Shown here: positions 1-64,000 of the stretch, piece by piece
How positions within the stretch are numbered: position 1 is the first letter of the stretch
Layout: every line of letters begins with the position of its first letter
From: Thiohalorhabdus sp. Cl-TMA
GTDB taxonomy: Bacteria > Pseudomonadota > Gammaproteobacteria > Thiohalorhabdales > Thiohalorhabdaceae
NCBI RefSeq assembly: GCF_041821045.1
Contig: NZ_JBGUAW010000011.1
Location: forward strand, 62,001 to 126,000
Length of the DNA: 64,000 nt
Direction of reading: 5' to 3'
Position numbers and translations under genes: made by a program
The notes under the pieces: model-generated
Databases searched by the model: none
Told to the model about the DNA's origin: nothing
The model's input: the letters and a program-made list of their open reading frames with translations, nothing else

Positions 1-540
1 CCGGAATCGGAATCCCGCTACGTCGCCGCCCGGGGACTGGGAGAGCAGCGGGTCCGGGAAGCTTTTCCGGATTCCATCATCCTGCGGCCGAGCGTCCTGT
101 TCGGCCCCGGGGACAGCTTCCTGCAGGCCCTGGACGGCATCACCCGGGCCCCGGTGGTTCCCATGTTCGGTCGCGGAGCCACCCGGCTGCAGCCGGCCTT
201 CGTGGAGGATGTGGTTTCCGGCATCGGCCAGTCGCTGGTACGGACCGGCGTGACCGGGAAGGTCTTCGAGCTGGGAGGCGGCAAGGTCTACACCTACCGG
301 GAGATCCTGCAGGTGATCCTCGCCCATCGGCAACGACGCCGGCTGCTGCTGCCGGTGCCCTTCCCGATCTGGCGGGCCCTGGCCGGCGTTGCCGAGCGGT
401 TACCGGGGCAGCCGCTGACCGTGGACCAGGTCATGCTCATGGAGCACGACAATACGGTGGGATCGGACTTGGCCACCTTCGCGGATCTGGGCATCCATCC
501 CGCGAGCATCGAGGACCGGATCGCGGTCAGTCTGCCCTGA
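1..540 (+). CDS. NDUFA9-like NAD(P)-binding epimerase/SDR protein, C-terminal part
   Basis: The 5' end lies outside the window; 179 codons are visible in a frame open from base 1 to a TGA at 538-540. The visible residues include ILRPSVLFGPGDSF, the conserved segment after the active site in atypical short-chain dehydrogenases of the complex-I NDUFA9 type, followed by a VEDV segment and a C-terminal substrate-side domain. Bacterial members bind NAD(P)H, and their substrate is mostly unknown. The gene ends 26 bases from the convergent Fae homologue. Family assignment is fairly sure; the reaction is not known. Confidence 0.75.
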   Translation, partial: PESESRYVAARGLGEQRVREAFPDSIILRPSVLFGPGDSFLQALDGITRAPVVPMFGRGATRLQPAFVEDVVSGIGQSLVRTGVTGKVFELGGGKVYTYREILQVILAHRQRRRLLLPVPFPIWRALAGVAERLPGQPLTVDQVMLMEHDNTVGSDLATFADLGIHPASIEDRIAVSLP

Positions 541-565
541 TCCGGGGTGGCGGGGGGGAAGGCCC

Positions 566-1114
566 TCAGACCTTCCCGTCGAGCCCGAGCTGATAGTACT
601 TGTGGGTGATCTGGTCCTGGTTTTCCAGTAGCCAGTCGATGCTCGGCTCGTGGTTCATGGCCCGCTGGATCACCTGGGTAGTGGCCTTGCGGTGGGTCTC
701 GAACAGGGTCTTGTGGTCGATCTCCTGCTCTTCGAGGATCACCGGGTTCAGCCATACCGAGTAGATGATCCCGATGTCGTTCACCTTTTCCTTGGGGATG
801 TCACCGTTGCGAACGGCATCCAGAACGCCGTTGGCGATGGCCCCCTGGACGGTACCCATGAGGATATTGGTGTAACGGCGGTTATCCACGGTGACCTTGC
901 TGACCATCAGGGTCGCGGGCCGGACCATGACGTCGCCGTTCAGCAGGGCAAAGACCTTGGTGTGGCCCGCGGTCTGGTTCCCGTTCAGCTGCGCCATGGC
1001 ATGGCCCACCGGCCCGTCCAGCTCGCCGATGACGATCTCCGGCTCCGCCCCGGTACCCGGCGCCGCGCCGCCCACCAGGGTCTCGGCCATACGCATTCCG
1101 ATTCGCTCGGCCAT
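566..1114 (-). CDS. Formaldehyde-activating enzyme homologue (Fae family) lacking the catalytic His
   Basis: A 182-residue protein of the Fae fold. In methylotrophs, Fae condenses formaldehyde with tetrahydromethanopterin. The family blocks are clear: ETLVG near the N-terminus, NQTAGHTKVFALL, the VRPATLMVSKVTV segment, and the C-terminal THRKATTQVIQRAM helix. Aligned to classical Fae, the strand EVAHIDLIIG becomes GAEPEIVIG, so the catalytic His17 is replaced by Glu24. The start at 1114 is chosen because an AAGGAG lies just upstream; a longer frame upstream lacks a site. Fae paralogues without the His exist in methylotrophs and have no settled function. It may bind formaldehyde or pterin, or act in sensing, rather than catalyse the canonical reaction. 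Confidence 0.85.
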   Translation of the reverse strand: MAERIGMRMAETLVGGAAPGTGAEPEIVIGELDGPVGHAMAQLNGNQTAGHTKVFALLNGDVMVRPATLMVSKVTVDNRRYTNILMGTVQGAIANGVLDAVRNGDIPKEKVNDIGIIYSVWLNPVILEEQEIDHKTLFETHRKATTQVIQRAMNHEPSIDWLLENQDQITHKYYQLGLDGKV

Positions 1115-1559
1115 ATTGCGCTCCTTATGCTTTGAGGTTGCGAAAGGCAGCCGGAGGGTCCGACTGCCCGAATTCCGTGAAAAAACTGTGGGGCTGGAAT
1201 CCAACCTTATGGTGCGGAAGCCGCACGCAGAATACGCATTCTAGCATACGCCCCCTTCCGCCCTGGCCCACTCCTGGTATTCCCCGGCAAATCTTCCTCG
1301 GTCGGTTACCGCCTGCCCGAAACATCGGCTTTACGATCCCACCTTTCTCTACCTGATTTCGGTCAGCCTCCCCGGAAATTTCTTACGGAAGGCTGTATAC
1401 CCCTTATTATCTATTGCTTCCGATGGCCGCTTTTCCAAGACTTCCCGTCAGTTCATGCCCTCGTTCCGTATACCCGAAAAGCCGAAGGATGCGATTTCGG
1501 TCACGAGCCGCCGGTGACCCGGCATCCCGCCTTTTCCCTGATTGGAGCTGCCCATTCGC
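1115..1559. other. Intergenic region between the Fae homologue and the chemoreceptor gene
   Basis: About 445 bases separate two divergent genes. The Fae-homologue ribosome site (AAGGAG) lies at the left edge and a GGAG for the chemoreceptor at 1544-1547. The middle is a little less GC-rich (around 1385-1425). I could not identify a convincing promoter, operator or small gene; a sigma-28 motif for the chemoreceptor was sought and not found. Confidence 0.5.
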
Positions 1560-3443
1560 ATGAAACGCCCGAACTTCCACAAACGGTTCTCCCTCGGCAA
1601 CCTGAAGATGGGCTGGAAAATGGCCCTGGCCCCGGGCCTGGCCATACTTGCCATGGTTGCGGTCTATGCCCTGACGCAGCTCTACCTGGGCCGCTACAGC
1701 ACGGCGGTTACGCAGACCGAGTCGGGAACCCGGTTCATCCGCCTCACCAAGGAAATGCGGATTGCCGAGAAGAACTACATCAGCCGGCAAAGCGAAAAGC
1801 AGGCCGAGCGAATCGGGCAGCTCTCGCAGCGGATGGAACAGCTTGCGGAGGAAACCCGGGCCCGGTTGTTGGAAGGCGGCGACAATCCGGACCGCCTGGA
1901 TGCCGTGGCGGAGGCCAACGCGGCCTACGCCCGGGCCTTCGAGAAGTTCTCCCGGCTCCAGGAGGAATCCCGGCAGGCCTCTGAGGCCATGCTCGGAGCG
2001 GCCGCCAAGGTGGAAAAGCTCAGCAAGGACCTGATCCAGGGGGCCCGCCAGCGGTCCCGGGGCCTCGGAGCGTCGGGGTCGGGGCTCGACCGGCTCCGGA
2101 ATATCAACGCCTACAAGGACCTGGGGATCCTCATCCGAGAGGCCCGGCTCCGGGAAAAGGAATTCCTACTTCGGGGCAAGGACAAGTCCCTGAAGGCCGC
2201 ACAGCAGGCCGCCGAACAATTGGCGGCGAAGACCGCCGAGCTGGAAGAGTCCGCGTCGGGTAGCAACCGAAAGCGGCTGGCCCGGGCCAACAAGGCGGCA
2301 CAGTCCTATCTGGCCGAGCTCGACCGATTCGGCAGCGCCCGGAAATCGGCCCGGGCACACCTGGATACCATGATCGAATCGGCGCAGAGCCTGGAGCAGG
2401 CAGCCGGCATCCTGGCGGAGAATCAGCGCCAGGAGCAGGACCGTGTTCAAGGCTCCCTAAACGCCAGCATCCTGACCGTCAATCTGGCGGCCATGGCCCT
2501 GACCGGACTGCTGGCCTTCCTACTCACGCGGGCCACGGTGCGGCCGATAAACGCGGTCAGCCGGGCCGTCCAGCACATCCAGAACCAGCGGGACTTCACG
2601 CGCCGGGCACAGTCGGAGGGCCGTGACGAGATCCACGAGATGGCCGGAGCCGTCAATGCCCTGGTGGCGGAGCAGCGCGATCTCCTGGGCGACCTCCAGG
2701 AGCAGTCCTCCCAGGTGGCCGCGTCCAGCGAGGAGCTCGCCTCCTCCGCCGAGGAGATCTCCCGGTCCGCGAGAAGCTCCAGCGAGCGGGTGGAATCGGT
2801 CACCAGCTCCACCAACGAGGTGAACACGGTAGTTCAGCAGGTGGCGGAGAATATCAGCGAGGTGTCCGAATCCACGAGCCGGACCGCCGAGACCACGGAT
2901 CAGGGCATGGAGGCCGTCCGCGAAGCGGGCCGGCGCATCCAGTCCCTGCGTAGCTCAACCGGCCGGGTGGACGAGCTCATGGAATCCATTCAGGCCATCG
3001 CCAAGAAAACCGATCTGCTGGCCCTGAACGCGGCCATCGAGGCGGCCAACGCCGGGGAGCAGGGCAAGGGCTTCGCCGTGGTGGCCGACGAGGTGCGCAA
3101 GCTCGCCGAGCAGACCTCCGAGACCACGGGGCAGGTCAACGAGATCGTCGCCAGCCTGCGCGAGGAGTCGGACTCTTCCGTATCCGCCATGAGCGAGGTG
3201 GAAGAGAAGATGGAGCAGGTCCGCTCCATGATCCAGCAGACGGACAACAACGCCGGGCAGATCGCCTCCGCCGCCGAGGAGCTGGCCGCCACGGTCAGGG
3301 AGACCACGGACAGCATGGGCGAGATCTCCGGCAACGTGGAGCAGGTGGTCGGCAGCGTCACCCAGATCGAGTCCGCCGCGGAGCAGCTCAGCGAGCTGGC
3401 CAGCGCCCTGCGCACCCAGGTGGAGCGCTACCGAATCACCTGA
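1560..3443 (+). CDS. Methyl-accepting chemotaxis protein
   Basis: A 627-residue transmembrane chemoreceptor. There is one membrane helix at about residues 20-42, a long helical periplasmic sensor region to about 300, a second membrane helix at about 305-326, a HAMP linker ([16 protein letters not shown]), and a cytoplasmic coiled-coil signalling domain. The highly conserved hairpin tip that contacts CheA/CheW is present ([20 protein letters not shown], about 488-507). The sensor region is rich in Glu, Lys and Arg helices, like PilJ/helical-bundle sensors; no ligand pocket can be named. The start is ATG 1560 with GGAG at 1544-1547; an in-frame TTG at 1542 is possible but overlaps that site. 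It stands alone, with no che genes nearby. Confidence 0.93.
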
Positions 3444-3474
3444 TGAGGATTGGTGTGGAGCCCGGCCCCCTGCC

Positions 3475-3693
3475 TCAGGATTGGTTCTTGAGCTGGGCCC
3501 GGATATCGGAAAGAACGGCCAGGGCCGTCAGTGGAATCGCGGTCGAAATCAGACCGAAGATGAGGCCCCCGATGGCGCCCATGAAACCGAGCTGAGAACC
3601 GCTTACCAGGCCGCCCAGCCCGCCCAGCACCAGACCGATGGCGATAATCCAGTCCACCATGCCCGCGAGGAATTCGCGAATCCCGTCCAGCAT
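3475..3693 (-). CDS. Small two-helix membrane protein
   Basis: A 72-residue protein starting MLDGIREFLAGMVDW. It has two hydrophobic glycine-rich segments (about residues 14-34 and 39-60) and a short charged C-terminus. The start at 3693 is supported by a strong GGAGGGA seven to thirteen bases upstream. A longer open frame upstream has no ribosome site and non-membrane composition. I do not recognise the family. It converges on the chemoreceptor gene with 31 bases between them. Function unknown; membrane location is the only firm statement. Confidence 0.6.
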   Translation of the reverse strand: MLDGIREFLAGMVDWIIAIGLVLGGLGGLVSGSQLGFMGAIGGLIFGLISTAIPLTALAVLSDIRAQLKNQS

Positions 3694-3981
3694 ATCTTTC
3701 CCTCCCCAGTATTCTGATGTGGCTAGCGTTTCGAGCAAAGCTATCAGAAGGAAACCGTTCCCAGAAGCCCGCATTTCATTCGAAAAGCCCGAAATTTCAT
3801 CCGCTATTCGGGATTTTCCGCCAGGACGCCCCATGTATAGCCGCTTTCCCGGTGCGGCGGAGCGCATTCCCTCCCCCAAACCGGCAGCTCCCGCATTCCA
3901 TCTTTGAATGACTTCCCCTGGGTTTTACGGTGCCCATGAGGGGGGGGGGGAGCAAGCTGCATTTGGAAGGAGAAAACCGCA

Positions 3982-4431
3982 ATGGCATATCGCTGGATCA
4001 TAGGCGGCGCCCTGAGCCTGCTTCTCATCGGATGCGGGGGCTCGGGCGGAGACTCGGGCATCCCGCGGTCGGCCATCAAGGAGGCCACCGCCAGTACCGA
4101 GGCCGGTATTTGGGTGGAGAATGCCGAAATGGAGCAGAAGGGGGAAACGCTCCTCCTCGCGGTGACCATGGCCCAAGACGCCGACCGGGAGAAGGCCAAG
4201 TACTCCGGACAGCAGTATGTCCGACAGCTCAAGGAGGTCATCCCCGGGACCCCGGACCCGCACCGCGCGGTAGGCACGGGCCAATATATCTACAAGATCA
4301 CGGTGCAGGATCCGCAAGGCCGGGTACGCTACAAGGGTACCAAGCCGAATGATGCCAAAAAGGTCGCCTGGCGCCAGCCGGCTCCACCGGAAGCGCAGAA
4401 GGCCCTGGCCGAACACGACGGCAAGCAATAG
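3982..4431 (+). CDS. Secreted lipoprotein of unknown function
   Basis: A 149-residue protein with a lipoprotein signal: a hydrophobic stretch followed by the lipobox LLIGC (Cys18), so it should be lipidated and anchored in the envelope. The mature part is hydrophilic, about 130 residues, with no motif I recognise. A good GGAAGGAGAAA site sits just upstream, next to an unusual run of twelve G residues broken by little else at about 3940-3951. It appears monocistronic and ends before a hairpin shared with the convergent BON gene. Confidence 0.65.
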   Translation: MAYRWIIGGALSLLLIGCGGSGGDSGIPRSAIKEATASTEAGIWVENAEMEQKGETLLLAVTMAQDADREKAKYSGQQYVRQLKEVIPGTPDPHRAVGTGQYIYKITVQDPQGRVRYKGTKPNDAKKVAWRQPAPPEAQKALAEHDGKQ

Positions 4432-4529
4432 CCACCGGTCCAAACCGCCCCGGGCGGGTCTGGCAGCTCCGGCCCTCCTCCTTCCGGTCTCCGGAGGGGC
4501 GGACCGATATTCCTGTAAGCCCAAAATAC

Positions 4530-4555
4530 GGGCTCCGGAGTAACGCCCGGAGCCC
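4530..4555 (-). terminator. Hairpin between the lipoprotein gene and the BON gene
   Basis: A perfect 9-bp stem (GGGCTCCGG at 4530-4538 with CCGGAGCCC at 4547-4555) and an 8-nt loop sit between two convergent genes. On the minus strand it is followed by GTATTTT, so it looks like an intrinsic terminator for the BON gene. On the plus strand only CTTCCCC follows, so it would be weak in that direction. Confidence 0.65.
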
Positions 4556-4578
4556 TTCCCCGCCGGCCAGGCCGTCGC

Positions 4579-5301
4579 TCACGGGGCGGCGGTACGGTTC
4601 TCCACCTCGCGGGTCCCCTCCACATACCAGGCATCGTGCTCGGCGAGGGTTTTCTCCCGCTCGCTTTTGACCGTCCCGCCGAGAAAAACCACGCCGTCGC
4701 GGGCCTGGACGTTGATCAAGGTCCCATCCAGCAGCACATCCCGTTCCAGGGCCAGCTCCACGGCCTCCGACAGCTCGCCGGCGTTGTCCTCCTCGGCTGG
4801 AGTTACCACCAGTCCGTTTATCACGTTGCGGGTACCGGAGGCCCACCAGGCCAGGAGGGCCGCCATGCGCCGATGGGACAGACTGTATACGGCCCCGTCC
4901 AGGGAGACCACGCCCTCCTCCACGCTGAACAGGATGTCGCCTTCCGCCCGCTCCGGCTCGCGCAGGAGCGCCTCCTCGCCGGTCTGGCCGATCATGCGCA
5001 GGGTGTGATGCTCGAAAACCGGCTCTTCCAGTAGCGCCACCCGAAGCTCCTCCATGATCTGACCATCGGTCTGCGGCTCATCGGGCCGCACCCTGAGATG
5101 GTCCTCCACCTCCTCCACGCCCTCTACCCGCGCGGCTATGCCGGGGGCCCGGCGCTTGTGCGCGATGTCCGCCACCTCTCCCGTCAGGTAGACCGTCGCG
5201 CCTTCCGCGCGGATCTCCAGCGTGGCATCGTGCAGGTTGACTCCCGCATCGAACTCCAAGGCTGCCGTTACGGCCTTAACCAGATCTCGATTCCCGCTCA
5301 T
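4579..5301 (-). CDS. Triple BON-domain protein
   Basis: A 240-residue protein made of BON domains (small alpha-beta modules, often phospholipid-binding and found in osmotic-shock proteins). One covers about residues 5-70 (VYLTGEVADIAHKRRAPGIA), a second about 80-165 (VVSLDGAVYSLSHRRMAALLA), a third about 172-238 (VVFLGGTVKSEREKTLAEHD). No signal peptide is visible, so it is probably cytoplasmic, unlike OsmY. GAGGAA precedes the ATG at 5301. Three tandem BON domains without LysM or a signal occur in several proteobacteria, but their job is unknown. Confidence 0.85.
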   Translation of the reverse strand: MSGNRDLVKAVTAALEFDAGVNLHDATLEIRAEGATVYLTGEVADIAHKRRAPGIAARVEGVEEVEDHLRVRPDEPQTDGQIMEELRVALLEEPVFEHHTLRMIGQTGEEALLREPERAEGDILFSVEEGVVSLDGAVYSLSHRRMAALLAWWASGTRNVINGLVVTPAEEDNAGELSEAVELALERDVLLDGTLINVQARDGVVFLGGTVKSEREKTLAEHDAWYVEGTREVENRTAAP

Positions 5302-5557
5302 TTGCCGTTCCTCGCGTTACCGGACTATGCGCAATTCGGTAGCCTTCCAATGTAGACACAGGAGGGCCCACCGCGCGCAAGGCCCGTGCCCGGGGGTTGG
5401 GATTCTCCCGGTAGGGCATTGCTCCGGGGCGGAAACGGCCGCGGCTGAACCGGAAGGGCGGGACGGAGTCCGAGTAGTTACCCGGCCGCGTGGACGATGC
5501 GCGCTTTATCGGCCAGGATATGAAGACCCTGTTTTGCCAGGAGAAACGGTCGGCCCT

Positions 5558-6682
5558 ATGCCTCCACGGTTACCCCTCCAGTTGCCGCGCCGTCGTTTCC
5601 GGAGCGCCCTCCTCGGCCTGACGGCCGCGTTGATGGCCACCTTGACCGGACCCGCCCACAGCCAGCAGGCACCCCCCGTCCGGGTAACCAAGGCGGAAAC
5701 CGCTCCCATTATCCGCGAGGTGCAGCTTACCGGGACGGTCACCTCGCCTAAGGTTGCGCGGGTTTCCACATCCGTGGGCGGGCTGGTGGAGACCATGCGG
5801 GTGGACAGCGGGGATCGGGTGGAAGCAGGCATGCCGCTTCTGAAGCTAGACCGCAAGCTGGAGAAGCTGCAGCTCCGCCAGGAGCGCGCCGCGGTGGCCG
5901 AGGCCGAGGAACAGCTCGCCGACGCCCGGCGCAGGCTGTCCGAGGCGCGTCGCCTGGTCCGAAACCAGAACATCCCGGAGTCCGAGGTCCGCTCCCGGGA
6001 GGCGGAGGTCCGCATCGAGCAAGCCGCCCTGGAGCGGCTGCGCGCCCGGGCGGAGCATCAGGCCGAGCGCGTGGCCCGCCACAGCGTGGACGCGCCCTTC
6101 AACGGCGTGGTGTCCCGCAAGCTCACCGCCGCCGGCGAGTGGGTGGACCCAGGAACCGCCGTGGTGGAGCTGGTGGCCATGGACGGCCTGCGTCTCGACT
6201 TCCAGGCCCCCCAGGGCTACTACCCCCGGATCGACGCGGGAGCCCCCATCCGCGTGCGCCTGGAGTCGGTTCCGGACAATCCGCTGGACGGCCGGGTGGC
6301 GGCAACGATCCCCGTGAGCGACCCTGAGGCCCGCACCTTCACTGTCCGCGTGCATATGAACCGCGAGGAGGTCCCCATCACACCCGGCATGTCCGCCAGC
6401 GCCACCCTGCCGCTGGAGACGGGCCGGCGCGGTGTGGTGGTGCCGCGGGACGCGCTCCTTCGCTATCCGGACGGCCGCAAGACGGTATGGGTGGTGGAGA
6501 AGGACGGCGACGGGCACGTCGCCCGCGAGCACAAGGTGCAGACCGGCCTGTCCTTCGATGGCCGCGTGGAGATCCGCTCCGGTTTAGAGGCGGGAGCTCG
6601 GGTGGTCACGCGGGGGAACGAGGCCCTCCAGGAGGGGCAGCGGGTGCGACTGGTCGGCAGCAACCGGGCGGCGAGCGACTAG
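5558..6682 (+). CDS. RND efflux periplasmic adaptor (membrane fusion protein)
   Basis: A 374-residue adaptor that links an inner-membrane RND pump to the outer membrane. The N-terminus is a signal peptide ending near AHSQQ. It is followed by a lipoyl-like half (TGTVTSPKVARVSTSVGGLV), a coiled-coil hairpin at about residues 105-165 (LQLRQERAAVAEAEEQLADA), the second lipoyl half (DAPFNGVVSRKLTAAGEWVD), and beta-barrel and membrane-proximal domains. The ATG at 5558 is chosen because it begins the signal peptide; AGGAG lies about 14 bases upstream, rather far. Three bases separate it from the pump gene. No TolC gene is nearby. Confidence 0.9.
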   Translation: MPPRLPLQLPRRRFRSALLGLTAALMATLTGPAHSQQAPPVRVTKAETAPIIREVQLTGTVTSPKVARVSTSVGGLVETMRVDSGDRVEAGMPLLKLDRKLEKLQLRQERAAVAEAEEQLADARRRLSEARRLVRNQNIPESEVRSREAEVRIEQAALERLRARAEHQAERVARHSVDAPFNGVVSRKLTAAGEWVDPGTAVVELVAMDGLRLDFQAPQGYYPRIDAGAPIRVRLESVPDNPLDGRVAATIPVSDPEARTFTVRVHMNREEVPITPGMSASATLPLETGRRGVVVPRDALLRYPDGRKTVWVVEKDGDGHVAREHKVQTGLSFDGRVEIRSGLEAGARVVTRGNEALQEGQRVRLVGSNRAASD

Positions 6683-6685
6683 GCC

Positions 6686-9600
6686 ATGTTCGAGGGGCTC
6701 ATCCGCAACGGCATCCTCACCACGGTGGTGGTGCTCATCGTCTCCGTGCTGGGCATCGTCGCCGCCCTGCGCATACCGGTGCAAATGATTCCCGACCTGG
6801 AGGTACGCACGGTCACCGTCCAGACCGACTGGCCGGGGGCCACCCCCCAGGACATCGAGAAAGAGATCCTCATCGAGCAGGAGGAGTACCTCCGCAACCT
6901 GCCCAACCTCCACCGCATGGTCTCCCGGGCCTCCAGCAGCGAGGCGGAGATCGAGCTGGAGTTTCCCTACGGCGTGGACATGAACGAGACCCTCATCCGG
7001 GTCAACAATGCCCTCAGCCAGGTGCCCTCCTACCCCGAGAACGTGGACCAGCCGCGCATCTACGCCGCCTCCTTTTCCCAGAACTCCTTCATGTACCTGC
7101 GCGTCGCGCCCCTGCCGGGCAACCCGCGCGGCCTGAACATGACCATGATGCGCGACTTCGTCGAGGACCGCGTGCGCACCCGCATGGAGAGCGTGCCGGG
7201 GGTGTCCCAGGTGGAGGTGGGGGGCGGCGCGGAGCGCCAGATCCAGATCCATCTGGATGCCGAACGGCTCGCCGAGCGCAACCTCTCGGTGCCGGCCGTG
7301 CGGGAGGCCATCACCGCCCGCAACCAGGACGTCTCGGGCGGTGACCTGGAGTCCGGAAAGCGCCGCTACCTGCTGCGCACCATCGGCCGCTTCGAGGACC
7401 TGGAGGACCTGCGCCGGATGGTGCTCGTGCGCCGCGGCGACGCCGTCATTCGCCTCGGCGAGGTGGCCGAGGTGGAGCTGGGCCATTTCGAGATGCGCGA
7501 GCGCTCCTACGTCAACGGCAATCCGGTGATCCGCCTCTCGGTGAACCGGGAAACCGGCTCCAACGTCATCGACATCAAGCAGGCCCTGCTCCCCCGGATC
7601 GACGTCATCAACCGCGAGGTCCTCAAGCCCGCGGGCATGGAGCTGACGCTCACCACCGACGACGTGCGCTACGTCACCGCCTCGCTGGCCAACGTCTGGA
7701 AAAACCTGGCCATCGGCGCGGTGTTCGCGACGCTTGTGATGTTCCTGTTCCTGCGCTCCGGACGCGCCACCGCCGTGGGCGTCATGGGCATCCCCATATG
7801 CGCCATCGCGGCCTTCCTCGGACTGCTGCTCGCCGGACGGAGCATCAACGTCATCTCCCTGGCCGGGGTGGCCTTCGCCATCGGCATGACCCTGGACAAC
7901 AGCATCGTGGTGCTGGAGAGCATCGAGCTGGAGCGCCGCAAGGGCAAGGGCCGCTTCGCCGCCGCGGTGGCCGGGGTGCAGCAGGTGTGGCCGGCGGTGC
8001 TGGCCTCCACCATGACCACGGTGCTGGTGTTCGTGCCCATCCTGTTCATCGAGGAGGAGGCGGGCCAGCTCTACTCGGACGTGGCCATCGCCATCTCCGC
8101 CTCCATCCTGGCCTCCATGGTGGTGGCCATCACGGTGCTCCCCACGGCGAGCGCCCGCCTACGCTTCGGGGAAAAGCCGCAGGGGGAGACCGGCTCCGGG
8201 CTGCGCAGGCGCACCCTGCGCGGCGTCGGCGCCCTGACCCGGGGGGCCACGGCCCGCTTCGCCACCATTGCGGCCACGGTGGTGGTGAGCGTGGGCATCC
8301 TCTACTGGCTCACGCCGCCCGCGGAATACCTGCCGGAAGGCGAGGAGGCCAAGACCTTCGCCGCCATGAACGCCCCGCCCGGCTACAACCTGGAGACCAT
8401 GACCGAGATCGGCGAAGAGCTGCACGCCGAGTTCCTGCCCCACCTCGACAAGGCCCCCGCCGCCTACGAGCGCGGCGAGACCGAGATCCCGGCGCTGGCC
8501 TACTTCATCATGTTCGTGCGGCCGCAGCAGATCTTCATCATCACCGAGTCCAAGAACCCGGACCATATCTTCGACCTGATGGACGTCATCCAGGAGAAGT
8601 ACGCGCAGTACCCCGGGATGCGCGCCTTCGCCTCGCGGGGCTCCATCATCACCAGCAACGAGGGCGGCACCCGGAGCATCAACCTCGACATCTCCGGGGC
8701 CGAGCTGGCGCCCATCTACGACGCCGCGCTGTCCGCCTACCGGCGTGCCGAGGAGATCTTCGACGACCCGCGCATCCAGGCCAATCCGTCCACCCTGTCC
8801 CTGTCTCAGCCCCTGGTGGAGGTCCACCCCGACTGGGACCGCACCAGCGAGCTGGGCATGACCGCCGGGGAGCTCGGCTTCACGGTGGCCGCCCTCACCG
8901 ACGGCGCCTATGTGGACGAGTTCTTCCTGGCCGACGAGAAGATCGACATCTTCCTGTACAGCGGAAATGGCCGGGACGCCGGCGTGGACGGCCTCGACCA
9001 GATCCCCATCCACACCCCGCAGGGTACCGTGCTGCCGCTGTCCGCCATGGCGGAGATCCGGGAGACCGTGGACACCAGCGAGGTGCGCCGCATCAACGGC
9101 CAGCGCACGGTGAGTCTGAACATCATCCCGCCCCGGGACGTGGCCCTGGAGACCGGGGTGGACCGCGTCCGCGAGGAGGTCATCCAGCACCTCCGGGACC
9201 GCGGCGCCATCCCCAATACCGTCTCCGTGGACATCTCCGGGGCCAGCGACCAGCTCCGCGAGACCCGGGAGGCCCTGTCCGCCAACTACCTGGTGGCGGG
9301 CGCCCTCATCTACCTGCTCATGGTGGCCATCTTCCGCCACTGGGGCTATCCGCTGCTGATCATGACCGCCATTCCGCTGGGCGTATCTGGGGGCATCCTG
9401 GGACTGCGGCTCATGAACTGGGTAGGCGGCATGCTCCCCGCGGCGGGACTCAACGCCATCCACCAGCCCTTCGACATGATCGCCATGCTGGGCTTCCTGA
9501 TCCTCATGGGCACGGTGGTGAACAACCCCATCCTCATCGTCCACCGCGCCGTGGAGAACGTGCGCGACGCCGGGATGGCGGCGCGCGAGGCGGTGGCCGA

Positions 9601-9826
9601 GGCGGTGGAGTCACGCCTGCGCCCCATCGCCATGTCCACCATCACCACCATCTGCGGCCTGGCGCCGCTGGTGTTCCTGCCCGGCGAGGGGGCCGAGCTC
9701 TACCGCGGCGTGGGCGCCATCGTCCTGTTCGGCATCCTGGGCGCCGCGGTGGTCTCCCTAACCTTCCTGCCGGCGCTGACGGTGGCGGTGCTCCGCTGGC
9801 GGGGCCGGCGGACAGCCGGGGAATAA
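6686..9826 (+). CDS. RND efflux transporter permease (AcrB/MMPL superfamily)
   Basis: A 1046-residue inner-membrane proton-driven pump. It shows the family layout: N-terminal helix (IRNGILTTVVVLIVSVLGIV), large periplasmic loop, six helices, a second loop and six more helices. The TM4 proton-relay region reads GMTLDNSIVVLESIE, with one Asp followed by Asn, as in many non-HAE RND pumps. The second half contains LMGTVVNNPILIVHRAV and a final hydrophobic bundle. The N-terminal porter motif QTDWPGATPQDIEKEI is typical. It is co-transcribed with the adaptor. The substrate cannot be told from sequence; drugs, lipids or solvents are all possible. Confidence 0.93.
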   Translation: MFEGLIRNGILTTVVVLIVSVLGIVAALRIPVQMIPDLEVRTVTVQTDWPGATPQDIEKEILIEQEEYLRNLPNLHRMVSRASSSEAEIELEFPYGVDMNETLIRVNNALSQVPSYPENVDQPRIYAASFSQNSFMYLRVAPLPGNPRGLNMTMMRDFVEDRVRTRMESVPGVSQVEVGGGAERQIQIHLDAERLAERNLSVPAVREAITARNQDVSGGDLESGKRRYLLRTIGRFEDLEDLRRMVLVRRGDAVIRLGEVAEVELGHFEMRERSYVNGNPVIRLSVNRETGSNVIDIKQALLPRIDVINREVLKPAGMELTLTTDDVRYVTASLANVWKNLAIGAVFATLVMFLFLRSGRATAVGVMGIPICAIAAFLGLLLAGRSINVISLAGVAFAIGMTLDNSIVVLESIELERRKGKGRFAAAVAGVQQVWPAVLASTMTTVLVFVPILFIEEEAGQLYSDVAIAISASILASMVVAITVLPTASARLRFGEKPQGETGSGLRRRTLRGVGALTRGATARFATIAATVVVSVGILYWLTPPAEYLPEGEEAKTFAAMNAPPGYNLETMTEIGEELHAEFLPHLDKAPAAYERGETEIPALAYFIMFVRPQQIFIITESKNPDHIFDLMDVIQEKYAQYPGMRAFASRGSIITSNEGGTRSINLDISGAELAPIYDAALSAYRRAEEIFDDPRIQANPSTLSLSQPLVEVHPDWDRTSELGMTAGELGFTVAALTDGAYVDEFFLADEKIDIFLYSGNGRDAGVDGLDQIPIHTPQGTVLPLSAMAEIRETVDTSEVRRINGQRTVSLNIIPPRDVALETGVDRVREEVIQHLRDRGAIPNTVSVDISGASDQLRETREALSANYLVAGALIYLLMVAIFRHWGYPLLIMTAIPLGVSGGILGLRLMNWVGGMLPAAGLNAIHQPFDMIAMLGFLILMGTVVNNPILIVHRAVENVRDAGMAAREAVAEAVESRLRPIAMSTITTICGLAPLVFLPGEGAELYRGVGAIVLFGILGAAVVSLTFLPALTVAVLRWRGRRTAGE

Positions 9827-9828
9827 AA

Positions 9829-10013
9829 ACGCTTCTCGGCGCCGCCAATGGGAGCTGCCCTCGTGGGGATAAGGGCGAGAGGCGGAGGCAAGGTCGCAAG
9901 GCGACTGGAAGGGAGGCACACGAAGGGCAGGGGCCCTTGGAGCCTGGAGGCCTTGCCCCCGCCTCTCGCCCCCACGGAGTGCTTCCAAGTTCCATTGGTG
10001 CCGTCGAGGAGCC
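9829..10013. repeat. Palindromic element with flanking direct repeats (MITE- or REP-like)
   Basis: The stretch folds on itself. A 21-nt arm at 9873-9893 matches the complement of 9951-9971 at 20 of 21 positions. An outer arm at about 9831-9851 matches the complement of about 9992-10012 at about 17 of 21. The whole is flanked by AATAAAA at 9822-9828 and AATAAAA at 10014-10020, which looks like a target duplication; the left copy overlaps the pump stop codon. It contains no ORF that makes sense. Small hairpins (GTCGC-AAG-GCGAC and AAGGG-CAGGGG-CCCTT) lie in the centre. It could be a miniature inverted-repeat element, an RNA structure or an elaborate 3' end. Only this copy is seen in the window. 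Confidence 0.5.
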
Positions 10014-10016
10014 AAT

Positions 10017-10043
10017 AAAAGGCCCCGCCGGGAGGGCGGGGCC
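10017..10043 (-). terminator. Intrinsic terminator of the repeat lipoprotein gene
   Basis: GGCCCCGCC at 10021-10029 pairs with GGCGGGGCC at 10035-10043, with a 5-nt loop. On the minus strand this GC stem is followed directly by TTTTATT. It lies 21 bases downstream of the stop of the minus-strand repeat lipoprotein, a textbook rho-independent arrangement. Confidence 0.8.
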
Positions 10044-10063
10044 CAACCTTAGGGGCGGCGGAC

Positions 10064-11599
10064 CTACTCGGTGAACCGGTTGCCGACAATGTTGAACCGA
10101 GTGCCGTCGTTGTGCTGCCAGACGGCGATGCCGTTGCCCTCCGGATCCAACGCAACCTGCGGAGCCTCCGCCTCCCCGGAGTCGTCGGTCTCGATCACCT
10201 GGGCGCTGCCCCAGCCCGCCCCCACCAGGAAACGGTTGGCCCAGATGTTGTCGCGCACGCCGTCGCCCTGCTGCCAGACCACCAGGGCGTTGCCCGCCCC
10301 GTCCACGGCCACCCGGGGGTTTTCCACACCGCCGGCGTTGTGGGTCTCGAGCAGATAGGGCGCGCCCCAGCCCGAGCCCGCCATATAGCGGCTGGCGTAG
10401 GCGTGCTTCTTCCCTCCCGGAAACTTGGCCCATACCGCCACCGCGTTGCCGCTGGCATCCATGGCCACCTGCTGGCCGCTCGAGTTTCCGGTGGCGGTCT
10501 CGATGGCCCCTGCGGTCCCCCAGCCGGAGCCGGGCTCATAGCGATTGGCCCAGGTATAGATGCCCGTTCCGTCATCCACCTTCCAGACCGCGGTGGCGTG
10601 CCCCCGTTCGTCCATGGCTACCTGGGGACCGGTGGCGTCATCGGAGGCGATGGCCTCAATGGCCGCCGCTCCCTCCCAGCCCGATCCGGCATCGTAGCGG
10701 TTGGCGCGGATGCTGTACGTGCCTCCCTGCATCTGGGACCAGACAGCCACCGCATTGCCGCTGCCGTCCATGGCCACCTGCGGCTTCTCCGCCGGGGTAC
10801 CATCGTGGGTCTCGATCAGGTGGTCGCTCCCCCAGCCGATGCCGGGCTCGTACCGGTTGGCCCGGATATTCTCCCGGTTGCCGTCATCCTGGGCCCAGAC
10901 GGCCATGGCGGCGCCGCTGTCTTCCAGCGCAACCTGGGGGTTTGCCGCCCATCCGGCATCCCGGGACTCGACCTTCTCGGCGGCTCCCCAGCCACTGTCC
11001 GGATCGTAGTGGTTGGCCCAGATGCTCGGCTGCGTGCCGTCGGACTGCTTCCAGACCGCCACGGCGTGGCCGCCGCCGTTCACGGCCACCTGGACCTCGC
11101 TCGCGGCATTATCGTTGGCCTCGATCCGCTCGGGCTCCCCCCAGCCGGACCCAGCCACGTAGCGGTTCGCCCAGATATTATCCCGGGTGCCGTCGGACTG
11201 CTCCCAGACGGCGATGGCATTGCCGCTGTCATCCACCCCCACTTGCGGATCCCCGGCGGTATCGTTCCCGGTCTCCAGCACCTCCGCCACCCCCCAGCCC
11301 CGCGGACCCGCACCGTCGCAAAGGAAGCGGGTCTGGGCCACTTCCCCGCCATCCAGCGAGCCGTTTCCGTCGCCGTCGCGTCCGGATTCCACTTTTAGCC
11401 CGCCGTAGCGGCAGTTGATCCCCGGCGATTCATCGGTGACCGAGACCAGGGAGGAGAGGCCATCCGCCCCGTCGGCCCCGTCCTTGCCGCCACCCTGCCC
11501 GCCGCACCCATGCAGCGCCAATACGCCGGCGGCCAGCACCCGTTTCCAAGGGTGCCGCCCCTTTTCGACTCCGCCGCGCACCAGCCCGTACCCCGCCAT
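10064..11599 (-). CDS. Lipoprotein with eight ~50-residue tandem repeats and a DUF7151-like head
   Basis: A 511-residue secreted lipoprotein. The signal sequence ends at a lipobox (LALHGC), followed by a collagen-like stretch (GGGKDGADGADG) and a DUF7151-like module (GLSSLVSVTDE ... CRYGG ... DGDGNGSLDGGEV) that resembles a calcium loop. Then come eight repeats with a core of PQVAMDxSGNAVAVWxQxDGT and an N-x-(Y/F) ... GSGWG ending; they are probably beta-propeller blades or strands. The start at 11599 is chosen because it begins the signal peptide, with GGGAAGG upstream; an upstream open extension lacks a signal. Repeats have diverged at the DNA level. The role may be adhesion or surface display; this is inference. 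Confidence 0.75.
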   Translation of the reverse strand: MAGYGLVRGGVEKGRHPWKRVLAAGVLALHGCGGQGGGKDGADGADGLSSLVSVTDESPGINCRYGGLKVESGRDGDGNGSLDGGEVAQTRFLCDGAGPRGWGVAEVLETGNDTAGDPQVGVDDSGNAIAVWEQSDGTRDNIWANRYVAGSGWGEPERIEANDNAASEVQVAVNGGGHAVAVWKQSDGTQPSIWANHYDPDSGWGAAEKVESRDAGWAANPQVALEDSGAAMAVWAQDDGNRENIRANRYEPGIGWGSDHLIETHDGTPAEKPQVAMDGSGNAVAVWSQMQGGTYSIRANRYDAGSGWEGAAAIEAIASDDATGPQVAMDERGHATAVWKVDDGTGIYTWANRYEPGSGWGTAGAIETATGNSSGQQVAMDASGNAVAVWAKFPGGKKHAYASRYMAGSGWGAPYLLETHNAGGVENPRVAVDGAGNALVVWQQGDGVRDNIWANRFLVGAGWGSAQVIETDDSGEAEAPQVALDPEGNGIAVWQHNDGTRFNIVGNRFTE

Positions 11600-11835
11600 T
11601 ACGCCTTCCCCTTTCCGGTTCGTGCGGTCCCGCGGCTGCCGATGCCGGGAACCGATCCGTTCGTCCAGCCGTTCCCGGCCAGCGCCGACCGGGAACCAAG
11701 GCCTGTCGCGAAGGGCCCAGGGACAGATTAGGCCGGGAGGATGCCCCGGGACATAGAGCAAATGCGGGTGTTAAGCCGTTTACTCCGCCCGCGTCCGAAG
11801 ACGTTTTCAGTCCGGGCGGGGTGCTGTAGGTTTAC

Positions 11836-12825
11836 ATGCACATCGCGGACGAAAAGGGACAGCGCGCGGAAATGGAGAGGCAGCTGGGCGAGATCAGCGA
11901 CTTCCTGTTGGGTCTGCACGGTGATGCGCGGGCACTGGAGCCGGATGCCTTCCAGCGGGCCATCCTGGAGCGGCTGCGCACTCTGGTACCCTTCGACTTC
12001 GCCGCCTGGGGCGGGGCCGAGGCGGAGGAGCGCCAGGTCAACGAGGTGCTGGTCCTGGACCAGGACCAGCGCATTCTCACGGAGTGGCCCGAGGTGGGGC
12101 CCCTGGACCGCTTCTGCGACCTGACCCTGGAGGGGCTCAACCGCACCTGGCATTTCGACGACATCCCGGGCTACCGCGATACCCTCGCCTACAACGAGCA
12201 CTGGCGCGGCTTCGAGGTCAGCCACATGATGTCCACCATCATGCACGAGCCCCTGGAGGGCTACGTGAGCTTCATGGGCCTGTTCCATGAGGATATGGCG
12301 CGCCCCTTCACCGAGGAGGAGCGCGCCCTGAAGCAGCTCCTCATGCCGCACCTCGCCGAGGCCCTCCGCACCAACCGCGAATGGACGGTGGCCGCCGCGG
12401 GCGAGCCCGCCGAGGGTACGGCCCTGGTGGACGGCACCGGCCGGATCCTGGCCAGCCGCGATCCCTTCCGTGCCCTCCTACGGGAGGAATGGGGGACCCA
12501 CCATCCGCTGCGGCTTCCCGAGGTGCTCGCCGGCGCGCGGGCCGGAGGGCCCGCCTGGCGGGGCCGTTGCATCCAGATCCGGATCCGGCGCTTCCACCAC
12601 AATTTCCTGCTGCGGGTCCGCCCCCTTTCCCCGCTGGATGCCCTGCCGCCCCGGGCCAGGGAGGTGGCGGAGCTGTTCGGGGCCGGTCTCTCCCACAAGG
12701 AAGTGGCACGCCGTCTGGGGCTGTCGCCGGCAACCGTCCGCAAGCAGCTCACCAACATCTACGAGCGTCTGGGCATCTCCAGCAAGGCGGCACTGGGTAG
12801 GCTCATCCGGCCCGACGCCGACTAG
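11836..12825 (+). CDS. LuxR-family transcriptional regulator
   Basis: A 329-residue regulator with a LuxR-type helix-turn-helix at about residues 268-325 (LPPRAREVAELFGAGLSHKE, then RRLGLSPATVRKQLTNIYER). The first 180 residues look like a GAF-like or autoinducer-type sensor (PFDFAAWGG, EPLEGYVSFMGLFHEDMARP), but no ligand can be named and no LuxI gene is near. A second helical region with VDGTGRILASRDPFRALL resembles a PAS remnant. It is divergent from the repeat lipoprotein (236 bases apart) and could control it. Ribosome site weak (TAGG). Confidence 0.85.
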   Translation: MHIADEKGQRAEMERQLGEISDFLLGLHGDARALEPDAFQRAILERLRTLVPFDFAAWGGAEAEERQVNEVLVLDQDQRILTEWPEVGPLDRFCDLTLEGLNRTWHFDDIPGYRDTLAYNEHWRGFEVSHMMSTIMHEPLEGYVSFMGLFHEDMARPFTEEERALKQLLMPHLAEALRTNREWTVAAAGEPAEGTALVDGTGRILASRDPFRALLREEWGTHHPLRLPEVLAGARAGGPAWRGRCIQIRIRRFHHNFLLRVRPLSPLDALPPRAREVAELFGAGLSHKEVARRLGLSPATVRKQLTNIYERLGISSKAALGRLIRPDAD

Positions 12826-12996
12826 ACACTTTCCCCACTTCGGCGTCCCTCCGATCCGCCCGGCGGCCCCTTTGCGGGGAGAACCTGATGGCGGCCGCCC
12901 GAGCATTGGTCTTCCGTGGGAATGGGGAAGCATTTCCCAGATTTCAGGCTGTCAGCGGCCCGGACGCCCACGGACGACACCCCCGGAGTGGATCCC

Positions 12997-13956
12997 ATGC
13001 ACGACCTGGTCCGGTCAGACTGCCTCCTCGGCCGCGGGCGGGGCTCGCCCAGCCTTCTGGAGCGCATCGGCAACACGCCGCTGGTCCACATGGACGGCGT
13101 CTGGTGCAAGCTGGAATTCCTCAATCCCTCGGGCTCCGTGAAGGCCCGGATCGCGAAGTACATGATCGAGCGGGCGGAGGAGGCCGGCCAGCTCCGTCCG
13201 GGCGACACCATTGTCGAGGCCTCCAGCGGCAACACCGGCAATGCCCTGTCCATGGTGGCCGCCGTCAAGGGCTACCGCATGCTGGTGGTCATGCCCGACG
13301 GCACCAGCTCCGAACGCCCGGCCATTTCCCGGGCCATGGGCGCGGATGTCCTGCTGGTGGGGGATTTTCACGTCAACGCGGCCCTGGACAAGGCCCGGGA
13401 GCTGGGGGAGCACGAGGGCTACTTCTACCCGGGCCAGTTCTCGTCGGAATGGAACGTGGCGGAGAACCGGGAATGGCTGGGGCAGGAGGTCCTGGGACAG
13501 CTTCCCGAGGGCCGGCTCCCCGACGCCCTGGTGATGGGCGTGGGAACCGGCGGCACGCTGATCGGGGCAGGACAGGCCTTCCGCGCCGTCAATTCCGACT
13601 GCCTCCTGGTGGGCGTGGAGCCCGCGGAGTCGCGCACCATCGCCCTGGGCGAGGTGGGCAAGCATCAGATCGAGGGGATCTCCGACGGCTTCGTGCCCGA
13701 GATCATCCAGCGCCACCGCCGGGAGGTGGATGACCTCCTGGCCGTGCCCAGCGAGGACGCGGTGGCCGAGATGCGCCGCATCGCCCAGCAGCACGGCTGC
13801 TTCGTGGGCCCGAGCTCCGGGGCGCATCTGCTGGCCGCCAGGGAGGTGCAGCGCCGCTATCCGGAGCTGGAAACGGTGGTTACCCTGCTCTGTGACGAGG
13901 GGGAGAAGTACTGCGCCGAGCACTTCCGGCCCCTGCCGCCGGAGGGCGCCCCCTGA
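12997..13956 (+). CDS. PLP-dependent cysteine synthase family protein (CysK/CysM-like)
   Basis: A 319-residue fold-type II PLP enzyme. Lys in NPSGSVKARIA is the PLP lysine, SSGNTGNALSMVAA is the substrate-binding loop, GVGTGGTLIGAG binds the PLP phosphate, and GPSSGAHLLAA is the C-terminal loop. Such enzymes make cysteine from O-acetylserine or O-phosphoserine with sulfide or thiosulfate; some are cystathionine beta-synthases. The start at 12997 has GGAG nine bases upstream. An in-frame ATG at 12916 would add 27 residues with no family match. The absence of a regulatory domain fits CysM better than CBS. Neighbours give no pathway hint. Confidence 0.88.
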   Translation: MHDLVRSDCLLGRGRGSPSLLERIGNTPLVHMDGVWCKLEFLNPSGSVKARIAKYMIERAEEAGQLRPGDTIVEASSGNTGNALSMVAAVKGYRMLVVMPDGTSSERPAISRAMGADVLLVGDFHVNAALDKARELGEHEGYFYPGQFSSEWNVAENREWLGQEVLGQLPEGRLPDALVMGVGTGGTLIGAGQAFRAVNSDCLLVGVEPAESRTIALGEVGKHQIEGISDGFVPEIIQRHRREVDDLLAVPSEDAVAEMRRIAQQHGCFVGPSSGAHLLAAREVQRRYPELETVVTLLCDEGEKYCAEHFRPLPPEGAP

Positions 13957-14115
13957 GCACGCCCGGTTCGCTCAGATAGGGGCCATGAGCATTTGTTCCT
14001 CCATAGGGAAGACCGCCCCCCTCGTCATCCGCGCAGCCTCCCGTGCGCCCCTTTCCCAACAGAATACGCCCCGCCACCCGCCGGGGAAGCGGAATCCGCA
14101 TGCCGCCCGCTGGCC

Positions 14116-16197
14116 TCATGCCGGGCCGATCCGGGCCAGCACCTGCTGCAGGTTCTCCAGGGTGGGCGGCTTCACCAGGTAGGCGTCGAACAGCTCCGTG
14201 GCCTCCTCGTTGAACTGGGAGGGCGGGTAGCCGGACAGGGCCACCAGGAGCGCCCCGTCCAGCACTTCCCGCAGCCGACTCGCCACCTCGAAGCCGGAAT
14301 GGTCGGGCAGCCCGATATCGATGAGGGCCAGGACGGGACGGGTGCTTCGCACCAGCTCGAAAGCCCGCTCCCCGGTTTCGGCATGCCGCCACCGGTAGCC
14401 CAGCCCCTCCAGGAGGAAGCCCAGGGAGGCGGCCACATCCTCGTTATCCTCCACCAGCAGGACCAGCCGATCCTCCCCGGAGGCGGGCGGCGTGCTGTCC
14501 GCGCCGGACCGCTCCTCCAGGTCCGCGGCCGGCAGCCGCACCCGGAATTCACTGCCCTGCCCCGCTCCGGGGCTGCTGGCTTCCACCCGGCCGCCGTGCA
14601 TCTCCACCAGGCTGCGCACCAGGGAAAGGCCCAGCCCGAGCCCCTGCGCGGAAGTCTGCGCCGGATGCGCCCGCTCGAAGAGCTCGAACAGGTGGGGCAG
14701 GTGCTCCCGGGCGATCCCCTGGCCGGTATCGCTCACCGTCAGCAGCAGCTGATCCGCCTGGCGCGCACCGGCCAAGCGGATGGTGCCCCCCTCGGGCGTG
14801 TATTTGACGGCGTTGTCCAGCAGGTTGGAGAGCACCTGGGTCAGGCGTACGGGATCGCCGCGCGTACCCAGGGGGACCTCGGGCAGATCCACCTCCAGGA
14901 TCTGCCGCTTTTTCTCCTGGATGGCGGAGACCGACTCCACGGCCTGACGGGCGGCGTCCCGCAGATCCAGGGGCTTCTCGTGGAGCACGATTCGGCCGGT
15001 CTTGATCCGGTTGAGGTCCAGCAGATCCTCCACGATCCGGCTTAGATGGGCGCTCTGGCGGGAGATGGTGGCCGCGGCCCGCGTTAGCCGGTCCGGGGAT
15101 ACCCGTCCGGCGCTCTGCTCCAGGAAATGCGCCATGGTGGCGATGGGGGTCAAAGGATTGCGCAGCTCGTGTCCGAGCATGGACAGGAACACGTCCCGGC
15201 GCCGGTCCGCCTCCACCAGGGCCTCCTCGGCCGCGTGCCGCTGGGTGATGTCCTCGTTGATGCCGATGAGCCGCTTCGTGCGTCCCTGGGTATCGGGAAG
15301 CACGGTGTCGGTTACCTGAACCCAGACCGCGGAGCCGTCCTTGCGCAGCAGGCGCTTCTCCAGGGCGTGCGCCGGCTCCTCCTCGGCCCTGAGCCGGGCC
15401 AGGGCGTCCTCGGTCTTATCCAGGTCCTCGGCATGGGTGAGCTGCTGAATGGAATACCGCCCCTTTACCAGCTCCTCCGGGGGATAGCCGACAATCCGGC
15501 CGTAAGCGGGGTTGGCCTCCAGGATCCGGCCATCGAGGTCCATAATGGTGATCCCTACCCCGGCATGGGTGAAAGTTTCCCGGAACGTCGTCTCGCTGCG
15601 GCGCAGCTCCGCTTCGGTGCTGGCCCGCTGGATGCTGCCGGCGAGCACGTTGGCGAGGGCCTGCAGGAAATGCACGTCGGAACGGCTGAACTCCCGCCGC
15701 TTCCGGGAAAAGGCCGCCAGGACCCCGTACGCCCTCTGGACGCCGCGGATCACCACGGTGATTCCGCTTACCGCCGCATGGTCCCGGAGCAGCTCGGAGG
15801 GCGAGAACCGGGTCTCCGAGGCGAGATCGGCGATATGGACCGGGCTGTCGGCGAGCAGAGTGTAGCCCCCCGGTGAGCCCCGACCATCGGGCTCCGTGGC
15901 CAGGCCGACCCGTCCCTCCTGCCAGCCGACACCGCTTTTCAGCAGAAGCCGTTCCTGATCCGGATGCCACTCCAATACCTTGGCGAGATCCACATCCAGG
16001 AAGTCATACAAGGCCTGCGTCGCCCGATCAAACAGGGCCTGCAGGGAAGCCCCGCGAAGTCCCCGCTCGCCCAGCTCCGCGATGGCCTCCTGCTGTGTGA
16101 GGCGTGCCTTCAGCTCCCGGGAATGGAGCCAGGCTCGGGAATCGAGGTCTTCGGGGAACGACGGAGATTCGGAGTCGGACAAAGTACGGGCGCTCAT
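14116..16197 (-). CDS. Hybrid sensor histidine kinase: GAF-PAS-HisKA-HATPase-receiver
   Basis: A 693-residue soluble hybrid kinase. Its order is a GAF domain (about residues 40-190), a PAS domain (about 205-325, ITIMDLDGRILEANPAYGRI), a dimerisation helix with the phospho-His in SMLGHELRNPLTPI (about 342), an ATPase domain with NLLDNAVKYTPEGG, DTGQGIA and GLGLGLSLVRS, and a C-terminal receiver whose phospho-Asp is in LIDIGLPDHSG (about 625). No membrane helix is seen, so the signal is cytoplasmic. A phosphotransfer partner or output regulator is not adjacent. It is convergent with the cysteine synthase gene. Confidence 0.92.
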   Translation of the reverse strand: MSARTLSDSESPSFPEDLDSRAWLHSRELKARLTQQEAIAELGERGLRGASLQALFDRATQALYDFLDVDLAKVLEWHPDQERLLLKSGVGWQEGRVGLATEPDGRGSPGGYTLLADSPVHIADLASETRFSPSELLRDHAAVSGITVVIRGVQRAYGVLAAFSRKRREFSRSDVHFLQALANVLAGSIQRASTEAELRRSETTFRETFTHAGVGITIMDLDGRILEANPAYGRIVGYPPEELVKGRYSIQQLTHAEDLDKTEDALARLRAEEEPAHALEKRLLRKDGSAVWVQVTDTVLPDTQGRTKRLIGINEDITQRHAAEEALVEADRRRDVFLSMLGHELRNPLTPIATMAHFLEQSAGRVSPDRLTRAAATISRQSAHLSRIVEDLLDLNRIKTGRIVLHEKPLDLRDAARQAVESVSAIQEKKRQILEVDLPEVPLGTRGDPVRLTQVLSNLLDNAVKYTPEGGTIRLAGARQADQLLLTVSDTGQGIAREHLPHLFELFERAHPAQTSAQGLGLGLSLVRSLVEMHGGRVEASSPGAGQGSEFRVRLPAADLEERSGADSTPPASGEDRLVLLVEDNEDVAASLGFLLEGLGYRWRHAETGERAFELVRSTRPVLALIDIGLPDHSGFEVASRLREVLDGALLVALSGYPPSQFNEEATELFDAYLVKPPTLENLQQVLARIGPA

Positions 16198-16282
16198 GCT
16201 GGCGGGCCTTCGCGGGAAAGCAAGGGCGGGAGAATGTTAGCCGTTAGACCAGCATCCGCGTGATTCTCTCCTGAGCGGGCGC

Positions 16283-17185
16283 TCAGGAACCGGAGAAGGC
16301 CACCCGCTCTTGCGGTGCGATCCGGTCGGGATCCCACACTGCCCGAGCCCAGTCCCAGAAGGCCTCCGTCGTCATGCGCTCGCCGTCGGCGGGCAGGGGC
16401 TGGCCCAGGAAGGCGAAGGCCGCCACGAGCTGCGGCACGGGATCCGCCTCGGGCAGGGCGCGGGCACGGGTCTGCTTGGAGAGCTTGTGCCCTTGAGGCG
16501 TGGCCGCCAGAGGCACATGGGCGTATTCCGGGGTCGCGACGCCCAGGCAGTCCTGCAGGAAGATCTGGCGCGGGGTGGAGCCGAGCAGATCCGCGCCCCG
16601 TACCACGTGGGTGACGCCCTGCTCCGCATCATCCGCCACCACCGCCAACTGGTAGGCGAACAGACCGTCGGCGCGACGCACCACGAAATCGCCCACCTCC
16701 GCCGCCAGATCCTGGACGAAACGGCCCTGGACGGTGTCGTCGAAGGTGATTTCCCGGTCCGCGACCCGCAGCCGCACCGCGCGCGGCGCCTTGCCCGGCG
16801 GCAGGCCGCCGCGGCAGGTCCCGGGATAGACAGCGCCGAGCCCCCGAGCCTCAACCGCCGCACGGATCTCCTTGCGCGTGCAGCCGCAATCGTAGGCCAG
16901 CCCCTCCCGGCGCAGCGTCTCCAGAGTCGCTTGGTAGGCCTCCGTACGGGTGCTCTGGTAGAGCACCGGACCGTCCCACCGGAGCCCATAGGCCTCCAGG
17001 GTCCGCAGGATGCCGTCCGCGGCCCCGGGCTCCACCCGGGGCGGATCCAGGTCCTCCATGCGCACCAGCCAGTACCCGCCGTGGGCGCGGGCCTCCAGGT
17101 AGCTGGCGAGGGCCGCAACCAGGGAGCCGAAATGCAGGGCGCCGGTGGGCGAGGGGGCGAAACGCCCGGTGTAGGGGGTATGCAT
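16283..17185 (-). CDS. gluQ: Glutamyl-Q tRNA(Asp) synthetase
   Basis: A 300-residue class I synthetase paralogue that attaches glutamate to queuosine in the anticodon of tRNA-Asp. It begins TGRFAPSPTGALHFGSLVAAL, containing the HIGH-type motif (ALHFG). The zinc site pattern CGC ... Y-x3-C is visible at about residues 97-120, and HKLSKQ is the KMSKS-like loop. It lacks the anticodon-binding domain of full GltX, which fits its length. The start at 17185 matches the family N-terminus; an upstream in-frame start adds only a low-complexity glycine run. In many gammaproteobacteria gluQ follows dksA; here it follows an NnrU gene. Confidence 0.95.
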   Translation of the reverse strand: MHTPYTGRFAPSPTGALHFGSLVAALASYLEARAHGGYWLVRMEDLDPPRVEPGAADGILRTLEAYGLRWDGPVLYQSTRTEAYQATLETLRREGLAYDCGCTRKEIRAAVEARGLGAVYPGTCRGGLPPGKAPRAVRLRVADREITFDDTVQGRFVQDLAAEVGDFVVRRADGLFAYQLAVVADDAEQGVTHVVRGADLLGSTPRQIFLQDCLGVATPEYAHVPLAATPQGHKLSKQTRARALPEADPVPQLVAAFAFLGQPLPADGERMTTEAFWDWARAVWDPDRIAPQERVAFSGS

Positions 17186-17239
17186 GCCCGTAATGATGCC
17201 CCCGCCCCCGCCGCCGCTCAACCCGATCGGGGGACGCGC

Positions 17240-17812
17240 TCAGGCGGAAAGGGGAACGCCGATCAGCCAGGCATGGCCGCCCAGGAAGAAGGCGGCGTAC
17301 AGGGCCAGGCCGCCTGCCAAGGCCACCGCATCGTTCCAGGCGGAGGCCGGCGCCTGCGGGATACGCCGATCCGGCCGCCAGGTCATGGAGAGTCGGTCCG
17401 CCACCGCCCATACCAGGAAACCGCCGAACAGCAGGATATCAGCGACAGTGCCGTTGACGAGCAGATGGGCCACGCCCCAGAGCATGACCGCGGCCAGCAT
17501 GGGATGGCGCAGGACCCGGTTGAAGCGGCCGGGCAGATAGGCACTCAACAGCAGGGGAAAGACGAGCACCAGGAGCAGAAGGCTCACGTACGTCAGCCAT
17601 TGGGGGGGCGCATACACCTGGACGGCACGCTGCCTGGCGAGACCGTAGCCGATAATGGTCAGTCCCAGCCCGACGAAGGCCACCAGGCTGAATGCACCCT
17701 TCCAGAGACCCACGCCCATGCGCTCGGCCATGGCATCTCGCCATTGGAAATTGACGATGGAAATGGCGTGTACGCCCAGGAAGAGCATGAGGCCGACGAC
17801 CAGCAGGGGCAT
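17240..17812 (-). CDS. NnrU family integral membrane protein
   Basis: A 190-residue protein with about five hydrophobic helices and the NnrU-family segment RHPMLAAVMLWGVAHLLVNG. NnrU relatives occur beside denitrification genes in some bacteria and as carotenoid-related isomerases in others (Z-ISO); in most genomes the substrate is unknown. AGGAAG precedes the ATG at 17812. It lies 54 bases upstream of gluQ on the same strand, so the two may be co-transcribed. There are no nitrogen-oxide genes in this window. Confidence 0.85.
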   Translation of the reverse strand: MPLLVVGLMLFLGVHAISIVNFQWRDAMAERMGVGLWKGAFSLVAFVGLGLTIIGYGLARQRAVQVYAPPQWLTYVSLLLLVLVFPLLLSAYLPGRFNRVLRHPMLAAVMLWGVAHLLVNGTVADILLFGGFLVWAVADRLSMTWRPDRRIPQAPASAWNDAVALAGGLALYAAFFLGGHAWLIGVPLSA

Positions 17813-17910
17813 GGCGGCTTCCTATGGCTGAAACCAGGTCCCATCGGCCATGCTAGCGGATCTTTCCGGCCAAACCACAGGAGCGGACCAACCCTCGCGG
17901 CGGGGCGGGC

Positions 17911-18498
17911 TCAGCCGGGGAGCCGCTGCCCGGCCTCGGCCACCAGACCCGGCATCCCGGCGATGAGATAGGGAAACGCGTCCTCCGGTATCTCGGAATC
18001 CAGCCCGGCTTCCTCCAAAACCGCCTGGTAGTCCCGGATGAACTGCACGCCGCCGCCGACCGCCCCCGTGAAGCCCTCACCCTCCGCGGCGGCGAAGCGG
18101 GCTTGCGGCAGGGCGTCCTCCACGCTGTGGAACAGATCCGGCGTCTCCGCCAGCAGCCCCAGCCCGCCGAGGAAGGAGCGCTGCGGCAGGCCCCGGAGCA
18201 GACCGGCGAGGCCCTCCCTCAGGGGCGTGGAATCCGCGGCTTGCTCCAGATCCTCCTCCGCGATCAGGCGGCCGGCGTAATCGGCCCAGGCGCGGAAGTC
18301 CGCCCCGCTGAACAGCCCGTTGCTCCAGGCGGTCAGTCCGGTGAGCCCGTAGGCGAACAGATCGAAGCAGCCTTCCACGGTGCCGTTCCGCTGCAGGGGC
18401 TGCTTGGCCTTGGCCATGTCCCAGAAGAAGTTGCCGTGTATCTTCTCGAACAGCTCCGTGGCCACATCGCGCACGGCTTCCTGATGGGGAATGGACAT
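17911..18498 (-). CDS. Conserved hypothetical helical protein
   Basis: A 195-residue acidic, mostly helical protein, with no signal peptide or membrane segment. It starts MSIPHQEAVRDVATELFEKI and carries the aromatic stretch HGNFFWDMAKAKQPLQRNGT. AGGAGA is five bases before the ATG. I do not recognise the family. Its base composition matches its neighbours. The gene is 98 bases upstream of the NnrU gene on the same strand and is divergent from the rhodanese. Confidence 0.6.
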   Translation of the reverse strand: MSIPHQEAVRDVATELFEKIHGNFFWDMAKAKQPLQRNGTVEGCFDLFAYGLTGLTAWSNGLFSGADFRAWADYAGRLIAEEDLEQAADSTPLREGLAGLLRGLPQRSFLGGLGLLAETPDLFHSVEDALPQARFAAAEGEGFTGAVGGGVQFIRDYQAVLEEAGLDSEIPEDAFPYLIAGMPGLVAEAGQRLPG

Positions 18499-18747
18499 AC
18501 CGTTTCTCCTGGACCGGACCCCGGGAAGGAGCCTTCTTCCATAATAAACCGGGAGAGACGGCGCGGGCGTACCCCTCCCGGGATACGGGGCTTGTCTTTT
18601 TCTCCGGCTTGTTCCTCAATGGTGCCCGCGCACCGTGCCCGGAATCCTGGGGCAAAGGACACGCCCGGACCATGACCCATCCTGGGTACCCCCTCGGGCC
18701 GGCCCGTATTTGTGAACCGTATCGAACCGAAAGGTCCCATTGTCGCC

Positions 18748-19077
18748 ATGGATCGCGATTCCATAGAAATCGACGTACAGACCCTAGCCCGCTTGCGGGA
18801 AGCGTCCGGTCCGCTTACCGTTCTCGATGTCCGCGAATCCTGGGAGGTGTCCCACTGCGCGCTGGAGGACAGCCTGCATATTCCCATGGGCGAGGTCCCC
18901 TCCCGGATCGGCGAGCTGCCCGCCGAGGGCGCGCTGGTGGTGATGTGCCACCACGGAATGCGGAGCATGCAGGTGACGCAGTTCCTGCACCACATGGGCT
19001 ACGAAAACGCCCGCAATCTCGCCGGCGGGATCGACGCCTGGGCGGCCGAGGTGGATCCGGCCATGCCGCGCTACTGA
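18748..19077 (+). CDS. Rhodanese-like sulfurtransferase, single domain
   Basis: A 109-residue single rhodanese domain similar in size to GlpE. LDVRESWEVSHCALEDSLHI is the N-terminal signature and VVMCHHGMRSMQV holds the catalytic Cys in a CxxGxR-type loop, so it should be active in moving sulfane sulfur. The DAW segment at the end (GGIDAWAAEVDP) is also typical. The start is uncertain: ATG 18748 fits family length, while a GTG at 18712 would add 12 residues. It lies 66 bases before the pilU-like gene on the same strand. Confidence 0.88.
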   Translation: MDRDSIEIDVQTLARLREASGPLTVLDVRESWEVSHCALEDSLHIPMGEVPSRIGELPAEGALVVMCHHGMRSMQVTQFLHHMGYENARNLAGGIDAWAAEVDPAMPRY

Positions 19078-19143
19078 GCGCGCGCCGCTCCGTCGAAGAG
19101 CCCGCCCCACGCCGAACCACCCCTGGCGCACGAGGAGACCCGT

Positions 19144-20316
19144 ATGGCCGACCTTTCCATGGAATCCCTGCTGAAGCTCATGGTCCAGAATCAGGGCAGC
19201 GACCTGTTCCTGAGCGTCGGCGCGCCTCCGGCCATGAAGATCGACGGCGAGATGAAACGGTTCAAGACCGAGAACCTGTCCCCCGAAGACACCGACCACC
19301 TCGCCCGCGAGATCCTGGACACCGAGCAGGCCTGGGAGGAGTTCCGCGCCAAGGGGGGCGCCAACCTCGCCCTCTCCTACGAGAATGTGGGCCGCTTCCG
19401 CGCCAACGTCTTCCGGCAGCGCCACAGCGTCGGCATGGTTATCCGGCGCATCAACACCCAGGTGCCCTCCTTCGAGGAACTGGGGCTCCCGGAGGCCCTC
19501 AAGGACATCGCCTCCTACAACCGGGGGCTGGTGTTCGTGATCGGCGCCACCGGGTCCGGGAAGTCCACCACACTGGCCTCCATGATCGACTACCGGAACC
19601 GCAACCAGGCCGGCCACATCCTCACACTGGAGGATCCCATCGAGTTCATCCACGAGCACAAGAAGTCCTTGGTCAACCAGCGCGAGATCGGGATGGATGC
19701 CGAGGATTGGGAATCCGCCCTGAACGACGCCCTTCGCCAGGCCCCCGACGTGGTGCTGGTGGGCGAGATCCGCAACCGGGACTCCATGGAGCACGCCCTC
19801 CATCTGGCGGATACGGGACACCTAACCCTGGCCACCCTGCATTCCACCAATGCCGCGCAGACCCTGGACCGCATCCGCAACATGTTCCCCGAGGATCGCC
19901 ATTCCCAGATCCTCCAGGACATCTCCCTAAACCTGCGCGCCATCGTGGGCCAGCGGCTGGCCCGCCGCCCCGAGGGCGGACGCGCGGGCGTTCTGGAAGT
20001 GTTCGTCAACACGCCCCGGGCGGCGGACTTCATCATCGGCGAGCAGTTCGGCGCCCTCAAGGACGTCATGGAGGAGGACCAGCAGTTCGGTATGCAGAGC
20101 TTCGACGAGGCGGCCACGGCCCTCTACAAGGAGGGCAAGATCGACGCGGAGGAGGCCATGCGCCAGGCGGATTCCGCCAACAACGTGCGCATTGCCATCA
20201 AGAACTTCGAGCGCGAGCAGCAGGGTGCCGAAGGCGAAGGAGAGGACGAGGGACCCGAGATCCCGGACTTCGAGATCCAGGACCAGGAGCCGGAAGGGGA
20301 TAAGGATCCCGAATAA
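19144..20316 (+). CDS. pilU: PilT/PilU-family type IV pilus retraction ATPase, PilU type
   Basis: A 390-residue hexameric ATPase for twitching motility. It has the PilT-type N-terminal domain (MVQNQGSDLFLSVGAPP), Walker A GATGSGKST at about residue 137, an Asp box (TLEDPIEF), Walker B VVLVGEIRNRDSMEHAL, and the His box TLATLHSTNAAQ. The C-terminal QFGMQSFDEA matches PilU rather than PilT, followed by an acidic tail rich in Glu and Asp. GAGGAG precedes the ATG at 19144. PilT, which usually sits directly upstream of PilU, is missing here; a rhodanese takes its place. Confidence 0.88.
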   Translation: MADLSMESLLKLMVQNQGSDLFLSVGAPPAMKIDGEMKRFKTENLSPEDTDHLAREILDTEQAWEEFRAKGGANLALSYENVGRFRANVFRQRHSVGMVIRRINTQVPSFEELGLPEALKDIASYNRGLVFVIGATGSGKSTTLASMIDYRNRNQAGHILTLEDPIEFIHEHKKSLVNQREIGMDAEDWESALNDALRQAPDVVLVGEIRNRDSMEHALHLADTGHLTLATLHSTNAAQTLDRIRNMFPEDRHSQILQDISLNLRAIVGQRLARRPEGGRAGVLEVFVNTPRAADFIIGEQFGALKDVMEEDQQFGMQSFDEAATALYKEGKIDAEEAMRQADSANNVRIAIKNFEREQQGAEGEGEDEGPEIPDFEIQDQEPEGDKDPE

Positions 20317-20421
20317 CCCCGGGCCCCCTCCCCCGCCCTCCTGGTTCTACCCCATGGACGCTCTGTTACAAGGCGGGTATGCCGGTAAATAGGATTCAGA
20401 CCATTTATCGGAGTCATACCC

Positions 20422-20565
20422 ATGTCGTTACCGTTGTGGAAGCAAACCGCGAAGACCGCCCTGGCGCTCTTCTTCGCCCTGGCCGTGGCCGGATGCAATA
20501 CCATGGAGGGCGCCGGCGAGGATATGGAAGAGGCCGGCGAGGAGACGCAGGACGCCGCCGAATGA
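20422..20565 (+). CDS. Entericidin A/B-like small lipoprotein
   Basis: A 47-residue micropeptide: a Lys-containing hydrophobic signal (TAKTALALFFALAVAGC) with Cys25 as lipidation site, then an acidic mature part with repeated GAGEDMEEAGEET-type segments ending QDAAE. This layout matches entericidin/EcnAB lipoproteins, which in enterobacteria form a stationary-phase toxin-antidote pair. GGAG lies eight bases before the ATG. A second copy of the pair is not visible. The mature peptide carries a strong negative charge, like the antidote EcnA type, but a toxin role is not shown. Confidence 0.75.
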   Translation: MSLPLWKQTAKTALALFFALAVAGCNTMEGAGEDMEEAGEETQDAAE

Positions 20566-20611
20566 GCCTCCTTCTGGCCTTGCCGCGGCAATAAGCCAGT
20601 GGCACCGGCCT

Positions 20612-20635
20612 CCACGGCGGCATGGCCTGCCGTGG
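20612..20635. terminator. Hairpin between the entericidin-like gene and the sensor kinase gene
   Basis: CCACGGCGGC pairs with GCC-T-GCCGTGG around an ATG loop, giving about ten base pairs with one bulge. It sits between two convergent genes, so it may serve both, but no T run follows on either strand; call it a terminator candidate only. Confidence 0.4.
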
Positions 20636-20647
20636 GACGCCGACCCC

Positions 20648-22012
20648 CTACCCCGCTTCCGGCGCCGGCGGCAGGTGGACGGTGACCCGCAGCCCGCCGC
20701 CGGGCCGGTTGGCCAGCGTGATATCGCCGCCGTGGGAGCGGACCACGTCCCGGGCGATGGCCAGACCCAGGCCGATGCCGCCGGTTTCCGGATTGCGGGA
20801 ATCCTCCAGGCGTACGTAGGGGTCGAAGACCCGCTCCGCATCCGCCTCCGGTATTCCGGGGCCGTCGTCGTCCACGAGGATGCGCGGGCCCGCCGCGTCC
20901 GCCTCCAGGGTGACCCGGGCCCGCCCGCCGTAGGCCACGGCATTCTCCACGAGGTTGCGTACCGCCCGTTTCAGGGCGGTGGCCCGCACCGGGCTGACCA
21001 CCCGCTCAAGCGCGCCGCAGGTCACGTCCATGCGGAGGTCCCGCAGGTCCTCGCAGAGGCTGTCCAGCAGCGCCCCCAGATCCACCGGGTGGATCGCCTC
21101 CCCCTGCCCCTCCTGGTGCGCGAAGGAGAGGGCCGCCTCGGTCATCCGCTGCATTTCCTCCAGGGTAGCCACCATGCGCTCCCGGCCTTCGCCCTCCGGG
21201 AGCATCTCGGCACGCAGGCGCAGGGAGGTGAGCGGCGTGCGGAGATCGTGGGAGATAGCGGCGAGCATCCGGGTCCGGTCGCGGACGAAACGGTCCAGCC
21301 GCTCCTGCATGGCGTTGAAGGCGCGGATGGTGCGCCGCACGTCCTCCGGCCCCTGCTCGGGAACGGCTTCGGGCGTGTCACCGCGGCCGAAGCGCTCCGC
21401 CGCGCCCGCCAGCCGGGCCAGGGGCCGGGTGGTGCGGCGCACCAGCAGGACCACCACCACCGCCAGGGCCAGGGCGGAAAGGCTCAGGGAGAGCAGCGGC
21501 GGACCGAGCCACTTCCAGGAATGGTCATGGTGCAGCAGCACCACGTTCAGCCATTGCCCTCCGGGACCGGGCACGGAGACCGCGAACACCGGCTTTCGGG
21601 GCGGGCCGGGACGCCCACGGGCGTGGCCGCCGTGGTCCGCCCTGCGCTCCGGGGGAATGGGACCGGCGCGGTAGGCCGTGGGCGCCCCGCCCAGCAGCTC
21701 GGCGAGGCGGCGCTGCAAGGGGTGCACCGGGCCGTTCGCGGCCGCCGGCACGGCCGGTCGCGGCCCCAGGTAGAACCGGCGCCAGTGCGCGCTTACTGAA
21801 TCCAGATAGCGCGGATGCAGCCGGGAAGGTGCCTCCTCCAGGAACCGAGCTGCGTCCGCGATGCGCATGGCCATGCGGTCCCGGCGGATGTCCTCCACGG
21901 CCCGGTCGCGCTCGGCGATGAGGATCAGCAGGCTGACCACCTGGGCCACCGTCAGGGTAAGCACCAGCACGGCGATCATCCGGCCGGCCATGCTCCGGGG
22001 CAGTAGCCGCAT
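20648..22012 (-). CDS. Sensor histidine kinase (EnvZ/CpxA type)
   Basis: A 454-residue membrane kinase. It has a first membrane helix at about residues 11-31, a periplasmic loop rich in Pro, Arg and His (DHGGHARGRPGPPRKP), a second helix at about 170-190, a HAMP domain, the phospho-His in LAAISHDLRTPLTSLRLRAE, NLVENAVAYGG, DDDGPGIPEADAERVFDPY, and GLGLAIARDV. Its start codon shares one base with the stop of the response regulator (TGATG), so the two are coupled. The His-rich periplasmic loop suggests metal sensing, which is inference. Confidence 0.92.
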   Translation of the reverse strand: MRLLPRSMAGRMIAVLVLTLTVAQVVSLLILIAERDRAVEDIRRDRMAMRIADAARFLEEAPSRLHPRYLDSVSAHWRRFYLGPRPAVPAAANGPVHPLQRRLAELLGGAPTAYRAGPIPPERRADHGGHARGRPGPPRKPVFAVSVPGPGGQWLNVVLLHHDHSWKWLGPPLLSLSLSALALAVVVVLLVRRTTRPLARLAGAAERFGRGDTPEAVPEQGPEDVRRTIRAFNAMQERLDRFVRDRTRMLAAISHDLRTPLTSLRLRAEMLPEGEGRERMVATLEEMQRMTEAALSFAHQEGQGEAIHPVDLGALLDSLCEDLRDLRMDVTCGALERVVSPVRATALKRAVRNLVENAVAYGGRARVTLEADAAGPRILVDDDGPGIPEADAERVFDPYVRLEDSRNPETGGIGLGLAIARDVVRSHGGDITLANRPGGGLRVTVHLPPAPEAG

Positions 22013-22749
22013 CAGAGCCGCTCCGGATCGGCGGTGAACTGGTACCCGGCGCCCCAGATGGTCTTTATGAGCCCGGGGTGGGCAGGATCCGCCTCGATCT
22101 TGCGGCGTAGGCGGCTGACCTGGTTGTCGATGCTGCGGTCATAGGCGCCCGCCTCTCGCCCCCGGGTGCGGTCCAGGAGCTGGTCGCGGCTGAGCACCAC
22201 GCGCGGGTGGTCGAGAAAAGCCATGAGCAGATTGAATTCCCCGGTGCTCAGCGGCAGGGCCACGCCGTCCGGACCGACTACCTCCCGCTGGGCCACATCC
22301 AGGACCCGGCCGCCGAAGGCGATGCGCTCGGCATCGCCGGCGGAACGCTGCGGCGGCAGGCTGTTGGTGCGGCGCAGCACGGCCTTGACCCGGGCCAGCA
22401 GCTCGCGCGGGTTGAAGGGCTTGGTGAGGTAGTCATCGGCGCCCAGCTCCAGTCCGATCACCCGGTCCGTGTCCTCCGCCACGGCGGTCAGGAAGATCAC
22501 CGGAAGCTCGGTGGTGGCGCGCAGGTGCCGACAGAGGGAAAGGCCGTCCTCGCCCGGCATCATGATGTCCAGCACCACCAGATCCAACGCCGCCTCGCGC
22601 AGGACCCGCCGCGCGGCCTCCCCGTCCGCCGCCACGGAGACGCGATAGCCCTGCCGCTCCAGGTATTCCGACAACAGCTCGCGGATCTCCCGATGGTCGT
22701 CCACCACCAGGATGTGCGAACCCTCCGCGCCCGGTTCCACCGCGGTCAT
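22012..22749 (-). CDS. OmpR/PhoB-family response regulator
   Basis: A 245-residue regulator with a receiver (ILVVDDHREIRELLSEYLER; phospho-Asp in LVVLDIMMPGEDG; KPFNPRELLARV) and a winged-helix DNA-binding domain ending KTIWGAGYQF. AAGGAG lies upstream of the ATG at 22749. It is first in the operon with its kinase. The divergent EF-hand gene and the tandem TGTAAC/TGTACC sites in the 198-base spacer suggest that it controls that gene and itself. Confidence 0.93.
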   Translation of the reverse strand: MTAVEPGAEGSHILVVDDHREIRELLSEYLERQGYRVSVAADGEAARRVLREAALDLVVLDIMMPGEDGLSLCRHLRATTELPVIFLTAVAEDTDRVIGLELGADDYLTKPFNPRELLARVKAVLRRTNSLPPQRSAGDAERIAFGGRVLDVAQREVVGPDGVALPLSTGEFNLLMAFLDHPRVVLSRDQLLDRTRGREAGAYDRSIDNQVSRLRRKIEADPAHPGLIKTIWGAGYQFTADPERL

Positions 22750-22818
22750 CTCCCTCGCTCCTTTACGCTATGCGGTCTGCACTCTACCGCTCCCCCCCGG
22801 CGGCGCGCAGGAAAGATT

Positions 22819-22834
22819 TGTAACGAAATGTACC
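22819..22834. promoter_or_regulatory. Tandem half-sites, candidate response-regulator operator
   Basis: TGTAAC at 22819-22824 and TGTACC at 22829-22834 are spaced ten bases apart on the same strand, as expected for tandem binding by OmpR/PhoB-type winged-helix dimers. They lie in the spacer between the divergent response regulator and EF-hand genes. Assignment to this regulator is inference from position. Confidence 0.5.
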
Positions 22835-22947
22835 GAAGCGCGGCAGCCGCCACATGTGGCGACAAAAAACCCTTTTCCCGACATATCCGCGCGACAGGCG
22901 GGCGCTGTAATGCGGTGACATGAACGGCAACCTTTGGAGACTTCACC

Positions 22948-23415
22948 ATGCAGCGCAAGACGAAGCTGGGAATGGCCCTGGGCGTTACGTTGGTAGCGGG
23001 CACCCTGTTGGCGAGCGGAGTCGTGCTCGCCGGCGGCTCCTGCAAGGGGGGCGGTCCGGGCCGCGGCCCCGACCCGCTGGAACGGTTCGACACCAACGGC
23101 GACGGCAAACTCACCACCGAGGAGCTCCGCGACTTCCGGACCGAGCGCCTGCACAAGTTCGACAAGAACGGCGACGGCCACCTGGGTCTGGACGAGTTCG
23201 AGGGTGCCTGGCTGGCCGGGATGGAAACCCGCATGGTGCGGCGGTTCCAGCATTTCGACCGCGACGGCAGCGGCGAGGTCACCGAGGAGGAATACCTGCG
23301 TCCCGTGACGCGCATGATGCGGCATCTCGACCGTGACGGGGACGGCACGGTAACCCGCGAGGAGCTGCGGAAGATGCACCGGTACCACGGCGGCCCGCGG
23401 CGCGGACACCATTGA
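22948..23415 (+). CDS. Secreted EF-hand calcium-binding protein
   Basis: A 155-residue protein with a signal peptide (hydrophobic residues 7-28, cleavage near VLAGG) and four EF-hand-like loops: FDTNGDGKLTTEEL, FDKNGDGHLGLDEF, FDRDGSGEVTEEEY and LDRDGDGTVTREEL. Each shows the D-x-[DN]-x-[DS]-G pattern that holds calcium. The C-terminus is rich in His, Arg and Gly and could bind another metal. TTGGAGA precedes the ATG. It is monocistronic with a clear terminator and is divergent from a two-component system that may regulate it. Confidence 0.88.
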   Translation: MQRKTKLGMALGVTLVAGTLLASGVVLAGGSCKGGGPGRGPDPLERFDTNGDGKLTTEELRDFRTERLHKFDKNGDGHLGLDEFEGAWLAGMETRMVRRFQHFDRDGSGEVTEEEYLRPVTRMMRHLDRDGDGTVTREELRKMHRYHGGPRRGHH

Positions 23416-23422
23416 AGCGAAC

Positions 23423-23445
23423 GGGGCGCCCTGGCGCCCCTTTTT
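23423..23445 (+). terminator. Intrinsic terminator of the EF-hand gene
   Basis: GGGGCGCC at 23423-23430 pairs perfectly with GGCGCCCC at 23433-23440 and is followed by TTTTT. The loop as drawn is only 2 nt, so the top pairs probably open. It sits just after the EF-hand stop codon. Confidence 0.88.
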
Positions 23446-23677
23446 CCCCTCCCCAGCCGCACCCCCCGGGATTCCGCCCATCGCCCGCCCCCGGCCACCG
23501 AGACTTCCGGCCACTCAGAAGGGTCCCGTAGCCGCGCCGGGCCCCGCCTAGGGCGAGTCCGGTTACCGGACTTTCGGGTGTTTTTCCGCTGTCTAACCTA
23601 TTAGCTCCCCCACTGACCGCGCCCCACCACCCCGCCGGGGTCCGCCCATTGCGCCTCCAGAGGAAGGGTTCCGGGAT

Positions 23678-24292
23678 ATGAGCAGGAATCGCCCCCAGCA
23701 CGTCGGCTTCATTCCGGACGGCAACCGGCGCTGGGCCCAGGAGCGGGGCATGCCCAAGCAGGAGGGCTACCCCTTCGGTGTGGAGCCCGGCCTGGCGCTC
23801 TTCGAGATGTGCCGCCGACAGGGCATCGACGAGATCTCCATCTACGGCTTCACGCAGGACAATACCCGCCGCCCCTCCGAACAGAAGGACGGCTTCAGCG
23901 CCGCCTGCGTGGATTTCGGGCTGGAGGTGGCCCGGCGCGGTGCCGCGCTGCTGGTGGTTGGAGACGAGTCGGCCGCGCCCTTTCCCCCGGCACTGCGCGA
24001 ATTCCGCACACGGCAGGGCACGGGTACCCGGGTCAACCTGCTGGTCAATTACGGCTGGGAATGGGATCTGCGGGGGCTGCGCGACACCGGCCGGCTGCGC
24101 TCGGATCCGGTCCCGCGGCTCGACCTCATCGTCCGCTGGGGAGGCGGACGCCGACTGAGCGGCTTCTTGCCGGTGCAGTCCGTCTATGCCGATTTCTACG
24201 TAGTGGAGGACTACTGGCCCGATTTCCGTCCGGAGCACTTCCGGCAAGCGCTGGACTGGTTCCGGAACCAGGACCGCACTCTGGGGGGCTGA
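23678..24292 (+). CDS. Short cis-prenyltransferase homologue (undecaprenyl diphosphate synthase family)
   Basis: A 204-residue protein with family blocks: HVGFIPDGNRRWA near the N-terminus, matching the HIAIIMDGNGRWA diphosphate-binding motif with Pro for Met; YGFTQDNTRRPSEQ; LLVNYGW; and DLIVRWGGGRRLSGFLPVQS, in place of the usual DLLIRTGGEQRISNFLLWQ. The Glu of the GGE motif, which helps bind isopentenyl diphosphate and magnesium, is Gly here. It is about 45 residues shorter than UppS, mostly in the middle. It is probably a paralogue, not the essential enzyme; the product cannot be predicted. Four to six bases before the ATG is a weak GGG(A)TAT site. Confidence 0.8.
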   Translation: MSRNRPQHVGFIPDGNRRWAQERGMPKQEGYPFGVEPGLALFEMCRRQGIDEISIYGFTQDNTRRPSEQKDGFSAACVDFGLEVARRGAALLVVGDESAAPFPPALREFRTRQGTGTRVNLLVNYGWEWDLRGLRDTGRLRSDPVPRLDLIVRWGGGRRLSGFLPVQSVYADFYVVEDYWPDFRPEHFRQALDWFRNQDRTLGG

Positions 24293-24379
24293 GGCCGAAT
24301 CCGGCGAGCCGCCGATCAAAGCCCGCGGCAGCCGTGCCGCTACCGGTGCGCGTTTCCGCGGCTGCGCTTGGACGCCGCG

Positions 24380-25200
24380 CTAGGTGCCGAAATTCCGGCG
24401 CAGGCGGAATCCGCCGTAGTAGCTGCGGCTCGGCATTGCCATCGTTGACGTAGTACTCCCCGAAATAGGAGACGTCCACGGCGGCGTAGCCACCCTTCTC
24501 CGGCTGGTAGGCCAGCTCCACCTGGCCGTAATGGCGGGGGGTCCCGGGCAGCTCGTTGCCGTCCAGGTTGGTCCCGCCCTCCTCGAAGTCCGTGAATTCG
24601 TAGTCGGAGTAGGTGTAGGCAAGGGCAGCGGCCAGATCCCGCGCCAGCGCCGCCCGCGCGCTCAGCTCCATGCCGTCCCGCACGGTCTCGCCGGCGTTGA
24701 CGTAGTAGCTCCGCCCCTGCTGGCCCGGGCAGCCCCGGGAGATCAGCTCGTCGCGGGTCTCGATCCGGAAGAGCGCCAGACTGTAGCTGAAGAGGCTGAT
24801 GTCGCCGCGCGCGCCCGCCTCGTAGTTGCGGGCCTTCTGCGGATCCAGCCCGCGGAAGCCGCCGCCCGCGCAACGGGCGAACTCGGTGGTGGTGGTGGGG
24901 GTCTCGCCGGTTCCGGAAATCCCGCCAGTCCGCGAAGGTGCGCAGCCGGATCTTGTGGTGGGCGTCCAGTCGGCTCTCATAGACCAGGCCCACCTGCTGC
25001 TCGTCCACCTCCTCCCCGGCGTCGTACTGCAGGTTGCCGGAGCTGGCCTGGTCCCGGTCCTCCTCCACCTGCTCGGCGGTCAGTGCGCCCGGGTACCGCG
25101 CCCGCTCGGTTGAACCGCTCCGGATCGTAGAAGACCCGGGCCGCCTCCGCCCCTTGCATGCAGATGGTACTTTCGAGCATCAGCCGGGCGCGGAAGGTGT
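24380..25200 (-). pseudogene. Remnant of a TonB-dependent receptor (frameshifted C-terminal barrel)
   Basis: Three minus-strand frames together read like the end of an outer-membrane receptor barrel. The first holds VFYDPERFNRAG and then QASSGNLQYDAGEEVDEQ with LVYESRLDAHHKIRLRTFAD. The second holds NYEAGARGDISLFSYSLALF, VNAGETVRDGMELSAR and TYSDYEFTDFEEGGTNLDGN. The third gives the final strand SRSYYGGFRLRRNFGT and a stop at 24380-24382. At least two or three frame changes join them, and no N-terminal signal, TonB box or plug is found upstream. It is a decayed 3' fragment of a siderophore- or metal-type receptor. The 5' boundary is approximate. Confidence 0.75.
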
Positions 25201-25362
25201 CGGACTCCAGAGCCCGGCACCGGTTGGAGACGAACAGGCAGCCCAACGCAGCAGGGCCAGTGTGCTTTCCGGACTGCGGTCGTGTGGAATCCACCGTATG
25301 GGGCGTTCGGGCTCCCGGGACGGCGGGGGCGGGAGGCCCCCTTCCCGACTGCCACTACCGCG

Positions 25363-25626
25363 TCATGGTCCCTGCGAAAACCCCACCCGGTCCTGCCATG
25401 CCATGGATTCCAGGGCCTTCTGGAAGGCCAGGGGGCCCTTGGCGAAGGCCTTCCACTGGTCCCGGGTCATCCGATCCCGGTGAAAGCTGCCGCTGAAGGC
25501 CTCGATGCCCCAATCCAGGGCCTCCCCGGGGGCCAGATTGTGGTACTCCCGGTCGATAACGCCCCAGGCGAGCCGGATGGTGGCGACGCTCCGATATTCG
25601 TTTCCGTCCAGGTACACCTTGAACAT
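25363..25626 (-). CDS. Conserved hypothetical protein, 87 residues
   Basis: A small acidic protein starting MFKVYLDGNEYRSVATIRLAWG, with conserved-looking aromatic positions (WGVIDREYH, WKAFAKGPLAFQKAL). It has no signal or membrane segment. A GGGAG and an ACAGGGA lie upstream of the ATG at 25626. It follows the DUF1244 gene by 42 bases on the same strand and is probably in one operon with it. I do not recognise a family. Confidence 0.55.
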   Translation of the reverse strand: MFKVYLDGNEYRSVATIRLAWGVIDREYHNLAPGEALDWGIEAFSGSFHRDRMTRDQWKAFAKGPLAFQKALESMAWQDRVGFSQGP

Positions 25627-25668
25627 GTCCCTGTCTCCCTCCGGGGTAGCCCGATGGGAGGGGCGGGC

Positions 25669-25986
25669 CTAGTTGCCCGCCCCGGTATCGGCATGCAGGG
25701 GCTTGGAAGCCTCGAACTGCTGCTTCTGCTCCTCGGTGGCTTCCGCCTGATAGCGATCCTTCCATTCCCCGTAGGGCATGCCGTAGATGACCTCCCGGGC
25801 CTGCTCGTAATCCATGGCGACCTCCCGAGCCTGGGCCTCGGCCATGTACCACTTGGCCAGGCAGTTGCGGCAGAAGCCGGCCAGGTTCATGAGGTCGATG
25901 TTCTGCACATCGGTGCGATTCTGCAGGTGCTTCACAAGCCCGCGGAATGCGGCAGCCTCTATCTCGATACGCGTCTGCTCGTCCAT
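25669..25986 (-). CDS. DUF1244 family protein
   Basis: A 105-residue protein with the hallmark FCRNCLAKWY motif and the later VIYGMPYGEWKDRYQ block. The two close cysteines suggest a metal or redox role, but the family has no established function. The start at 25986 is chosen because GAGGAG lies just upstream and the protein then has family length. An extension upstream to 26064 is open but carries no matching sequence. Confidence 0.88.
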   Translation of the reverse strand: MDEQTRIEIEAAAFRGLVKHLQNRTDVQNIDLMNLAGFCRNCLAKWYMAEAQAREVAMDYEQAREVIYGMPYGEWKDRYQAEATEEQKQQFEASKPLHADTGAGN

Positions 25987-26375
25987 GAATGGCTCCTCGT
26001 TAATAGCAGGAAAACGGGCACACGGCCCGGGATTGGAAAATTGTTCGGCACCGGGCACCGCCATTGGGGGGCGGGCCCGGATCCGGCTCCGCGCCCGCCT
26101 TCGGCATGGCGCCCGGTACGAATACCGGCGACCGGGCCCGATATCCCCTTGGGCAGCCCGTATCGGACCGTGTTCGCTGTAAAGCGGGCCGACGGCCCGA
26201 CATCCGGGTCCGGGAATGCGGACAGCAGGGAAATCAGTCGTTCCAGCGGGCGGGCGAGGGAGAAGCCGGAAGCCTGAAACAGTAAACCGATTTTAACAAA
26301 AATTTCCGCTTTTGTTACCAGAAAAATCCTGTGTCTATACTAGCCAATGAGAAGAAAAAACCGAGGAAAGCAAAA
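25987..26375. other. Intergenic region with AT-rich promoter segment
   Basis: The left 290 bases have genome-like GC and hold no gene I can support. From about 26280 to 26380 the composition turns AT-rich. That part contains the inverted repeat and sigma-70-type promoter listed separately, which serve the downstream 36-codon ORF and the PRTase-HAD gene. Confidence 0.6.
26294..26341 (+). promoter_or_regulatory. Sigma-70-type promoter overlapped by an inverted repeat
   Basis: TTGTTA at 26312-26317 and TATACT at 26336-26341 are separated by 18 bases, close to the sigma-70 consensus. The perfect inverted repeat TAACAAAA-N8-TTTTGTTA (26294-26317) covers the -35 box and would suit a repressor. The predicted start near 26348 leaves about 28 bases of leader before the small ORF at 26376. 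Confidence 0.7.
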
Positions 26376-26486
26376 ATGAGCGAAAAACCTTACGCATACT
26401 ATAGGGAAGAAGCGCTTCCCCACGGCGGCCCCGGAAAACTATACGAAACCTTGAAAAGAAGCCGGGAGTGCGGGAGCCAACCATGA
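26376..26486 (+). CDS. 36-residue ORF translationally coupled to the PRTase-HAD gene
   Basis: ATG 26376 follows GAGGAAAG at the proper distance and encodes MSEKPYAYYREEALPHGGPG and 16 more residues (36 in all). Its TGA overlaps the ATG of the next gene (ATGA at 26483-26486), so the two should be translated together. The peptide is polar, with three Tyr near the N-terminus and a Lys/Arg-rich tail; no family is recognised. It could be a leader controlling translation of the next gene or a small functional peptide. Confidence 0.6.
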   Translation: MSEKPYAYYREEALPHGGPGKLYETLKRSRECGSQP

Positions 26487-27472
26487 ATTACAAGGACATC
26501 GCAGACCTGAGCAAAGACATTTTCTATTCAGGGCACCGGTTCCCGGACAACATGGACCTTATTGTTGGCGTCCCCCGCAGTGGGATGCTGGCCGCCAGCA
26601 TTGTGGCCACCCACAGGAATCTGCCCTTGATAGACATTGCCGGCTTTCTGGCGGGAACCCCCCCCTGGTTCGGTGACACGAAGGCCTTGAAGCCCTCCCT
26701 GCGATTCCAGAGCAGCTGGGAGGCCCGAGCCCCCTTGGTGATTGACGACTCCATCCTCACCGGGGCGTCCATGAAAAAGGTGGGGAAGCAGCTGGAATAC
26801 GCCGGATTGCGCGATCGGAGCAATATCGGCGCGGTTTACTATGAGCCCGATTCCGAGTACGACATCGATTTCGCTCTGGCGCCCGTGCGCTACCCCCGGA
26901 TCTTCGAATGGAATCTGATGCACAAGAGCATCCTGAACCATTCCTGTGTCGATATTGACGGCGTGCTGTGCCGGGATCCGACTCCCGAGGAGAATGACGA
27001 TGGACCCCGTTACCGGGCATTTCTGGAACAGGTTCCCGCGCTACAGACCCCCAGCCAGACCATCGGGTATCTGGTCACCAGCCGACTGGAACGGTACCGC
27101 GAGGAAACGGAGCAGTGGCTGCGGGCCAACGGGATACGCTTCCATCACCTCTACATGATGAATCTGGGCTCCGCCGCCGAACGGCGCCGGCTGGGAGGCC
27201 ACGGATTTTTCAAGGGGAATATCTACAAGAAGGTGGACGCCAGCCTGTTCATCGAGAGCGCGCACCAACAGGCCATGGAGATAGCCCAGATTTCCGGGAA
27301 GAGCGTCCTCTCCTTCGAGAACGGGGAGCTGGTACAGCCGGGAGGCATCCGGGGCGCCCTGTCCAGGGGCCGGATGGAGATCCAGAAAGGGAGCTGGAAA
27401 CGGCACATACCGGAGCCGATCAAGGTTCTCTACCGCAAGTACCTGTTGTCCGGGGGCTTGGTGAAAAACTAG
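26483..27472 (+). CDS. Phosphoribosyltransferase-like protein fused to a HAD-like domain
   Basis: A 329-residue two-domain protein. The N-terminal half (about residues 1-150) is a type I PRTase fold with LIVGVPRSGMLAASIVA and the PRPP-binding loop PLVIDDSILTGASM. The C-terminal half starts with CVDIDGVLCRDPTPEE, a HAD-type D-x-D motif I, and continues through YLVTSRLERYREETEQWL and FIESAHQQAMEIAQ. Such fusions occur in capsule and O-antigen gene sets of other bacteria. Here it stands alone between DUF1244 and a symporter, after an AT-rich leader, which suggests acquisition by transfer. The start at ATG 26483 is set by overlap; a GTG at 26468 is also in frame. Confidence 0.82.
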   Translation: MNYKDIADLSKDIFYSGHRFPDNMDLIVGVPRSGMLAASIVATHRNLPLIDIAGFLAGTPPWFGDTKALKPSLRFQSSWEARAPLVIDDSILTGASMKKVGKQLEYAGLRDRSNIGAVYYEPDSEYDIDFALAPVRYPRIFEWNLMHKSILNHSCVDIDGVLCRDPTPEENDDGPRYRAFLEQVPALQTPSQTIGYLVTSRLERYREETEQWLRANGIRFHHLYMMNLGSAAERRRLGGHGFFKGNIYKKVDASLFIESAHQQAMEIAQISGKSVLSFENGELVQPGGIRGALSRGRMEIQKGSWKRHIPEPIKVLYRKYLLSGGLVKN

Positions 27473-27532
27473 ACGCGGCCTCCGCCCCCGGCGCGCCGGT
27501 ACCGTCCGACCGCATTCGCGGGCGCGGGATAT

Positions 27533-28963
27533 TCACTCCATGACCGTCTCCGGGGCCGCGGCCTCGCCCCGCGTCTCCTGACGCACCTCCTGCGCCCGCT
27601 CCTCCTCTCGGGAGCGTTTGGAAGGCATGAAGCGATCCATGATCACGCAGGCGGCCAGGTCCCCGGTAACGTTCAGGCTGGTGCGAAAGCGCTCGAGGAT
27701 TTGATCCAGGCCGATGATCAGGGCGAGCCCGGTGAGCGGCACCCCCACGCTGCTCAGCACCGAGGATAGGACGATGATGCCCACCCCCGGCACCGCGGGG
27801 GTACCGATGGAGGCGCCCAGCGCGGTCGCCACCAGGGCGAGCAGGGCGCTGACGGGGAGCTCCATCTGGAACATCTGCGCCATGAACAGGGTGGCCAGGC
27901 CCTGGTAGAGGGCCGTACCGCCCATGTTCACCGTGGCGCCGAGAGGGACCACCAGCTGGCAGATGGAGGGTCGGACGCGGAGCTGCTCCTCGGCGCTCTT
28001 GACGGTCACCGGCATGGTGGCCGCCGAGCTGTTGGTGGAGAAGGCCAGCAGGAACGGCTCCCGGATGCCGGCGAAAAAGCGCAGGGGGTTGCTGCGTCCC
28101 AGGCCGGCCACCAGGGCCAGATAGGCGAGCAGCAACAGGGCCATGCCGAGCACCACCGAGCCGGCATACACGCCGAGCCCGGTGAGCACCCCGGGACCCG
28201 TCTTGATCATGGCCTGGGCCAGCAGTCCGAAAACGGCCAGCGGCGCGAAGCGCATGGCCGCGCCCACCACCGCCATGGACACGGACTGTATGGAGCCGAA
28301 CAGATCGAGAAGCGGCCGCGCTGATCGGGGGTCGAGACTGAGCAGCCCGAGCCCCAGCACGACGGCGAAGATCACGATCTGCAGCATATCGCCCTGAGCG
28401 ATGGCCGCCATGGGATTGGTGGGCAGGGCCTCCGTGACCTGACCCGGGAGCTCGCTGAAGGAAAAGGGCGCCGAGGATCCCGCCCGATCGTCCGGGGCGG
28501 CGGGGAGCTTCGCCGATGCAGTCGCTTCCCCGCTTACCGACCCCATCTCGACGTAGCTTCCGGGCTTCAGGGCCAAAGCCACGGTAATACCGATCGCGGT
28601 GGCCAGTACGGTGGCCGCCAGGAAGTATATCCCCAGCCACAGCCCCGTGCTCTTCAGTTGCTGGATGTCGGTGGCCCCGGCCATGCCCTGGATGATGGAC
28701 GCCAGGATCAGGGGAATGACGATCATCTGGATGAAGGCCAGGAAGAGGTGGCCGGGCAGCGAGATCCATTCGCCTACCGCCAGGGCCGTGGACCTGCCGA
28801 GCCACCCCGTGTCCGGGCTCATGAGCAGGCCCGCGATCACCCCCAGCACCATGGCCAGGAGCACCTGGAGCCAGAGCCTGCCGATAACCAGACGTCGGAC
28901 GGGCGCGATGCGGGTCTTCAGGCTCGTTGGGTACAGCGACTCCAGCGCGGTCAGTGGGCTCAT
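27533..28963 (-). CDS. Dicarboxylate/amino acid:cation symporter (DAACS family)
   Basis: A 476-residue glutamate/dicarboxylate-type carrier with about eight helices and two re-entrant hairpins. HP1 carries the serine-rich AFSTNSSAATMPVTVK; TM7 has NMGGTALYQGLATLF; HP2 has LGASIGTPAVPGVGIIV; and TM8 has ERFRTSLNVTGDLAACVI. The TM7 motif is NMDGT in sodium-coupled relatives; here the Asp is Gly (about residue 345), which removes a sodium ligand and may point to proton coupling. An insertion at about 130-170 (low-complexity, with APDDRAGSS) lies between TM3 and TM4. The substrate is not fixed by sequence; C4-dicarboxylates or glutamate/aspartate are likely. Confidence 0.9.
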   Translation of the reverse strand: MSPLTALESLYPTSLKTRIAPVRRLVIGRLWLQVLLAMVLGVIAGLLMSPDTGWLGRSTALAVGEWISLPGHLFLAFIQMIVIPLILASIIQGMAGATDIQQLKSTGLWLGIYFLAATVLATAIGITVALALKPGSYVEMGSVSGEATASAKLPAAPDDRAGSSAPFSFSELPGQVTEALPTNPMAAIAQGDMLQIVIFAVVLGLGLLSLDPRSARPLLDLFGSIQSVSMAVVGAAMRFAPLAVFGLLAQAMIKTGPGVLTGLGVYAGSVVLGMALLLLAYLALVAGLGRSNPLRFFAGIREPFLLAFSTNSSAATMPVTVKSAEEQLRVRPSICQLVVPLGATVNMGGTALYQGLATLFMAQMFQMELPVSALLALVATALGASIGTPAVPGVGIIVLSSVLSSVGVPLTGLALIIGLDQILERFRTSLNVTGDLAACVIMDRFMPSKRSREEERAQEVRQETRGEAAAPETVME

Positions 28964-29024
28964 GTGTCCAAGCCGCCGGCAATGCTTGCGGGCTCAGCCC
29001 CCGTGAGCCCGGTACACGGAAGGT

Positions 29025-29357
29025 TCACTGGGTTTCACCGGTCCATTTATAGCTATCCACAACGCCGTTCTTTCGATACTGAATCTCCAGCATCTTGAGC
29101 TGGGCATCCGACAGTCCCGGCAGGGTCCCGGTACCGTAGTAGTAGGTCCATTCCTCCACCCGCGTTCCATCGGGTCGCACCACCTGTCCGGTGCTCACCG
29201 GCTCGCCGAGCCACTGGCGCACATCCGTGCGCTCCGTCTCGCCCACTTCGACCCGTTCCTCGAAGGCCTGAAGGTCGAAGTCCTTACCGACGTCCACCTG
29301 GGCGCACCCGGCGGCAAGCATCGCCAGCACCACCAATACCGGCAACCGACGGATCAT
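29025..29357 (-). CDS. SmpA/OmlA (BamE-like) lipoprotein
   Basis: A 110-residue lipoprotein: signal RRLPVLVVLAMLAAGC with Cys18, then a small beta-alpha domain with the SmpA/OmlA-like pattern (VEVGETERTDVRQWLGEPVS; EWTYYYGTGT). True BamE belongs to the outer-membrane assembly complex; this paralogue may have another role. GAGGGGA precedes the ATG at 29357. It is divergent from the methanol dehydrogenase operon with a 600-base spacer. Confidence 0.75.
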   Translation of the reverse strand: MIRRLPVLVVLAMLAAGCAQVDVGKDFDLQAFEERVEVGETERTDVRQWLGEPVSTGQVVRPDGTRVEEWTYYYGTGTLPGLSDAQLKMLEIQYRKNGVVDSYKWTGETQ

Positions 29358-29614
29358 TGCTGGTCCCCTCGCTTGATCGTGGAAAAGGCCGCTGTCCTGG
29401 ACTTGCCAAGCCTCGGCACTGTAGCAGAACCCGGGCCGCCGCCGGAAACCCGGAGCCCGCCGCTTTCGGACGGCTGTCTCCATCCGTTTGCCGGCGGGAA
29501 TGCCGCCCTTCCGGAACGTGCCTCCCAGATGCCCGGCCCCGGGCCGCTCCATGCGGCCGAATACCGGTTCGCCGCCGCAATCGACCTCCGCGGTGCGGAA
29601 AATTATCCAGCTCT

Positions 29615-29628
29615 GGCTATATATAGCC
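29615..29628. promoter_or_regulatory. 14-bp palindrome, candidate activator site for mxaF
   Basis: GGCTATATATAGCC is a perfect palindrome whose centre is about 86 bp upstream of the -24 GG of the sigma-54-type promoter. That is the usual distance for an enhancer-binding protein site. The AT core could also be a nucleoid-protein or other regulator site. Only position supports the assignment. Confidence 0.45.
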
Positions 29629-29706
29629 GGACAACTATGCCCATAACCCCTCCCTGAGCAAACGAAAAATAAGCTAATGCGTTGCAGAACAGGAGCTTTT
29701 GTAATT

Positions 29707-29721
29707 TGGCCCGCTACTTGC
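29707..29721 (+). promoter_or_regulatory. Sigma-54-type -24/-12 promoter upstream of mxaF
   Basis: TGGCCCG-CTAC-TTGC (followed by T) matches the sigma-54 consensus TGGCACG-N4-TTGCW with one mismatch, and has the invariant GG and GC at the right spacing, preceded by T as preferred. It is on the coding strand of mxaF, about 237 bases before the ATG. No equally good -10/-35 pair was seen. Confidence 0.65.
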
Positions 29722-29957
29722 TTAGTCCAGTAACAGGTTTTCTACCTCCGACTGCACTCGGACAACGGATTCGGGACTCGATTCTCCTGAAGAGCGAGCG
29801 GGAGAAGCCATGCCTTATATGGCCCCAATTAGAAGGCCCTGAAGGAGTGTGGGATTCAGGACTTCAATGGAATCGCCGTTCCGTATGGAGAAGCAGCAGT
29901 GCCGAAGAGCCGGAGGCGGAAGACGTGCAAACAAAATCCATGCAAGGAGGAAATGTC

Positions 29958-31841
29958 ATGGGACGTCTGACACACCGTTCGGTGTACAAGGGCTCAATGG
30001 CCCTGCTAGCCGTCTCTCTTTCCGCCTACGCGGGCACGGCCACGGCCAATGAAAAGCTGCAGGAGCTCGCGAAAAGCGAAAAGAACTGGGTGATGCAGTG
30101 CAAGAGCTACGACTGCCAGCACTTCAGTGAATCCACCCAGATCAACGCCTCCAACGTGGAGAACCTGGAGCCGGCATGGTCCTTCTCCACGGGCGTCCTC
30201 TCGGGCCACGAAGGCGCTCCCCTGGTGGTTAACGGCATGATGTACATCCACTCGCCGTACCCCAACAAGGTCTTCGCCGTCGATCTGGACAATCCCAACA
30301 AGATCGTCTGGCAATACGAGCCCAAGCAGGATCCGGCGGCGCGCTCGGTGGCCTGCTGCGACGTGGTCAACCGGGGGCTGGCCTATTATCCCGGGGAAGG
30401 AGACACCCCGCCGCTGATCATCGAGAGCACCCTGGACGGGCACCTGCTGGCGCTGAACGCCAACAACGGGGAGATGTACTGGAAGCTGGAGGTCATGGAC
30501 CCGAGCGTGGGCCAGACCCTGACCCAGTCGCCCTACGTGGTGAAGGACAAGGTGATCATCGGCTCGTCCGGAGCGGAGCTGGGCGTGCGGGGCGTGGTGA
30601 CCGCCTACGATATTAAAACCGGCGAGCAGGATTGGCGCGCCTACGCCACCGGCCCTGACAAGGACCTGCTGCTCGCCGATGACTTCAACAGCGCGAACCC
30701 ACAATACGGTCAAGAGGGCCTCGGACTCAAGACCTGGGAAGGCAACCAGTGGAAAGTGGGCGGCGGCACCAACTGGGGCTGGTACGCCTACGATCCGGAA
30801 GAGGAGCTGGTCTACTACGGCGCCGGCAACGCTGCTCCCTGGAACGAGACCATGCGCCCCGGCGACAACAAGTGGACCAACACCATCTTCGCCCGGGATG
30901 TGGATTCGGGTAAGGCCGAGTTCGCCTACCAGAAGACGCCCCACGACGAGTGGGACTACGCCGGCGTCAACGTGATGATGCTCTCCGAGCAGAAGGTCGA
31001 CGGCGAAACCAAGAAGCTGCTCACCCACCCCGACCGGAACGGCATCCTCTACTCCCTCGACCGCACCAACGGCGACCTCGTCGCGGCCGACAAGATGGAC
31101 GACACGGTGAACTGGGTGGAGCACGTCAACCTGGACACCGGCACCCCCGTCCGGGATCCCGAGTACGGCACCCGCATGGGCCACAAGACCAAGGGCATCT
31201 GCCCGTCGGCCATGGGCTACCACAACCAGGGCGTGGACTCCTACGACCCCGACAAAGAGCTGTTCTTCATCGGCATGAACCACCTGTGCATGGACTGGGA
31301 GCCCTACATGCTTCCCTACCGCGCGGGGCAGTTCTTCGTGGGCGCCAACGTCTGGACCTATCCCGGACCCAAGGGCAACCGCGAGGAGAGCACCGGTTCC
31401 GGCCAGATCAAGGCCTACGACGTCAAAACCGGCGAATTCAAGTGGTCCAAGATGGAGCGCTTCGCCGTCTGGGGCGGCACCACCGCCACCGCCGGCAATC
31501 TGGTCTTCTACGGCACCCTCGACGGCTTCATCAAGGCCCGCGACTCCCGTACCGGTGAGCTGCTGTGGAAGTACAAGCTGCCCTCCGGCGTGATCGGCCA
31601 TCCCATCACCTACAAGCACGACGGCACCCAGTACGTGGGCATCAATTACGGTGTCGGCGGCTGGCCGGGTGTGGGTCTGGTCTTCGACCTGGAGGATCCC
31701 TCCGCCGGACTCGGCGCTGTGAACGCCTTCAAGAAGCTCCAGGAGCACACCCAGATGGGTGGCGGCTTCATGGCCTTCTCGCTGGAAGGGGATACCCCGT
31801 TCGACAACGTCGACGTGGGTGAGTACCAGGCCAGCAACTGA
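29958..31841 (+). CDS. mxaF: Methanol dehydrogenase large subunit, calcium type
   Basis: A 627-residue periplasmic PQQ enzyme that oxidises methanol to formaldehyde. The signal peptide covers about residues 1-31, ending [10 protein letters not shown]. The adjacent disulfide cysteines that cover PQQ are in [12 protein letters not shown]. The catalytic Asp is D333 in [14 protein letters not shown]; the residue two positions on is Ala335, whereas lanthanide-dependent XoxF has Asp there, so this is MxaF, the calcium form. The C-terminal half is near-identical to known MxaF ([37 protein letters not shown]). AAGGAGG precedes ATG 29958. It heads the mxa operon. Confidence 0.97.
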
Positions 31842-31852
31842 GCCGCTGCATG

Positions 31853-31894
31853 CAAGAGGCCACGGGCGCGTGCCTCCGCGCGCGCCCGCTCTTG
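31853..31894 (+). other. Stable hairpin in the mxaF-mxaJ spacer
   Basis: CAAGAG at 31853-31858 pairs with CTCTTG at 31889-31894 and CGGGCGCG at 31863-31870 with CGCGCCCG at 31881-31888, with a four-base bulge between. There is no T run, so it probably does not end transcription fully. It may protect the 3' end of the mxaF message and so raise MxaF over MxaJ. Confidence 0.65.
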
Positions 31895-31926
31895 TACCCA
31901 ATTGTGCGCTTTCGGAGCTGTATCAC

Positions 31927-32790
31927 ATGAAGCATGCATTCAAATCGCTAGGTTTGGCCGCGGCGCTTCTTTGGCCGGCATTCGGCCAAGCCGCCGGCGA
32001 CATGGGCAAGGAAACCCTGCGCGTATGCGCGGCCAAGGACGAGCTGCCCTATTCCAGCGCCGAGAAAAACGGCTTCGAGAACGAGATCGCCGAGATTGTC
32101 GCCGATGCCATGAACCGGGAGCTCAAGTTCGTCTGGGCGGACCGGCCGGGCATCTACCTGGTGCCCGAATTCCTCCGGAAGGACAAGTGCGACGTGGTGA
32201 TGGGCCTGGACTCGGATGACCCACGAGTGGCGACCACGCAGCCCTATTACCGCTCCAGCTATGTCTTCGTCTACCCCGCAGACGCCGGGGTGGAGGTGAA
32301 GGACTGGGAGAGCGGTGATCTGGCGGACATGACGCGCTTCGCCGTAACGCCCTACAGCCCGGTGGAGGCCAAGCTGCGCGAAATGGGCAAGTGGCGGAAC
32401 AACCTCAACTATATGTTCTCGCTCATCGGCTACGCGTCGCGCCGTAACGAGTACGTCCGCTACGACCCGCAACGGATGATCTCGGAGGTCGCCAGCGGCA
32501 AGGCCGATATCGCCATCGTCTGGGGCCCGAAGGCCGCGCGTTACGTAAAGCAGGCCTCCCGCGAGCTGACCATGAATGTGGTCCCCGACACCCGGACCTC
32601 GGACGGTCCGGTGGTCTTCCATTACGCCCAGTCCATGGGTACCCGCAAGGAAGACAAGGCGCTGCGTGACGCGCTGAACCAGGCCATAGAGGCCCGGTAC
32701 GACAAGATCCGTTCGGTTCTGAAGGACGAAGGCTTTCCCCTACTCGGAGTCGCCGGGTCGGCGACCGCGAAAAACCATACCGGAGATTGA
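31927..32790 (+). CDS. mxaJ: Methanol oxidation protein MxaJ
   Basis: A 287-residue exported protein with a signal peptide (LGLAAALLWPAFGQA) and a bacterial extracellular solute-binding fold: LRVCAAKDELPYSS at the start, KCDVVMGLDSDDPRVATTQPYYRSSYVFV in the ligand region, and ADIAIVWGPKAARYV. MxaJ is required in other methylotrophs for methanol dehydrogenase formation and has been proposed to act as a chaperone or mediator; its ligand is unknown. The start at 31927 has GGAG nine bases upstream. Its place between mxaF and mxaG is the standard one. Confidence 0.95.
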   Translation: MKHAFKSLGLAAALLWPAFGQAAGDMGKETLRVCAAKDELPYSSAEKNGFENEIAEIVADAMNRELKFVWADRPGIYLVPEFLRKDKCDVVMGLDSDDPRVATTQPYYRSSYVFVYPADAGVEVKDWESGDLADMTRFAVTPYSPVEAKLREMGKWRNNLNYMFSLIGYASRRNEYVRYDPQRMISEVASGKADIAIVWGPKAARYVKQASRELTMNVVPDTRTSDGPVVFHYAQSMGTRKEDKALRDALNQAIEARYDKIRSVLKDEGFPLLGVAGSATAKNHTGD

Positions 32791-32796
32791 TCCTAA

Positions 32797-33330
32797 ATGA
32801 GGCAAAGCAAACGGACCCGCCTGCTGTCGGGCGTGTTTTTGGCCAGCGTCTCCCTGGCCCTCCTCTCGAGCCCCGTGCTCGCGAAGGAGATATTCCGCAA
32901 CACCGTCACCGGACAACCACTCGATCTTTCCAAGGCGGAAGTGGGCAAGAACCCGGAAGCGGTGAAGAAGTTCGAGCAAACCGGGCATAACCCTTTGAAC
33001 GGCAATGAGCAGGCCATCGAAAAGGGGGAGCGGAACTTCCTGACCGCCTGCTCGGGGTGCCACGGCCACCATGCCAAGGGGAAGATCGGCCCGTCGCTGG
33101 TTGACGATTACTGGACCTATACCACGAACGCCACCGACGCCGGCCTTTTCGCCACGATCTTCGGCGGTGCGCGTGCTCAGATGGGCCCGCACTACTCGAC
33201 GCTCACCCGGACGGAGATGCTTCAGACCATGGCCTACATCCGGAGCATCTACGAGGGCAAGGCCTCCGAGGCCGAATGGCTCACATCGAAAGAGCGCGAG
33301 GCACTGCGTGAAAAACGCGGGAACCAGTGA
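32797..33330 (+). CDS. mxaG: Cytochrome c-L, electron acceptor of methanol dehydrogenase
   Basis: A 177-residue periplasmic c-type cytochrome with a signal peptide (LASVSLALLSSPVLA) and one heme site (ACSGCHGHHAKGK). It takes electrons from PQQ in MxaFI. Downstream conserved residues DDYWTYTTNATDAGLFATIF and a candidate Met ligand in RAQMGP fit cytochrome cL rather than generic class I cytochromes. It starts six bases after mxaJ. Confidence 0.95.
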   Translation: MRQSKRTRLLSGVFLASVSLALLSSPVLAKEIFRNTVTGQPLDLSKAEVGKNPEAVKKFEQTGHNPLNGNEQAIEKGERNFLTACSGCHGHHAKGKIGPSLVDDYWTYTTNATDAGLFATIFGGARAQMGPHYSTLTRTEMLQTMAYIRSIYEGKASEAEWLTSKEREALREKRGNQ

Positions 33331-33482
33331 GTCCGGAACGGGAGCTCCGCCGCCCCGCTTCGCGGGACACGGGTGGCCGCTCTGCACACCCCGCCCGGCG
33401 GGAAACAGGAGGATCCGAAGCCATGATCCGCAGGATCGCGGGAGTTACCACCAAGCAGGAACGCACCACAGGAGGTAGGACC

Positions 33483-33779
33483 ATGAAGAGCAAGACCACC
33501 ATTCTCGGCGCTTCATTCATCACTCTGGCCGGCCTGCTGACCGTCGGCCCGGCAATGGCTTATGACGGCACCAACTGCGAGGCCCCGGGCCAGTGCTGGG
33601 AGCCCAAGCCCGGCTTCCCGGAGAAGGTCGAGGGCACCAAATACGACCCGAAGCACAAGGAAAGCGAGCTCAACAAGCAGCAGGAGTCGATCCAGGCCAT
33701 GGAGAAGCGCAACGCCATGCGCGTCGAGCACTTCAAGGAAACCGGCAACTGGGTCTACGACGTCGAGAAGCTGAAATAA
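33483..33779 (+). CDS. mxaI: Methanol dehydrogenase small subunit
   Basis: A 98-residue precursor; cleavage after AMA gives a mature chain starting YDGTNCEAPGQCWEPKPGFP, the canonical beta-subunit sequence with its disulfide pair, followed by the long charged helix KESELNKQQESIQAMEKRNA. The beta subunit wraps MxaF; its presence supports the calcium-type enzyme, since XoxF lacks it. AGGAGG precedes the ATG at 33483. A 152-nt spacer separates it from mxaG. Confidence 0.97.
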   Translation: MKSKTTILGASFITLAGLLTVGPAMAYDGTNCEAPGQCWEPKPGFPEKVEGTKYDPKHKESELNKQQESIQAMEKRNAMRVEHFKETGNWVYDVEKLK

Positions 33780-33830
33780 CGCAGCACGGAACCCCGAAGG
33801 ACAGCCATCCCCAGCGATGGTGAGCGACCC

Positions 33831-33853
33831 GGCCCCCGCCGCCGGCGGGGGCC
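33831..33853 (+). other. Strong GC hairpin between mxaI and mxaR
   Basis: GGCCCCCGCC at 33831-33840 pairs perfectly with GGCGGGGGCC at 33844-33853; CTTATTT follows two bases later. It may act as a partial terminator or RNA-stabilising stem, lowering expression of the assembly genes (mxaR onward) relative to the structural genes. Confidence 0.6.
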
Positions 33854-33900
33854 GCTTATTTCCAACGGGCCGGCCCGCCGGCCGCAAACCGGGAACGCTT

Positions 33901-34920
33901 ATGCATGAGGAGAACGTCCTCGCCGACTGGCACGCCCGGGCCACCGCGCTTGAGGAGCAGGTCAATGCGGTGATGGTGGATCAGTCGCACGCGGTCCATC
34001 TCATGCTGGTGGCAATCTTCGCGCGGGGCCACGCCCTGCTCGAGGGCGATGTCGGCGTCGGCAAGACCACGCTGCTGCGCGCCCTGGCCCGTGGCCTGGG
34101 GGGCGGGTATGAACGTCTCGAGGGAACGGTCGACCTGATGCCCTCGGACATGGTCTACCACACCTACGTCAACGAATCCGGACAGCCCTGCGTGGAGCCG
34201 GGTCCGCTGCTGCGCCACGGCCAAGGCCTGGCGACCTTCTTTTTCAACGAGATCAACCGTGCGCGGCCACAGATGCATTCGCTTCTGCTGCGGCTCATGG
34301 CCGAGCGCTCCATGGCCGCCTTCAACCGCGAGTATCACTTCCCGCACCTGCTGGTCTTCGCCGACCGCAACCGGGTGGAGCGGGAAGAGACCTTCGAGCT
34401 GCCCGCGGCGGCCCGCGATCGCTTCTTCATGGAGATCAACGTGACCATGCCGGAAGCGCGCGAGGCCCGGCGCGCCCTGATGGCGGATCCCCGCTTCCAT
34501 GACACGGACCGCCTGATCGAGGAAGTCGAGCCCGGCATCGTCGACTACACCGCCCTCAACGACCTCGCCACCACCCTGCAGCACCGGATCACGGTCAGCG
34601 AGGCCCTGCAGGACTATGCCCTCGACCTGTGGGAAGCGGTCCGCGCTCCCGCCTACCACGGCATCCACCTCGACGACGTGGACACGGAGACCCTTGTCGC
34701 CGGCGGGGGCAGCCCCCGCGGCATGAGCATGATGATCCGCGCCGCCCGCGTGCATGCCTGGCTGGCGGACCGGGCGATGGTGGTGCCGGAGGATATCCGC
34801 GCCGTATTCCTCGAAACCGCGGGCCATCGCATCTTCTTCAACCCGGTCTACGAGCTGCGGCGCGACGAGATCATCGGTCGCCTCATCGGCGCCGCACTGG
34901 AACGGGTGGCTGCGCCTTGA
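33901..34920 (+). CDS. mxaR: MoxR-family AAA+ ATPase MxaR
   Basis: A 339-residue ATPase: Walker A GDVGVGKTTLL at about residue 50, Walker B region TFFFNEINRARPQM, sensor VFADRNRVEREETFELPAAA, and a C-terminal lid. The usual Asp of Walker B (LLLDEINRA) is Asn here, while the catalytic Glu is kept. MoxR proteins work with VWA proteins in metal-cofactor insertion; the next genes supply three. The start is ATG 33901 (family-like N-terminus MHEENVLADWHARA); an open extension upstream lacks similarity. Its last base pairs overlap mxaS. Confidence 0.93.
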   Translation: MHEENVLADWHARATALEEQVNAVMVDQSHAVHLMLVAIFARGHALLEGDVGVGKTTLLRALARGLGGGYERLEGTVDLMPSDMVYHTYVNESGQPCVEPGPLLRHGQGLATFFFNEINRARPQMHSLLLRLMAERSMAAFNREYHFPHLLVFADRNRVEREETFELPAAARDRFFMEINVTMPEAREARRALMADPRFHDTDRLIEEVEPGIVDYTALNDLATTLQHRITVSEALQDYALDLWEAVRAPAYHGIHLDDVDTETLVAGGGSPRGMSMMIRAARVHAWLADRAMVVPEDIRAVFLETAGHRIFFNPVYELRRDEIIGRLIGAALERVAAP

Positions 34921-35777
34921 CGGCCGCCACGGTCCACAACGAGGCAAGCGAATTCGTCTACCGCTTGCGCTGGCGGCCATGGGGACTGCGTCCCGGTGGC
35001 CACGTGGGCCAGCGGGCCGGCATGGGCCATCTCTTCCTCGGCTACGCGTCGCTGCTGGACCATCCCGACCCGCGGCGCCTGGACCTGCGGGCCAGCCTAC
35101 GGGACCCGTTCGGTACGCTATTCACGCGTACCTTCCGGCAACGGTCCGCCATCACCGTGATGGTCGTGGCCGATCTATCCTCCTCCATGCGCTTCGGGGA
35201 CAAGGCGACGTTCCTGCGCGGATTCGTGGACGCCACGGCCCGCTCGGCGGCCGCCTGTGGCGACGCGTTCGGATTCCTGGGAACGGGGGACCGCCTGGAA
35301 GACGCCCTCCACCTCCCGCCGAGCTTCCGCCGTGGCGCCGCCCAGCGGCTCAAGGGTCTGCTGGACAACGGCCCGCCGCTCGGAGAGACGGCCCAATCCC
35401 TGGAGGCTGCGGGGGCGCGCCTGCCCCGCCATCGCTCCCTGGTGCTCCTGGTATCCGATTTCCACTGGCCCGAAGACCGCCTCGAGCGCGTGCTCCAGGG
35501 GCTGTCGCGGCACGACGTGGTGCCGGTGGTGGTCTGGCACACCCGCGAATACACCGAGCTGCCCCGCTACGGACTGGTGGGCCTACAGGACCCGGAGAGC
35601 GGCCACCGCCGCATGCTGTTCATGCGGCCAGGGCTGGCGGAGCGGCTACGAGCCTCCTATCAGCGGCGGCGGCAGATACTGACGCGCGTCTTCACGCGCT
35701 TCGGCCGCAGGCCGTTCTTCAGCGGCGAACGCTTCGATCCCGATGCGCTTACCGACTACTTCCTGGGGACACCATGA
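34917..35777 (+). CDS. mxaS: MxaS, DUF58/VWA-type protein
   Basis: A 286-residue cytoplasmic protein of the DUF58 type with a complete MIDAS (VADLSSSMRFGDKATFL), then SLVLLVSDFHWPEDRLER. MxaS is needed for active methanol dehydrogenase in other methylotrophs, probably with MxaR. The start is inferred as TTG 34917, overlapping the mxaR stop by TTGA; there is no ATG before residue 44, so a rare start is likely. Ends in an ATGA overlap with mxaA. Confidence 0.9.
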   Translation: MTAATVHNEASEFVYRLRWRPWGLRPGGHVGQRAGMGHLFLGYASLLDHPDPRRLDLRASLRDPFGTLFTRTFRQRSAITVMVVADLSSSMRFGDKATFLRGFVDATARSAAACGDAFGFLGTGDRLEDALHLPPSFRRGAAQRLKGLLDNGPPLGETAQSLEAAGARLPRHRSLVLLVSDFHWPEDRLERVLQGLSRHDVVPVVVWHTREYTELPRYGLVGLQDPESGHRRMLFMRPGLAERLRASYQRRRQILTRVFTRFGRRPFFSGERFDPDALTDYFLGTP

Positions 35778-36685
35778 AGGCCCGGGGGCGAATTTGGGCA
35801 ATACCGCTGCTGGTCCTGGCCTCTGCATGGGCGCTGCCGGCCAACGCCGCCGGGATCGACCTCTCCGTTACCGAGCCGCGGTCCTACGGCCACGTGGCCG
35901 GCGACCGCATCGAGCGCCGGCTGCGTCTGCGGCTGCCTCCCGGATACCGCCTCGAGCGGACGTCCCTGCCCGCCACGGGCAAGGTCAACTACTGGCTGGA
36001 GCTCGCGGACATGGCGGTGGACGGCGGCGACCGGGGCGGTACGGCCCGGGTCACCCTCGGCTATCAGCTCTTCTACGCACCCCTTCAGGTGGTTCCCCGG
36101 CGCTTGCCCGCCTTCCGGATATCGGCGAGCAACGATGCCGGCGAGCGGCTGGAGGCGCGGGTACCGAGCTTCGATTTCACCATGTCGCCGCTCATAGCCC
36201 TCCGTCCCGAGGCGGAGTTCGGCGACCCGGAGAACGGGATCATGGCGGCGGACGAGCAGCCGGATCGGTTGCCGGTGGCAGAGCCGCGCCGGGGCGCGCT
36301 GACCGCTTTCGGCGTCTTCTCCCTGGCGCTCCTGCTCTGGGCCTGGGCGGCCGACCGCCTGCCGGGGCGCCGGCGCGGGCCCTTCGGGCGAGCGGTCCGA
36401 TCGCTGCGCCGACTTCGCGAATCGGACCGCGGGGCCACGGAGGCGGCCATGCGCACGCTCCACCGAGCCTTCGACGAAACGGCGGGGCATGCCGTATTCG
36501 CGGAGGACGTGGACGCATTCGTAACCACCCACCCGGCCTTCTCGGACCTGCATGACGACATCGCCGCCTTCTTCGAATCGTCGCGGCACCTGTTCTTCGC
36601 CGCGGACGACGGGCCCCGGGGCTACGAGCTCGACGAAGTGCGGGATCTGACGAGCCGCTGCCGCGCCCGCGAGCTGCGGACATGA
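35774..36685 (+). CDS. mxaA: MxaA, membrane-anchored assembly protein
   Basis: A 303-residue protein with a signal (LLVLASAWALPANA), a periplasmic beta domain up to about residue 170, a single membrane helix (GALTAFGVFSLALLLWAWAA), and a cytoplasmic helical tail (AAMRTLHRAFDETAGHAVF). MxaA is known to be required for calcium insertion in the methanol dehydrogenase of other species. The start is ATG 35774, an ATGA overlap with mxaS; it ends in another overlap with mxaC. Confidence 0.92.
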   Translation: MKARGRIWAIPLLVLASAWALPANAAGIDLSVTEPRSYGHVAGDRIERRLRLRLPPGYRLERTSLPATGKVNYWLELADMAVDGGDRGGTARVTLGYQLFYAPLQVVPRRLPAFRISASNDAGERLEARVPSFDFTMSPLIALRPEAEFGDPENGIMAADEQPDRLPVAEPRRGALTAFGVFSLALLLWAWAADRLPGRRRGPFGRAVRSLRRLRESDRGATEAAMRTLHRAFDETAGHAVFAEDVDAFVTTHPAFSDLHDDIAAFFESSRHLFFAADDGPRGYELDEVRDLTSRCRARELRT

Positions 36686-37668
36686 GCATGGGCTTCGAGC
36701 ATCCGTGGCTGCTGGCGGCGCTGCTGCTGGGGCTGCTGCCGTGGTGGCGCCTCCCCTTGCGGGAGCGGGAGCACGCCTGGACGGCCATGCTGCCCCGCGA
36801 CGGCCTCTCCCGGATCGTGGACTTCGGTCTCCGAGCCGCCGGCCTCCTGGCCGTGACCGCCCTGCTTCTGGGCCTGGGCGGACCGTACCTGGGCCAGCAA
36901 ACGGTGGAGCGCATCACACGCGGCGCCCATATCGTGCTCACGCTGGACCGCAGCCGGAGCATGGACCAGACCTTCGCGGGCAGCAATCCGCAGGGCGGCG
37001 AGGAATCCAAGAGCGATACGGCGCGCCGGCTGCTTTCCGCCTTCATCGAGCGCCGCGAGCACGACCTGTTCGGCGTGGTGACCTTCAGCACCCGGCCCAT
37101 GCCGGTACTGCCGCTCACCGACGACCAGGCGGCCGTGCGCGCCGCCGTGCGGGCCGCGGCCACCCCAGGGCTCGCCTTCACCAACGTGGCCCTGGGCCTC
37201 CAGAGCGCGCTTTCCTATTTCGAGGATTCCCGGCCCAGCGCCTCTCGGGCCGTGGTGCTCCTCTCCGACGGCGCCGCGGAGATCGACTTCAGCAGCGCCG
37301 CCCGGCTGCGCACGCTCTTCGCGCGCGACAACGTCGCGCTCTACTGGATCTTCCTGCGCACTGAGGGCAGCCCCGGCCTGGAGCCGCATCCCGGAGCGCC
37401 GGGCAGCGATAAGGCCGAGGTGCTTCCGGAGCAGAAGCTGCACCGCTTCTTCAAGAGCCTGGACACCCCATACCACGCCTACGAGGCGGAGAACCCGGAG
37501 GCCCTGGCCCGGGCCATCGAGGATATCGGCCGCCTGGAATCGCAGCCGCTGGTCTACGAGCAGCGCATTCCCCGTCAGGATCTCAGCGGCTTGTTCTTCG
37601 GGCTCGCCGGGGCGCTGCTGCTGTTGCTGGTGGCCGCCAAAGCCATGCAAAGGGAGCTGGTGGCATGA
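36682..37668 (+). CDS. mxaC: MxaC, VWA-domain membrane protein
   Basis: A 328-residue protein with an N-terminal helix (HPWLLAALLLGLLPWW), a second helix at about residues 51-71, a VWA domain facing the periplasm with MIDAS LDRSRSMDQT and SRAVVLLSDGAAEIDF, and a C-terminal helix (GLFFGLAGALLLLLVA). BatA-like; part of the calcium-insertion set with MxaA, K and L. Starts ATG 36682 in a 4-base overlap with mxaA. Confidence 0.92.
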   Translation: MSMGFEHPWLLAALLLGLLPWWRLPLREREHAWTAMLPRDGLSRIVDFGLRAAGLLAVTALLLGLGGPYLGQQTVERITRGAHIVLTLDRSRSMDQTFAGSNPQGGEESKSDTARRLLSAFIERREHDLFGVVTFSTRPMPVLPLTDDQAAVRAAVRAAATPGLAFTNVALGLQSALSYFEDSRPSASRAVVLLSDGAAEIDFSSAARLRTLFARDNVALYWIFLRTEGSPGLEPHPGAPGSDKAEVLPEQKLHRFFKSLDTPYHAYEAENPEALARAIEDIGRLESQPLVYEQRIPRQDLSGLFFGLAGALLLLLVAAKAMQRELVA

Positions 37669-38243
37669 CCATTCGACGGATATTGCGCTCCGCCGCTCTG
37701 GCCGTGGCCCTGGCAGCGGCGGGGATCTCCGCCTGGCAAGGCTGGCAATGGCTGCATAACGCCCATCAGAACGAGCGCATCCGGAAGGTCCTCGCCCATG
37801 CGGATGTGCGGATCACCCCGGAGGCGCCCCTGGCGGTCCTGTTCGCGCGGGGCTATGGCGAAGGCGAGCTCGAGCGCTATCGCGAGGCCCGCTCCGCCTA
37901 TCAGACCATCTGGATCCGAACAGACGGCGGCCGCCGGGGGGATCCCCGCGATTACGCCGTACGGGCGCGCTACAACCTCGCCAACCTCTATCTGCGGCGC
38001 GCCACGGAACGGGCCCGCAACGGCGAGGTGGACGGCGCCCGCACCATGGCCGAGCTCGCCAAGGAGGCGTACCGGGACGCCCTGCGGGCGCGGCCCGCCT
38101 ACTGGGCCGCCAAGCGCAACTTCGAGGCCGCTCAACGGCTGGTGCGCGATCTGCCGAACAGCCAGGGCACCCCGGAGGAGGGCGCGGAGCCCAAAGAGGA
38201 CGTCTGGTCGCAGATGCCGGGATTCCCGCGGGGGGAGCCGTGA
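37665..38243 (+). CDS. mxaK: MxaK, TPR-like membrane protein
   Basis: A 192-residue protein with an N-terminal membrane helix (AALAVALAAAGISAWQGWQW), then helical TPR-like repeats (ARYNLANLYLRRATERARNG, then AKEAYRDALRARPAYWAAKR) in the periplasm. MxaK is part of the assembly machinery; BatB/C/D-type systems use similar TPR partners with VWA proteins. Overlaps both neighbours by four bases. Confidence 0.9.
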   Translation: MTIRRILRSAALAVALAAAGISAWQGWQWLHNAHQNERIRKVLAHADVRITPEAPLAVLFARGYGEGELERYREARSAYQTIWIRTDGGRRGDPRDYAVRARYNLANLYLRRATERARNGEVDGARTMAELAKEAYRDALRARPAYWAAKRNFEAAQRLVRDLPNSQGTPEEGAEPKEDVWSQMPGFPRGEP

Positions 38244-39316
38244 GCCTCCGCAGCACCTTCACCGATATCCGCTTATGGCTGCTGCTCGCCGCCCTCCTGC
38301 TGGCACTCGCCACCTTCCTGGTGCCCCGCTGGCCCATGCGCCAGCCGGTCTACAGCACGCTGTTCGTGGTCGACATCACCCGCAGCATGAACGTGGCGGA
38401 TTACCGCGTCGCCGGCGAATCCGTCACCAGACTGGAGCGTGCCAAGCAGGCCGTGGCCCAGGCCGTATCGCGCCTGCCCTGCGGCTCGCGGGCGGGGCTG
38501 GCGCTGTTCACCGAGCGCACCATCAACATCACGCTCATGCCGGTGGAGGTATGCGGCAGCTTCAACAGCCTCCAGGCCAGCATCGAGCAGATCGACTGGC
38601 GCATGGCCTGGGCCGCGGACAGCAACATCAACCGGGGCCTGTACTACGGCATACAGCTCGTGCGGGACCTGCGCGGCCAGCCGGCCGTCGACGAGCGTAC
38701 CGCGCTGGTGCTCCTCACCGACGGCCATGAGGCGCCCCCGGTGAACCCGCGTTACGAGCCCGACCCCGCCGAGCTGGTTCCCGGCAAGAAGCCCGATGCC
38801 CTCGGCGCCCCGCCGCCGGACGCCCCCCCGCTCCACGGCGTGCTCGTGGGCGTGGGGGGATATGAGCCGGCCCCGATCCCCAAATTCAACGCCCAGGGCG
38901 AGCGCATCGGCGTCTACGGCCCGGACGACGTGCAGCAGTCCTCCAAGTTCGGCCAGCCGAAAAACCCCGAGGAGATCGAGGGCTACGTGCCCCGCAACGC
39001 GCCCTGGGGACGGCACAAGAAGACCGGCAGCGAGCACCTCTCCGCGGTGCGCGAGAGCCATCTGCAGTCCCTGGCGGCAAAGGCCGGCTTCGAGTACCTG
39101 CACCTGGAAGACCACGCCGCGCTCTATCAGGCGCTGACCCCCACCGATTGGGCGGACCTCCGCATGCGGCGCACCGATATCCGCTGGCTGCCCGCCGCGG
39201 CCGCGTTGTCGGCCCTGATCCTGGTCTACGTCCTGACCATTTTCGGCGACCTGCAACGCGCACGACTCTTCACAGCACACAAATCCCGCGTTTCGCGAAA
39301 GGAAAGGAGCAACTGA
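38240..39316 (+). CDS. mxaL: MxaL, VWA-domain membrane protein
   Basis: A 358-residue protein with an N-terminal helix (LLLAALLLALATFLVP), a VWA domain with a MIDAS of the D-x-T-x-S form (FVVDITRSMNVADY) and LVLLTDGHEAPP, and a C-terminal helix (WLPAAAALSALILVYVLTIF). The start is GTG 38240 (GTGA overlap with mxaK) after GGGGGAG. With MxaC it gives two membrane VWA proteins that may form a heteromeric calcium-loading complex. Confidence 0.92.
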   Translation: MSLRSTFTDIRLWLLLAALLLALATFLVPRWPMRQPVYSTLFVVDITRSMNVADYRVAGESVTRLERAKQAVAQAVSRLPCGSRAGLALFTERTINITLMPVEVCGSFNSLQASIEQIDWRMAWAADSNINRGLYYGIQLVRDLRGQPAVDERTALVLLTDGHEAPPVNPRYEPDPAELVPGKKPDALGAPPPDAPPLHGVLVGVGGYEPAPIPKFNAQGERIGVYGPDDVQQSSKFGQPKNPEEIEGYVPRNAPWGRHKKTGSEHLSAVRESHLQSLAAKAGFEYLHLEDHAALYQALTPTDWADLRMRRTDIRWLPAAAALSALILVYVLTIFGDLQRARLFTAHKSRVSRKERSN

Positions 39317-39840
39317 TGAAGTCACTCGTCCGCACTCTGGGCATCCTCCTCCTGCTGCCGGCCGTGGCCCTGGCCCATGGTCCGACGCCGCAGAAGGCCC
39401 GGGAGCAGATTCACATCGATGCCGCACCGGGGGCGGTCTGGGAGGTTCTGGGAGATCTTTCCTCCCTGGCGGACTGGCAGCCGCGGCTGAAGGCCGTGCA
39501 AGTGGAAGGCAGCGGCAAGCAAGCCAAACGGGTGCTGGTTTTCAATGACGGCGGCACGATCACAGAGGGCATGGACGAGTACGACCCCGAGCGGCACTAC
39601 ATGGGCTACCGGCTCTCGAAGGAGGACCCCGAGGTGTTTCCGGTGAGCTTCTATACCGCGACGCTGGAGGTGAAGCCCGATGGCAACGGCAGCAAGGTGG
39701 AATGGATCGCGCGCTTCTACCGGGGCGATACGGGCAACTTCCCAGAGGAGGGGCAGACCGACGAGGCCGCCCAGAAGGCCATGCACGGGTTCTTCCAGGA
39801 TGGGCTGAAGGGCCTCAAGGCCGAGGTGGAGGGCGGGTGA
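39316..39840 (+). CDS. mxaD: MxaD, periplasmic SRPBCC-fold protein
   Basis: A 174-residue exported protein: signal TLGILLLLPAVALAHG, then a START/polyketide-cyclase-like fold (IHIDAAPGAVWEVLGDLSSL, VEWIARFYRGDTGNF). In Methylorubrum a homologue helps electron transfer between methanol dehydrogenase and cytochrome cL. ATG 39316 shares one base with the mxaL stop (TGATG), after AAAGGAGC. Confidence 0.9.
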   Translation: MKSLVRTLGILLLLPAVALAHGPTPQKAREQIHIDAAPGAVWEVLGDLSSLADWQPRLKAVQVEGSGKQAKRVLVFNDGGTITEGMDEYDPERHYMGYRLSKEDPEVFPVSFYTATLEVKPDGNGSKVEWIARFYRGDTGNFPEEGQTDEAAQKAMHGFFQDGLKGLKAEVEGG

Positions 39841-40799
39841 TGCGCCCTACCCGCCCCCTCGCGGCCCTGGCGGCGGCGCTTCTGGGCGCCCTGACCGCCT
39901 GCGCGCCGGAGCCGCCCGACTCCGCCAAGGCCTGGATGACCGTCCAGGGCGATGATGCCGTGCAGGTGCTCGACCCCGCCAGCAGCAGCCGCGTCGCCCG
40001 CATCAGCGTCCCGGAGGGTCCCGTGGGGATCGCGGTGGGCGAGCGGCGCGTCTACGTGAGCCATCCGGAAACCAGCCGGGTGAGCGTGATCGACAAGGAA
40101 GCGCGCCGGGTGACCGACGTCTGGCGGGTGGGCAGCGAGCCGTTCGGCGTCGCCCTGGCCGGCGAGGCGGGGCGGCTCTACGTCACCGATTGGGCCATGG
40201 ACCGCGTGCATGTCCTCGACGCCGCCGACGGCCACCTGATCGCCCAGATCGGCGTCGGGAAGGAGCCCGCGGGGGCCGCGGTGACGCCGGACGGATCGCG
40301 GCTGCTGGTGGCCAACCGGGAAGGCGACAGCCTTTCGGTCATCGACACCGCCGGTAACGCCCGTGTGCGCGAGGTGCCGGTAGGTCACGCGCCCTTCGCC
40401 GTTCTGGCCGGCCCGGAGGGCAGGCGGGCCTTCGTCGCCAACGTGCGCAGCGACGACGTCCATGTGGTCGACATCGCCGCGGGCACCACCGAGCAGCGGA
40501 TTAGCACCGGCATCTTCCCCTATGGACTCGCCCTGGCCGACGGCGGCCGCACGCTGCTGGTAACCGAGCAGCGCGCCGGGACGCTGGCCCGCTTCGAGGT
40601 GGCCAGCGGCGCCCTCATCGACCGGATCGAGGTGGGCGGCCAGCCCGACGGCATCGCCGTGGACGCGGCCACGCACCGCGCGGTGGTGGCCAACTGGCTG
40701 GACGATACGGTCTCGGTGGTGGATCTGGATCGGGGGAAGCAGACCGCGACCATTGAGGTGGGGGCCGGACCCCGCGGCTTCGGGCGGTTCATGGAATGA
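39840..40799 (+). CDS. YVTN-type beta-propeller lipoprotein at the end of the mxa operon
   Basis: A 319-residue lipoprotein (lipobox LGALTAC) made of YVTN-like blades, for example VPEGPVGIAVGERRVYVSHP, GSEPFGVALAGEAGRLYVTD, GKEPAGAAVTPDGSRLLVAN and GGQPDGIAVDAATHRAVVAN. Beta-propellers of this kind often sit beside PQQ alcohol dehydrogenase genes. Its start overlaps the mxaD stop (TGATG), so it is co-translated with the mxa set. A role in cofactor delivery, cytochrome docking or substrate sensing is possible; nothing in the sequence decides. Confidence 0.85.
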   Translation: MRPTRPLAALAAALLGALTACAPEPPDSAKAWMTVQGDDAVQVLDPASSSRVARISVPEGPVGIAVGERRVYVSHPETSRVSVIDKEARRVTDVWRVGSEPFGVALAGEAGRLYVTDWAMDRVHVLDAADGHLIAQIGVGKEPAGAAVTPDGSRLLVANREGDSLSVIDTAGNARVREVPVGHAPFAVLAGPEGRRAFVANVRSDDVHVVDIAAGTTEQRISTGIFPYGLALADGGRTLLVTEQRAGTLARFEVASGALIDRIEVGGQPDGIAVDAATHRAVVANWLDDTVSVVDLDRGKQTATIEVGAGPRGFGRFME

Positions 40800-40864
40800 G
40801 CATGCGCCCTGTGGGGCCGGAGCGGTTCCGAAACGTTTCCGAGGCCCATCGCTCCCGCCTTTCA

Positions 40865-41107
40865 TCAGGCCCCGGACAGGGGCGGTTCCCTGCCGCCGTG
40901 GAACAGCCGCAGCTCCCATCGACCGGTGGCGTCCTCCCGGCGCAGGATGTAGATTGCCCCACCCCGTACCCGGACCTTGAGGTACAGATGGCCGCTGCCC
41001 GGCCAATGGTCGAGCATGGCTTCGATCTCCTGGCGGTGGCCGCTCAGGTAGAAAGCCCGCGGCTCTTCTCCGGAGCTTCCGCCGGGCTCGACGGTGACCT
41101 CCAGCAT
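40865..41107 (-). CDS. Small hypothetical protein, 80 residues
   Basis: A short protein with beta-rich look (MLEVTVEPGG; FYLSGHRQEIEAMLDHWPGSG; YLKVRVRGGAIYILRRED). No signal or membrane segment. It starts 12 bases after the HAD gene on the same strand. I do not recognise a family; the regular codon pattern and tight spacing make it likely to be real. Confidence 0.5.
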   Translation of the reverse strand: MLEVTVEPGGSSGEEPRAFYLSGHRQEIEAMLDHWPGSGHLYLKVRVRGGAIYILRREDATGRWELRLFHGGREPPLSGA

Positions 41108-41119
41108 GATTCCGCCAGG

Positions 41120-41752
41120 CTACCGGTCCTTCCCGCCGCCCGCATTCGCCCGAACCGCTTCCAGGGCCTGCTCGACCGCGGCCCGCTCTTCGTACATGCG
41201 GGCCTGTAAGCCCCTGGAGCGGGCCCGCTCCACATGGCCCGAAGCGTCATCAATGAACAGGACGCGACCGGGGTCGACACCCAGATCCGCCACCACGTCG
41301 TCGAACAGGGTGGGATCCTGCTTGCCCTTGCCCATTCGGTAGCTGTTGTAGACGCGGTCGAATTCCGCCAGGAAACCGTCACGGCGATCGAGACGCTGCA
41401 GCCAGTCGGTCTGGTCGGTGAGCAGACCCACCCGGATGCCGGCCTCCCGAAGCCGGCGCACCCATGCCAGCATCCAGGACCGGAGCCGGAAGCGGGGAAG
41501 CACGGCATCCGCTCCCTCCAGCGGCTCCACCCACAGACCGGTACGCTCACCCAGGATCCGCCAGAAGTCGGCCTCGCTTCCGGTCCCCGTCACGTAACCG
41601 GAATCGTACACGGCGTCGGTGGAATGGCTCGTCACCTGCTCGGGATCGAGACCATGATGCCGGGCCAGGGCCTGAAGTCCCGCCTTCAGGCCCTCGTCGG
41701 CCACCACCCCTCCGTAGTCGAGGAGCACCCATTCGATGGCTGCCTGCTGCAC
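41120..41752 (-). CDS. HAD-superfamily hydrolase (HAD-IA type)
   Basis: A 210-residue enzyme with motif I LLDYGGVVADEG (D-x-G form, as in DFGGVL proteins), motif II GLLTDQTDWL, motif III Lys in MGKGKQDPTLF, and motif IV VLFIDDASGHV. This set resembles epoxide-hydrolase-N/YihX-type phosphatases; the D+2 residue of motif I is Gly, which is common in that subgroup and may mean altered chemistry. The start is GTG 41752 with AGGGGGA upstream. Substrate unknown. Confidence 0.85.
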   Translation of the reverse strand: MQQAAIEWVLLDYGGVVADEGLKAGLQALARHHGLDPEQVTSHSTDAVYDSGYVTGTGSEADFWRILGERTGLWVEPLEGADAVLPRFRLRSWMLAWVRRLREAGIRVGLLTDQTDWLQRLDRRDGFLAEFDRVYNSYRMGKGKQDPTLFDDVVADLGVDPGRVLFIDDASGHVERARSRGLQARMYEERAAVEQALEAVRANAGGGKDR

Positions 41753-41862
41753 TGGATCCCCCTGTGGTCAGGTTCTGGGAACAGGATCCAACAAACGGAC
41801 GGCGCCACCAAGTGCACCACCGGCGGGAAAGGGGCATCGGGCCGTATACGATCGGCCGGACC

Positions 41863-43086
41863 CTACTGGAAGTCCTTGGTATAGGTGATCTGGTAGGCGG
41901 TGGCGTTGTTCTCCCCGAACACGGCGTTCTTCATGCGCTGCTCGAAGCGGAAGGCCCGGAGCTTGAGGATTCCGCCCTGACCGAGGGGTACCCCCAGCTT
42001 CATCCCGTAGGTCGTGGACCGGAGCCTCGCCAGACGGTTGTCAGCGCTCACGTAGCGCGGCACGGACTCCCCCGTGGCGAGGTTCCGCACATAGAAATCC
42101 GCCGCGGTCTGCCGGTAGTAGCGCCCGAAGGGCTCCAGGAAGAAGCGCTCGGAGCCGAGCTGATAGCGATAGCGCAGATTGACGGTATGGGAGTCGATTC
42201 CCCAGCCGTCGGTGTAGTACCGGTAGTCGAGGGCGAGGGTATCCCGATCCGCGCGCAGCTCGTGGACCAGACTGGCGAAGAGCCCCTTGCGCCTGCGCTC
42301 GGTGGGCCGACTCTCGTAGATCCGGGTGAGCTCGATGTCATTCTCGTTGGCGACGCTCACCACCTTGTAGGGGTCGGTGTGGTAGCCCTCGGAGACCGTG
42401 TAGAACAGGTTGAGCTGCATGAGGGTCTTGGGGTTCACGGCGTGGGTGATGCCGATCACCCCGTCAAGGGTCTCGCGCCGGCCCTCCCCCGCGAAGTCTT
42501 CATCGGCGGTATCGCTGCCCGGTACGGGGGTGCGACCGTCCAGCTGCGCGATCTTGTCCGTGGAGCCGCCGAAGGCCAGGGAGAGGGTGGTCTGCTTGTT
42601 GAAGAAATCCTTCTCCGCGGTGATCCCCCCGCCCAGCGCCTCGTAGTCGCTCTCCACGGAGACGTAGGCATTGGGCCGGACCCGGAAGGTCCGCCAGAAA
42701 TCGTGCGTCCACGCCATGTCCACCGCCAGCCGGGTATCCTCGAAAGGCGCCAGCGCCTTCGCCTCCCCCGAGGTGGTGAAGCCGGCTCCGGAGGTCCCGG
42801 TTACCGTGGTCACGCTGGAGGTCTGGACGGCGCCGGTGTGCGTGGAGCCGGTCATGGTATCCAGCACCACCCCCAGCTTGATGGAGTCCCGATCGCTCAT
42901 GTCGCCGCGCACGTCGATCATGTACGACTCCACGTCGACGCGGTCCTCCTCGCTGTAGCTGAGGTAGGACGCATCCACCGACCAGTTGTTGCCGTAGACC
43001 TCGGCGGATTCCGCGTTCTGCCCGAGCAGGCTGGCGGTGGCCGCGGCGAGCAGCCCGCCGATGGATTTCGATCTAGTTGCAGCCAC
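41863..43086 (-). CDS. DUF3570 outer-membrane beta-barrel protein
   Basis: A protein of about 407 residues with a signal (SIGGLLAAATASLLGQNAESA), followed by alternating aromatic strands (VDASYLSYSEEDRVDVESYM, DTLALDYRYYTDGWGIDSH) and a final strand ending in Phe-Gln. DUF3570 proteins are predicted outer-membrane barrels and nearly always follow a DUF4266 gene, as here. The start is uncertain; GTG 43086 overlaps the end of the DUF4266 gene by 14 bases and begins the signal; GTG 43092 is an alternative. Confidence 0.85.
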   Translation of the reverse strand: MAATRSKSIGGLLAAATASLLGQNAESAEVYGNNWSVDASYLSYSEEDRVDVESYMIDVRGDMSDRDSIKLGVVLDTMTGSTHTGAVQTSSVTTVTGTSGAGFTTSGEAKALAPFEDTRLAVDMAWTHDFWRTFRVRPNAYVSVESDYEALGGGITAEKDFFNKQTTLSLAFGGSTDKIAQLDGRTPVPGSDTADEDFAGEGRRETLDGVIGITHAVNPKTLMQLNLFYTVSEGYHTDPYKVVSVANENDIELTRIYESRPTERRRKGLFASLVHELRADRDTLALDYRYYTDGWGIDSHTVNLRYRYQLGSERFFLEPFGRYYRQTAADFYVRNLATGESVPRYVSADNRLARLRSTTYGMKLGVPLGQGGILKLRAFRFEQRMKNAVFGENNATAYQITYTKDFQ

Positions 43087-43315
43087 AGCCACCCGCCCCC
43101 ACTCCGGAGCCGCCCGTGGACGCCTCCTTGCTGAAATAGGTGTGCTCATCCACATAGGCATCCACCGGGTCGCCCCCGAGGCGCATGGATTCCTCGGCCA
43201 GCGTGCCGCGCTCCCAGGCCTTGACCTTGCGGAAGTCCATCGGGCCGTTGTTGGCGCAGGCGCTCAGGAGCAGAGCCGCCAGTAGCGGCAGGACCGTGCG
43301 ACGCGCCCCCCTCAT
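43073..43315 (-). CDS. DUF4266 lipoprotein with C-terminal Cys-Gly-Cys tail
   Basis: An 80-residue lipoprotein: signal LLAALLLSAC (Cys20), then the family block KAWERGTLAEESMRLGGDPV, DEHTYFSKEAS and the glycine-rich end GGSGVGAGGCGCN. The last residues (Cys-Gly-Cys-Asn) are a striking conserved tail and could bind metal or be a redox disulfide; a thioredoxin-like gene sits directly upstream. It overlaps tlpA by ATGA and the DUF3570 gene at its end. Confidence 0.88.
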   Translation of the reverse strand: MRGARRTVLPLLAALLLSACANNGPMDFRKVKAWERGTLAEESMRLGGDPVDAYVDEHTYFSKEASTGGSGVGAGGCGCN

Positions 43316-43821
43316 TGGGCCGCCCGTACCTGGCGGGCGATCATGCGCTCGAGGCGCTCGCGCTCGCCCAGCCGGAAGCCGAGCTCGCGATGGACGATGC
43401 GACCGTCCGGTCCCACCAGGTAGGAGCTCGGCATGGCGGAGACGCCATACTTCTCGGCCAGGTCGCCTCCCGGGTTGAAGACCACCGGAAAGTCGACGGG
43501 CACCTCGCGCAGGAAGCGCTTCGCATCGGCGGTGGACTCGTCGAGGTTCACGGCGGCGATGACCAGGCCGTCGTCGGAATAGCGGTCGTGTAGCTCGTTC
43601 ATCCAGGGAAAGGACTGCCGGCACGGGCCGCACCAGGAGGCCCAGAAGTCCACGTAGACCACATGGCCGCGGAGCTCCGACAGCATGGCGGAGCCGTGGA
43701 AGTTCGGGCCCTGGATCCGGAAGTCGGGGGCGCGGTCGCCGGTGTCGGCGGCCAGGGCGGAGGTGACGGCGCCCGACAGCAGGGCGGCGAGTAGCAGCAA
43801 GCGGGATAAAAGGGTGTGCAT
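43312..43821 (-). CDS. TlpA-like thiol-disulfide oxidoreductase
   Basis: A 169-residue exported thioredoxin-fold protein: signal LLLLAALLSGAVTSALA, AlkyI-hydroperoxide-reductase/TlpA-type YVDFWASWCGPCRQSFPWM with the CGPC active site, and the cis-Pro region SAMPSSYLVGPDG. It likely reduces a periplasmic disulfide; the obvious local partner is the Cys-Gly-Cys tail of the DUF4266 protein, with which it overlaps. The start is ATG 43821 at the signal; a longer open frame upstream adds 15 residues. Confidence 0.92.
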   Translation of the reverse strand: MHTLLSRLLLLAALLSGAVTSALAADTGDRAPDFRIQGPNFHGSAMLSELRGHVVYVDFWASWCGPCRQSFPWMNELHDRYSDDGLVIAAVNLDESTADAKRFLREVPVDFPVVFNPGGDLAEKYGVSAMPSSYLVGPDGRIVHRELGFRLGERERLERMIARQVRAAQ

Positions 43822-43862
43822 CGGCTTCGGCTTCCCTGCGTCGGTTGGAAAGGTCCCGGCGA

Positions 43863-45380
43863 TCAAAACAGGGTCGGCTCCCCGGCCCGGGTTTCGTCGA
43901 TGGGCGCATCGCCGGAGGGATTCCGCTCCGGGTCGGCGGTCATGGCCTCCGGCCTCTGCGCCCCGAAGTAGCCGTACACCGTGGACGCCACGGCCATGGG
44001 CTCGGCCTCGTAGCTGCCGTCGGTGGGCATGGTGTACTGGTTGTTCTCGCCGGCCGTACCCACCCGCTCGGTGGCGCCCACCACCTTGCCGAGGGCCCCC
44101 GAGGGCCGCAGGGCGGCCCCGCCGAGGGTGTAGAGGTTCTGGTTGTTGGCGTGGTCCCAGCCCATGGAGTTGTTGAGGTTCACCAGCCGCCCGAAGTCGC
44201 CAAAGACGTTGATAACGATGTTGTCGGTGGGCCGGGACCCCGTGCTCGACAGCCGGATGTGGCGCATGGCCACGCGCAGGGTGTCCATCACGTCGTTCAT
44301 GCGGCCCGGGTACTTGTCCACCCCGTTGTTGTGGTCGTCCCAGCCGCCCAGGCCGTCCGAGCCGGCGGTGATGTAGACGGTGCTCGGGTTGGCGATGGCC
44401 AGGGTCACCGCCGCCCGCACGTTCTCCGCGAATCCGTTGTTCGGGTACTGGAGCTCGCCGGTGGTGTCGTCACCGTCGGGGTCGGCCGTCCCGACATTGG
44501 GAAGGGCTTCGTCGCGGGCGGTCTCGAGCCGGCCGATCAGGTCCTCCATGGTCCTGCGGTGCTCGAAGCCGTTGGCGGCGGCCTCGAAGCGCTCGCGGTA
44601 CCCGGCCTCCGCCATGACCGTGCCGCGCAGGCGCTCGAAGACCGCCTCGTTGGTGGCATTGGTCTGGCCCCGGCTGTAGGGATTGTCGAAATCCCGGTTC
44701 ATGGTGATCGGCCGCAGGGCCAGGGGCAGCTGCTTGTCCGGGTCGATGGCGTAGGACGTCGACTCGCCCTCGAAGGACACGAAGGGCAGCGGCATGCCCG
44801 GAAGCCCCCCGTCGAAGCTGCTCACCGCGGTGCCGTCGGCGAGACTCGCGGTGGCCACCCGGTCGCGGTGCGTGTGGAGCAGGCCGGCCAGCCGGGTACC
44901 CACTCCCGGGCTGTTCTCCACGGCGAGCGCCCCCTTGTTGGCGATGAAGATGCTCTCGCGGTGGGAGCGGGTGGCGTTCTTGCGCTTGACCAGGGTGCGG
45001 TACACGGAGAGATCGCCGCCGGCGATCATGTCCTCCATGTGGGCGCCGCCGGCGTCCTGCCAGAAGCCGTGCGGGGTGATCTGGCCGCCGTCGGTGGTGA
45101 AGTCGAGGATGCCGTCGCCGAAGGCCTCCGTATAGGAGTTCTGCGAATTGGCGTCGATGTCGGCGATGTTGGTCAGGTTGCCCGCGAGCTCCGAGGGACC
45201 GCCGTACAGGAAGATGTTGATCACCTGCGGCATGACGGTGGGCGGGGTATAGCCCACCGCGCCGTAGTCGGGGCTGAAGGCGCGGGCGCGGCGGGCCAGC
45301 AGCGAGAGCGGGAATCCGACCGGGATGGCGCGCGCCAGGCCCAGGCCGCCGCCCATCTTGAGGAAGTTTCTGCGATTCAT
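43863..45380 (-). CDS. DUF1501 protein exported by the Tat system
   Basis: A 505-residue protein with a twin-arginine signal (MNRRNFLKMGGGLGLARA). The family (DUF1501, sulfatase/alkaline-phosphatase-like fold) has the local blocks VINIFLYGGPSELAGNLTNI, YITAGSDGLGGWDDHNNG and INVFGDFGRLVNLNNSMGWD, where the Asp and His residues may hold metal ions. DUF1501 proteins usually pair with DUF1800 or similar genes, as here. Export by Tat suggests folding or cofactor loading in the cytoplasm. It lies ten bases after the partner gene. Confidence 0.88.
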   Translation of the reverse strand: MNRRNFLKMGGGLGLARAIPVGFPLSLLARRARAFSPDYGAVGYTPPTVMPQVINIFLYGGPSELAGNLTNIADIDANSQNSYTEAFGDGILDFTTDGGQITPHGFWQDAGGAHMEDMIAGGDLSVYRTLVKRKNATRSHRESIFIANKGALAVENSPGVGTRLAGLLHTHRDRVATASLADGTAVSSFDGGLPGMPLPFVSFEGESTSYAIDPDKQLPLALRPITMNRDFDNPYSRGQTNATNEAVFERLRGTVMAEAGYRERFEAAANGFEHRRTMEDLIGRLETARDEALPNVGTADPDGDDTTGELQYPNNGFAENVRAAVTLAIANPSTVYITAGSDGLGGWDDHNNGVDKYPGRMNDVMDTLRVAMRHIRLSSTGSRPTDNIVINVFGDFGRLVNLNNSMGWDHANNQNLYTLGGAALRPSGALGKVVGATERVGTAGENNQYTMPTDGSYEAEPMAVASTVYGYFGAQRPEAMTADPERNPSGDAPIDETRAGEPTLF

Positions 45381-45390
45381 GGCGCGGTAC

Positions 45391-47142
45391 CTACTGAACG
45401 GCCCGGTAGTAATAGAGCTCGGGCAGGCGCGAGATGTAGTCGAAGATAGCGCGGGCGAAATCATCGGCGCGGTTGTCGTCCACCCATTCCAGGCTGGCGT
45501 CGTCCCCCTCCCGGACCCAGTAGCGCTGCCGCGCCAGGTCCAGGAGCTCGGCCTTCTCGGCGTCGGTGGCGAACCGCCGCGCACCGGTCAGGAAGACGTA
45601 GTCGACAAACTCGCGCAGATCCAAGGAAGCCAGCGGTGAATAGAGGTCCTCCGTATCCCGCCGGTAGAACAGGCCGTGCTCCCCGGGATATTCCGAGTGA
45701 TTGCCGTCGTAGGCGCGGTGCTGGAGAAGCACCCGCTCGCGCATGGCCTTGTGGTAGTTGGCGAAGCTGAGCGCGTCCATGGGAACGTCCGGCTGCCGGC
45801 CGATCTTGTACTCCATGGTCGCCCAGCCCATGTTGTCCAGGTACATCTGGCTATAGGACAGGCGGGTCATGCGCCGGAATATGTCGTCGTCAACCTCGCC
45901 GCGCTCCGGATAGGCGGACCACTTCAGGCGGGCAAGGGTGCCGAACAGGTTCTCGTCCACCGCCTGCACCCGCCTGGTGCCGAGCAGGTACTCGCGGGAG
46001 AACAGGATCGCCTTGAAGATATCCTCGAAGGTCTCGGGACCGCTCTTGACGATGGACTCCACCATGGCCAGGCGGTCCTCGGCGCTGCGCCCCGCCATCA
46101 GATAGTTGACGATCACCTCCACCACCCGCGGCATGAAGCGCGGATCGCTGACGATGACGTTGTAGAGGTCGTCACAGTTGGTGATGTAGTACTGGTCGAG
46201 GATCACCTGCGGCCGGCTGTTGGCGAAGGGCGTCTGCACCAGCTCGTAGCCCATGTCCTCGTCGGTGAGGTAGAAGTCCTTGCAGGCGATGCCGCCCTTG
46301 CGGGAGTCCTCCTCGGTATCGAACAGCCCGAGGTAGAGCTCGAAGGCCTCCAGGGCATGGTTCTCGGGGGAGCGCGAAACGCGCCAGCGGCTCAGGGTGG
46401 GCAGGTGGCCGCGCACGATCTCCCGGACCGACTGGCCGTCGGTGATCTTGCGCTCCAGGGAGGCCATGACGCGCTGGGCGTCGTTGATGTTGGTGCTCTC
46501 CATCTCCAGGGCCGGGGAGAACATGATGGTGTTCGCCAGGAAGTGCGCCATCCACACCGCGAACATGTCCCGGGAGAGCGGATACTCGACGATGCGGGCG
46601 AGAGGCTCCTGCTTGGGCAGCCGCTCGTCGTCGAATCGGTACTTGGCCTGCTCGGGGTCGCGGTTGCCCTGCGCGTCGAGGCCGAAGATTTCCGTCTCCG
46701 CGGCTTCGCGGCGCTCCGCCGAGAGCGGCTCCGACAGGGCCCGGCGGGTCTGCTCGAGGAAATCCTCATGGGCGACGGACGGCTTATCCAGGCCCCGGGA
46801 CAGGTCGAAGAAGGAGTCGACGGGAACGCCCCGCCAGAGGGTGCCGAGCAGCTTGTTCGCCACCTGGTACCGCTCCTCCGGAGACAGGCCGTCGAACGCC
46901 TTCTGGGTGAGCGGGGCGGCGAAGCCCTTGGGCCTCAGGTCGGAATCAGAGGGTCCGTCGCTCGGCACGTTCCCCTGGCCGCAGGCCACGAGCCCGAGGC
47001 CCATGAGCGCCGCGGCAAAATGCCTGCATGCGGATCGGAAGGTGGGACGGCTGCGGTAGGCTCGTTCCGGACGTTTCGGCAGACCGGACGCAATACGGGC
47101 GGGTGCCCCGGAGCGGACCGGTGGCGGCGCTTCCCATTCCAT
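45391..47142 (-). CDS. Large helical lipoprotein paired with the DUF1501 protein
   Basis: A 583-residue protein with an unusually long basic n-region before the lipoprotein signal (AALMGLGLVAC, Cys54). The start at 47142 is supported by AAGGAG seven bases upstream. The body is helical and acidic, with the C-terminal REFVDYVFLTGARRFATDAE and a Tyr-rich end (LPELYYYRAVQ) that resembles DUF1800/DUF1592-type modules which accompany DUF1501. No heme motif is present. It is the first gene of the leftward cluster and is divergent from apbE. Confidence 0.7.
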   Translation of the reverse strand: MEWEAPPPVRSGAPARIASGLPKRPERAYRSRPTFRSACRHFAAALMGLGLVACGQGNVPSDGPSDSDLRPKGFAAPLTQKAFDGLSPEERYQVANKLLGTLWRGVPVDSFFDLSRGLDKPSVAHEDFLEQTRRALSEPLSAERREAAETEIFGLDAQGNRDPEQAKYRFDDERLPKQEPLARIVEYPLSRDMFAVWMAHFLANTIMFSPALEMESTNINDAQRVMASLERKITDGQSVREIVRGHLPTLSRWRVSRSPENHALEAFELYLGLFDTEEDSRKGGIACKDFYLTDEDMGYELVQTPFANSRPQVILDQYYITNCDDLYNVIVSDPRFMPRVVEVIVNYLMAGRSAEDRLAMVESIVKSGPETFEDIFKAILFSREYLLGTRRVQAVDENLFGTLARLKWSAYPERGEVDDDIFRRMTRLSYSQMYLDNMGWATMEYKIGRQPDVPMDALSFANYHKAMRERVLLQHRAYDGNHSEYPGEHGLFYRRDTEDLYSPLASLDLREFVDYVFLTGARRFATDAEKAELLDLARQRYWVREGDDASLEWVDDNRADDFARAIFDYISRLPELYYYRAVQ

Positions 47143-47468
47143 CTTTTTGCTCCTTGAGTGCCCGTTCCGCGCGGCTACATGGTGCGGTAACGGTCCCCCC
47201 TTTACTCGGAGGAGCGCTGAATTTTCCCAGCCCGCGGGGCGCCGCGGCGCTGGCTCCGTTTCCCCTCCGGAGCCATGCGCGCCGTGCCGCTACGACGCGG
47301 GCAGACTTGCAGGTATTTTTGTAGGCGAAACGCTGTCGAAGATCAATGACAGCGCGATGACAAATAGGCCCCCGGAACCGCAAAGATTCTTTTAGACAAT
47401 TGAGCCGGAACGTTTTTTCGGTCTGCAAAGGGGCGACAATTTTTTTCGAACCCCCTGGGGGACAAGAG
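47143..47468. promoter_or_regulatory. Divergent regulatory region with inverted repeat CGCTGTC-N10-GACAGCG
   Basis: 326 bases separate the leftward DUF1501 cluster from the rightward apbE. The right half is AT-richer. CGCTGTC at 47331-47337 and GACAGCG at 47348-47354 form a perfect 7-bp inverted repeat with a 10-base spacer, a likely operator for a dimeric regulator acting on one or both sides. A -35/-10 pair could not be assigned with confidence. Confidence 0.5.
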
Positions 47469-48362
47469 ATGAGCGTTGAAGAGCCGGTCCTGGAGCGCCT
47501 CGGGACACTCTGGAAGGCGCGCTTCATGGCCATGGCCAGCCCTTGCGAGGTGCTGGCGGAAACCGGAGACAGGGAATTGGCCGAGGAGCTGGGCGGTATC
47601 GCCGCCGCCGAGGCCTGGCGGATCGAGCGCGCCTTCAGCCGCTACCGCGACGACAACCTGATCGCCCGCATCAACACCAGCCAAGGCGCGTCCGTGGAGG
47701 TGGACACCGAAACCGCCGATCTCCTCGATTTCGCGGACGAGTGCCACCGGATCAGCGACGGCCTCTTCGACATCACCTCCGGGGTACTGCGCCGCATCTG
47801 GCGGTTCGGTCCCGACGCCGAGCCGCCAGGCGCCGAGCAGATCGCCGCGCTCATGCCGCTGATCGGCTGGCACCGCGTCACGTGGCAGCGGCCTCGGCTG
47901 GTGGTGCCGGCCGGCATGGAGATCGATCTCGGGGGCATCGGCAAGGAGTACGCCGTGGACCGGACCTTTACGCTCCTCGAGGAGCGGACCGAGGTCCCTT
48001 TCCTGGTGAACTTCGGCGGCGATCTGCGCGCCAACCGGGTCCGCAGCGACGAGAGTCCGTGGACCACCGGCATCGAGCACCCGCAAGAGACCCGCACGGC
48101 CGTGCAGACCCTTGCGCTGCACCGGGGGGGCTTGGCCACCAGCGGCGACGTGCGCCGCTCCTTCACCCACCACGGCGTCGTGTACGGCCACATCCTCCAT
48201 CCGCACACGGGCTGGCCCGTGCCCGACGGCCCCCGCTCGGTGACCGTCGCCGCCCCCACCTGTACCCAGGCCGGCGTCCTGTCGACGCTCGCCATGCTGC
48301 ACGGTGCCGACGCGGAGGCCTTCCTCGACGACCAGGAGCTGGCCTACTGGAGCGTCCGGTAA
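47469..48362 (+). CDS. apbE: FAD:protein FMN transferase (ApbE family)
   Basis: A 297-residue enzyme that attaches FMN from FAD to Thr/Ser in exported proteins. The blocks are MAMASPCEVLAE at the start, DGLFDITSGVLRRIWRFG, GMEIDLGGIGKEYAVDR, FLVNFGGDLRANR, and the metal-binding end TVAAPTCTQAGVLSTLAMLHG. No signal peptide is obvious, so it might act in the cytoplasm or have an atypical export signal. GGGGGA precedes ATG 47469. A flavinylation target with the D-G-x-[ST]-[AG]-[ST] type motif was not found in the adjacent genes. Confidence 0.9.
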   Translation: MSVEEPVLERLGTLWKARFMAMASPCEVLAETGDRELAEELGGIAAAEAWRIERAFSRYRDDNLIARINTSQGASVEVDTETADLLDFADECHRISDGLFDITSGVLRRIWRFGPDAEPPGAEQIAALMPLIGWHRVTWQRPRLVVPAGMEIDLGGIGKEYAVDRTFTLLEERTEVPFLVNFGGDLRANRVRSDESPWTTGIEHPQETRTAVQTLALHRGGLATSGDVRRSFTHHGVVYGHILHPHTGWPVPDGPRSVTVAAPTCTQAGVLSTLAMLHGADAEAFLDDQELAYWSVR

Positions 48363-48758
48363 TGACGACCGATCGGGGCGACCCCGAAACGCTTTCAACC
48401 GTTCAACCGGATGACGCAACCGGATTCGTCCAGAAATCCGGCCCGTTCCCGGCGGTTCAGCCAGCCTCCGCCTTGGAGCCGAGGGTCAAGCGCAGGACCA
48501 GCACCGCGCCCTTGCCGAAGCCGTAGCTGGTGGTGTGGAAGCGCCGCATCGAGCAATGCCGGCGCGCCCCCGCCTATCCCGCCCAGGCGGGCGTCAGCAT
48601 TTCCGATATCGCCTCACGCTGGGGCTTTCTGGACATGTCCCACTTAAGCCGGGCCTCCAAGCGCGCGGTGGGCGCCCCGCCCCGGCGCTACCGGTAGCAG
48701 ATCCTCGCCACCCGTTCGGATAGCCGGCGGTAAGCGGCGAGCGGGCGTAGCCCCCCGG
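48363..48758. other. Gene-poor stretch after apbE
   Basis: 396 bases without an intact gene. It contains the remnant of an AraC-family DNA-binding domain at 48527-48697. Other open frames here are low-complexity Arg/Pro/Ser strings typical of shadow frames. No terminator with a T run was seen. Confidence 0.6.
48527..48697 (+). pseudogene. C-terminal remnant of an AraC-family regulator
   Basis: One frame reads WKRRIEQCRRAPAYPAQAG, then VSISDIASRWGFLDMSHLSR and ASKRAVGAPPRRYR before a TAG. This matches the second helix-turn-helix of AraC/XylS proteins (typically LERCRRAL ... ISEIAFRWGFSDLSHFSRAFR ... FGxSPxxYR). The frame is closed by a TAG at 48524-48526, and no first helix-turn-helix or sensor domain is found upstream, so it is a fragment of about 56 codons. 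Confidence 0.75.
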
Positions 48759-49970
48759 TCAGGCGTCCCCCACCGTCACCGCCGCCGCCTCTCCGGGGCT
48801 GGATTCCCGCTCCGCCTCCGCATCCACATGCGCCAGGAAGCGGGCCCCGGAGGCCAGCACCCCCACGCTCAGCAGTACGCCGGCGGCGCCCACCCAGAAA
48901 GGCACATGCGCATTGATGCTCTCCCCGAGCCTGCCCGCCAGCCAGGGGGCGACCGCGCCGCCGCTGAAGCGGACGAAGTTGTAGGCCGCCGAAGCGACCC
49001 CCCGCTCAACGGGCGCCACCTTCATCACGGTCTCGGTGATCAGGGTGTTGTTGACGCCCATGAAGGCCCCGGCCGCCACCACGCAGGTGGCCAGTACCAT
49101 CCTGCTGTCCGTCCAGACAGCCATGATCGCGAGGATCAGTGCCAGTGCGGCCAGGGCGACCAGCAGGGTGACGACGGTGCCGAAGCGCCGCTGCAGCCTG
49201 GGCGCCACCACCACGGAGGTGAAGGCCAGCGCCAGACCCCAGCCGAAGAAGATGAGCCCCACTCCGTGGGCGCCCATATCCAGCGGGAAGGGTGTGAATG
49301 CCAGGAGCGAGAAGAAGCCGAAGTTGTAGAGCAGGGCGGCGACGGCCACCGTAAGCAGTCCCCGGTGGCGCAGCGCACGGAACGGATCCCGGATGGAGGT
49401 GACCTGCGTCACCGGGGACGTGGGCGGCAGCAGGTAGTACGTCACAACCAGGGCCATGGTCATGAGCGCCGCCACGCCGAAGAACGGCCCGCGCCAGGAA
49501 ATGGCGCCGAGCACCCCGCCGATGAGCGGTCCCGCGGCGATGCCGACCCCCAGCGCCATCTCGTAGAAGATGACGGATTCCTTCACCGAGCCCCGCGCGG
49601 AGCTAACGATCGCGGTGAGCGCCGTGGCAATGAACAGCGCGTTGCCGAGGCCCCAGAGGGCGCGGAAGCCGATGACCCCGCCGATGGTGCCCTGCACCCC
49701 GGCGAGGCCGGCGCCGGCGATGATTATGACGAGTCCGAGCAGCAGGGTCCGCTTGACCCCGAGCCGGCTGGAAACCACCCCGGTAACCAGCATGGACACG
49801 CCCATCACCGCCATGTAGCCGGTGAAGAGCAGCGCCGTCTGGGAGGGCGAGGCCCCCAGGGAGTGGGCAATGGATTTCAGGATCGGGTCCACCAGGCCGA
49901 TGCCCATGAAGGCGATGATACAGGCGAAGGCCACCGCGAGTACGGCCCGGGGCTGGCGCCACAAGGTCAC
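48759..49970 (-). CDS. Major facilitator superfamily transporter
   Basis: A 403-residue, 12-helix drug/proton-antiporter-like MFS protein: IAFMGIGLVDPILKSIAHSLGA in helix 1, SSRLGVKRTLLLG as the loop 2-3 motif, and FRALWGLGNALFIATALTAI. The length and helix-5 GxxxGPLIGGVLG motif indicate a DHA1-type exporter. The start is GTG 49970, overlapping the marR stop by GTGA. The MarR gene in front suggests export of a toxic or aromatic compound, induced when that compound binds MarR. Confidence 0.9.
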   Translation of the reverse strand: MTLWRQPRAVLAVAFACIIAFMGIGLVDPILKSIAHSLGASPSQTALLFTGYMAVMGVSMLVTGVVSSRLGVKRTLLLGLVIIIAGAGLAGVQGTIGGVIGFRALWGLGNALFIATALTAIVSSARGSVKESVIFYEMALGVGIAAGPLIGGVLGAISWRGPFFGVAALMTMALVVTYYLLPPTSPVTQVTSIRDPFRALRHRGLLTVAVAALLYNFGFFSLLAFTPFPLDMGAHGVGLIFFGWGLALAFTSVVVAPRLQRRFGTVVTLLVALAALALILAIMAVWTDSRMVLATCVVAAGAFMGVNNTLITETVMKVAPVERGVASAAYNFVRFSGGAVAPWLAGRLGESINAHVPFWVGAAGVLLSVGVLASGARFLAHVDAEAERESSPGEAAAVTVGDA

Positions 49971-50443
49971 TTTTCCTCCTGTTCATCCGTGCCATGCGGA
50001 ACCGGGCCGGCCGCATGGAGCAGATTGGTGAGTGTGTCCAGCGCCGCGCGGATCTGCAGGCGCTCATCCTCGGGGAGCTTCTCGATCAGCGGGGTTATGA
50101 CCGCGGCCCGGGCCGCGCGCACGTCATCGAGCAGCCCCCGGCCCCGAGCGGTAAGGGAGATACGCACGGCCCGGGCGTCGTGCGGGTCCGTTCGCCGGTA
50201 GACCAGGCCGGCAGCCTCCAGCCGCCGAACCTGGGTGGTCATGGTCGGCTGGCTGCAATGGTCGGCTTGCGCCAGGTCGCCGATGCGGGCTGACTGGAGG
50301 GCATCGATCTGGGCCAGCAGCCTGGCCTGCGCCACCGGAAGCGCCAGGTCCGCGTTGCGGGTGGCCCAGCGGTTGAGGCGGGCGATAACGCTCAGCAGCT
50401 CCGCGCCCAGCGAGGGATCCGTGCTGTTGTCTTGGGGAGGCAT
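49967..50443 (-). CDS. MarR-family transcriptional regulator
   Basis: A 158-residue winged-helix repressor: ARIGDLAQADHCSQPTMTTQ then VRRLEAAGLVYRRTDPHDAR, with the conserved wing DPHDARAVRISLT. Likely a repressor of its own operon with the MFS exporter; the AT-rich tract just before its ATG (50450-50480) is the expected operator. Translationally coupled to the exporter. Confidence 0.92.
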   Translation of the reverse strand: MPPQDNSTDPSLGAELLSVIARLNRWATRNADLALPVAQARLLAQIDALQSARIGDLAQADHCSQPTMTTQVRRLEAAGLVYRRTDPHDARAVRISLTARGRGLLDDVRAARAAVITPLIEKLPEDERLQIRAALDTLTNLLHAAGPVPHGTDEQEEK

Positions 50444-50445
50444 GG

Positions 50446-50482
50446 CGTCAATTTACATTTATTTTCTATATAAAAAAAACCG
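50446..50482. promoter_or_regulatory. AT-rich tract before marR, candidate MarR operator and promoter
   Basis: The bases just upstream of the marR ATG are TTTACATTTATTTTCTATATAAAAAAAACC on the plus strand, an island of A and T within GC-rich DNA. MarR proteins bind AT-rich palindromes overlapping promoters; TTTTCTATATAAAA is partly palindromic. Exact site not defined. Confidence 0.45.
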
Positions 50483-50561
50483 GCAATGCTTTCGGGGGGT
50501 CACCCGGACCGGACACCAATGGTAGGGTTCCCGCCGAAACGAATTCGGGGACAGGGCTTCC

Positions 50562-51638
50562 ATGGAGATCCGGATACCGGGCAAACAATGGGTGGCGGGC
50601 GCGGCAAGGCGCTCTGGACACCGACTGCCGGCGGCGCTGGCGGTTCTTGCGGTCCTCGGCCCCGGGTGCGGCACGGAGGTGACGGAGGACGAGGAGACGG
50701 AATCCGTCACCCCCGTGGCGCTCGTTACCCATGAAACCGATCTGGCGGACTACACCGAGCAGGCGGTCAATGCGCTACCCAGGGAGGACTCGGAGGGCTA
50801 CCGCCCCCCGGATGCCGGGGAGCAGGCCGCCTGGGTGGAGGCGGTGGCTCGCTTCGGGGAGGGGAGCATCAAGGACGCCGAGCGTTACCTGCGCGACCGG
50901 CTGCCCGCCTACCGGGCCGCCTGGATCGAGGTCCCGGGGGCGGAGCGCTACGCGGTCCTGGAGCCCCGGGATGCGGCTGACCCGGGCTGGGGCCGCGTGG
51001 TCGCCGACCCCGACGGGGAGCGCCCCCTGGTGCTGGAGGTCCCGCACCCCGATTTCGACCTCCATACCGCCGCGGAGGGGACCACCCTGTTCACGGAGAC
51101 CGACGCCCGGTTCCTGCTGCTGGCCGGCACCCACCGCTGCGCCAACGGTGCCGCCAGTACGTGCGACGGGAAGACTGGGGTCTGCACCGATGACGACAGC
51201 TCGGAAGCCTTCCGGGTTTCGGACATGGCCCACACCGTGGATACCCCCTTCGACCTCGCCCACCGCACCCTGATGCAGGGGGCCTCTGGGCGCATCGCGG
51301 TGAGCCTGCACGGCAACGGCCGCTCAAATAGCTGCGGGGGCCTGTTCCTGAGCGGCGGCATAACGGGCTCCGCGCCACCGCTTGTCGACGACATCGCCGC
51401 GGCCATTCCGGGCACCAGCGGCCTGTCCGTGGACACGGAGGATTCGGCGGCTTCTTGTTCCCTGGTGGGATCCACCAACGTCCAGGGGCGATTCACCAAC
51501 GGCGCCGACGCGCCCTGCACCCGGAAGGCCGATACCGCCTCGGGGCGGTTCGTGCACGCCGAACAGAGCCTGGAGATGCGGGAGGACCACGCGGCGGTGC
51601 TCGCCGACGCCCTGAAGGCGGCGGTACCGCGCCGATAG
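50562..51638 (+). CDS. Secreted lipoprotein with candidate hydrolase motifs
   Basis: A 358-residue lipoprotein (signal AALAVLAVLGPGC). The mature part contains VLEVPHPDFDLHTAAEG, LLLAGTHRCANGAAS, SDMAHTVDTPFDLAHRTL and IAVSLHGNG, where several His, Asp and Glu residues in short conserved-looking motifs suggest a metal-dependent hydrolase. Five or more cysteines (for example CDGKTGVC) may form disulfides. I cannot name the family. It is divergent from marR. Confidence 0.6.
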   Translation: MEIRIPGKQWVAGAARRSGHRLPAALAVLAVLGPGCGTEVTEDEETESVTPVALVTHETDLADYTEQAVNALPREDSEGYRPPDAGEQAAWVEAVARFGEGSIKDAERYLRDRLPAYRAAWIEVPGAERYAVLEPRDAADPGWGRVVADPDGERPLVLEVPHPDFDLHTAAEGTTLFTETDARFLLLAGTHRCANGAASTCDGKTGVCTDDDSSEAFRVSDMAHTVDTPFDLAHRTLMQGASGRIAVSLHGNGRSNSCGGLFLSGGITGSAPPLVDDIAAAIPGTSGLSVDTEDSAASCSLVGSTNVQGRFTNGADAPCTRKADTASGRFVHAEQSLEMREDHAAVLADALKAAVPRR

Positions 51639-51712
51639 GAACGAGCCTCCCCCGGCCCACCGCGCGGGGCAGCAAGCCCGGAGCCCGGGGAAGCGTCGGG
51701 ATTCCCGACGAC

Positions 51713-52111
51713 TCAGGACAGATGGGCCTCGGGTCCGCGTGGCGGATCGCCCTCGCGGGCCAGGGCCGCGCTCTCCTCGTCGGTGTAGAGGCGGGATCGG
51801 GTGAGGAAGCGCACGCCTTCGGGAGCCTCCAGGGAGAACCCGCTGCCGCGGCCGGTCACCACGTCGATGATCAGGTGGGTATGCTGCCAGTACTCGAACT
51901 GCGGGCCGCTGATGTAGAAGGGCTCCCCGGCCACCTCGCCGAGCAGGACGTCCTGCTCCCCCACCTTGAAATCGCCCCGGGGAAAGCACATGGGGGCGCT
52001 GCCGTCGCAGCAGCCGCCGGATTGGTGGAACAGCAGGGGGCCGTGCATCTCGCGCAGCTGATGGATGAGCTGTTCGGCGGCCTCGGTAGCCGTTACCCGT
52101 TGTACCGTCAT
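51713..52111 (-). CDS. DUF779 family protein
   Basis: A 132-residue protein with the DUF779 signature LLFHQSGGCCDGSAPMCFPRG and the later EYWQHTHLIIDVVTGRGSGFS. The Cys pair and nearby Cys and His may bind a metal. The family is nearly always next to an acetaldehyde-type dehydrogenase gene, as here (73 bases downstream). AGGAGGAA precedes ATG 52111; a start at 52129 is less likely. Confidence 0.9.
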   Translation of the reverse strand: MTVQRVTATEAAEQLIHQLREMHGPLLFHQSGGCCDGSAPMCFPRGDFKVGEQDVLLGEVAGEPFYISGPQFEYWQHTHLIIDVVTGRGSGFSLEAPEGVRFLTRSRLYTDEESAALAREGDPPRGPEAHLS

Positions 52112-52183
52112 GGCCGTTTCCTCCTTCAAGGAGCGGGGGCGGCACCCGCCGCCCCCGCTAACCGCTGGTTGGGCCCGTGCGGT

Positions 52184-53704
52184 CTAGAACAGGCCCAGCG
52201 CCTTGCTGGAATAGCTCACCAGCAGGTTCTTGGTCTGCTGATAGTGGTCGAGCATCATCTGGTGGTTCTCCCGGCCGATGCCCGACTGCTTATACCCACC
52301 GAAGGCGGCGTGGGCCGGATACTGGTGGTAGCAGTTGGTCCACACGCGGCCAGCCTGGATGCCCCGTCCCATACGGTAGGCGGTGTTCATGTCGCGGGTC
52401 CAGACACCGGCGCCCAGCCCGTACAGGGTATCGTTGGAGATCTCCAGGGCGTCGTCCATGTCCTTGAAGCTGGTCACGGAGACCACCGGGCCGAAGATCT
52501 CCTCCTGGAAGATCCGCATCCGGTTGTTGCCCTCGAAGATGGTCGGCCGCACGTAGAAGCCGCCGGCCAGATCGCCCTCGCCCTCGAAGGGCTCGCCGCC
52601 GGCCAGCACTTTGGCGCCTTCCTCCTTGCCGATGGCCAGGTAGGACAGGATCTTCTCCTGCTGGTCGCGGGAGGCCTGGGCCCCCACCTGGGTATCCGTG
52701 TCCAGGGGGTTGCCCTGCTTCAGCGCCTGCGTACGGGCCACGGCGCCTTCCATGAACTGGTCGTAGAAGCGCTCCTGCACCAGTCCCCGGGACGGGCAGG
52801 TACAGACCTCGCCCTGGTTGAGGGCGAACATGGCAAAGCCTTCCAGGGACTTGTCGGCGAAATCGTCCTGCTCGGAGAAGCAGTCGGAGAAGAAGACGTT
52901 GGGCGACTTGCCGCCCAGCTCCAGGGTGACCGGGATCAGGTTCTCCGAGGCCGACTGCATGATCAGGCGCCCGGTGGTGGTCTCGCCGGTGAAGGCCAGC
53001 TTGGCCACGCGCGGGCTGGTGGCCAGGGGCTTGCCCGCCTCGGCGCCGAAGCCGTTCACCACGTTGACCACGCCGGCCGGCAGCAGGTCCTGGAGCATCT
53101 CCATGAGGAGGAGAATGGAGGCGGGCGTCTGCTCGGCCGGCTTCAGCACCACGCAGTTACCGGCGGCCAGCGCCGGAGCCAGCTTCCAGGTGGCCATCAG
53201 GATCGGGAAGTTCCAGGGGATGATCTGCCCCACTACCCCGAGCGGCTCCTTGAAGTGGTAGGCCACGGTGTCGTTGTCCAGCTCGCTGATGCCGCCTTCC
53301 TGGGCGCGGATGGCGCCGGCGAAATAGCGATAGTGGTCGATGGCCAGGGGAATGTCGGCGGCCAGGCACTCGCGCACGGGCTTGCCGTTATCCCAGGTCT
53401 CCGCCACCGCCAGCTGCTCCAGATTCGCTTCCATGCGGTCGGCGATGCGGTTTAGCAGGTTGGCCCGCTCGGCGGGGGAGGTGATGCTCCAGGACGCCTT
53501 GGCGGCGTGGGCGGCATCCAGGGCCCGCTCGACGTCATCGGCGGTGGAGCGCGGAATCTCGCAGAAGGTCTGCCCGGTTACCGGGGTGGGGTTGCCGAAA
53601 TAGTTGCCCTTCGCCGGCGCCACCCACTCGCCGCCGATGAAGTTCTCGTAGCGGCTCTTGTAGGAAACGACGGCATCGGCCGATCCAGGTGCCGAGTAGA
53701 GCAT
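52184..53704 (-). CDS. NAD(P)-dependent aldehyde dehydrogenase (AldB/ExaC type)
   Basis: A 506-residue aldehyde dehydrogenase: [20 protein letters not shown] for nucleotide binding, [15 protein letters not shown], general base Glu in [13 protein letters not shown], catalytic Cys in [11 protein letters not shown], and [11 protein letters not shown]. Start [21 protein letters not shown] is typical of the acetaldehyde-dehydrogenase group used in ethanol oxidation. It sits behind a sigma-54-type promoter and is divergent from an activator of the acetoin/ethanol type, so it likely oxidises acetaldehyde or another short aldehyde. Confidence 0.93.
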
Positions 53705-53757
53705 GGCTTCTCCTCCTTGGTATTTCAGCTATGATGGGGACTTCCGGAACAACCGGG

Positions 53758-53772
53758 GCAAGAAGCGTTCCA
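53758..53772 (-). promoter_or_regulatory. Sigma-54-type promoter for the aldehyde dehydrogenase gene
   Basis: On the minus strand the sequence is TGGAACG-CTTC-TTGC, matching TGGCACG-N4-TTGC with one mismatch and with the essential GG and GC. The predicted start near 53747 leaves a leader of about 43 nt. A short inverted repeat GTTCC-N9-GGAAC (53767-53785) overlaps the -24 side. Confidence 0.7.
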
Positions 53773-53840
53773 AAGCTTTCGGAACCCGGGAACAACGATC
53801 CAATCTCCTGATTTTTCGGGCCCTGAGAAAGCACCCTGCA

Positions 53841-53858
53841 TTCGGTTTGCCGACCGAA
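53841..53858. promoter_or_regulatory. Inverted repeat TTCGGT-N6-ACCGAA, candidate activator site
   Basis: A perfect 6-bp inverted repeat with a six-base spacer lies about 70-90 bp upstream of the -24 element of the dehydrogenase promoter and about 80 bases before the activator gene. This is a standard place for the upstream activating site of an enhancer-binding protein. Confidence 0.55.
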
Positions 53859-53936
53859 GGGCCGCCATGCCGCTTCCAGGTGTTGCAAATTGCGATAGCG
53901 GCGTTGCGGCACGCGACAGCCGGAAGGAGAGAGGCC

Positions 53937-55775
53937 ATGGGAACGCTGAACGGTACCTACGGTTCGGGTCGGAAACCCTTTCGGAAACGGGACGAGACCG
54001 CCGGCCTCGAACCGGTTATCGAGCGTTCCTGGCGGCGCTGCGCGGCGGACGGGCTGGATATGGCGGGCCGGGCCGACGACGCGGTGTACGGCGGCACCGA
54101 GCTGAAGCAGCGGCGGGAGCGGCAGGAGCACCTGGTGGCTTACGCCCTTCCGGAGCTGGAGAACATCCGCCAGCAGATCGCCCACACCAACAGCACCGTG
54201 ATCCTCACCGACGCCGAAGGCGTTCTGCTCCAGCGCCTGGGTGACGCGGAGTTCCACCGCCGGGCCGAGACGGTGGCCCTCCAGCCCGGCGCCTGCTGGA
54301 ACGAGAGCGCGCGCGGCACCAACGCCATCGGTACCGCCATCACCGAGCGCCTTCCGGTGAACGTGCACCGCGGCGAGCACTACCTGGAATGCAACGCCTT
54401 CCTCACCTGCGCCGCCTCACCCATTCTGGATCCCGCCGGCTCGCTCATCGGGATTCTGGACATCTCCGGGGACCAGGATGCCCGGCAGATGCACAGCCTC
54501 GGTCTGGTGCAGATGTCCACCACCATGATCGAGAACCGTCTCCTGGAGGAGCACTTCGACGAGGCCCTTTACCTCTATTTTCACCCGCGTCCGGAATTCC
54601 TCGGCACCCTGGGCCAGGGCATCGCCGCCTTCGCCGGTGACGGCCGACTCCTGGCCACCAATACCTGCGCCCGGCGGCTCCTCGACCTGACGAGCACCAT
54701 CCACGGATGTACGGGCTTCGAGGACCTGTTCGGCGTGCCCCTCGAGTGGATATTCCGGTGCCCGGGCGAAACGGGGCCGAACCTGGAGACCCCTTCCGGA
54801 ATCCGCCTCCACACCCGGACCCGTCTCCGCCAGCCCCATGCCCGACCGACTCCCATTCCCTCGCCCCTTCCCACCACCGGCCGCATCGAGCACGGCGATC
54901 CGACCGTGGCCACCGCGGCGGAGCGCGCCCATCGCGTACTGACCCGGGATATCCCCGTTCTGATCGAGGGAGAGACCGGGACCGGCAAGGAGCATCTGGC
55001 CCGCATGCTGCACGACTACGGACCCCGCGCCGACGGCGCCTTCGTGGCCATCAACTGTGCCGCCCTGCCGGAATCGCTCATCGAATCGGAGCTGTTCGGC
55101 TACGTGCCGGGGGCGTTCACGGGGGCCAAGCGCGAGGGGCAGACCGGCAAGCTGGTGGAGGCGGACGGCGGGACGCTCTTCCTGGACGAGATCGGCGACA
55201 TGCCCCTTCCCCTGCAGAGCCGTCTGCTGCGCGTTCTGCAGGACAAGCAGGTGGTTCCCGTGGGGGGCAACCAGCCCCGGCCCGTGTCGTTCTCCCTGGT
55301 CAGCGCCACCCACCGCGATCTGCGTGCACTGGTGGCGGCGGGCGAGTTCCGCTCCGACCTTTACTACCGGCTGAACGGTCTCCAGGTGGAGATGCCGCCC
55401 CTTCGCAGGCGCCGCGACCTCTCCCGGCTCATCCACGCGCTACTGGCGGAGGAGGATCCCGAGGCCCGCATCTGCCCGGAAGCCCTGGAGCTGATGCTCG
55501 GCCATCCGTGGCCGGGCAACTGCCGGCAGCTCTCCTTCGTGCTGCGTACCGCGCTGGCCCTGCGCGACGACGCCGAGCCGCTGGAACCGCGGCATCTGCC
55601 CGGTGATTTCCACAAGGATCTGACCGGCAGGGACGAGGAGTGCGGCAGCAGCCTGCAGGCCGTAACCGATCAGGTCATCCGGGAAGCGGTGGAGGCAAAC
55701 GGCGGCAATGTCAGCGCCGCCGCGCGCGCCCTGGGCATCAACCGCAGCACCATCTACCGGCGGCTGCAGCGCTGA
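53937..55775 (+). CDS. Sigma-54-dependent activator (AcoR-like)
   Basis: A 612-residue bacterial enhancer-binding protein. The N-terminus (about residues 25-210) matches the AcoR-type sensor (ERSWRRCAADGLDM, and the GAF region HTNSTVILTDAEGVLLQRLG, GACWNESARGTNAIGTAITE). The central AAA+ domain has Walker A GETGTGKE (about 345), the sigma-54 contact loop GAFTGAKREG, and DEIGDMPLPLQSRLLRVLQD. A Fis-type helix-turn-helix ends it (VSAARALGI-type: AARALGINRSTIYRRLQR). AAGGAGA precedes ATG 53937. It likely activates the divergent aldehyde dehydrogenase operon, and perhaps other sigma-54 promoters. Confidence 0.93.
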   Translation: MGTLNGTYGSGRKPFRKRDETAGLEPVIERSWRRCAADGLDMAGRADDAVYGGTELKQRRERQEHLVAYALPELENIRQQIAHTNSTVILTDAEGVLLQRLGDAEFHRRAETVALQPGACWNESARGTNAIGTAITERLPVNVHRGEHYLECNAFLTCAASPILDPAGSLIGILDISGDQDARQMHSLGLVQMSTTMIENRLLEEHFDEALYLYFHPRPEFLGTLGQGIAAFAGDGRLLATNTCARRLLDLTSTIHGCTGFEDLFGVPLEWIFRCPGETGPNLETPSGIRLHTRTRLRQPHARPTPIPSPLPTTGRIEHGDPTVATAAERAHRVLTRDIPVLIEGETGTGKEHLARMLHDYGPRADGAFVAINCAALPESLIESELFGYVPGAFTGAKREGQTGKLVEADGGTLFLDEIGDMPLPLQSRLLRVLQDKQVVPVGGNQPRPVSFSLVSATHRDLRALVAAGEFRSDLYYRLNGLQVEMPPLRRRRDLSRLIHALLAEEDPEARICPEALELMLGHPWPGNCRQLSFVLRTALALRDDAEPLEPRHLPGDFHKDLTGRDEECGSSLQAVTDQVIREAVEANGGNVSAAARALGINRSTIYRRLQR

Positions 55776-55820
55776 TCCGGAAGCACCGAATATCCGACCC
55801 GGGCTGGCGGGGAAGGGAGG

Positions 55821-55853
55821 AAAAAGCCGGCGGCCCGGGCGCACCCGGGCCGC
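55821..55853 (-). terminator. Intrinsic terminator of the OFA transporter operon
   Basis: GCGGCCCGGG at 55830-55839 pairs perfectly with CCCGGGCCGC at 55844-55853 around a 4-nt loop. On the minus strand the stem is followed by CGGCTTTTT, a T run after three bases. It lies between the convergent activator gene and the small transporter subunit. Confidence 0.78.
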
Positions 55854-55865
55854 TGGCGAACGGCC

Positions 55866-56027
55866 TCAGACGAACAGCGGAAGGGCCTTGAGGATGGTGT
55901 TGTAGATGCCGTAGGCCAGTGGAACCAGCACCACCGTCCAATACAGGATCAGCTTTCCCGTGGCCGGATTCACCATTTCCGACGTGGACGCCTGCTGCTT
56001 CGGCTGCTCGGTGGCAGTCGTGCTCAT
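55866..56027 (-). CDS. MFS transporter small subunit, 53 residues
   Basis: A micropeptide starting MSTTATEQPKQQASTSEMVN and ending with one hydrophobic helix (KLILYWTVVLVPLAYGIYNT, then ILKALPLFV). Small single-helix proteins of this kind are found directly downstream of OFA-family MFS carriers and are annotated as their small subunit. AAGGAGT precedes the ATG at 56027; it lies 42 bases after the carrier gene. Its exact action is unknown; it probably binds the carrier in the membrane. Confidence 0.82.
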   Translation of the reverse strand: MSTTATEQPKQQASTSEMVNPATGKLILYWTVVLVPLAYGIYNTILKALPLFV

Positions 56028-56069
56028 GGCGACACTCCTTGCTTTCGCGGATTTGCCTGCGAAGCCGGC

Positions 56070-57428
56070 TCACTCGTAGGCCAGCTCGCCCTCTTCCATC
56101 AGGTGCTTGTTGTGCATGGCGCCGATGGCCAGATTGCACAGCAGTCCCACGCCCAGCAGTCCGGCCATGATGTACATGGTCAGCATGTAAGACTCCGAGG
56201 GAGCCACGCCGGACTGGATCTGGAACTCGCGCAGGTAGTTGATGAGCACCGGGCCGAGGACGCCGGCCACCGACCAGGCGGTGAGCAGGCGGCCGTGGAT
56301 GGCGCCCACGTGCGCCGTGCCGAACAGATCCCGGAGATAGGCAGGAACCGTGGCGAAGCCGCCCCCGTACATGCTGATGATGATCAGGTAGGCGAGCACG
56401 AACAGGCTGGCCACACCCCAGGAGGCCACCGTGGGCACCAGGGCGTACAGGGCGATGCCGAGCAGGAAGAACGCCGTGTAGGTGTTCTTGCGGCCGATGT
56501 AGTCGGACAGGCTCGCCCAGAAGAAGCGGCCGGCCATGTTGAAGATGCTCAGCAGGCCCACGAAGCCCGCCGCGGCCGAGGCCGAAATGCCCACCATTTC
56601 CTGGCTCATGACCGAGGCCTGGCCGAGCACGCCGATGCCCGCCGTTACGTTCAGGCAGAGCACCGCCCAGACCAGCCAGAACTGCGGGGTCTTCAGCGCT
56701 TGGTTCACATGGACGTGGCCATCGGTCTGCAGCTTGCCGCTGGCCGCGGTGCTCGGATCGTAGCCCGCCGGCGCCCAGCCCTCCCGCGGAACGCGCACGA
56801 TCAGGGCGCCGAACATCATCAGCAGGAAGTAGAAGATACCCATGGTGGCGAAGGTGGCGCCCACGCCTACCGTTTCGGGTCCGGAATAGAAGCTCATGAG
56901 ATTCACCGCCAGCGGCGAGCCGATCATGGCGCCTCCGCCGAAGCCCATGATCGCCATGCCGGTGGCCATGCCGGGCTTGTCCGGGAACCATCGCATGAGC
57001 GTTTTCACGGGTGAGATGTAGGCGAAGCCTAGGCCGATTCCGCCGAATACCCCGTAGCCCAGATACACCAGCCAGACCGAGTGAGCCCATACCCCCACGG
57101 CGGACAGCAGGAAGCCGCCTCCCCAGGCCAGGGCAGCGACCACCATCCCCTTGCGCGGGCCGACCCGCTCCAGCCAGCGACCCCCGAAGGCGGCGGTCAC
57201 ACCGAGCACGGCGATGGCGATACTGAAGATCCAGCCGAGCGTCGTAAGCTTCCAGTCTCCCGGGGCGGACTCCGTAACGCCCAGGATTCGGGTCATGGGC
57301 TCGTTGAAGACACTGAAGGCGTACACCTGACCGATGGACAGGTGGATCGCAAGCGCCGCGGGTGGGATAAGCCACCGGTTGAAGCCCGGCTCGGCAACAA
57401 TCTGCTCCTTATCGAGGAAACCGCTCAT
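56070..57428 (-). CDS. OFA (oxalate/formate antiporter) family MFS carrier
   Basis: A 452-residue, 12-helix carrier: FNRWLIPPAALAIHLSIGQVYAFSVF in helix 1, GVFGGIGLGFAYISPVKTLM, WFPDKPGMATGMAIMGFGGGA (the OFA signature), and MYGGGFATVPAYLRDLFG near helix 10. OFA members exchange small carboxylates such as oxalate/formate or take up acetate, pyruvate or lactate. The start at 57428 has AGGAGG. In a methylotroph that also carries an aldehyde dehydrogenase next door, an acetate- or formate-type substrate is a fair guess. Confidence 0.92.
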   Translation of the reverse strand: MSGFLDKEQIVAEPGFNRWLIPPAALAIHLSIGQVYAFSVFNEPMTRILGVTESAPGDWKLTTLGWIFSIAIAVLGVTAAFGGRWLERVGPRKGMVVAALAWGGGFLLSAVGVWAHSVWLVYLGYGVFGGIGLGFAYISPVKTLMRWFPDKPGMATGMAIMGFGGGAMIGSPLAVNLMSFYSGPETVGVGATFATMGIFYFLLMMFGALIVRVPREGWAPAGYDPSTAASGKLQTDGHVHVNQALKTPQFWLVWAVLCLNVTAGIGVLGQASVMSQEMVGISASAAAGFVGLLSIFNMAGRFFWASLSDYIGRKNTYTAFFLLGIALYALVPTVASWGVASLFVLAYLIIISMYGGGFATVPAYLRDLFGTAHVGAIHGRLLTAWSVAGVLGPVLINYLREFQIQSGVAPSESYMLTMYIMAGLLGVGLLCNLAIGAMHNKHLMEEGELAYE

Positions 57429-58437
57429 GTGGCACCTCCTGGTCGCGCGGATTTCCCGGGCATGGCCGTTCGGCCGCCCGGACGCGGGTTGAATCAGTAC
57501 CACGCACCGCTCGGAGCCGCTTCGGCGGCGAAAACGGGCGCGCGGTACCGGACGAGCGGACAGCGTCTGTCCGCGGATGCGAAGTCCCGTTGCAACCGAC
57601 CCGGAAACGGCGGAGTGCACTGGCTTCCAAGGCCGAATCCGCTCCGGCACAACGCTTCAAGAGGCATAGCGAGGGAATTGCGAGCCAGCGCCCGGACCCT
57701 GGGAGAGGAACGAACAACAACGCGGTATGGGTCCCGTGAAAGAGGGCGCTTCCCCTTTTTCAAAGACAGTCCAGTTCGGCGCGAATGTCTTCCGCTGGAC
57801 CTACTCTGCCCCTTTTTCTACTGGATACGCGCAGGCATAGAGCCATAAATATTAGACTTAACGAATATGGTTATATTTATTTAAGCACTCCCCTTTTTGT
57901 CCTTATTTATTAGTACCTCCATTTGCATAAATATCCCGTTTAAACGCATGGGTCAACCGCAGGCTTTCCTGCCACCTCCTCGCATTACCCCCTGTAAAAC
58001 CGCTTGGCTCCCTGTGGCCCGCCTCTGCTCAATAGGCGGCCACCCGCCAATTTTCCCCAACCTCTTCATGGACGGGTGTCCTCCATGGGTACTTTGTGCG
58101 CTCTCTCTAAACTGGACCGCCGGTAGCGGGCTTCATGCCCGCTCTCCCAGGGGAATCAGCCAGCAATTGCGGCATAGAGGCGCCTGTCCACCGACAAAGC
58201 GGACCGGAACCGCCCCCCGTACTCGGCTCCGGTTTCGACAGTCGGGGGGAGGCCACCTTTCGGGCGGCGGGGAATTCGGATTCCGTCGGAGACGGAAACC
58301 GCAGTGGCGCTTTCACGGAGGGGGATAATGGCTCGCCGCGTCTGCTTTTCACGCGGCTTCCCGGACAAGGTGTGCATGGGAGCGCAATTTCCGCCGAACC
58401 ATTCACATGCGCGCGAAGGCGTGATCAGGAGGCTTCC
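57429..58437. other. 1-kb gene-free stretch with an AT-rich patch
   Basis: No gene is supported between the OFA carrier and the alcohol dehydrogenase remnant. At about 57840-57945 lies an AT-rich patch in otherwise GC-rich DNA. It contains ATAAATAT at 57845-57852 and ATATTTAT at 57873-57880 as an inverted repeat. Further right is a hairpin AGCGGGC-TTCAT-GCCCGCT (58125-58143) without a T run. Open frames have unnatural composition. It may hold a promoter, an attachment scar or decayed coding DNA. Confidence 0.55.
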
Positions 58438-59602
58438 ATAAAAGCACTGACCTGGACGGCACCCATGACGTTCGGGTGGAGAACGTCGCCGACCCTGAGA
58501 TTCGGGATGCCCGCAATGCCATCGTCAAGGTCTCGGCCACGGCCATCTGCGGGTTCGACCTGCACCTGTACAACGGCCTCATGCCCGCCATGGAACCGGG
58601 CAACGTACTGGGCCACGAGCTCATGGGCGAGGTGGTGGAGACCGGCTCGGAGGTGGGCGGTTTGCGGCGGGGCGACCGGGTGGTCGTGCCCTTCACCATC
58701 GCCTGCGGCGAGTGCTTCTTCTGCAACAACCGGCTGTATTCCCTGTGCGACAGCAGTAATCCGAACGCTTCCGACTCCGCCGGTGTCATCGGCCATTCAC
58801 CGGCCGCCCTGTTCGGGTATTCCCACCTGCTTGGCGGTATTGCCGGCGGCCAGGTCGAGTACGTGCGCGTACCCTTTGCCGACGTGGGGCCGTTGAAAGT
58901 GGACAGCGGCTTCTCCGACGAGCAGCTGCTGTTCCTTTCCGATATCTATCCCACGGGCTATATGGCGGCGGCCAACGCGGAGATCGAGCCGGGCGACGCC
59001 GTCGCGGTCTGGGGATGCGGTCCGGTGGGTCAGTTCACACCATCCGCAGCGCCTGGATGCTGGGGGCCGGTCGCGTGGTGGCCATGGACCGGGTTCCGGA
59101 GCGGCTGAAGCTTGCCCGGGACCAAGCCGGCGCGGAGGTGATCAATTTCGAGGAGGAGAACGTCTATCAGGCCCTGCAGGAGCGCACGCGCGGCCGCGGC
59201 CCCGACTGCTGCATCGATGCGGTGGGCGCCGAGGCCCACGGCGCGGGCGATCCGGAAGCCATCGAGCGGGCTCCGGATGCGAGCGAGGTGAACCACCCAC
59301 AGGCCTTCAACGAGATGGTCCTGTGCTGCCGCAAGGGCGGCCGGCTGTCGGTGCCCGGGTGTAACACCAACATGGTAGACGGCGTGGCCCTGAACGGGGT
59401 GATGAACAAATCCCTGTCCCTGAAGACCGGGCAGACGCACATGCAGGCCTACATGCCGGCCCTTCTGCGCACCATCGAGCAGGACCTGATCGACCCGTCC
59501 TTCATCATCACGCACCGCCACCGGCTGGAGGAAGCTCCGGAAGCCTACGCCGACTTCAACGCCAAGCGGGACGGCTGCATCAAGGTGGTGATGACGCCCT
59601 GA
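58438..59602 (+). pseudogene. Zinc-dependent alcohol/formaldehyde dehydrogenase, start lost and frameshifted twice
   Basis: The segments [25 protein letters not shown], the zinc region [20 protein letters not shown], the four-Cys structural zinc site ([15 protein letters not shown]), [11 protein letters not shown] and [17 protein letters not shown] follow MDR alcohol dehydrogenases of the glutathione-independent formaldehyde-dehydrogenase type. AGGAGG (58427-58432) sits correctly before ATA at 58438, where ATG is expected. One base is missing after TGG at 58453-58455. At 59037-59040 ACAC replaces AC, shifting the frame again. All three lesions would break the product, unless they are sequencing errors. 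Confidence 0.8.
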
Positions 59603-59614
59603 CCGGCCGGGCAC

Positions 59615-61228
59615 CTAGAAGCCGGGGACGCTTTTCCCCTCGGGGGTGCTCAGACGGTATCCGGCCTTCAGGACCACGGTCCCGCCGGCGGGAATGGTCC
59701 GCTCCCAGGCATGGATTCCCCGACGGGAATCCACATCCGATCGGTCAGGCTCCTCGGGGAACCAGGGCTCCACGGTGATCTCCTCGTCGCGCGGTACGGG
59801 AACGCGAAAGCGCACGGAGCCCTCCAGGGGCCGCTGGTGGCGGTTGGTGAGCTCGATGCGGTAATGGCGGGTACGGACGCTCCGCTTGCTGATGAGCCCG
59901 TCCTCCCCCGCCAGGTCGGTGACGGGGCGGAAGGCCACCTCGAAGCGCGGATCGATTCCGAAGGCCAGATGGCGCGCATCGCCCGGTGCCCACGCCGACC
60001 AGCGCCCCCGGCCCACGAAGGACCCGTCGCGGTAGCGGCTCACCCGCCCAGGGGGCAGGGCACCCTGGCCGTTCCAGGTCACGCGGGCGGTCATCCAGGC
60101 CCGTTCGCTCCGCTGGGGAACCACGCGGACGGCCATCTCGGAGGCGAGCTGGCGACGGCCCAGGACCACGGTCCGGGGCTGGTTGGCGCCCGGCACGGTG
60201 ACCGCCCCCGAAACCCGGTAGGTGGGGGTGAACGCCCCGTGCACGGTCCGGGACCGCGCCTCCTTCCCACCCGAAATCGGGGGGGCCGCCTCCCTGGCCC
60301 GCGCGCCGTCCGCTTTCCCGGCCAGGGGGCGGGGCTGCCCGAAGTCCACCCACCAGATGGGAAGCTCCGGGTAGGAGCCCGAAACCGGGGCGACCGTGGC
60401 CAGGGCGAGGCGGATGCCGGACCAGTCCTTGCCGGTGCGCTGCCGGACCCGCGCCTTGCGCACCAGCTGCACGGCACCGCCGTTCGTATCGAGATGGGCC
60501 TCGTATTCGGGCCGCCATTCCGCCCCGCGCACCCGGTAGCGCAGGGAGAGCTCCGCCCGGGTGGCCGCATCCGCCTCCAATCCGATACGAATACGGATAC
60601 GGGCCTTCTCCCCCTGCCCCAGCTGCTCCAGGGAGTCGCGCACCGCCTCGATCTCCGCCTGCAGGCGCTCCTGCTCGCGCCGGGCCTCCCGCATCACTTT
60701 CCGCGCCTGCCGGGCGCCTTCGCCGATGCGCCGCCACAGCTCCGGCCATCGCTCGGCGGCCCCGCCGCCGGTCAGGGCGGACCCGGCGCCTTCCCGCTCA
60801 GGCAGCTCCGCCAGTCCCTCCACGAAGGTCAGCTGGGTCCGGGCCGTCTCCATCCGGTCGGTAACGGCGACCCGGTCGGCCTGCAGGCGCTCGAGCTTGG
60901 CCCGCAGCTGCCGCTCGCGCTCCCGGGGCGGCCCGCTCACCGGCTGGCGGTCCACCTCCACGGTGCCCACCCGGACCGCCGCCTGAGCCCCGGAAACCTC
61001 TGCCCGTACGGAGCTTCGAACAAGCTGCGCGGGCAGATCGCCGACCACCAGCTCCCGGGCGCCGGCCTGGAGGTCCACTTCCGCGGAGCGGTGGATCCGG
61101 GCCTGGTCATTGGGGTACACGGTTACTGCGCGGATTGCGGTATCGAGGGGGGTGACCGCCCGGACGGATCCGCCGGAGAGCGCGGGAATTCCCCAGGCGA
61201 TGGCGAGCATCACGAGACGGAGGCGCAT
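59615..61228 (-). CDS. DUF4139 (MuiA-like) secreted protein
   Basis: A protein of about 537 residues with a signal peptide (LVMLAIAWGIPALSGGSVRA). An N-terminal DUF4140-like part (AIRAVTVYPNDQARIHRSAE) is followed by a coiled coil at about residues 85-215, then the DUF4139 domain (ELSLRYRVRGAEWRPEYEAH, ELTNRHQRPLEGSVRFRVPV). The family was named for a mucoidy inhibitor; its molecular role is not known. GGAAGG is six bases before ATG 61228; an in-frame ATG at 61234 is an alternative two codons earlier. It converges on the alcohol dehydrogenase remnant. Confidence 0.82.
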   Translation of the reverse strand: MRLRLVMLAIAWGIPALSGGSVRAVTPLDTAIRAVTVYPNDQARIHRSAEVDLQAGARELVVGDLPAQLVRSSVRAEVSGAQAAVRVGTVEVDRQPVSGPPRERERQLRAKLERLQADRVAVTDRMETARTQLTFVEGLAELPEREGAGSALTGGGAAERWPELWRRIGEGARQARKVMREARREQERLQAEIEAVRDSLEQLGQGEKARIRIRIGLEADAATRAELSLRYRVRGAEWRPEYEAHLDTNGGAVQLVRKARVRQRTGKDWSGIRLALATVAPVSGSYPELPIWWVDFGQPRPLAGKADGARAREAAPPISGGKEARSRTVHGAFTPTYRVSGAVTVPGANQPRTVVLGRRQLASEMAVRVVPQRSERAWMTARVTWNGQGALPPGRVSRYRDGSFVGRGRWSAWAPGDARHLAFGIDPRFEVAFRPVTDLAGEDGLISKRSVRTRHYRIELTNRHQRPLEGSVRFRVPVPRDEEITVEPWFPEEPDRSDVDSRRGIHAWERTIPAGGTVVLKAGYRLSTPEGKSVPGF

Positions 61229-61480
61229 ACGCATCCTTCCTTTCGGGAAACGGGACCCTGACTGCCCGCGACCATAGCATGAATCCCATGGGCGCCCGTC
61301 GGTCCCTGCGTCCCCAATGCGCGTATCCGCCCCTGCCGTGCCGCCGCCGGGAACGGGCCAGACGGCCCGTCCCCGTTCTGTTGTCTTCTCACCCGCCCGG
61401 CGGCGATAATGGGCAGGCTGAAGCGCGTTGCCCATGCCGGAGCGACGCGATCGTCGCCCCGTTCACCACAGGAGGTTCAT

Positions 61481-61747
61481 ATGGCGAGTGGTTGGGCAAA
61501 GGAAGGCGCCGTCCAGCAGCAGATCGATGACAGCATCAACGACGAGCTGCAACGGGTTCGCAGCCAGCTCCCGCAGGGCGAGAGCCTGATGCACTGCGAG
61601 GAGTGCGGCGACGAGATCCCGCAGGCACGCCGGGAGGCCATCAAGGGCGTGCGCCTGTGCGTCACCTGCCAAAGCGAGCAGGACGCCGAACAGAAGCCGT
61701 ACAGCTATTACAATCGGCGCGGCAGCAAAGACAGCCAGCTTCGGTGA
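61481..61747 (+). CDS. DksA/TraR-type C4 zinc-finger protein (YbiI-like)
   Basis: An 88-residue protein with a four-Cys zinc finger CEECGDEIPQARREA ... LCVTC (C-x2-C-x17-C-x2-C), preceded by a helical region. It lacks the long coiled coil of DksA, so it resembles YbiI or TraR, which can bind the RNA polymerase secondary channel or have other roles. GGAGG precedes ATG 61481. It stands alone. Confidence 0.88.
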   Translation: MASGWAKEGAVQQQIDDSINDELQRVRSQLPQGESLMHCEECGDEIPQARREAIKGVRLCVTCQSEQDAEQKPYSYYNRRGSKDSQLR

Positions 61748-61780
61748 GAATCAGGCTCGCCTGGGAGGCATGGCCTCCGG

Positions 61781-62185
61781 CTACTGCGTCCCTCCGCCGG
61801 AGCCTCCGCCCTGCGGTTCACCCTGCCGCTGCTGACCGGGCGATTTGCCATCCTTGGGCTGGATCCCCAGGGCGAACAGCGTCGGGTTATCGAGATTCCC
61901 GGTGGGCTTGATGCCCATATCCTCCTGGAACTGCACCAGCGCGGAAGAGGTCTTCTTGCCCATCTTCCCGTCCACTTGGCCAACGCTGTAGCCCTCGTCA
62001 TTCAAGGCCTGCTGGACCTTCCGGACCACCTCCGGGCCCAGCTTTTCCTTCTGGTACCCCATCTGCTCCCATTTCTTCTTGGTCTTATCGGGAGCGGGGC
62101 CCTGACCCTGCATACCGGCCATCGCCGGCCCACCGGCCAGCAACGCCGCAGTGGCCAGTACGGTAACGAGCTTGTTCCCTTTCAT
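61781..62185 (-). CDS. Secreted peptidoglycan-binding domain protein
   Basis: A 134-residue protein with a signal peptide (LVTVLATAALLAGGPAMA). The body is a PG_binding_1-like three-helix module (VRKVQQALNDEGYSVGQVDG, KMGKKTSSALVQFQEDMGI), then a Gly/Gln/Pro tail. It should bind cell-wall peptidoglycan in the periplasm; no catalytic domain is present. GAGGGTAAG precedes ATG 62185; an ATG at 62200 is also in frame. Confidence 0.83.
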   Translation of the reverse strand: MKGNKLVTVLATAALLAGGPAMAGMQGQGPAPDKTKKKWEQMGYQKEKLGPEVVRKVQQALNDEGYSVGQVDGKMGKKTSSALVQFQEDMGIKPTGNLDNPTLFALGIQPKDGKSPGQQRQGEPQGGGSGGGTQ

Positions 62186-62362
62186 GACGCTTACCCTCAT
62201 CGGAAATGAAATTTCCCGATATGAATAATATGCCCCGATTTGTTCCACAATGCGGTTTCAACCCAACCTTAACAGGGAAACCGTGAACAATTCCGGTAAG
62301 CGCCTGAAAATATTGAAACAACCGCCATTTTACCGCAACCAAACCCATAGTTTTCGGTATTT

Positions 62363-62396
62363 AAAGGAAAAAACGAGGAACCTCTCGGAGGTTTCC
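62363..62396 (-). terminator. Terminator of the YrhK-like gene
   Basis: GGAACCTC (62377-62384) pairs with GAGGTTTCC (62388-62396) with one bulged base; on the minus strand the stem is followed by TCGTTTTTTCC. It sits 19 bases after the stop of the minus-strand YrhK-like gene, as an intrinsic terminator should. Confidence 0.65.
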
Positions 62397-62414
62397 CATG
62401 CCCGCCACCGGCAT

Positions 62415-62714
62415 CTAGAAGTCCCACCGCTCCGGGGGCATCGACCGCAGATGGACCTGGTGCGCTAGCCGGATCATGGGCCGCACCAGCAACTGGGCGC
62501 TCCCCAACACGAACAGCCAGATCCCCGTGTCCTGCCAGGTGTGCCAGAAGAATGCGATGCTACCCAGCAGAAACCACAACCCGATCAGGAAGTCGTTGAG
62601 AATGCTGGCCGCCTGATACCGCTGCCGGATGATGAGCTCTTCCCGGCCCATGCGGATCACCAGCTGCTCGTCGCCGTCATTTCTGTCAACGCGCTCAATA
62701 TGCTCGCGAGTCAC
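62415..62714 (-). CDS. YrhK-family small membrane protein
   Basis: A 99-residue protein with the YrhK pattern: LIIRQRYQAASILNDFLIGL, WFLLGSIAFFW, then a second hydrophobic helix (GIWLFVLGSAQLLVRPMIRL). Two membrane helices are likely. Function unknown. The start is GTG 62714 with GGAG upstream. It follows the YjbQ-like gene by 58 bases on the same strand. Confidence 0.82.
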   Translation of the reverse strand: MTREHIERVDRNDGDEQLVIRMGREELIIRQRYQAASILNDFLIGLWFLLGSIAFFWHTWQDTGIWLFVLGSAQLLVRPMIRLAHQVHLRSMPPERWDF

Positions 62715-62772
62715 CGCAGATCTCCATTGCCCTGCCCACGTGAAATGCCCCGGATACCGTGGGCACTGCCCG

Positions 62773-63186
62773 TTATTCCGGTGTATCGCGCAGAATCGTG
62801 CAGATCACGGATCGGCGCGTCCGCGGGCCGTCGAATTCGCAAAGGAACAGGCCCTGCCAAGTGGACAGACCGAGCCGCCCTTCCATGAGAGGGATGGTCT
62901 CGGAGGGCCCCACCAGTCCGGATTTCAGGTGTGCATCCCCGTTGCCGTCCTGGGCGTCGTGCTCCCATACCCCGCACGGGGCCAACTCCCGGAGAAGATG
63001 CACCACGTCGCGGGGCACGCTCCGGTCCCAGTTCTCCTGGATCATGATCCCCGCAGTGGCGCCCTGCACATAGACGGAAACCAGCCCGTCGGCCACACCG
63101 GAACCTCTTACCGCATCCTCCACCTGCGGCGTGATGTCCACCAGTTCTTCCCGCTCGTGCGTGGCCACCTCCAGGGTCCGGCGCAT
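62773..63186 (-). CDS. YjbQ/UPF0047 family protein (secondary thiamine-phosphate synthase type)
   Basis: A 137-residue protein with the family blocks VEDAVRGSGVADGLVSVYVQ, ATAGIMIQENWD, DGNGDAHLKSGLVGPSETIP and TWQGLFLCEFDGPRTRRSV. The His and Glu in these blocks hold the site; E. coli YjbQ has weak thiamine-phosphate synthase activity. Canonical HHTTAAVxINE is changed here to VQGATAGIMIQEN, losing the HHT residues. GGAGGAGG precedes ATG 63186. Confidence 0.88.
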   Translation of the reverse strand: MRRTLEVATHEREELVDITPQVEDAVRGSGVADGLVSVYVQGATAGIMIQENWDRSVPRDVVHLLRELAPCGVWEHDAQDGNGDAHLKSGLVGPSETIPLMEGRLGLSTWQGLFLCEFDGPRTRRSVICTILRDTPE

Positions 63187-63262
63187 GGTCCACCTCCTCC
63201 GCATTGGCTCCCGGGCCCGACAGGATAGCAAGCGGCCCAGTCGCCGGAACCCGTCACGGCAG

Positions 63263-63862
63263 TCAATCCCCCGCCAGCTCGCGGTCCAGCTCCCGCTGCG
63301 CCTGGCGAGCCCGGAACTCCTCGTACAGCGCGGCCTCCCGGGCGGGCTCCAGGTGCTTGCCGCTAGCCTCCAGCAGATCGGTGAACAGACCCTTAAGGCG
63401 CTCCGGATCCATGCCGACCATGGCGCATAGATACTGCCCGTCCTCGCCGAGAACCACATAGCGGAGCTTCCGGATCTCGGAGCCCATCAGGTACGTCTCG
63501 GTCACCTGCCGGGACACGGATTCGAAAGTGCCTCCGGCCACGGTGCCGCCGCGGGCCTGGACCTGGCGCCGATAGGCCTTGTCCATGGCCTGAATCTTGA
63601 CCCGGATCTGCTTGGCGAGATTGGCCCGGGCGAGGGCCACGGCCTCGGCCTTGTCCAGGCTGAGCTCGCCGCTCGCGCGGGTACACTCCGTGGCCGCCAT
63701 GCCGCCTTTCACCTCCGGATCCACCACCCAGTCGGGTACCTGAGGTCCACCGCCGTCCGCGTGCAGGGCGGTTTCCGTTTTCTCCGCCGTGCCGCAGCCG
63801 GCAAGGCCGGCCAGAACGGTCCATGCCAGACACGTCCACAACGCATTCCGCCGCTTACTCAT
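63263..63862 (-). CDS. LPP20-family lipoprotein
   Basis: A 199-residue lipoprotein (signal LAWTVLAGLAGC). The LPP20 domain is seen as PDWVVDPEVKGGMAATECTR, then AEAVALARANLAKQIRVKIQ and SVSRQVTETYLMGSEIRKLR, with YLCAMVGMDPERLKGLF at the end. LPP20 relatives are outer-membrane lipoproteins; some are flagellar or surface proteins. The start at 63862 begins the signal; an in-frame ATG at 63919 would add 19 polar residues. Confidence 0.82.
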   Translation of the reverse strand: MSKRRNALWTCLAWTVLAGLAGCGTAEKTETALHADGGGPQVPDWVVDPEVKGGMAATECTRASGELSLDKAEAVALARANLAKQIRVKIQAMDKAYRRQVQARGGTVAGGTFESVSRQVTETYLMGSEIRKLRYVVLGEDGQYLCAMVGMDPERLKGLFTDLLEASGKHLEPAREAALYEEFRARQAQRELDRELAGD

Positions 63863-64000
63863 CGCCACCGCCTTTCCGCTCCCATGTTCGGGTTCGGGAT
63901 ACTCGGGATTTTCTTCCATTGTGGCGGGGGACCAACCGAACCGAACCTCCCGGCGCCGGGGAAGTTGACTCCTGTCAGATCCGCCGGTGGGGCACTAGCG

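Follow-up and report, generated by a model that had tools for sequence, protein, structure and literature searches.

The mxa operon of Thiohalorhabdus sp. Cl-TMA, which encodes a methanol dehydrogenase, is preceded by a sequence resembling a -24/-12 promoter, raising the question of whether the operon is under sigma-54 (RpoN) control and, if so, which activator would act on it. In textbooks, mxa regulation exemplifies response-regulator control and the lanthanide switch. The window analysed here is the whole 64-kb stretch of DNA that contains the operon, and its relevant features around mxaF are listed below.

29501..29518, + strand: weak dyad-like stretch TGCCGCCCTTCCGGAACG, with CTTCCGGAAC common to the dyad before xoxF of the same genome
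29615..29628, no strand: 14-bp perfect palindrome GGCTATATATAGCC, possible activator site (putative role)
29707..29725, + strand: sigma-54-type -24/-12 promoter element TGGCCCGCTACTTGCTTAG (motif match and weighted score)
29733..29957, + strand: predicted mxaF leader, about 225 nt (from the predicted start to the ATG)
29958..31841, + strand: mxaF, methanol dehydrogenase large subunit, 627 aa (81-82% to Salinisphaera MxaF)
31759..32790, + strand: mxaJ (SBP_bac_3 family match; name from operon position)
32797..33330, + strand: mxaG, cytochrome c (family match; name from operon position)
33327..33779, + strand: mxaI, methanol dehydrogenase beta subunit (family match)
33817..34920, + strand: mxaR, MoxR-type AAA (family match)
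36682..37668, + strand: VWA-domain protein of the mxa operon (homologues in mxa operons of other genera)
38240..39316, + strand: VWA-domain protein of the mxa operon (homologues in mxa operons of other genera)

The mxaJ reading frame as listed overlaps the end of mxaF, and its true start is probably later. A small lipoprotein-like gene, weakly BamE-like (below the family cut-off), is divergent to mxaF (29025-29358, minus strand), and similar small open frames were seen by eye before mxaF at two other loci (L032 and L033).

The -24/-12 element and its genomic context

The sequence-only reading had proposed that TGGCCCG-CTAC-TTGC fits the -24/-12 consensus with one mismatch and exact spacing, and this was confirmed at 29707-29721, where GG-N10-GC is exact and a single mismatch separates the site from TGGCACG-N4-TTGC. 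The mxaF ATG (29958) lies 251 bp downstream of the element. With a weighted consensus, whose weights and threshold scores were set by hand after the window site had been seen, the element obtained the top score (19.6) among all positions on both strands of the window, which exceeds 18.96, the 99th percentile reached by the top site of random 600-bp stretches. Consensus matches with at most one mismatch were not significantly enriched in the window (3 against 1.64 expected, with 26 of 100 shuffles reaching 3), and their genome-wide excess was slight (499 against 422 in the reversed control). A sigma-70-like promoter was searched for at 29350-29960 and none was found. Based on the position of the element, transcription of mxa would start at about 29732-29733. 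An RNA element in the resulting leader was considered and rejected, as an Rfam search at E values up to 1 gave no match.

The genome, a 3.74-Mb draft, encodes one RpoN (Sigma54_DBD match, E 7.5e-69) and has 20 Sigma54_activat matches, of which about 17 are strong. Exact TGGCNCG-N4-TTGC sites numbered 19, two of them preceding genes that a family search identified as classical RpoN targets (for FliK and for a hydrogenase maturation protease), while the open frame at another (L038) had no family match. Across 131 upstream segments of the genome, three sites scored at least 19, against 0.45 for permuted motifs, a control that measures enrichment over composition rather than over other regions of RpoN genomes. 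These three were the mxaF site and two sites in the fae contig region.

That contig (C6) carries a C1 cluster comprising xoxF, homologues of pqqB, pqqC and pqqE (the last named solely by its position and length), together with a TonB receptor, fae and a GAF-type activator, with sigma-54-like sites before fae and before the TonB receptor. The fae-linked activator (C6, 76.4-78.4 kb) possesses a GAF domain, an AAA+ domain with GAFTGA and a Fis-type HTH, and its paralogue (63%) is located at 177-179 kb of the same contig, in an H4MPT gene neighbourhood that includes mch and a second fae. A dyad lies 81 bp before the sigma-54-like site of xoxF, which scores only 17.2, and a degenerate dyad lies 58 bp before that of fae. 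Near fae, sigma-54-like sites were also observed before a zinc-binding-type chemoreceptor gene (L092:15254-15272) and before a histidine kinase gene (L092:18651-18669, minus strand). An NtrC-type activator at 83 kb of C6, also near fae, was set aside, as it has a receiver domain and no exact GAFTGA.

Activator clade and mxaF upstream regions in other bacteria

The fae-linked activator was matched at E values up to 1e-140 in 19 of 369 genomes of the class, the Thiohalorhabdus genome included. Among the 18 clade neighbourhoods fetched, nine contained H4MPT genes (DUF6513 or AfpA homologues), five contained pqq or XoxF-like genes, and four, one of them on a 3-kb contig, contained neither. The 202 upstream segments of clade loci held 18 sites scoring at least 19; permuted motifs gave 0.53 (at most 3) and the reversed motif none. 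The dyad TGTNAC-N6-GTNACA, at 9 or 10 of 10 positions, occurred 19 times (32 loci, 553 kb), and 11 of these occurrences lay 40-220 bp upstream of a sigma-54 site, against 0.88 expected; the dyad had first been noticed in Advenella, Pollutimonas, the congeneric genome G002 and one other locus, some of which are among the 11, and the loci not used to define it were L132, L135 (two), L137, L142 and L188. Included in the 11 are L132, L135 and L142, where the dyad and sigma-54 sites precede the activator gene itself. In G002, which possesses xoxF, the activator has an orthologue (54%) adjoining fae and ftr, and strong or fair sigma-54 sites precede fae and xoxF. The other congeneric genome examined (G001) gave no MxaF/XoxF match and no full-length match to the activator, and mxaF is missing from both.

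Among 41 regions upstream of mxaF at other loci, four, representing three genera, had sites scoring at least 19, against 0.23 in shuffled sequences and 0.25 for permuted motifs. They belonged to Pollutimonas, two Advenella and G746, the Advenella pair being close kin; in the whole comparison, L006 and L025 have identical upstream letters, L018 and L019 are one species, and L028 (of 27 loci) was dropped as it had no upstream DNA. The remaining 37 regions had no strong site. All four genomes that carry a sigma-54 site before mxaF encode a close homologue of the activator (E below 1e-160), as do 4 of 12 that lack such a site. The dyad before mxaF was matched at 10 of 10 positions in the Advenella regions and 9 of 10 in Pollutimonas. 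In Pollutimonas the activator stands where the mxa operon ends, some 1.9 kb past the last mxa homologue, and in Advenella it lies beside pqqB, pqqC and pqqE homologues on the contig that, judged by its matching length, carries mxaF. In G746, an NtrC-type response regulator gene (L191:14433-15881, minus strand) is directly upstream of mxaF with the sigma-54 site between them, and the clade member of this genome reads GAFTDA instead of GAFTGA.

Alcaligenes and Paenalcaligenes have kept the mxa-pqq-activator cluster (activators at L193:6852-8816, plus strand, and L194:16810-18804, minus strand). Their activators, which form a long branch in the tree, have lost the GAFTGA loop and carry DK in place of DE in Walker B, with the HTH kept, and no strong sigma-54 site was found in their mxaF regions. 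A switch away from sigma-54 is probable from these sequences, and the loss of both GAFTGA and promoter element makes the pair a natural experiment.

Salinisphaera, the nearest relative by MxaF, had no sigma-54 site before mxaF in any of three loci and carries a LuxR-type response regulator gene divergent to and upstream of mxaF; its genomes possess clade activators and sigma-54 sites before pqq genes.

Probable sigma-54 control and candidate activators

Not every claim of the sequence-only reading holds, but for its central one, that sigma-54 controls mxa, the comparison of genome sequences provides good support. Such control is likely, because strong sites precede mxaF in other genera, clade activators reside in C1/PQQ clusters, dyads pair with sigma-54 sites, the Pollutimonas activator adjoins the mxa operon, and loop and site were lost jointly in Alcaligenes and Paenalcaligenes. 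The mxaFJGIR operon would be transcribed from the RpoN promoter at 29707-29725 and would therefore need an ATP-driven enhancer-binding activator with a direct metabolite sensor. This activator may be one of the two GAF-type clade members on C6, either the fae-linked one or its paralogue, and may respond to methanol, formaldehyde or a related signal. Under sigma-54 control, mxa promoters would be silent without inducer, and the system would provide a new C1-responsive sensor.

The fae-linked activator leads as candidate for mxaF, but the clade dyad before mxaF in the window is not convincing: its strict form matched at 6 of 10 positions, and a loosened form, defined after fae and xoxF had been seen, matched at 8 of 10 (29501..29518; P(best>=8) 0.48, not significant). 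A different activator, binding at the palindrome or elsewhere, is thus possible. The perfect 14-bp palindrome described in the sequence-only reading is present at 29615-29628, but the enhancer role proposed for it was not supported, such palindromes being near chance in the window (12 against 8.5 expected). That the sigma-54 promoter is real and its activator a protein from outside the C1 clade, bound at GGCTATATATAGCC, appears doubtful. The palindrome stands 79 bp before the -24 element, a usual distance for an enhancer, the local probability of a palindrome in the 154 bp before the promoter is about 0.016, and G746 has another type of activator beside mxaF; yet the core of GGCTATATATAGCC is a TA repeat, its exact sequence occurs once in the genome, it was not seen at the other mxaF genes examined, and loose matches (at most two mismatches) were fewer, at 4 per strand, than the 7 given by the reversed pattern as a control. 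A palindrome common to the mxaF, fae and TonB-receptor promoters was rejected, as each has a different one. The Thiohalorhabdus activator most similar to the mxa-linked response regulator of G746 (48%) was also rejected, no link to mxa being drawn because it adjoins pilus genes, among them a 567-aa frame that is presumably pilB; the 19.5-kb mxaF locus of G746 has no homologue of Thiohalorhabdus pilC, pilD, pilS or this frame.

It is unlikely that the -24/-12 element is a chance match and that a two-component response regulator acts on mxa at a sigma-70-type promoter, as it does in Methylotuvimicrobium and Methylobacterium and apparently also in Salinisphaera. The regulator gene and missing sigma-54 site of Salinisphaera, the regulators published for mxa and a window-wide match count not above chance are consistent with this reading, whereas the position and score of the site, the independent sigma-54 mxa promoters elsewhere and the failure to find a sigma-70-like promoter argue against it. 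Moreover, no regulator conserved with Salinisphaera was found: the best homologue of its mxa-linked response regulator in the Thiohalorhabdus genome reached 32%, and no LuxR-type response regulator divergent to mxaF is present in the window, where the neighbours are the lipoprotein-like gene and an SDF transporter.

The sequence-only reading had also pointed to a sigma-54 activator at 53.9 kb of the window, where the following features were found.

53703..55775, + strand: AcoR-like GAF-AAA-Fis activator with GAFTGA motif (GAF, Sigma54_activat and HTH_8 matches)
53754..53772, - strand: sigma-54-like site TGGAACGCTTCTTGCCCCG, about 50 bp before an aldehyde dehydrogenase gene (52184-53704, minus strand)

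The activator is indeed present, its true start probably lying near 53937, but a role in mxa control was not supported and is very unlikely. It shares the window with mxa, has an intact GAFTGA and carries a GAF sensor, as in alcohol-responsive activators; however, it is divergent to an aldehyde dehydrogenase/DUF779 pair that has a sigma-54-like site to itself, and its place in the tree is among other activators, outside the C1/PQQ clades. It was consequently rejected as first choice for mxa and more probably regulates the aldehyde dehydrogenase. The 52184-55775 region is probably a self-contained sigma-54 aldehyde module.

With sigma-54 control of mxa as the preferred reading, a wider sigma-54 regulon for methanol and quinoprotein-alcohol oxidation appears moderately probable in several proteobacterial genera: the GAF-type clade encoded in H4MPT/pqq/mxa clusters would bind TGTNAC-N6-GTNACA and act at -24/-12 promoters to drive xoxF, fae, pqq and, in certain lineages, mxa. 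In Alcaligenes-type bacteria, both the loop through which the activator contacts sigma-54 and the sigma-54 site of mxaF would have been lost.

Comparison with known systems

The sequence-only reading had called sigma-54 control of methanol dehydrogenase unusual. No earlier description of a sigma-54 mxa promoter was found in the literature searched, which covered few of the subscription journals. A GAF-modulated sigma-54-specific regulator is drawn in a methanol dehydrogenase gene cluster in a figure legend (PMC11845868); the likeness lies in a similar regulator beside methanol dehydrogenase genes, given there as a gene label alone, without promoter or binding site. For Methylosinus sporium, nitrogen genes are reported to have RpoN sites (PMC12403871). 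Sigma-54-driven methane monooxygenase also concerns a C1 oxidation operon, but not methanol dehydrogenase. BmoR of Thauera butanivorans, as described (PMC6366067, PMC8784404), is likewise a sigma-54-dependent, alcohol-responsive activator before an oxidation operon, but it controls an alkane monooxygenase. The published MxaB/MxaY, MxcQE and MxbDM systems (PMC5018670) also regulate transcription of mxaF and its operon, but they are response-regulator circuits, whereas Thiohalorhabdus has a -24/-12 promoter element before mxaF and no close homologue of the Salinisphaera regulator.

What the first reader, a model, noticed from the sequence alone, without database searches (positions are those of the whole stretch)
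41863..48362. Envelope cluster: DUF1501, large lipoprotein, TlpA, DUF4266, DUF3570, with divergent ApbE
Six exported or flavin-related genes surround one operator-like repeat. TlpA overlaps the gene of a tiny lipoprotein ending Cys-Gly-Cys-Asn, whose gene overlaps an outer-membrane barrel. ApbE attaches flavin to exported proteins, yet no standard target motif is visible here. The set could be an outer-membrane redox or metal-maturation device in which TlpA keeps the Cys-Gly-Cys tail reduced and ApbE supplies flavin to an unknown partner. The DUF1501 pair may be a second half of the same system. I regard this as the best candidate for an undescribed system in the window.
Basis: partly seen in the sequence, partly recalled or inferred. 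Interest (0 to 1): 0.78.

Follow-up and report, generated by a model that had tools for sequence, protein, structure and literature searches.

The report
Outer-membrane flavin-barrel cluster with a new lipoprotein
Six neighbouring genes appear to build an outer-membrane protein barrel with a covalently attached vitamin-B2 cofactor, kept next to a previously unnamed lipoprotein/hydrolase-fold pair; four of the six genes form a published module, but their tie to the other two, and the likely loading of the flavin before export, seem to be new.

Summary
The genes are all there, in the stated order. TlpA-DUF4266-DUF3570-ApbE is a published flavinylation module (Méheust 2021), and DUF3570 is ApbE's known target. 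The "large lipoprotein" has no Pfam family; profile comparison makes it a remote DUF1800 relative. It sits beside a divergent DUF1501 (77 of 80 loci; the other three end at contig edges). In a 274-genome survey every lipoprotein genome also had DUF3570 (11/11 against 59/263, p=1.6e-7), nearly always within 8 kb, in several gene orders; linked DUF3570s nearly form one clade. Ordinary DUF1501s are not linked. But each half also lives alone: two modules often joined, not one obligate machine. The modelled DUF3570 is a 16-strand outer-membrane barrel with its flavin site and most conserved residues in the long-loop (surface) half. ApbE here, and in most related clusters, has no signal peptide, so flavin is probably attached before export; the genome keeps a separate lipoprotein ApbE, presumably for RNF. 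Electron flow TlpA to DUF4266 to flavin, and the job of the lipoprotein/DUF1501 pair, are inference. New variant of a known kind.

The parts
41863..43092 (-). DUF3570 gene, GTG start; predicted 16-strand outer-membrane barrel with Sec signal; predicted ApbE target
   Evidence: Pfam 5e-84; AlphaFold pLDDT 88, pTM 0.83; Foldseek prob 1.0 to porins
42841..42852 (-). Flavinylation motif T81-G-S-T84 (T84 predicted FMN attachment), top of strand 3
   Evidence: aligns with [ST]G[AS][ST] in 61 of 63 homologues, the two others being SGPS and IGAS; G82 and S/T84 invariant
43073..43315 (-). DUF4266 small lipoprotein, C-terminal GGCGCN; overlaps both neighbours
   Evidence: Pfam 1.7e-19; tail CGCN in 44 of 44 homologues near the lipoprotein
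43312..43821 (-). TlpA/ResA-like periplasmic thioredoxin, WCGPC at 43621-43635
43863..45380 (-). DUF1501, divergent subfamily of the alkaline-phosphatase-like fold, Tat signal (RRNFLK)
   Evidence: Pfam 2.1e-9; RR invariant in 72 of 72, GWDDH and GWDH motifs kept
45391..47142 (-). 583-aa lipoprotein, no Pfam family, remote DUF1800 homologue; invariant Cys54 (lipobox), Cys287, Cys323
47143..47468 (.). Divergent promoter region between lipoprotein gene and apbE; inverted repeats not above chance
47469..48362 (+). apbE without signal peptide (AMASPCE subfamily): predicted cytoplasmic flavin transferase
   Evidence: Pfam 5e-66; no signal in 39 of 44 scored ApbEs of such loci

Best explanation
A two-module envelope redox system. 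Module 1 (known kind): DUF3570 is an outer-membrane beta-barrel carrying FMN on T84, attached by the neighbouring ApbE. Because this ApbE has no signal peptide and the site lies on the presumed surface side of the barrel, flavin is probably attached to the unfolded precursor in the cytoplasm, before Sec export and BAM insertion. TlpA (reduced by the genome's DsbD) passes electrons to the Cys-Gly-Cys tail of the DUF4266 lipoprotein, which reduces the barrel's flavin; the flavin hands electrons outward. Module 2 (newly linked): a DUF1800-like lipoprotein and a Tat-exported DUF1501 protein of the alkaline-phosphatase fold form an obligate pair that in this lineage works with the barrel, perhaps at the outer membrane as the substrate-handling end. 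Shown here by computation: gene content, motif, barrel, missing signal peptide, linkage. Inferred: cytoplasmic flavinylation, electron path and direction, DsbD as donor, function of module 2.
For: ApbE flavinylates DUF3570 in E. coli at [ST]GA[ST] sites, and ApbE/DUF3570/thioredoxin/DUF4266 clusters are known. Window motif in register. Barrel model and porin matches; 44 of 51 conserved residues and the motif in the long-loop half. No signal peptide in linked ApbEs, separate lipoprotein ApbE and RNF elsewhere, DsbD present. Lipoprotein-DUF1501 adjacency 77/80 and DUF3570 or DUF4266 in 47/80 loci; genome co-occurrence 11/11 against 59/263; 19 recorded gene orders including contig-truncated ones, three relative orientations, median gap 1.0 kb; linked DUF3570s cluster on the tree, 2 changes against 17.7; ordinary DUF1501s not linked; PSCyt lipoprotein + DUF1501 in the same place in two other genomes.
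Against: Lipoprotein-DUF1501 stands alone in Aquificota, Desulfobacterota and some Granulosicoccaceae, 17 of 27 such genomes lacking DUF3570, so it cannot need the barrel to function there. Linked DUF3570s were collected through the lipoprotein, which inflates tree clustering. Barrel orientation rests on the general rule for outer-membrane barrels; no coordinates were available to place the flavin. The window's site also departs at Ala83 to Ser and Pro85 to His. No direct evidence for electron flow. Whether SecYEG tolerates a flavinylated chain is unknown to me.
Confidence: 0.5

Rival explanations
1. Two independent modules, often neighbours through shared ancestry or transfer as one island, without working together. 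DUF1501/lipoprotein is a hydrolase pair with its own job.
For: Each module occurs alone. Both congeners in the survey lack DUF3570, DUF4266 and the lipoprotein, so the set looks accessory in this genus.
Against: Linkage survives in many gene orders and three orientations at a median of 1 kb across deep lineages including a Nitrospirota genome; ordinary DUF1501s are not attracted.
Confidence: 0.3
2. Metal or cofactor maturation: the CGC tail binds a metal (copper or iron), TlpA keeps it reduced, and the flavin barrel reduces or imports metal; the DUF1501 pair is a metal-dependent hydrolase supplied by it.
For: Published DUF3570 clusters sometimes hold VIT1 iron transporters; one unlinked cluster here (L062) stands beside a gene that looks like an FTR1-type iron permease (read from the sequence, not scanned); the CGCN tail is invariant in 44 of 44 copies.
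Against: No transporter or metal-binding partner was seen to recur in the lipoprotein-linked clusters read out in full.
Confidence: 0.15
3. This apbE serves a distant flavinylated complex (RNF or FMN_bind proteins), and its place here is incidental.
For: The genome holds three FMN_bind proteins elsewhere.
Against: A second ApbE with a lipoprotein signal exists; this one has no signal peptide; ApbE stands by DUF3570 in most clusters.
Confidence: 0.05

Closest known systems
DsbD/thioredoxin-DUF3570-DUF4266-ApbE flavinylation system (Meheust et al. 2021, PMC8238504)
   Same: Same four families; DUF3570 flavinylated by ApbE; CXC tail of DUF4266; 316 of their clusters also lack DsbD nearby
   Different: ApbE without signal peptide, motif TGST with only one clear site, DsbD elsewhere, and a linked DUF1800-like lipoprotein/DUF1501 pair not described there (DUF1501 is not mentioned in that text)
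DUF1800-DUF1501 gene pair
   Same: DUF1501 partner over Pfam cut-off; lipoprotein is a remote DUF1800 homologue by profile comparison
   Different: No Pfam DUF1800 hit; ordinary DUF1501s are not near DUF3570; invariant Cys287/Cys323 (not compared with DUF1800 members)
Planctomycete-specific cytochromes (PSCyt/PSD) with their neighbour families (function unknown, PMC5615132)
   Same: In G010 and G233 a PSCyt diheme lipoprotein + DUF1501 takes the place of this pair upstream of TlpA-DUF4266-DUF3570
   Different: The window lipoprotein has no CxxCH heme motif
Outer-membrane porins (Occ/FadL/PelB class, by fold)
   Same: Barrel fold, Foldseek probability 1.0
   Different: TM-scores only 0.3-0.5, identity about 10%; none is flavinylated to my knowledge

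Membership tests
DUF3570/DUF4266/thioredoxin/ApbE flavinylation system | ApbE encoded in the cluster | tested here: met
DUF3570/DUF4266/thioredoxin/ApbE flavinylation system | DUF3570 with [ST]GA[ST] site | tested here: met
   met as the variant TGST in register, not as the exact motif; TGST, TGSS or SGST also in 7 other homologues; attachment residue retained
DUF3570/DUF4266/thioredoxin/ApbE flavinylation system | Second flavinylation motif | tested here: inconclusive
   conserved Ser-Gly at 101-102 in loop 3, but no canonical second motif in the window
DUF3570/DUF4266/thioredoxin/ApbE flavinylation system | DUF4266 with CXC tail and thioredoxin-like protein | tested here: met
DUF3570/DUF4266/thioredoxin/ApbE flavinylation system | Exported ApbE (a filter of the 2021 survey, not a stated definition) | tested here: not met
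   no signal peptide
DUF3570/DUF4266/thioredoxin/ApbE flavinylation system | DsbD in the cluster (285 of the published clusters; 316 others lack it) | tested here: not met
   the only DsbD found is on another contig
DUF3570/DUF4266/thioredoxin/ApbE flavinylation system | Covalent FMN on DUF3570 | not testable with these tools
   needs protein gel or mass spectrometry
DUF1800 (PF08811) | Pfam model hit over cut-off | tested here: not met
   no hit for the window protein, nor for any of the 11 members of A1
DUF1800 (PF08811) | Profile-profile similarity and DUF1501 partner | tested here: met
   hhalign Prob 95, E 3.4e-8, shuffled/reversed/unrelated controls at most 0.2; DUF1501 adjacent 77/80
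DUF1501 (PF07394) | Pfam model hit over cut-off | tested here: met
   37.5 bits against 27

The most novel reading that the evidence does not exclude
An outer-membrane flavin conduit whose cofactor is welded to the precursor in the cytoplasm and then carried through Sec and BAM to the cell surface, where it exchanges electrons with an exported DUF1800-like/DUF1501 pair. This would be a heme-free route across the outer membrane and would give a function to the widespread, unexplained DUF1501 pairs.
Probability: 0.2. Interest if true: 0.82.

Novelty: new variant of a known kind. Interest (0 to 1): 0.56.

Why it matters
Electron transfer across the outer membrane is known mainly through heme porin-cytochrome conduits. 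A flavinylated outer-membrane barrel with its site on the surface side would be a heme-free alternative and makes a clear test possible. Cytoplasmic flavinylation of an exported barrel would be a new order of events for ApbE. The steady link to DUF1800-like/DUF1501 and, in two genomes, PSCyt/DUF1501 pairs gives the first functional lead known to me for families of unknown function that are abundant in Planctomycetes and Verrucomicrobia.

Tried and rejected
Lipoprotein as a wholly new fold: rejected after profile comparison with DUF1800; the first two hhalign runs used wrong reading frames of the DUF1800 loci and gave Prob 20-25, corrected. PDB sequence searches for lipoprotein, DUF1501 and DUF3570 gave nothing useful; Foldseek of the lipoprotein gave no match better than E 0.59, only a weak phycobilisome-linker likeness, fitting the weak DUF4214 hits of two members. 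Operator repeat: not above chance. Alternative redox partners beside lone lipoprotein-DUF1501 pairs: none seen to recur. Plasmid carriage: no match. PHROGs: no match for lipoprotein or DUF1501. Literature: only one held paper names DUF3570 or DUF4266; none joins TlpA and DUF1501. The PSD4 search was meant to test the lipoprotein's kinship and instead pointed to the G010 case.

Full report
OBSERVATION. The window holds, on the minus strand, a 583-aa lipoprotein (45391-47142), DUF1501 (43863-45380), TlpA (43312-43821), DUF4266 (43073-43315) and DUF3570 (41863-43092), with apbE divergent (47469-48362). The overlaps are real: TlpA/DUF4266 share ATGA, and the DUF3570 GTG start lies inside the codons for the Gly-Gly-Cys-Gly-Cys-Asn tail; L046 has the same 20-bp overlap. 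The repeat between the lipoprotein gene and apbE is not clearly above chance. The lipoprotein's annotated start gives about 30 residues more before the lipobox than in relatives, so its true start is unsure.

WHAT IS KNOWN. Méheust et al. 2021 (PMC8238504, read) found DUF3570 to be an ApbE substrate, flavinylated in E. coli at two [ST]GA[ST] sites in the Chlorobium protein, and described clusters of ApbE, DUF3570, a thioredoxin-like protein and DUF4266 with a CXC tail: 285 flavinylation clusters with DsbD, most of them of this make-up, and 316 of the four-gene kind without DsbD. So the core of this finding is published. That survey filtered for exported components. No other held paper names DUF3570 or DUF4266.

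THE MISSING MOTIF. The window DUF3570 reads DTMTGSTHTG. In an alignment of 63 homologues this lies exactly on D..[ST]GA[ST]P.G; Gly82 and the Ser/Thr at 84 are invariant, and eight rows, the window included, have Ser for Ala at 83. A second canonical site is not evident in the window.

THE BARREL. AlphaFold on 63 sequences gives pLDDT 88 and pTM 0.83, with 16 long strands by my count. Foldseek finds porins with probability 1.0, though TM-scores are only 0.3-0.5. Loops on one side are 2-6 residues; on the other side four are 22-28 residues. By the usual rule (both termini periplasmic, long loops outside) the long-loop side faces the surface. The motif ends strand 3 on that side, and 44 of 51 conserved positions (two of the others are in the signal peptide) lie in that half. 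I infer that the flavin sits at the outer end of the barrel. Orientation is a rule, not a measurement.

APBE WITHOUT A SIGNAL. Reading upstream to the previous stop codon, the window ApbE and most ApbEs linked to DUF3570 here have only a short stretch before the domain and no hydrophobic segment: 39 of 44 scored; in the window the hydrophobic stretch lies upstream of the ATG. By contrast L207, L214 and the copies in L064/L066 begin with a hydrophobic signal-like stretch, so the reading can tell the difference. The window's genome has another ApbE with a lipobox (LTAC) and an RNF locus with a typical FMN_bind subunit. Cytosolic ApbEs are known, for instance for a soluble fumarate reductase (review PMC12052999), but I know of none that serves an outer-membrane barrel. 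The published E. coli experiment used a signal-truncated DUF2271 construct and a similar strategy for DUF3570, which was recovered from the insoluble pellet, so modification of unfolded DUF3570 in the cytoplasm is feasible.

THE LIPOPROTEIN. None of the 11 aligned members has a convincing Pfam match. A 91-sequence profile matches DUF1800 with hhalign Prob 95, E 3.4e-8 (one comparison) over 329 columns; shuffled, reversed and unrelated profiles give Prob at most 0.2. Three cysteines are invariant in 79 of 79: the lipobox Cys54, Cys287 and Cys323. The partner DUF1501 keeps the Tat arginines in 72 of 72 and the WD.H and WDH motifs that I take to bind metal. A model of the lipoprotein is helical (pTM 0.72) and matches no solved structure.

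LINKAGE. In 274 gammaproteobacterial genomes DUF3570 occurs in 70 and the lipoprotein in 11, all 11 with DUF3570 (Fisher p 1.6e-7); 8 of the 10 besides the window's own have both on one contig within about 8 kb, and in the other two the genes lie on separate contigs of fragmented assemblies. Among 80 loci from species genomes, DUF1501 adjoins the lipoprotein in 77, and DUF3570 or DUF4266 is nearby in 47; gaps have a median of 1.0 kb and a maximum of 5.3 kb, with 36 convergent, 6 divergent and 4 co-directional arrangements. The DUF3570s linked to the lipoprotein need only 2 label changes on the tree against 17.7 in shuffles; sampling through the lipoprotein inflates this. In 69 DUF3570 genomes, DUF1501 genes of other kinds are not near DUF3570, save two that come with a PSCyt/PSD diheme lipoprotein in the same slot (G010, G233). 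Against obligate partnership: 17 of 27 genomes with no DUF3570 beside the pair have none anywhere, in Aquificota, Desulfobacterota and part of the Granulosicoccaceae, though many of these are metagenome assemblies of unstated completeness.

MECHANISM. Inferred order: DsbD (elsewhere in the genome) reduces TlpA; TlpA reduces the CGC tail of DUF4266; the tail reduces the barrel flavin; electrons leave at the surface. How a periplasmic lipoprotein tail would reach a flavin at the outer end of the barrel is an open weakness of this order: it needs a path through the barrel lumen or a surface-exposed DUF4266. The lipoprotein/DUF1501 pair, both exported, would work at the outer end or hold a substrate. 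Direction and substrate are unknown. Rivals are listed separately; the strongest is that the two modules are neighbours without a shared job.

NOVELTY. The four-gene core is known. New here, to my knowledge: the DUF1800-like lipoprotein family and its link; the surface-side placing of the flavin site on an outer-membrane barrel; and the signal-less ApbEs of these clusters. Overall a new variant of a known kind.

Noticed in passing
L178:3281-8877 (G010) and L216:1738-7539 (G233): PSCyt/PSD diheme lipoprotein + DUF1501 directly upstream of TlpA-DUF4266-DUF3570, in the slot that the DUF1800-like lipoprotein + DUF1501 fills in the window; ApbE follows DUF3570 in L216, and in L178 lies elsewhere in the fetched stretch.
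   Followed up: partly
L200-L214, e.g. L202:1923-8314: A recurring gammaproteobacterial cluster: a lipoprotein with CxxCH motifs (hydrazine-synthase-alpha middle domain in the one scanned), an SH3/barrel protein, a second small barrel, TlpA, DUF4266, a divergent DUF3570 and TPR proteins; ApbE there can carry a signal peptide.
   Followed up: partly
L097:4902-11904: Two DUF3570 modules, one on each side of a single lipoprotein-DUF1501 pair.
   Followed up: no
L062:2923-5454: What looks like an FTR1-type iron permease gene stands beside an unlinked DUF3570-ApbE cluster (read from the sequence, not scanned), in line with the published iron link.
   Followed up: no
window 29682-31838 and 52187-55772: PQQ alcohol dehydrogenase on one side and ExaC acetaldehyde dehydrogenase with a sigma-54 activator on the other: an alcohol-oxidation region surrounds the cluster. 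No such genes were noticed in the relatives' loci.
   Followed up: partly
L238:683-3167: RNF-like locus of the same genome (RnfD-, RnfG- and RnfE-like proteins read from the sequence; the RnfG-like one has a QMTGATITSRAV site), presumably served by the lipoprotein ApbE on contig C1.
   Followed up: partly
window 59618-61435: MuiA-family protein (TIGR02231) on the minus strand.
   Followed up: no
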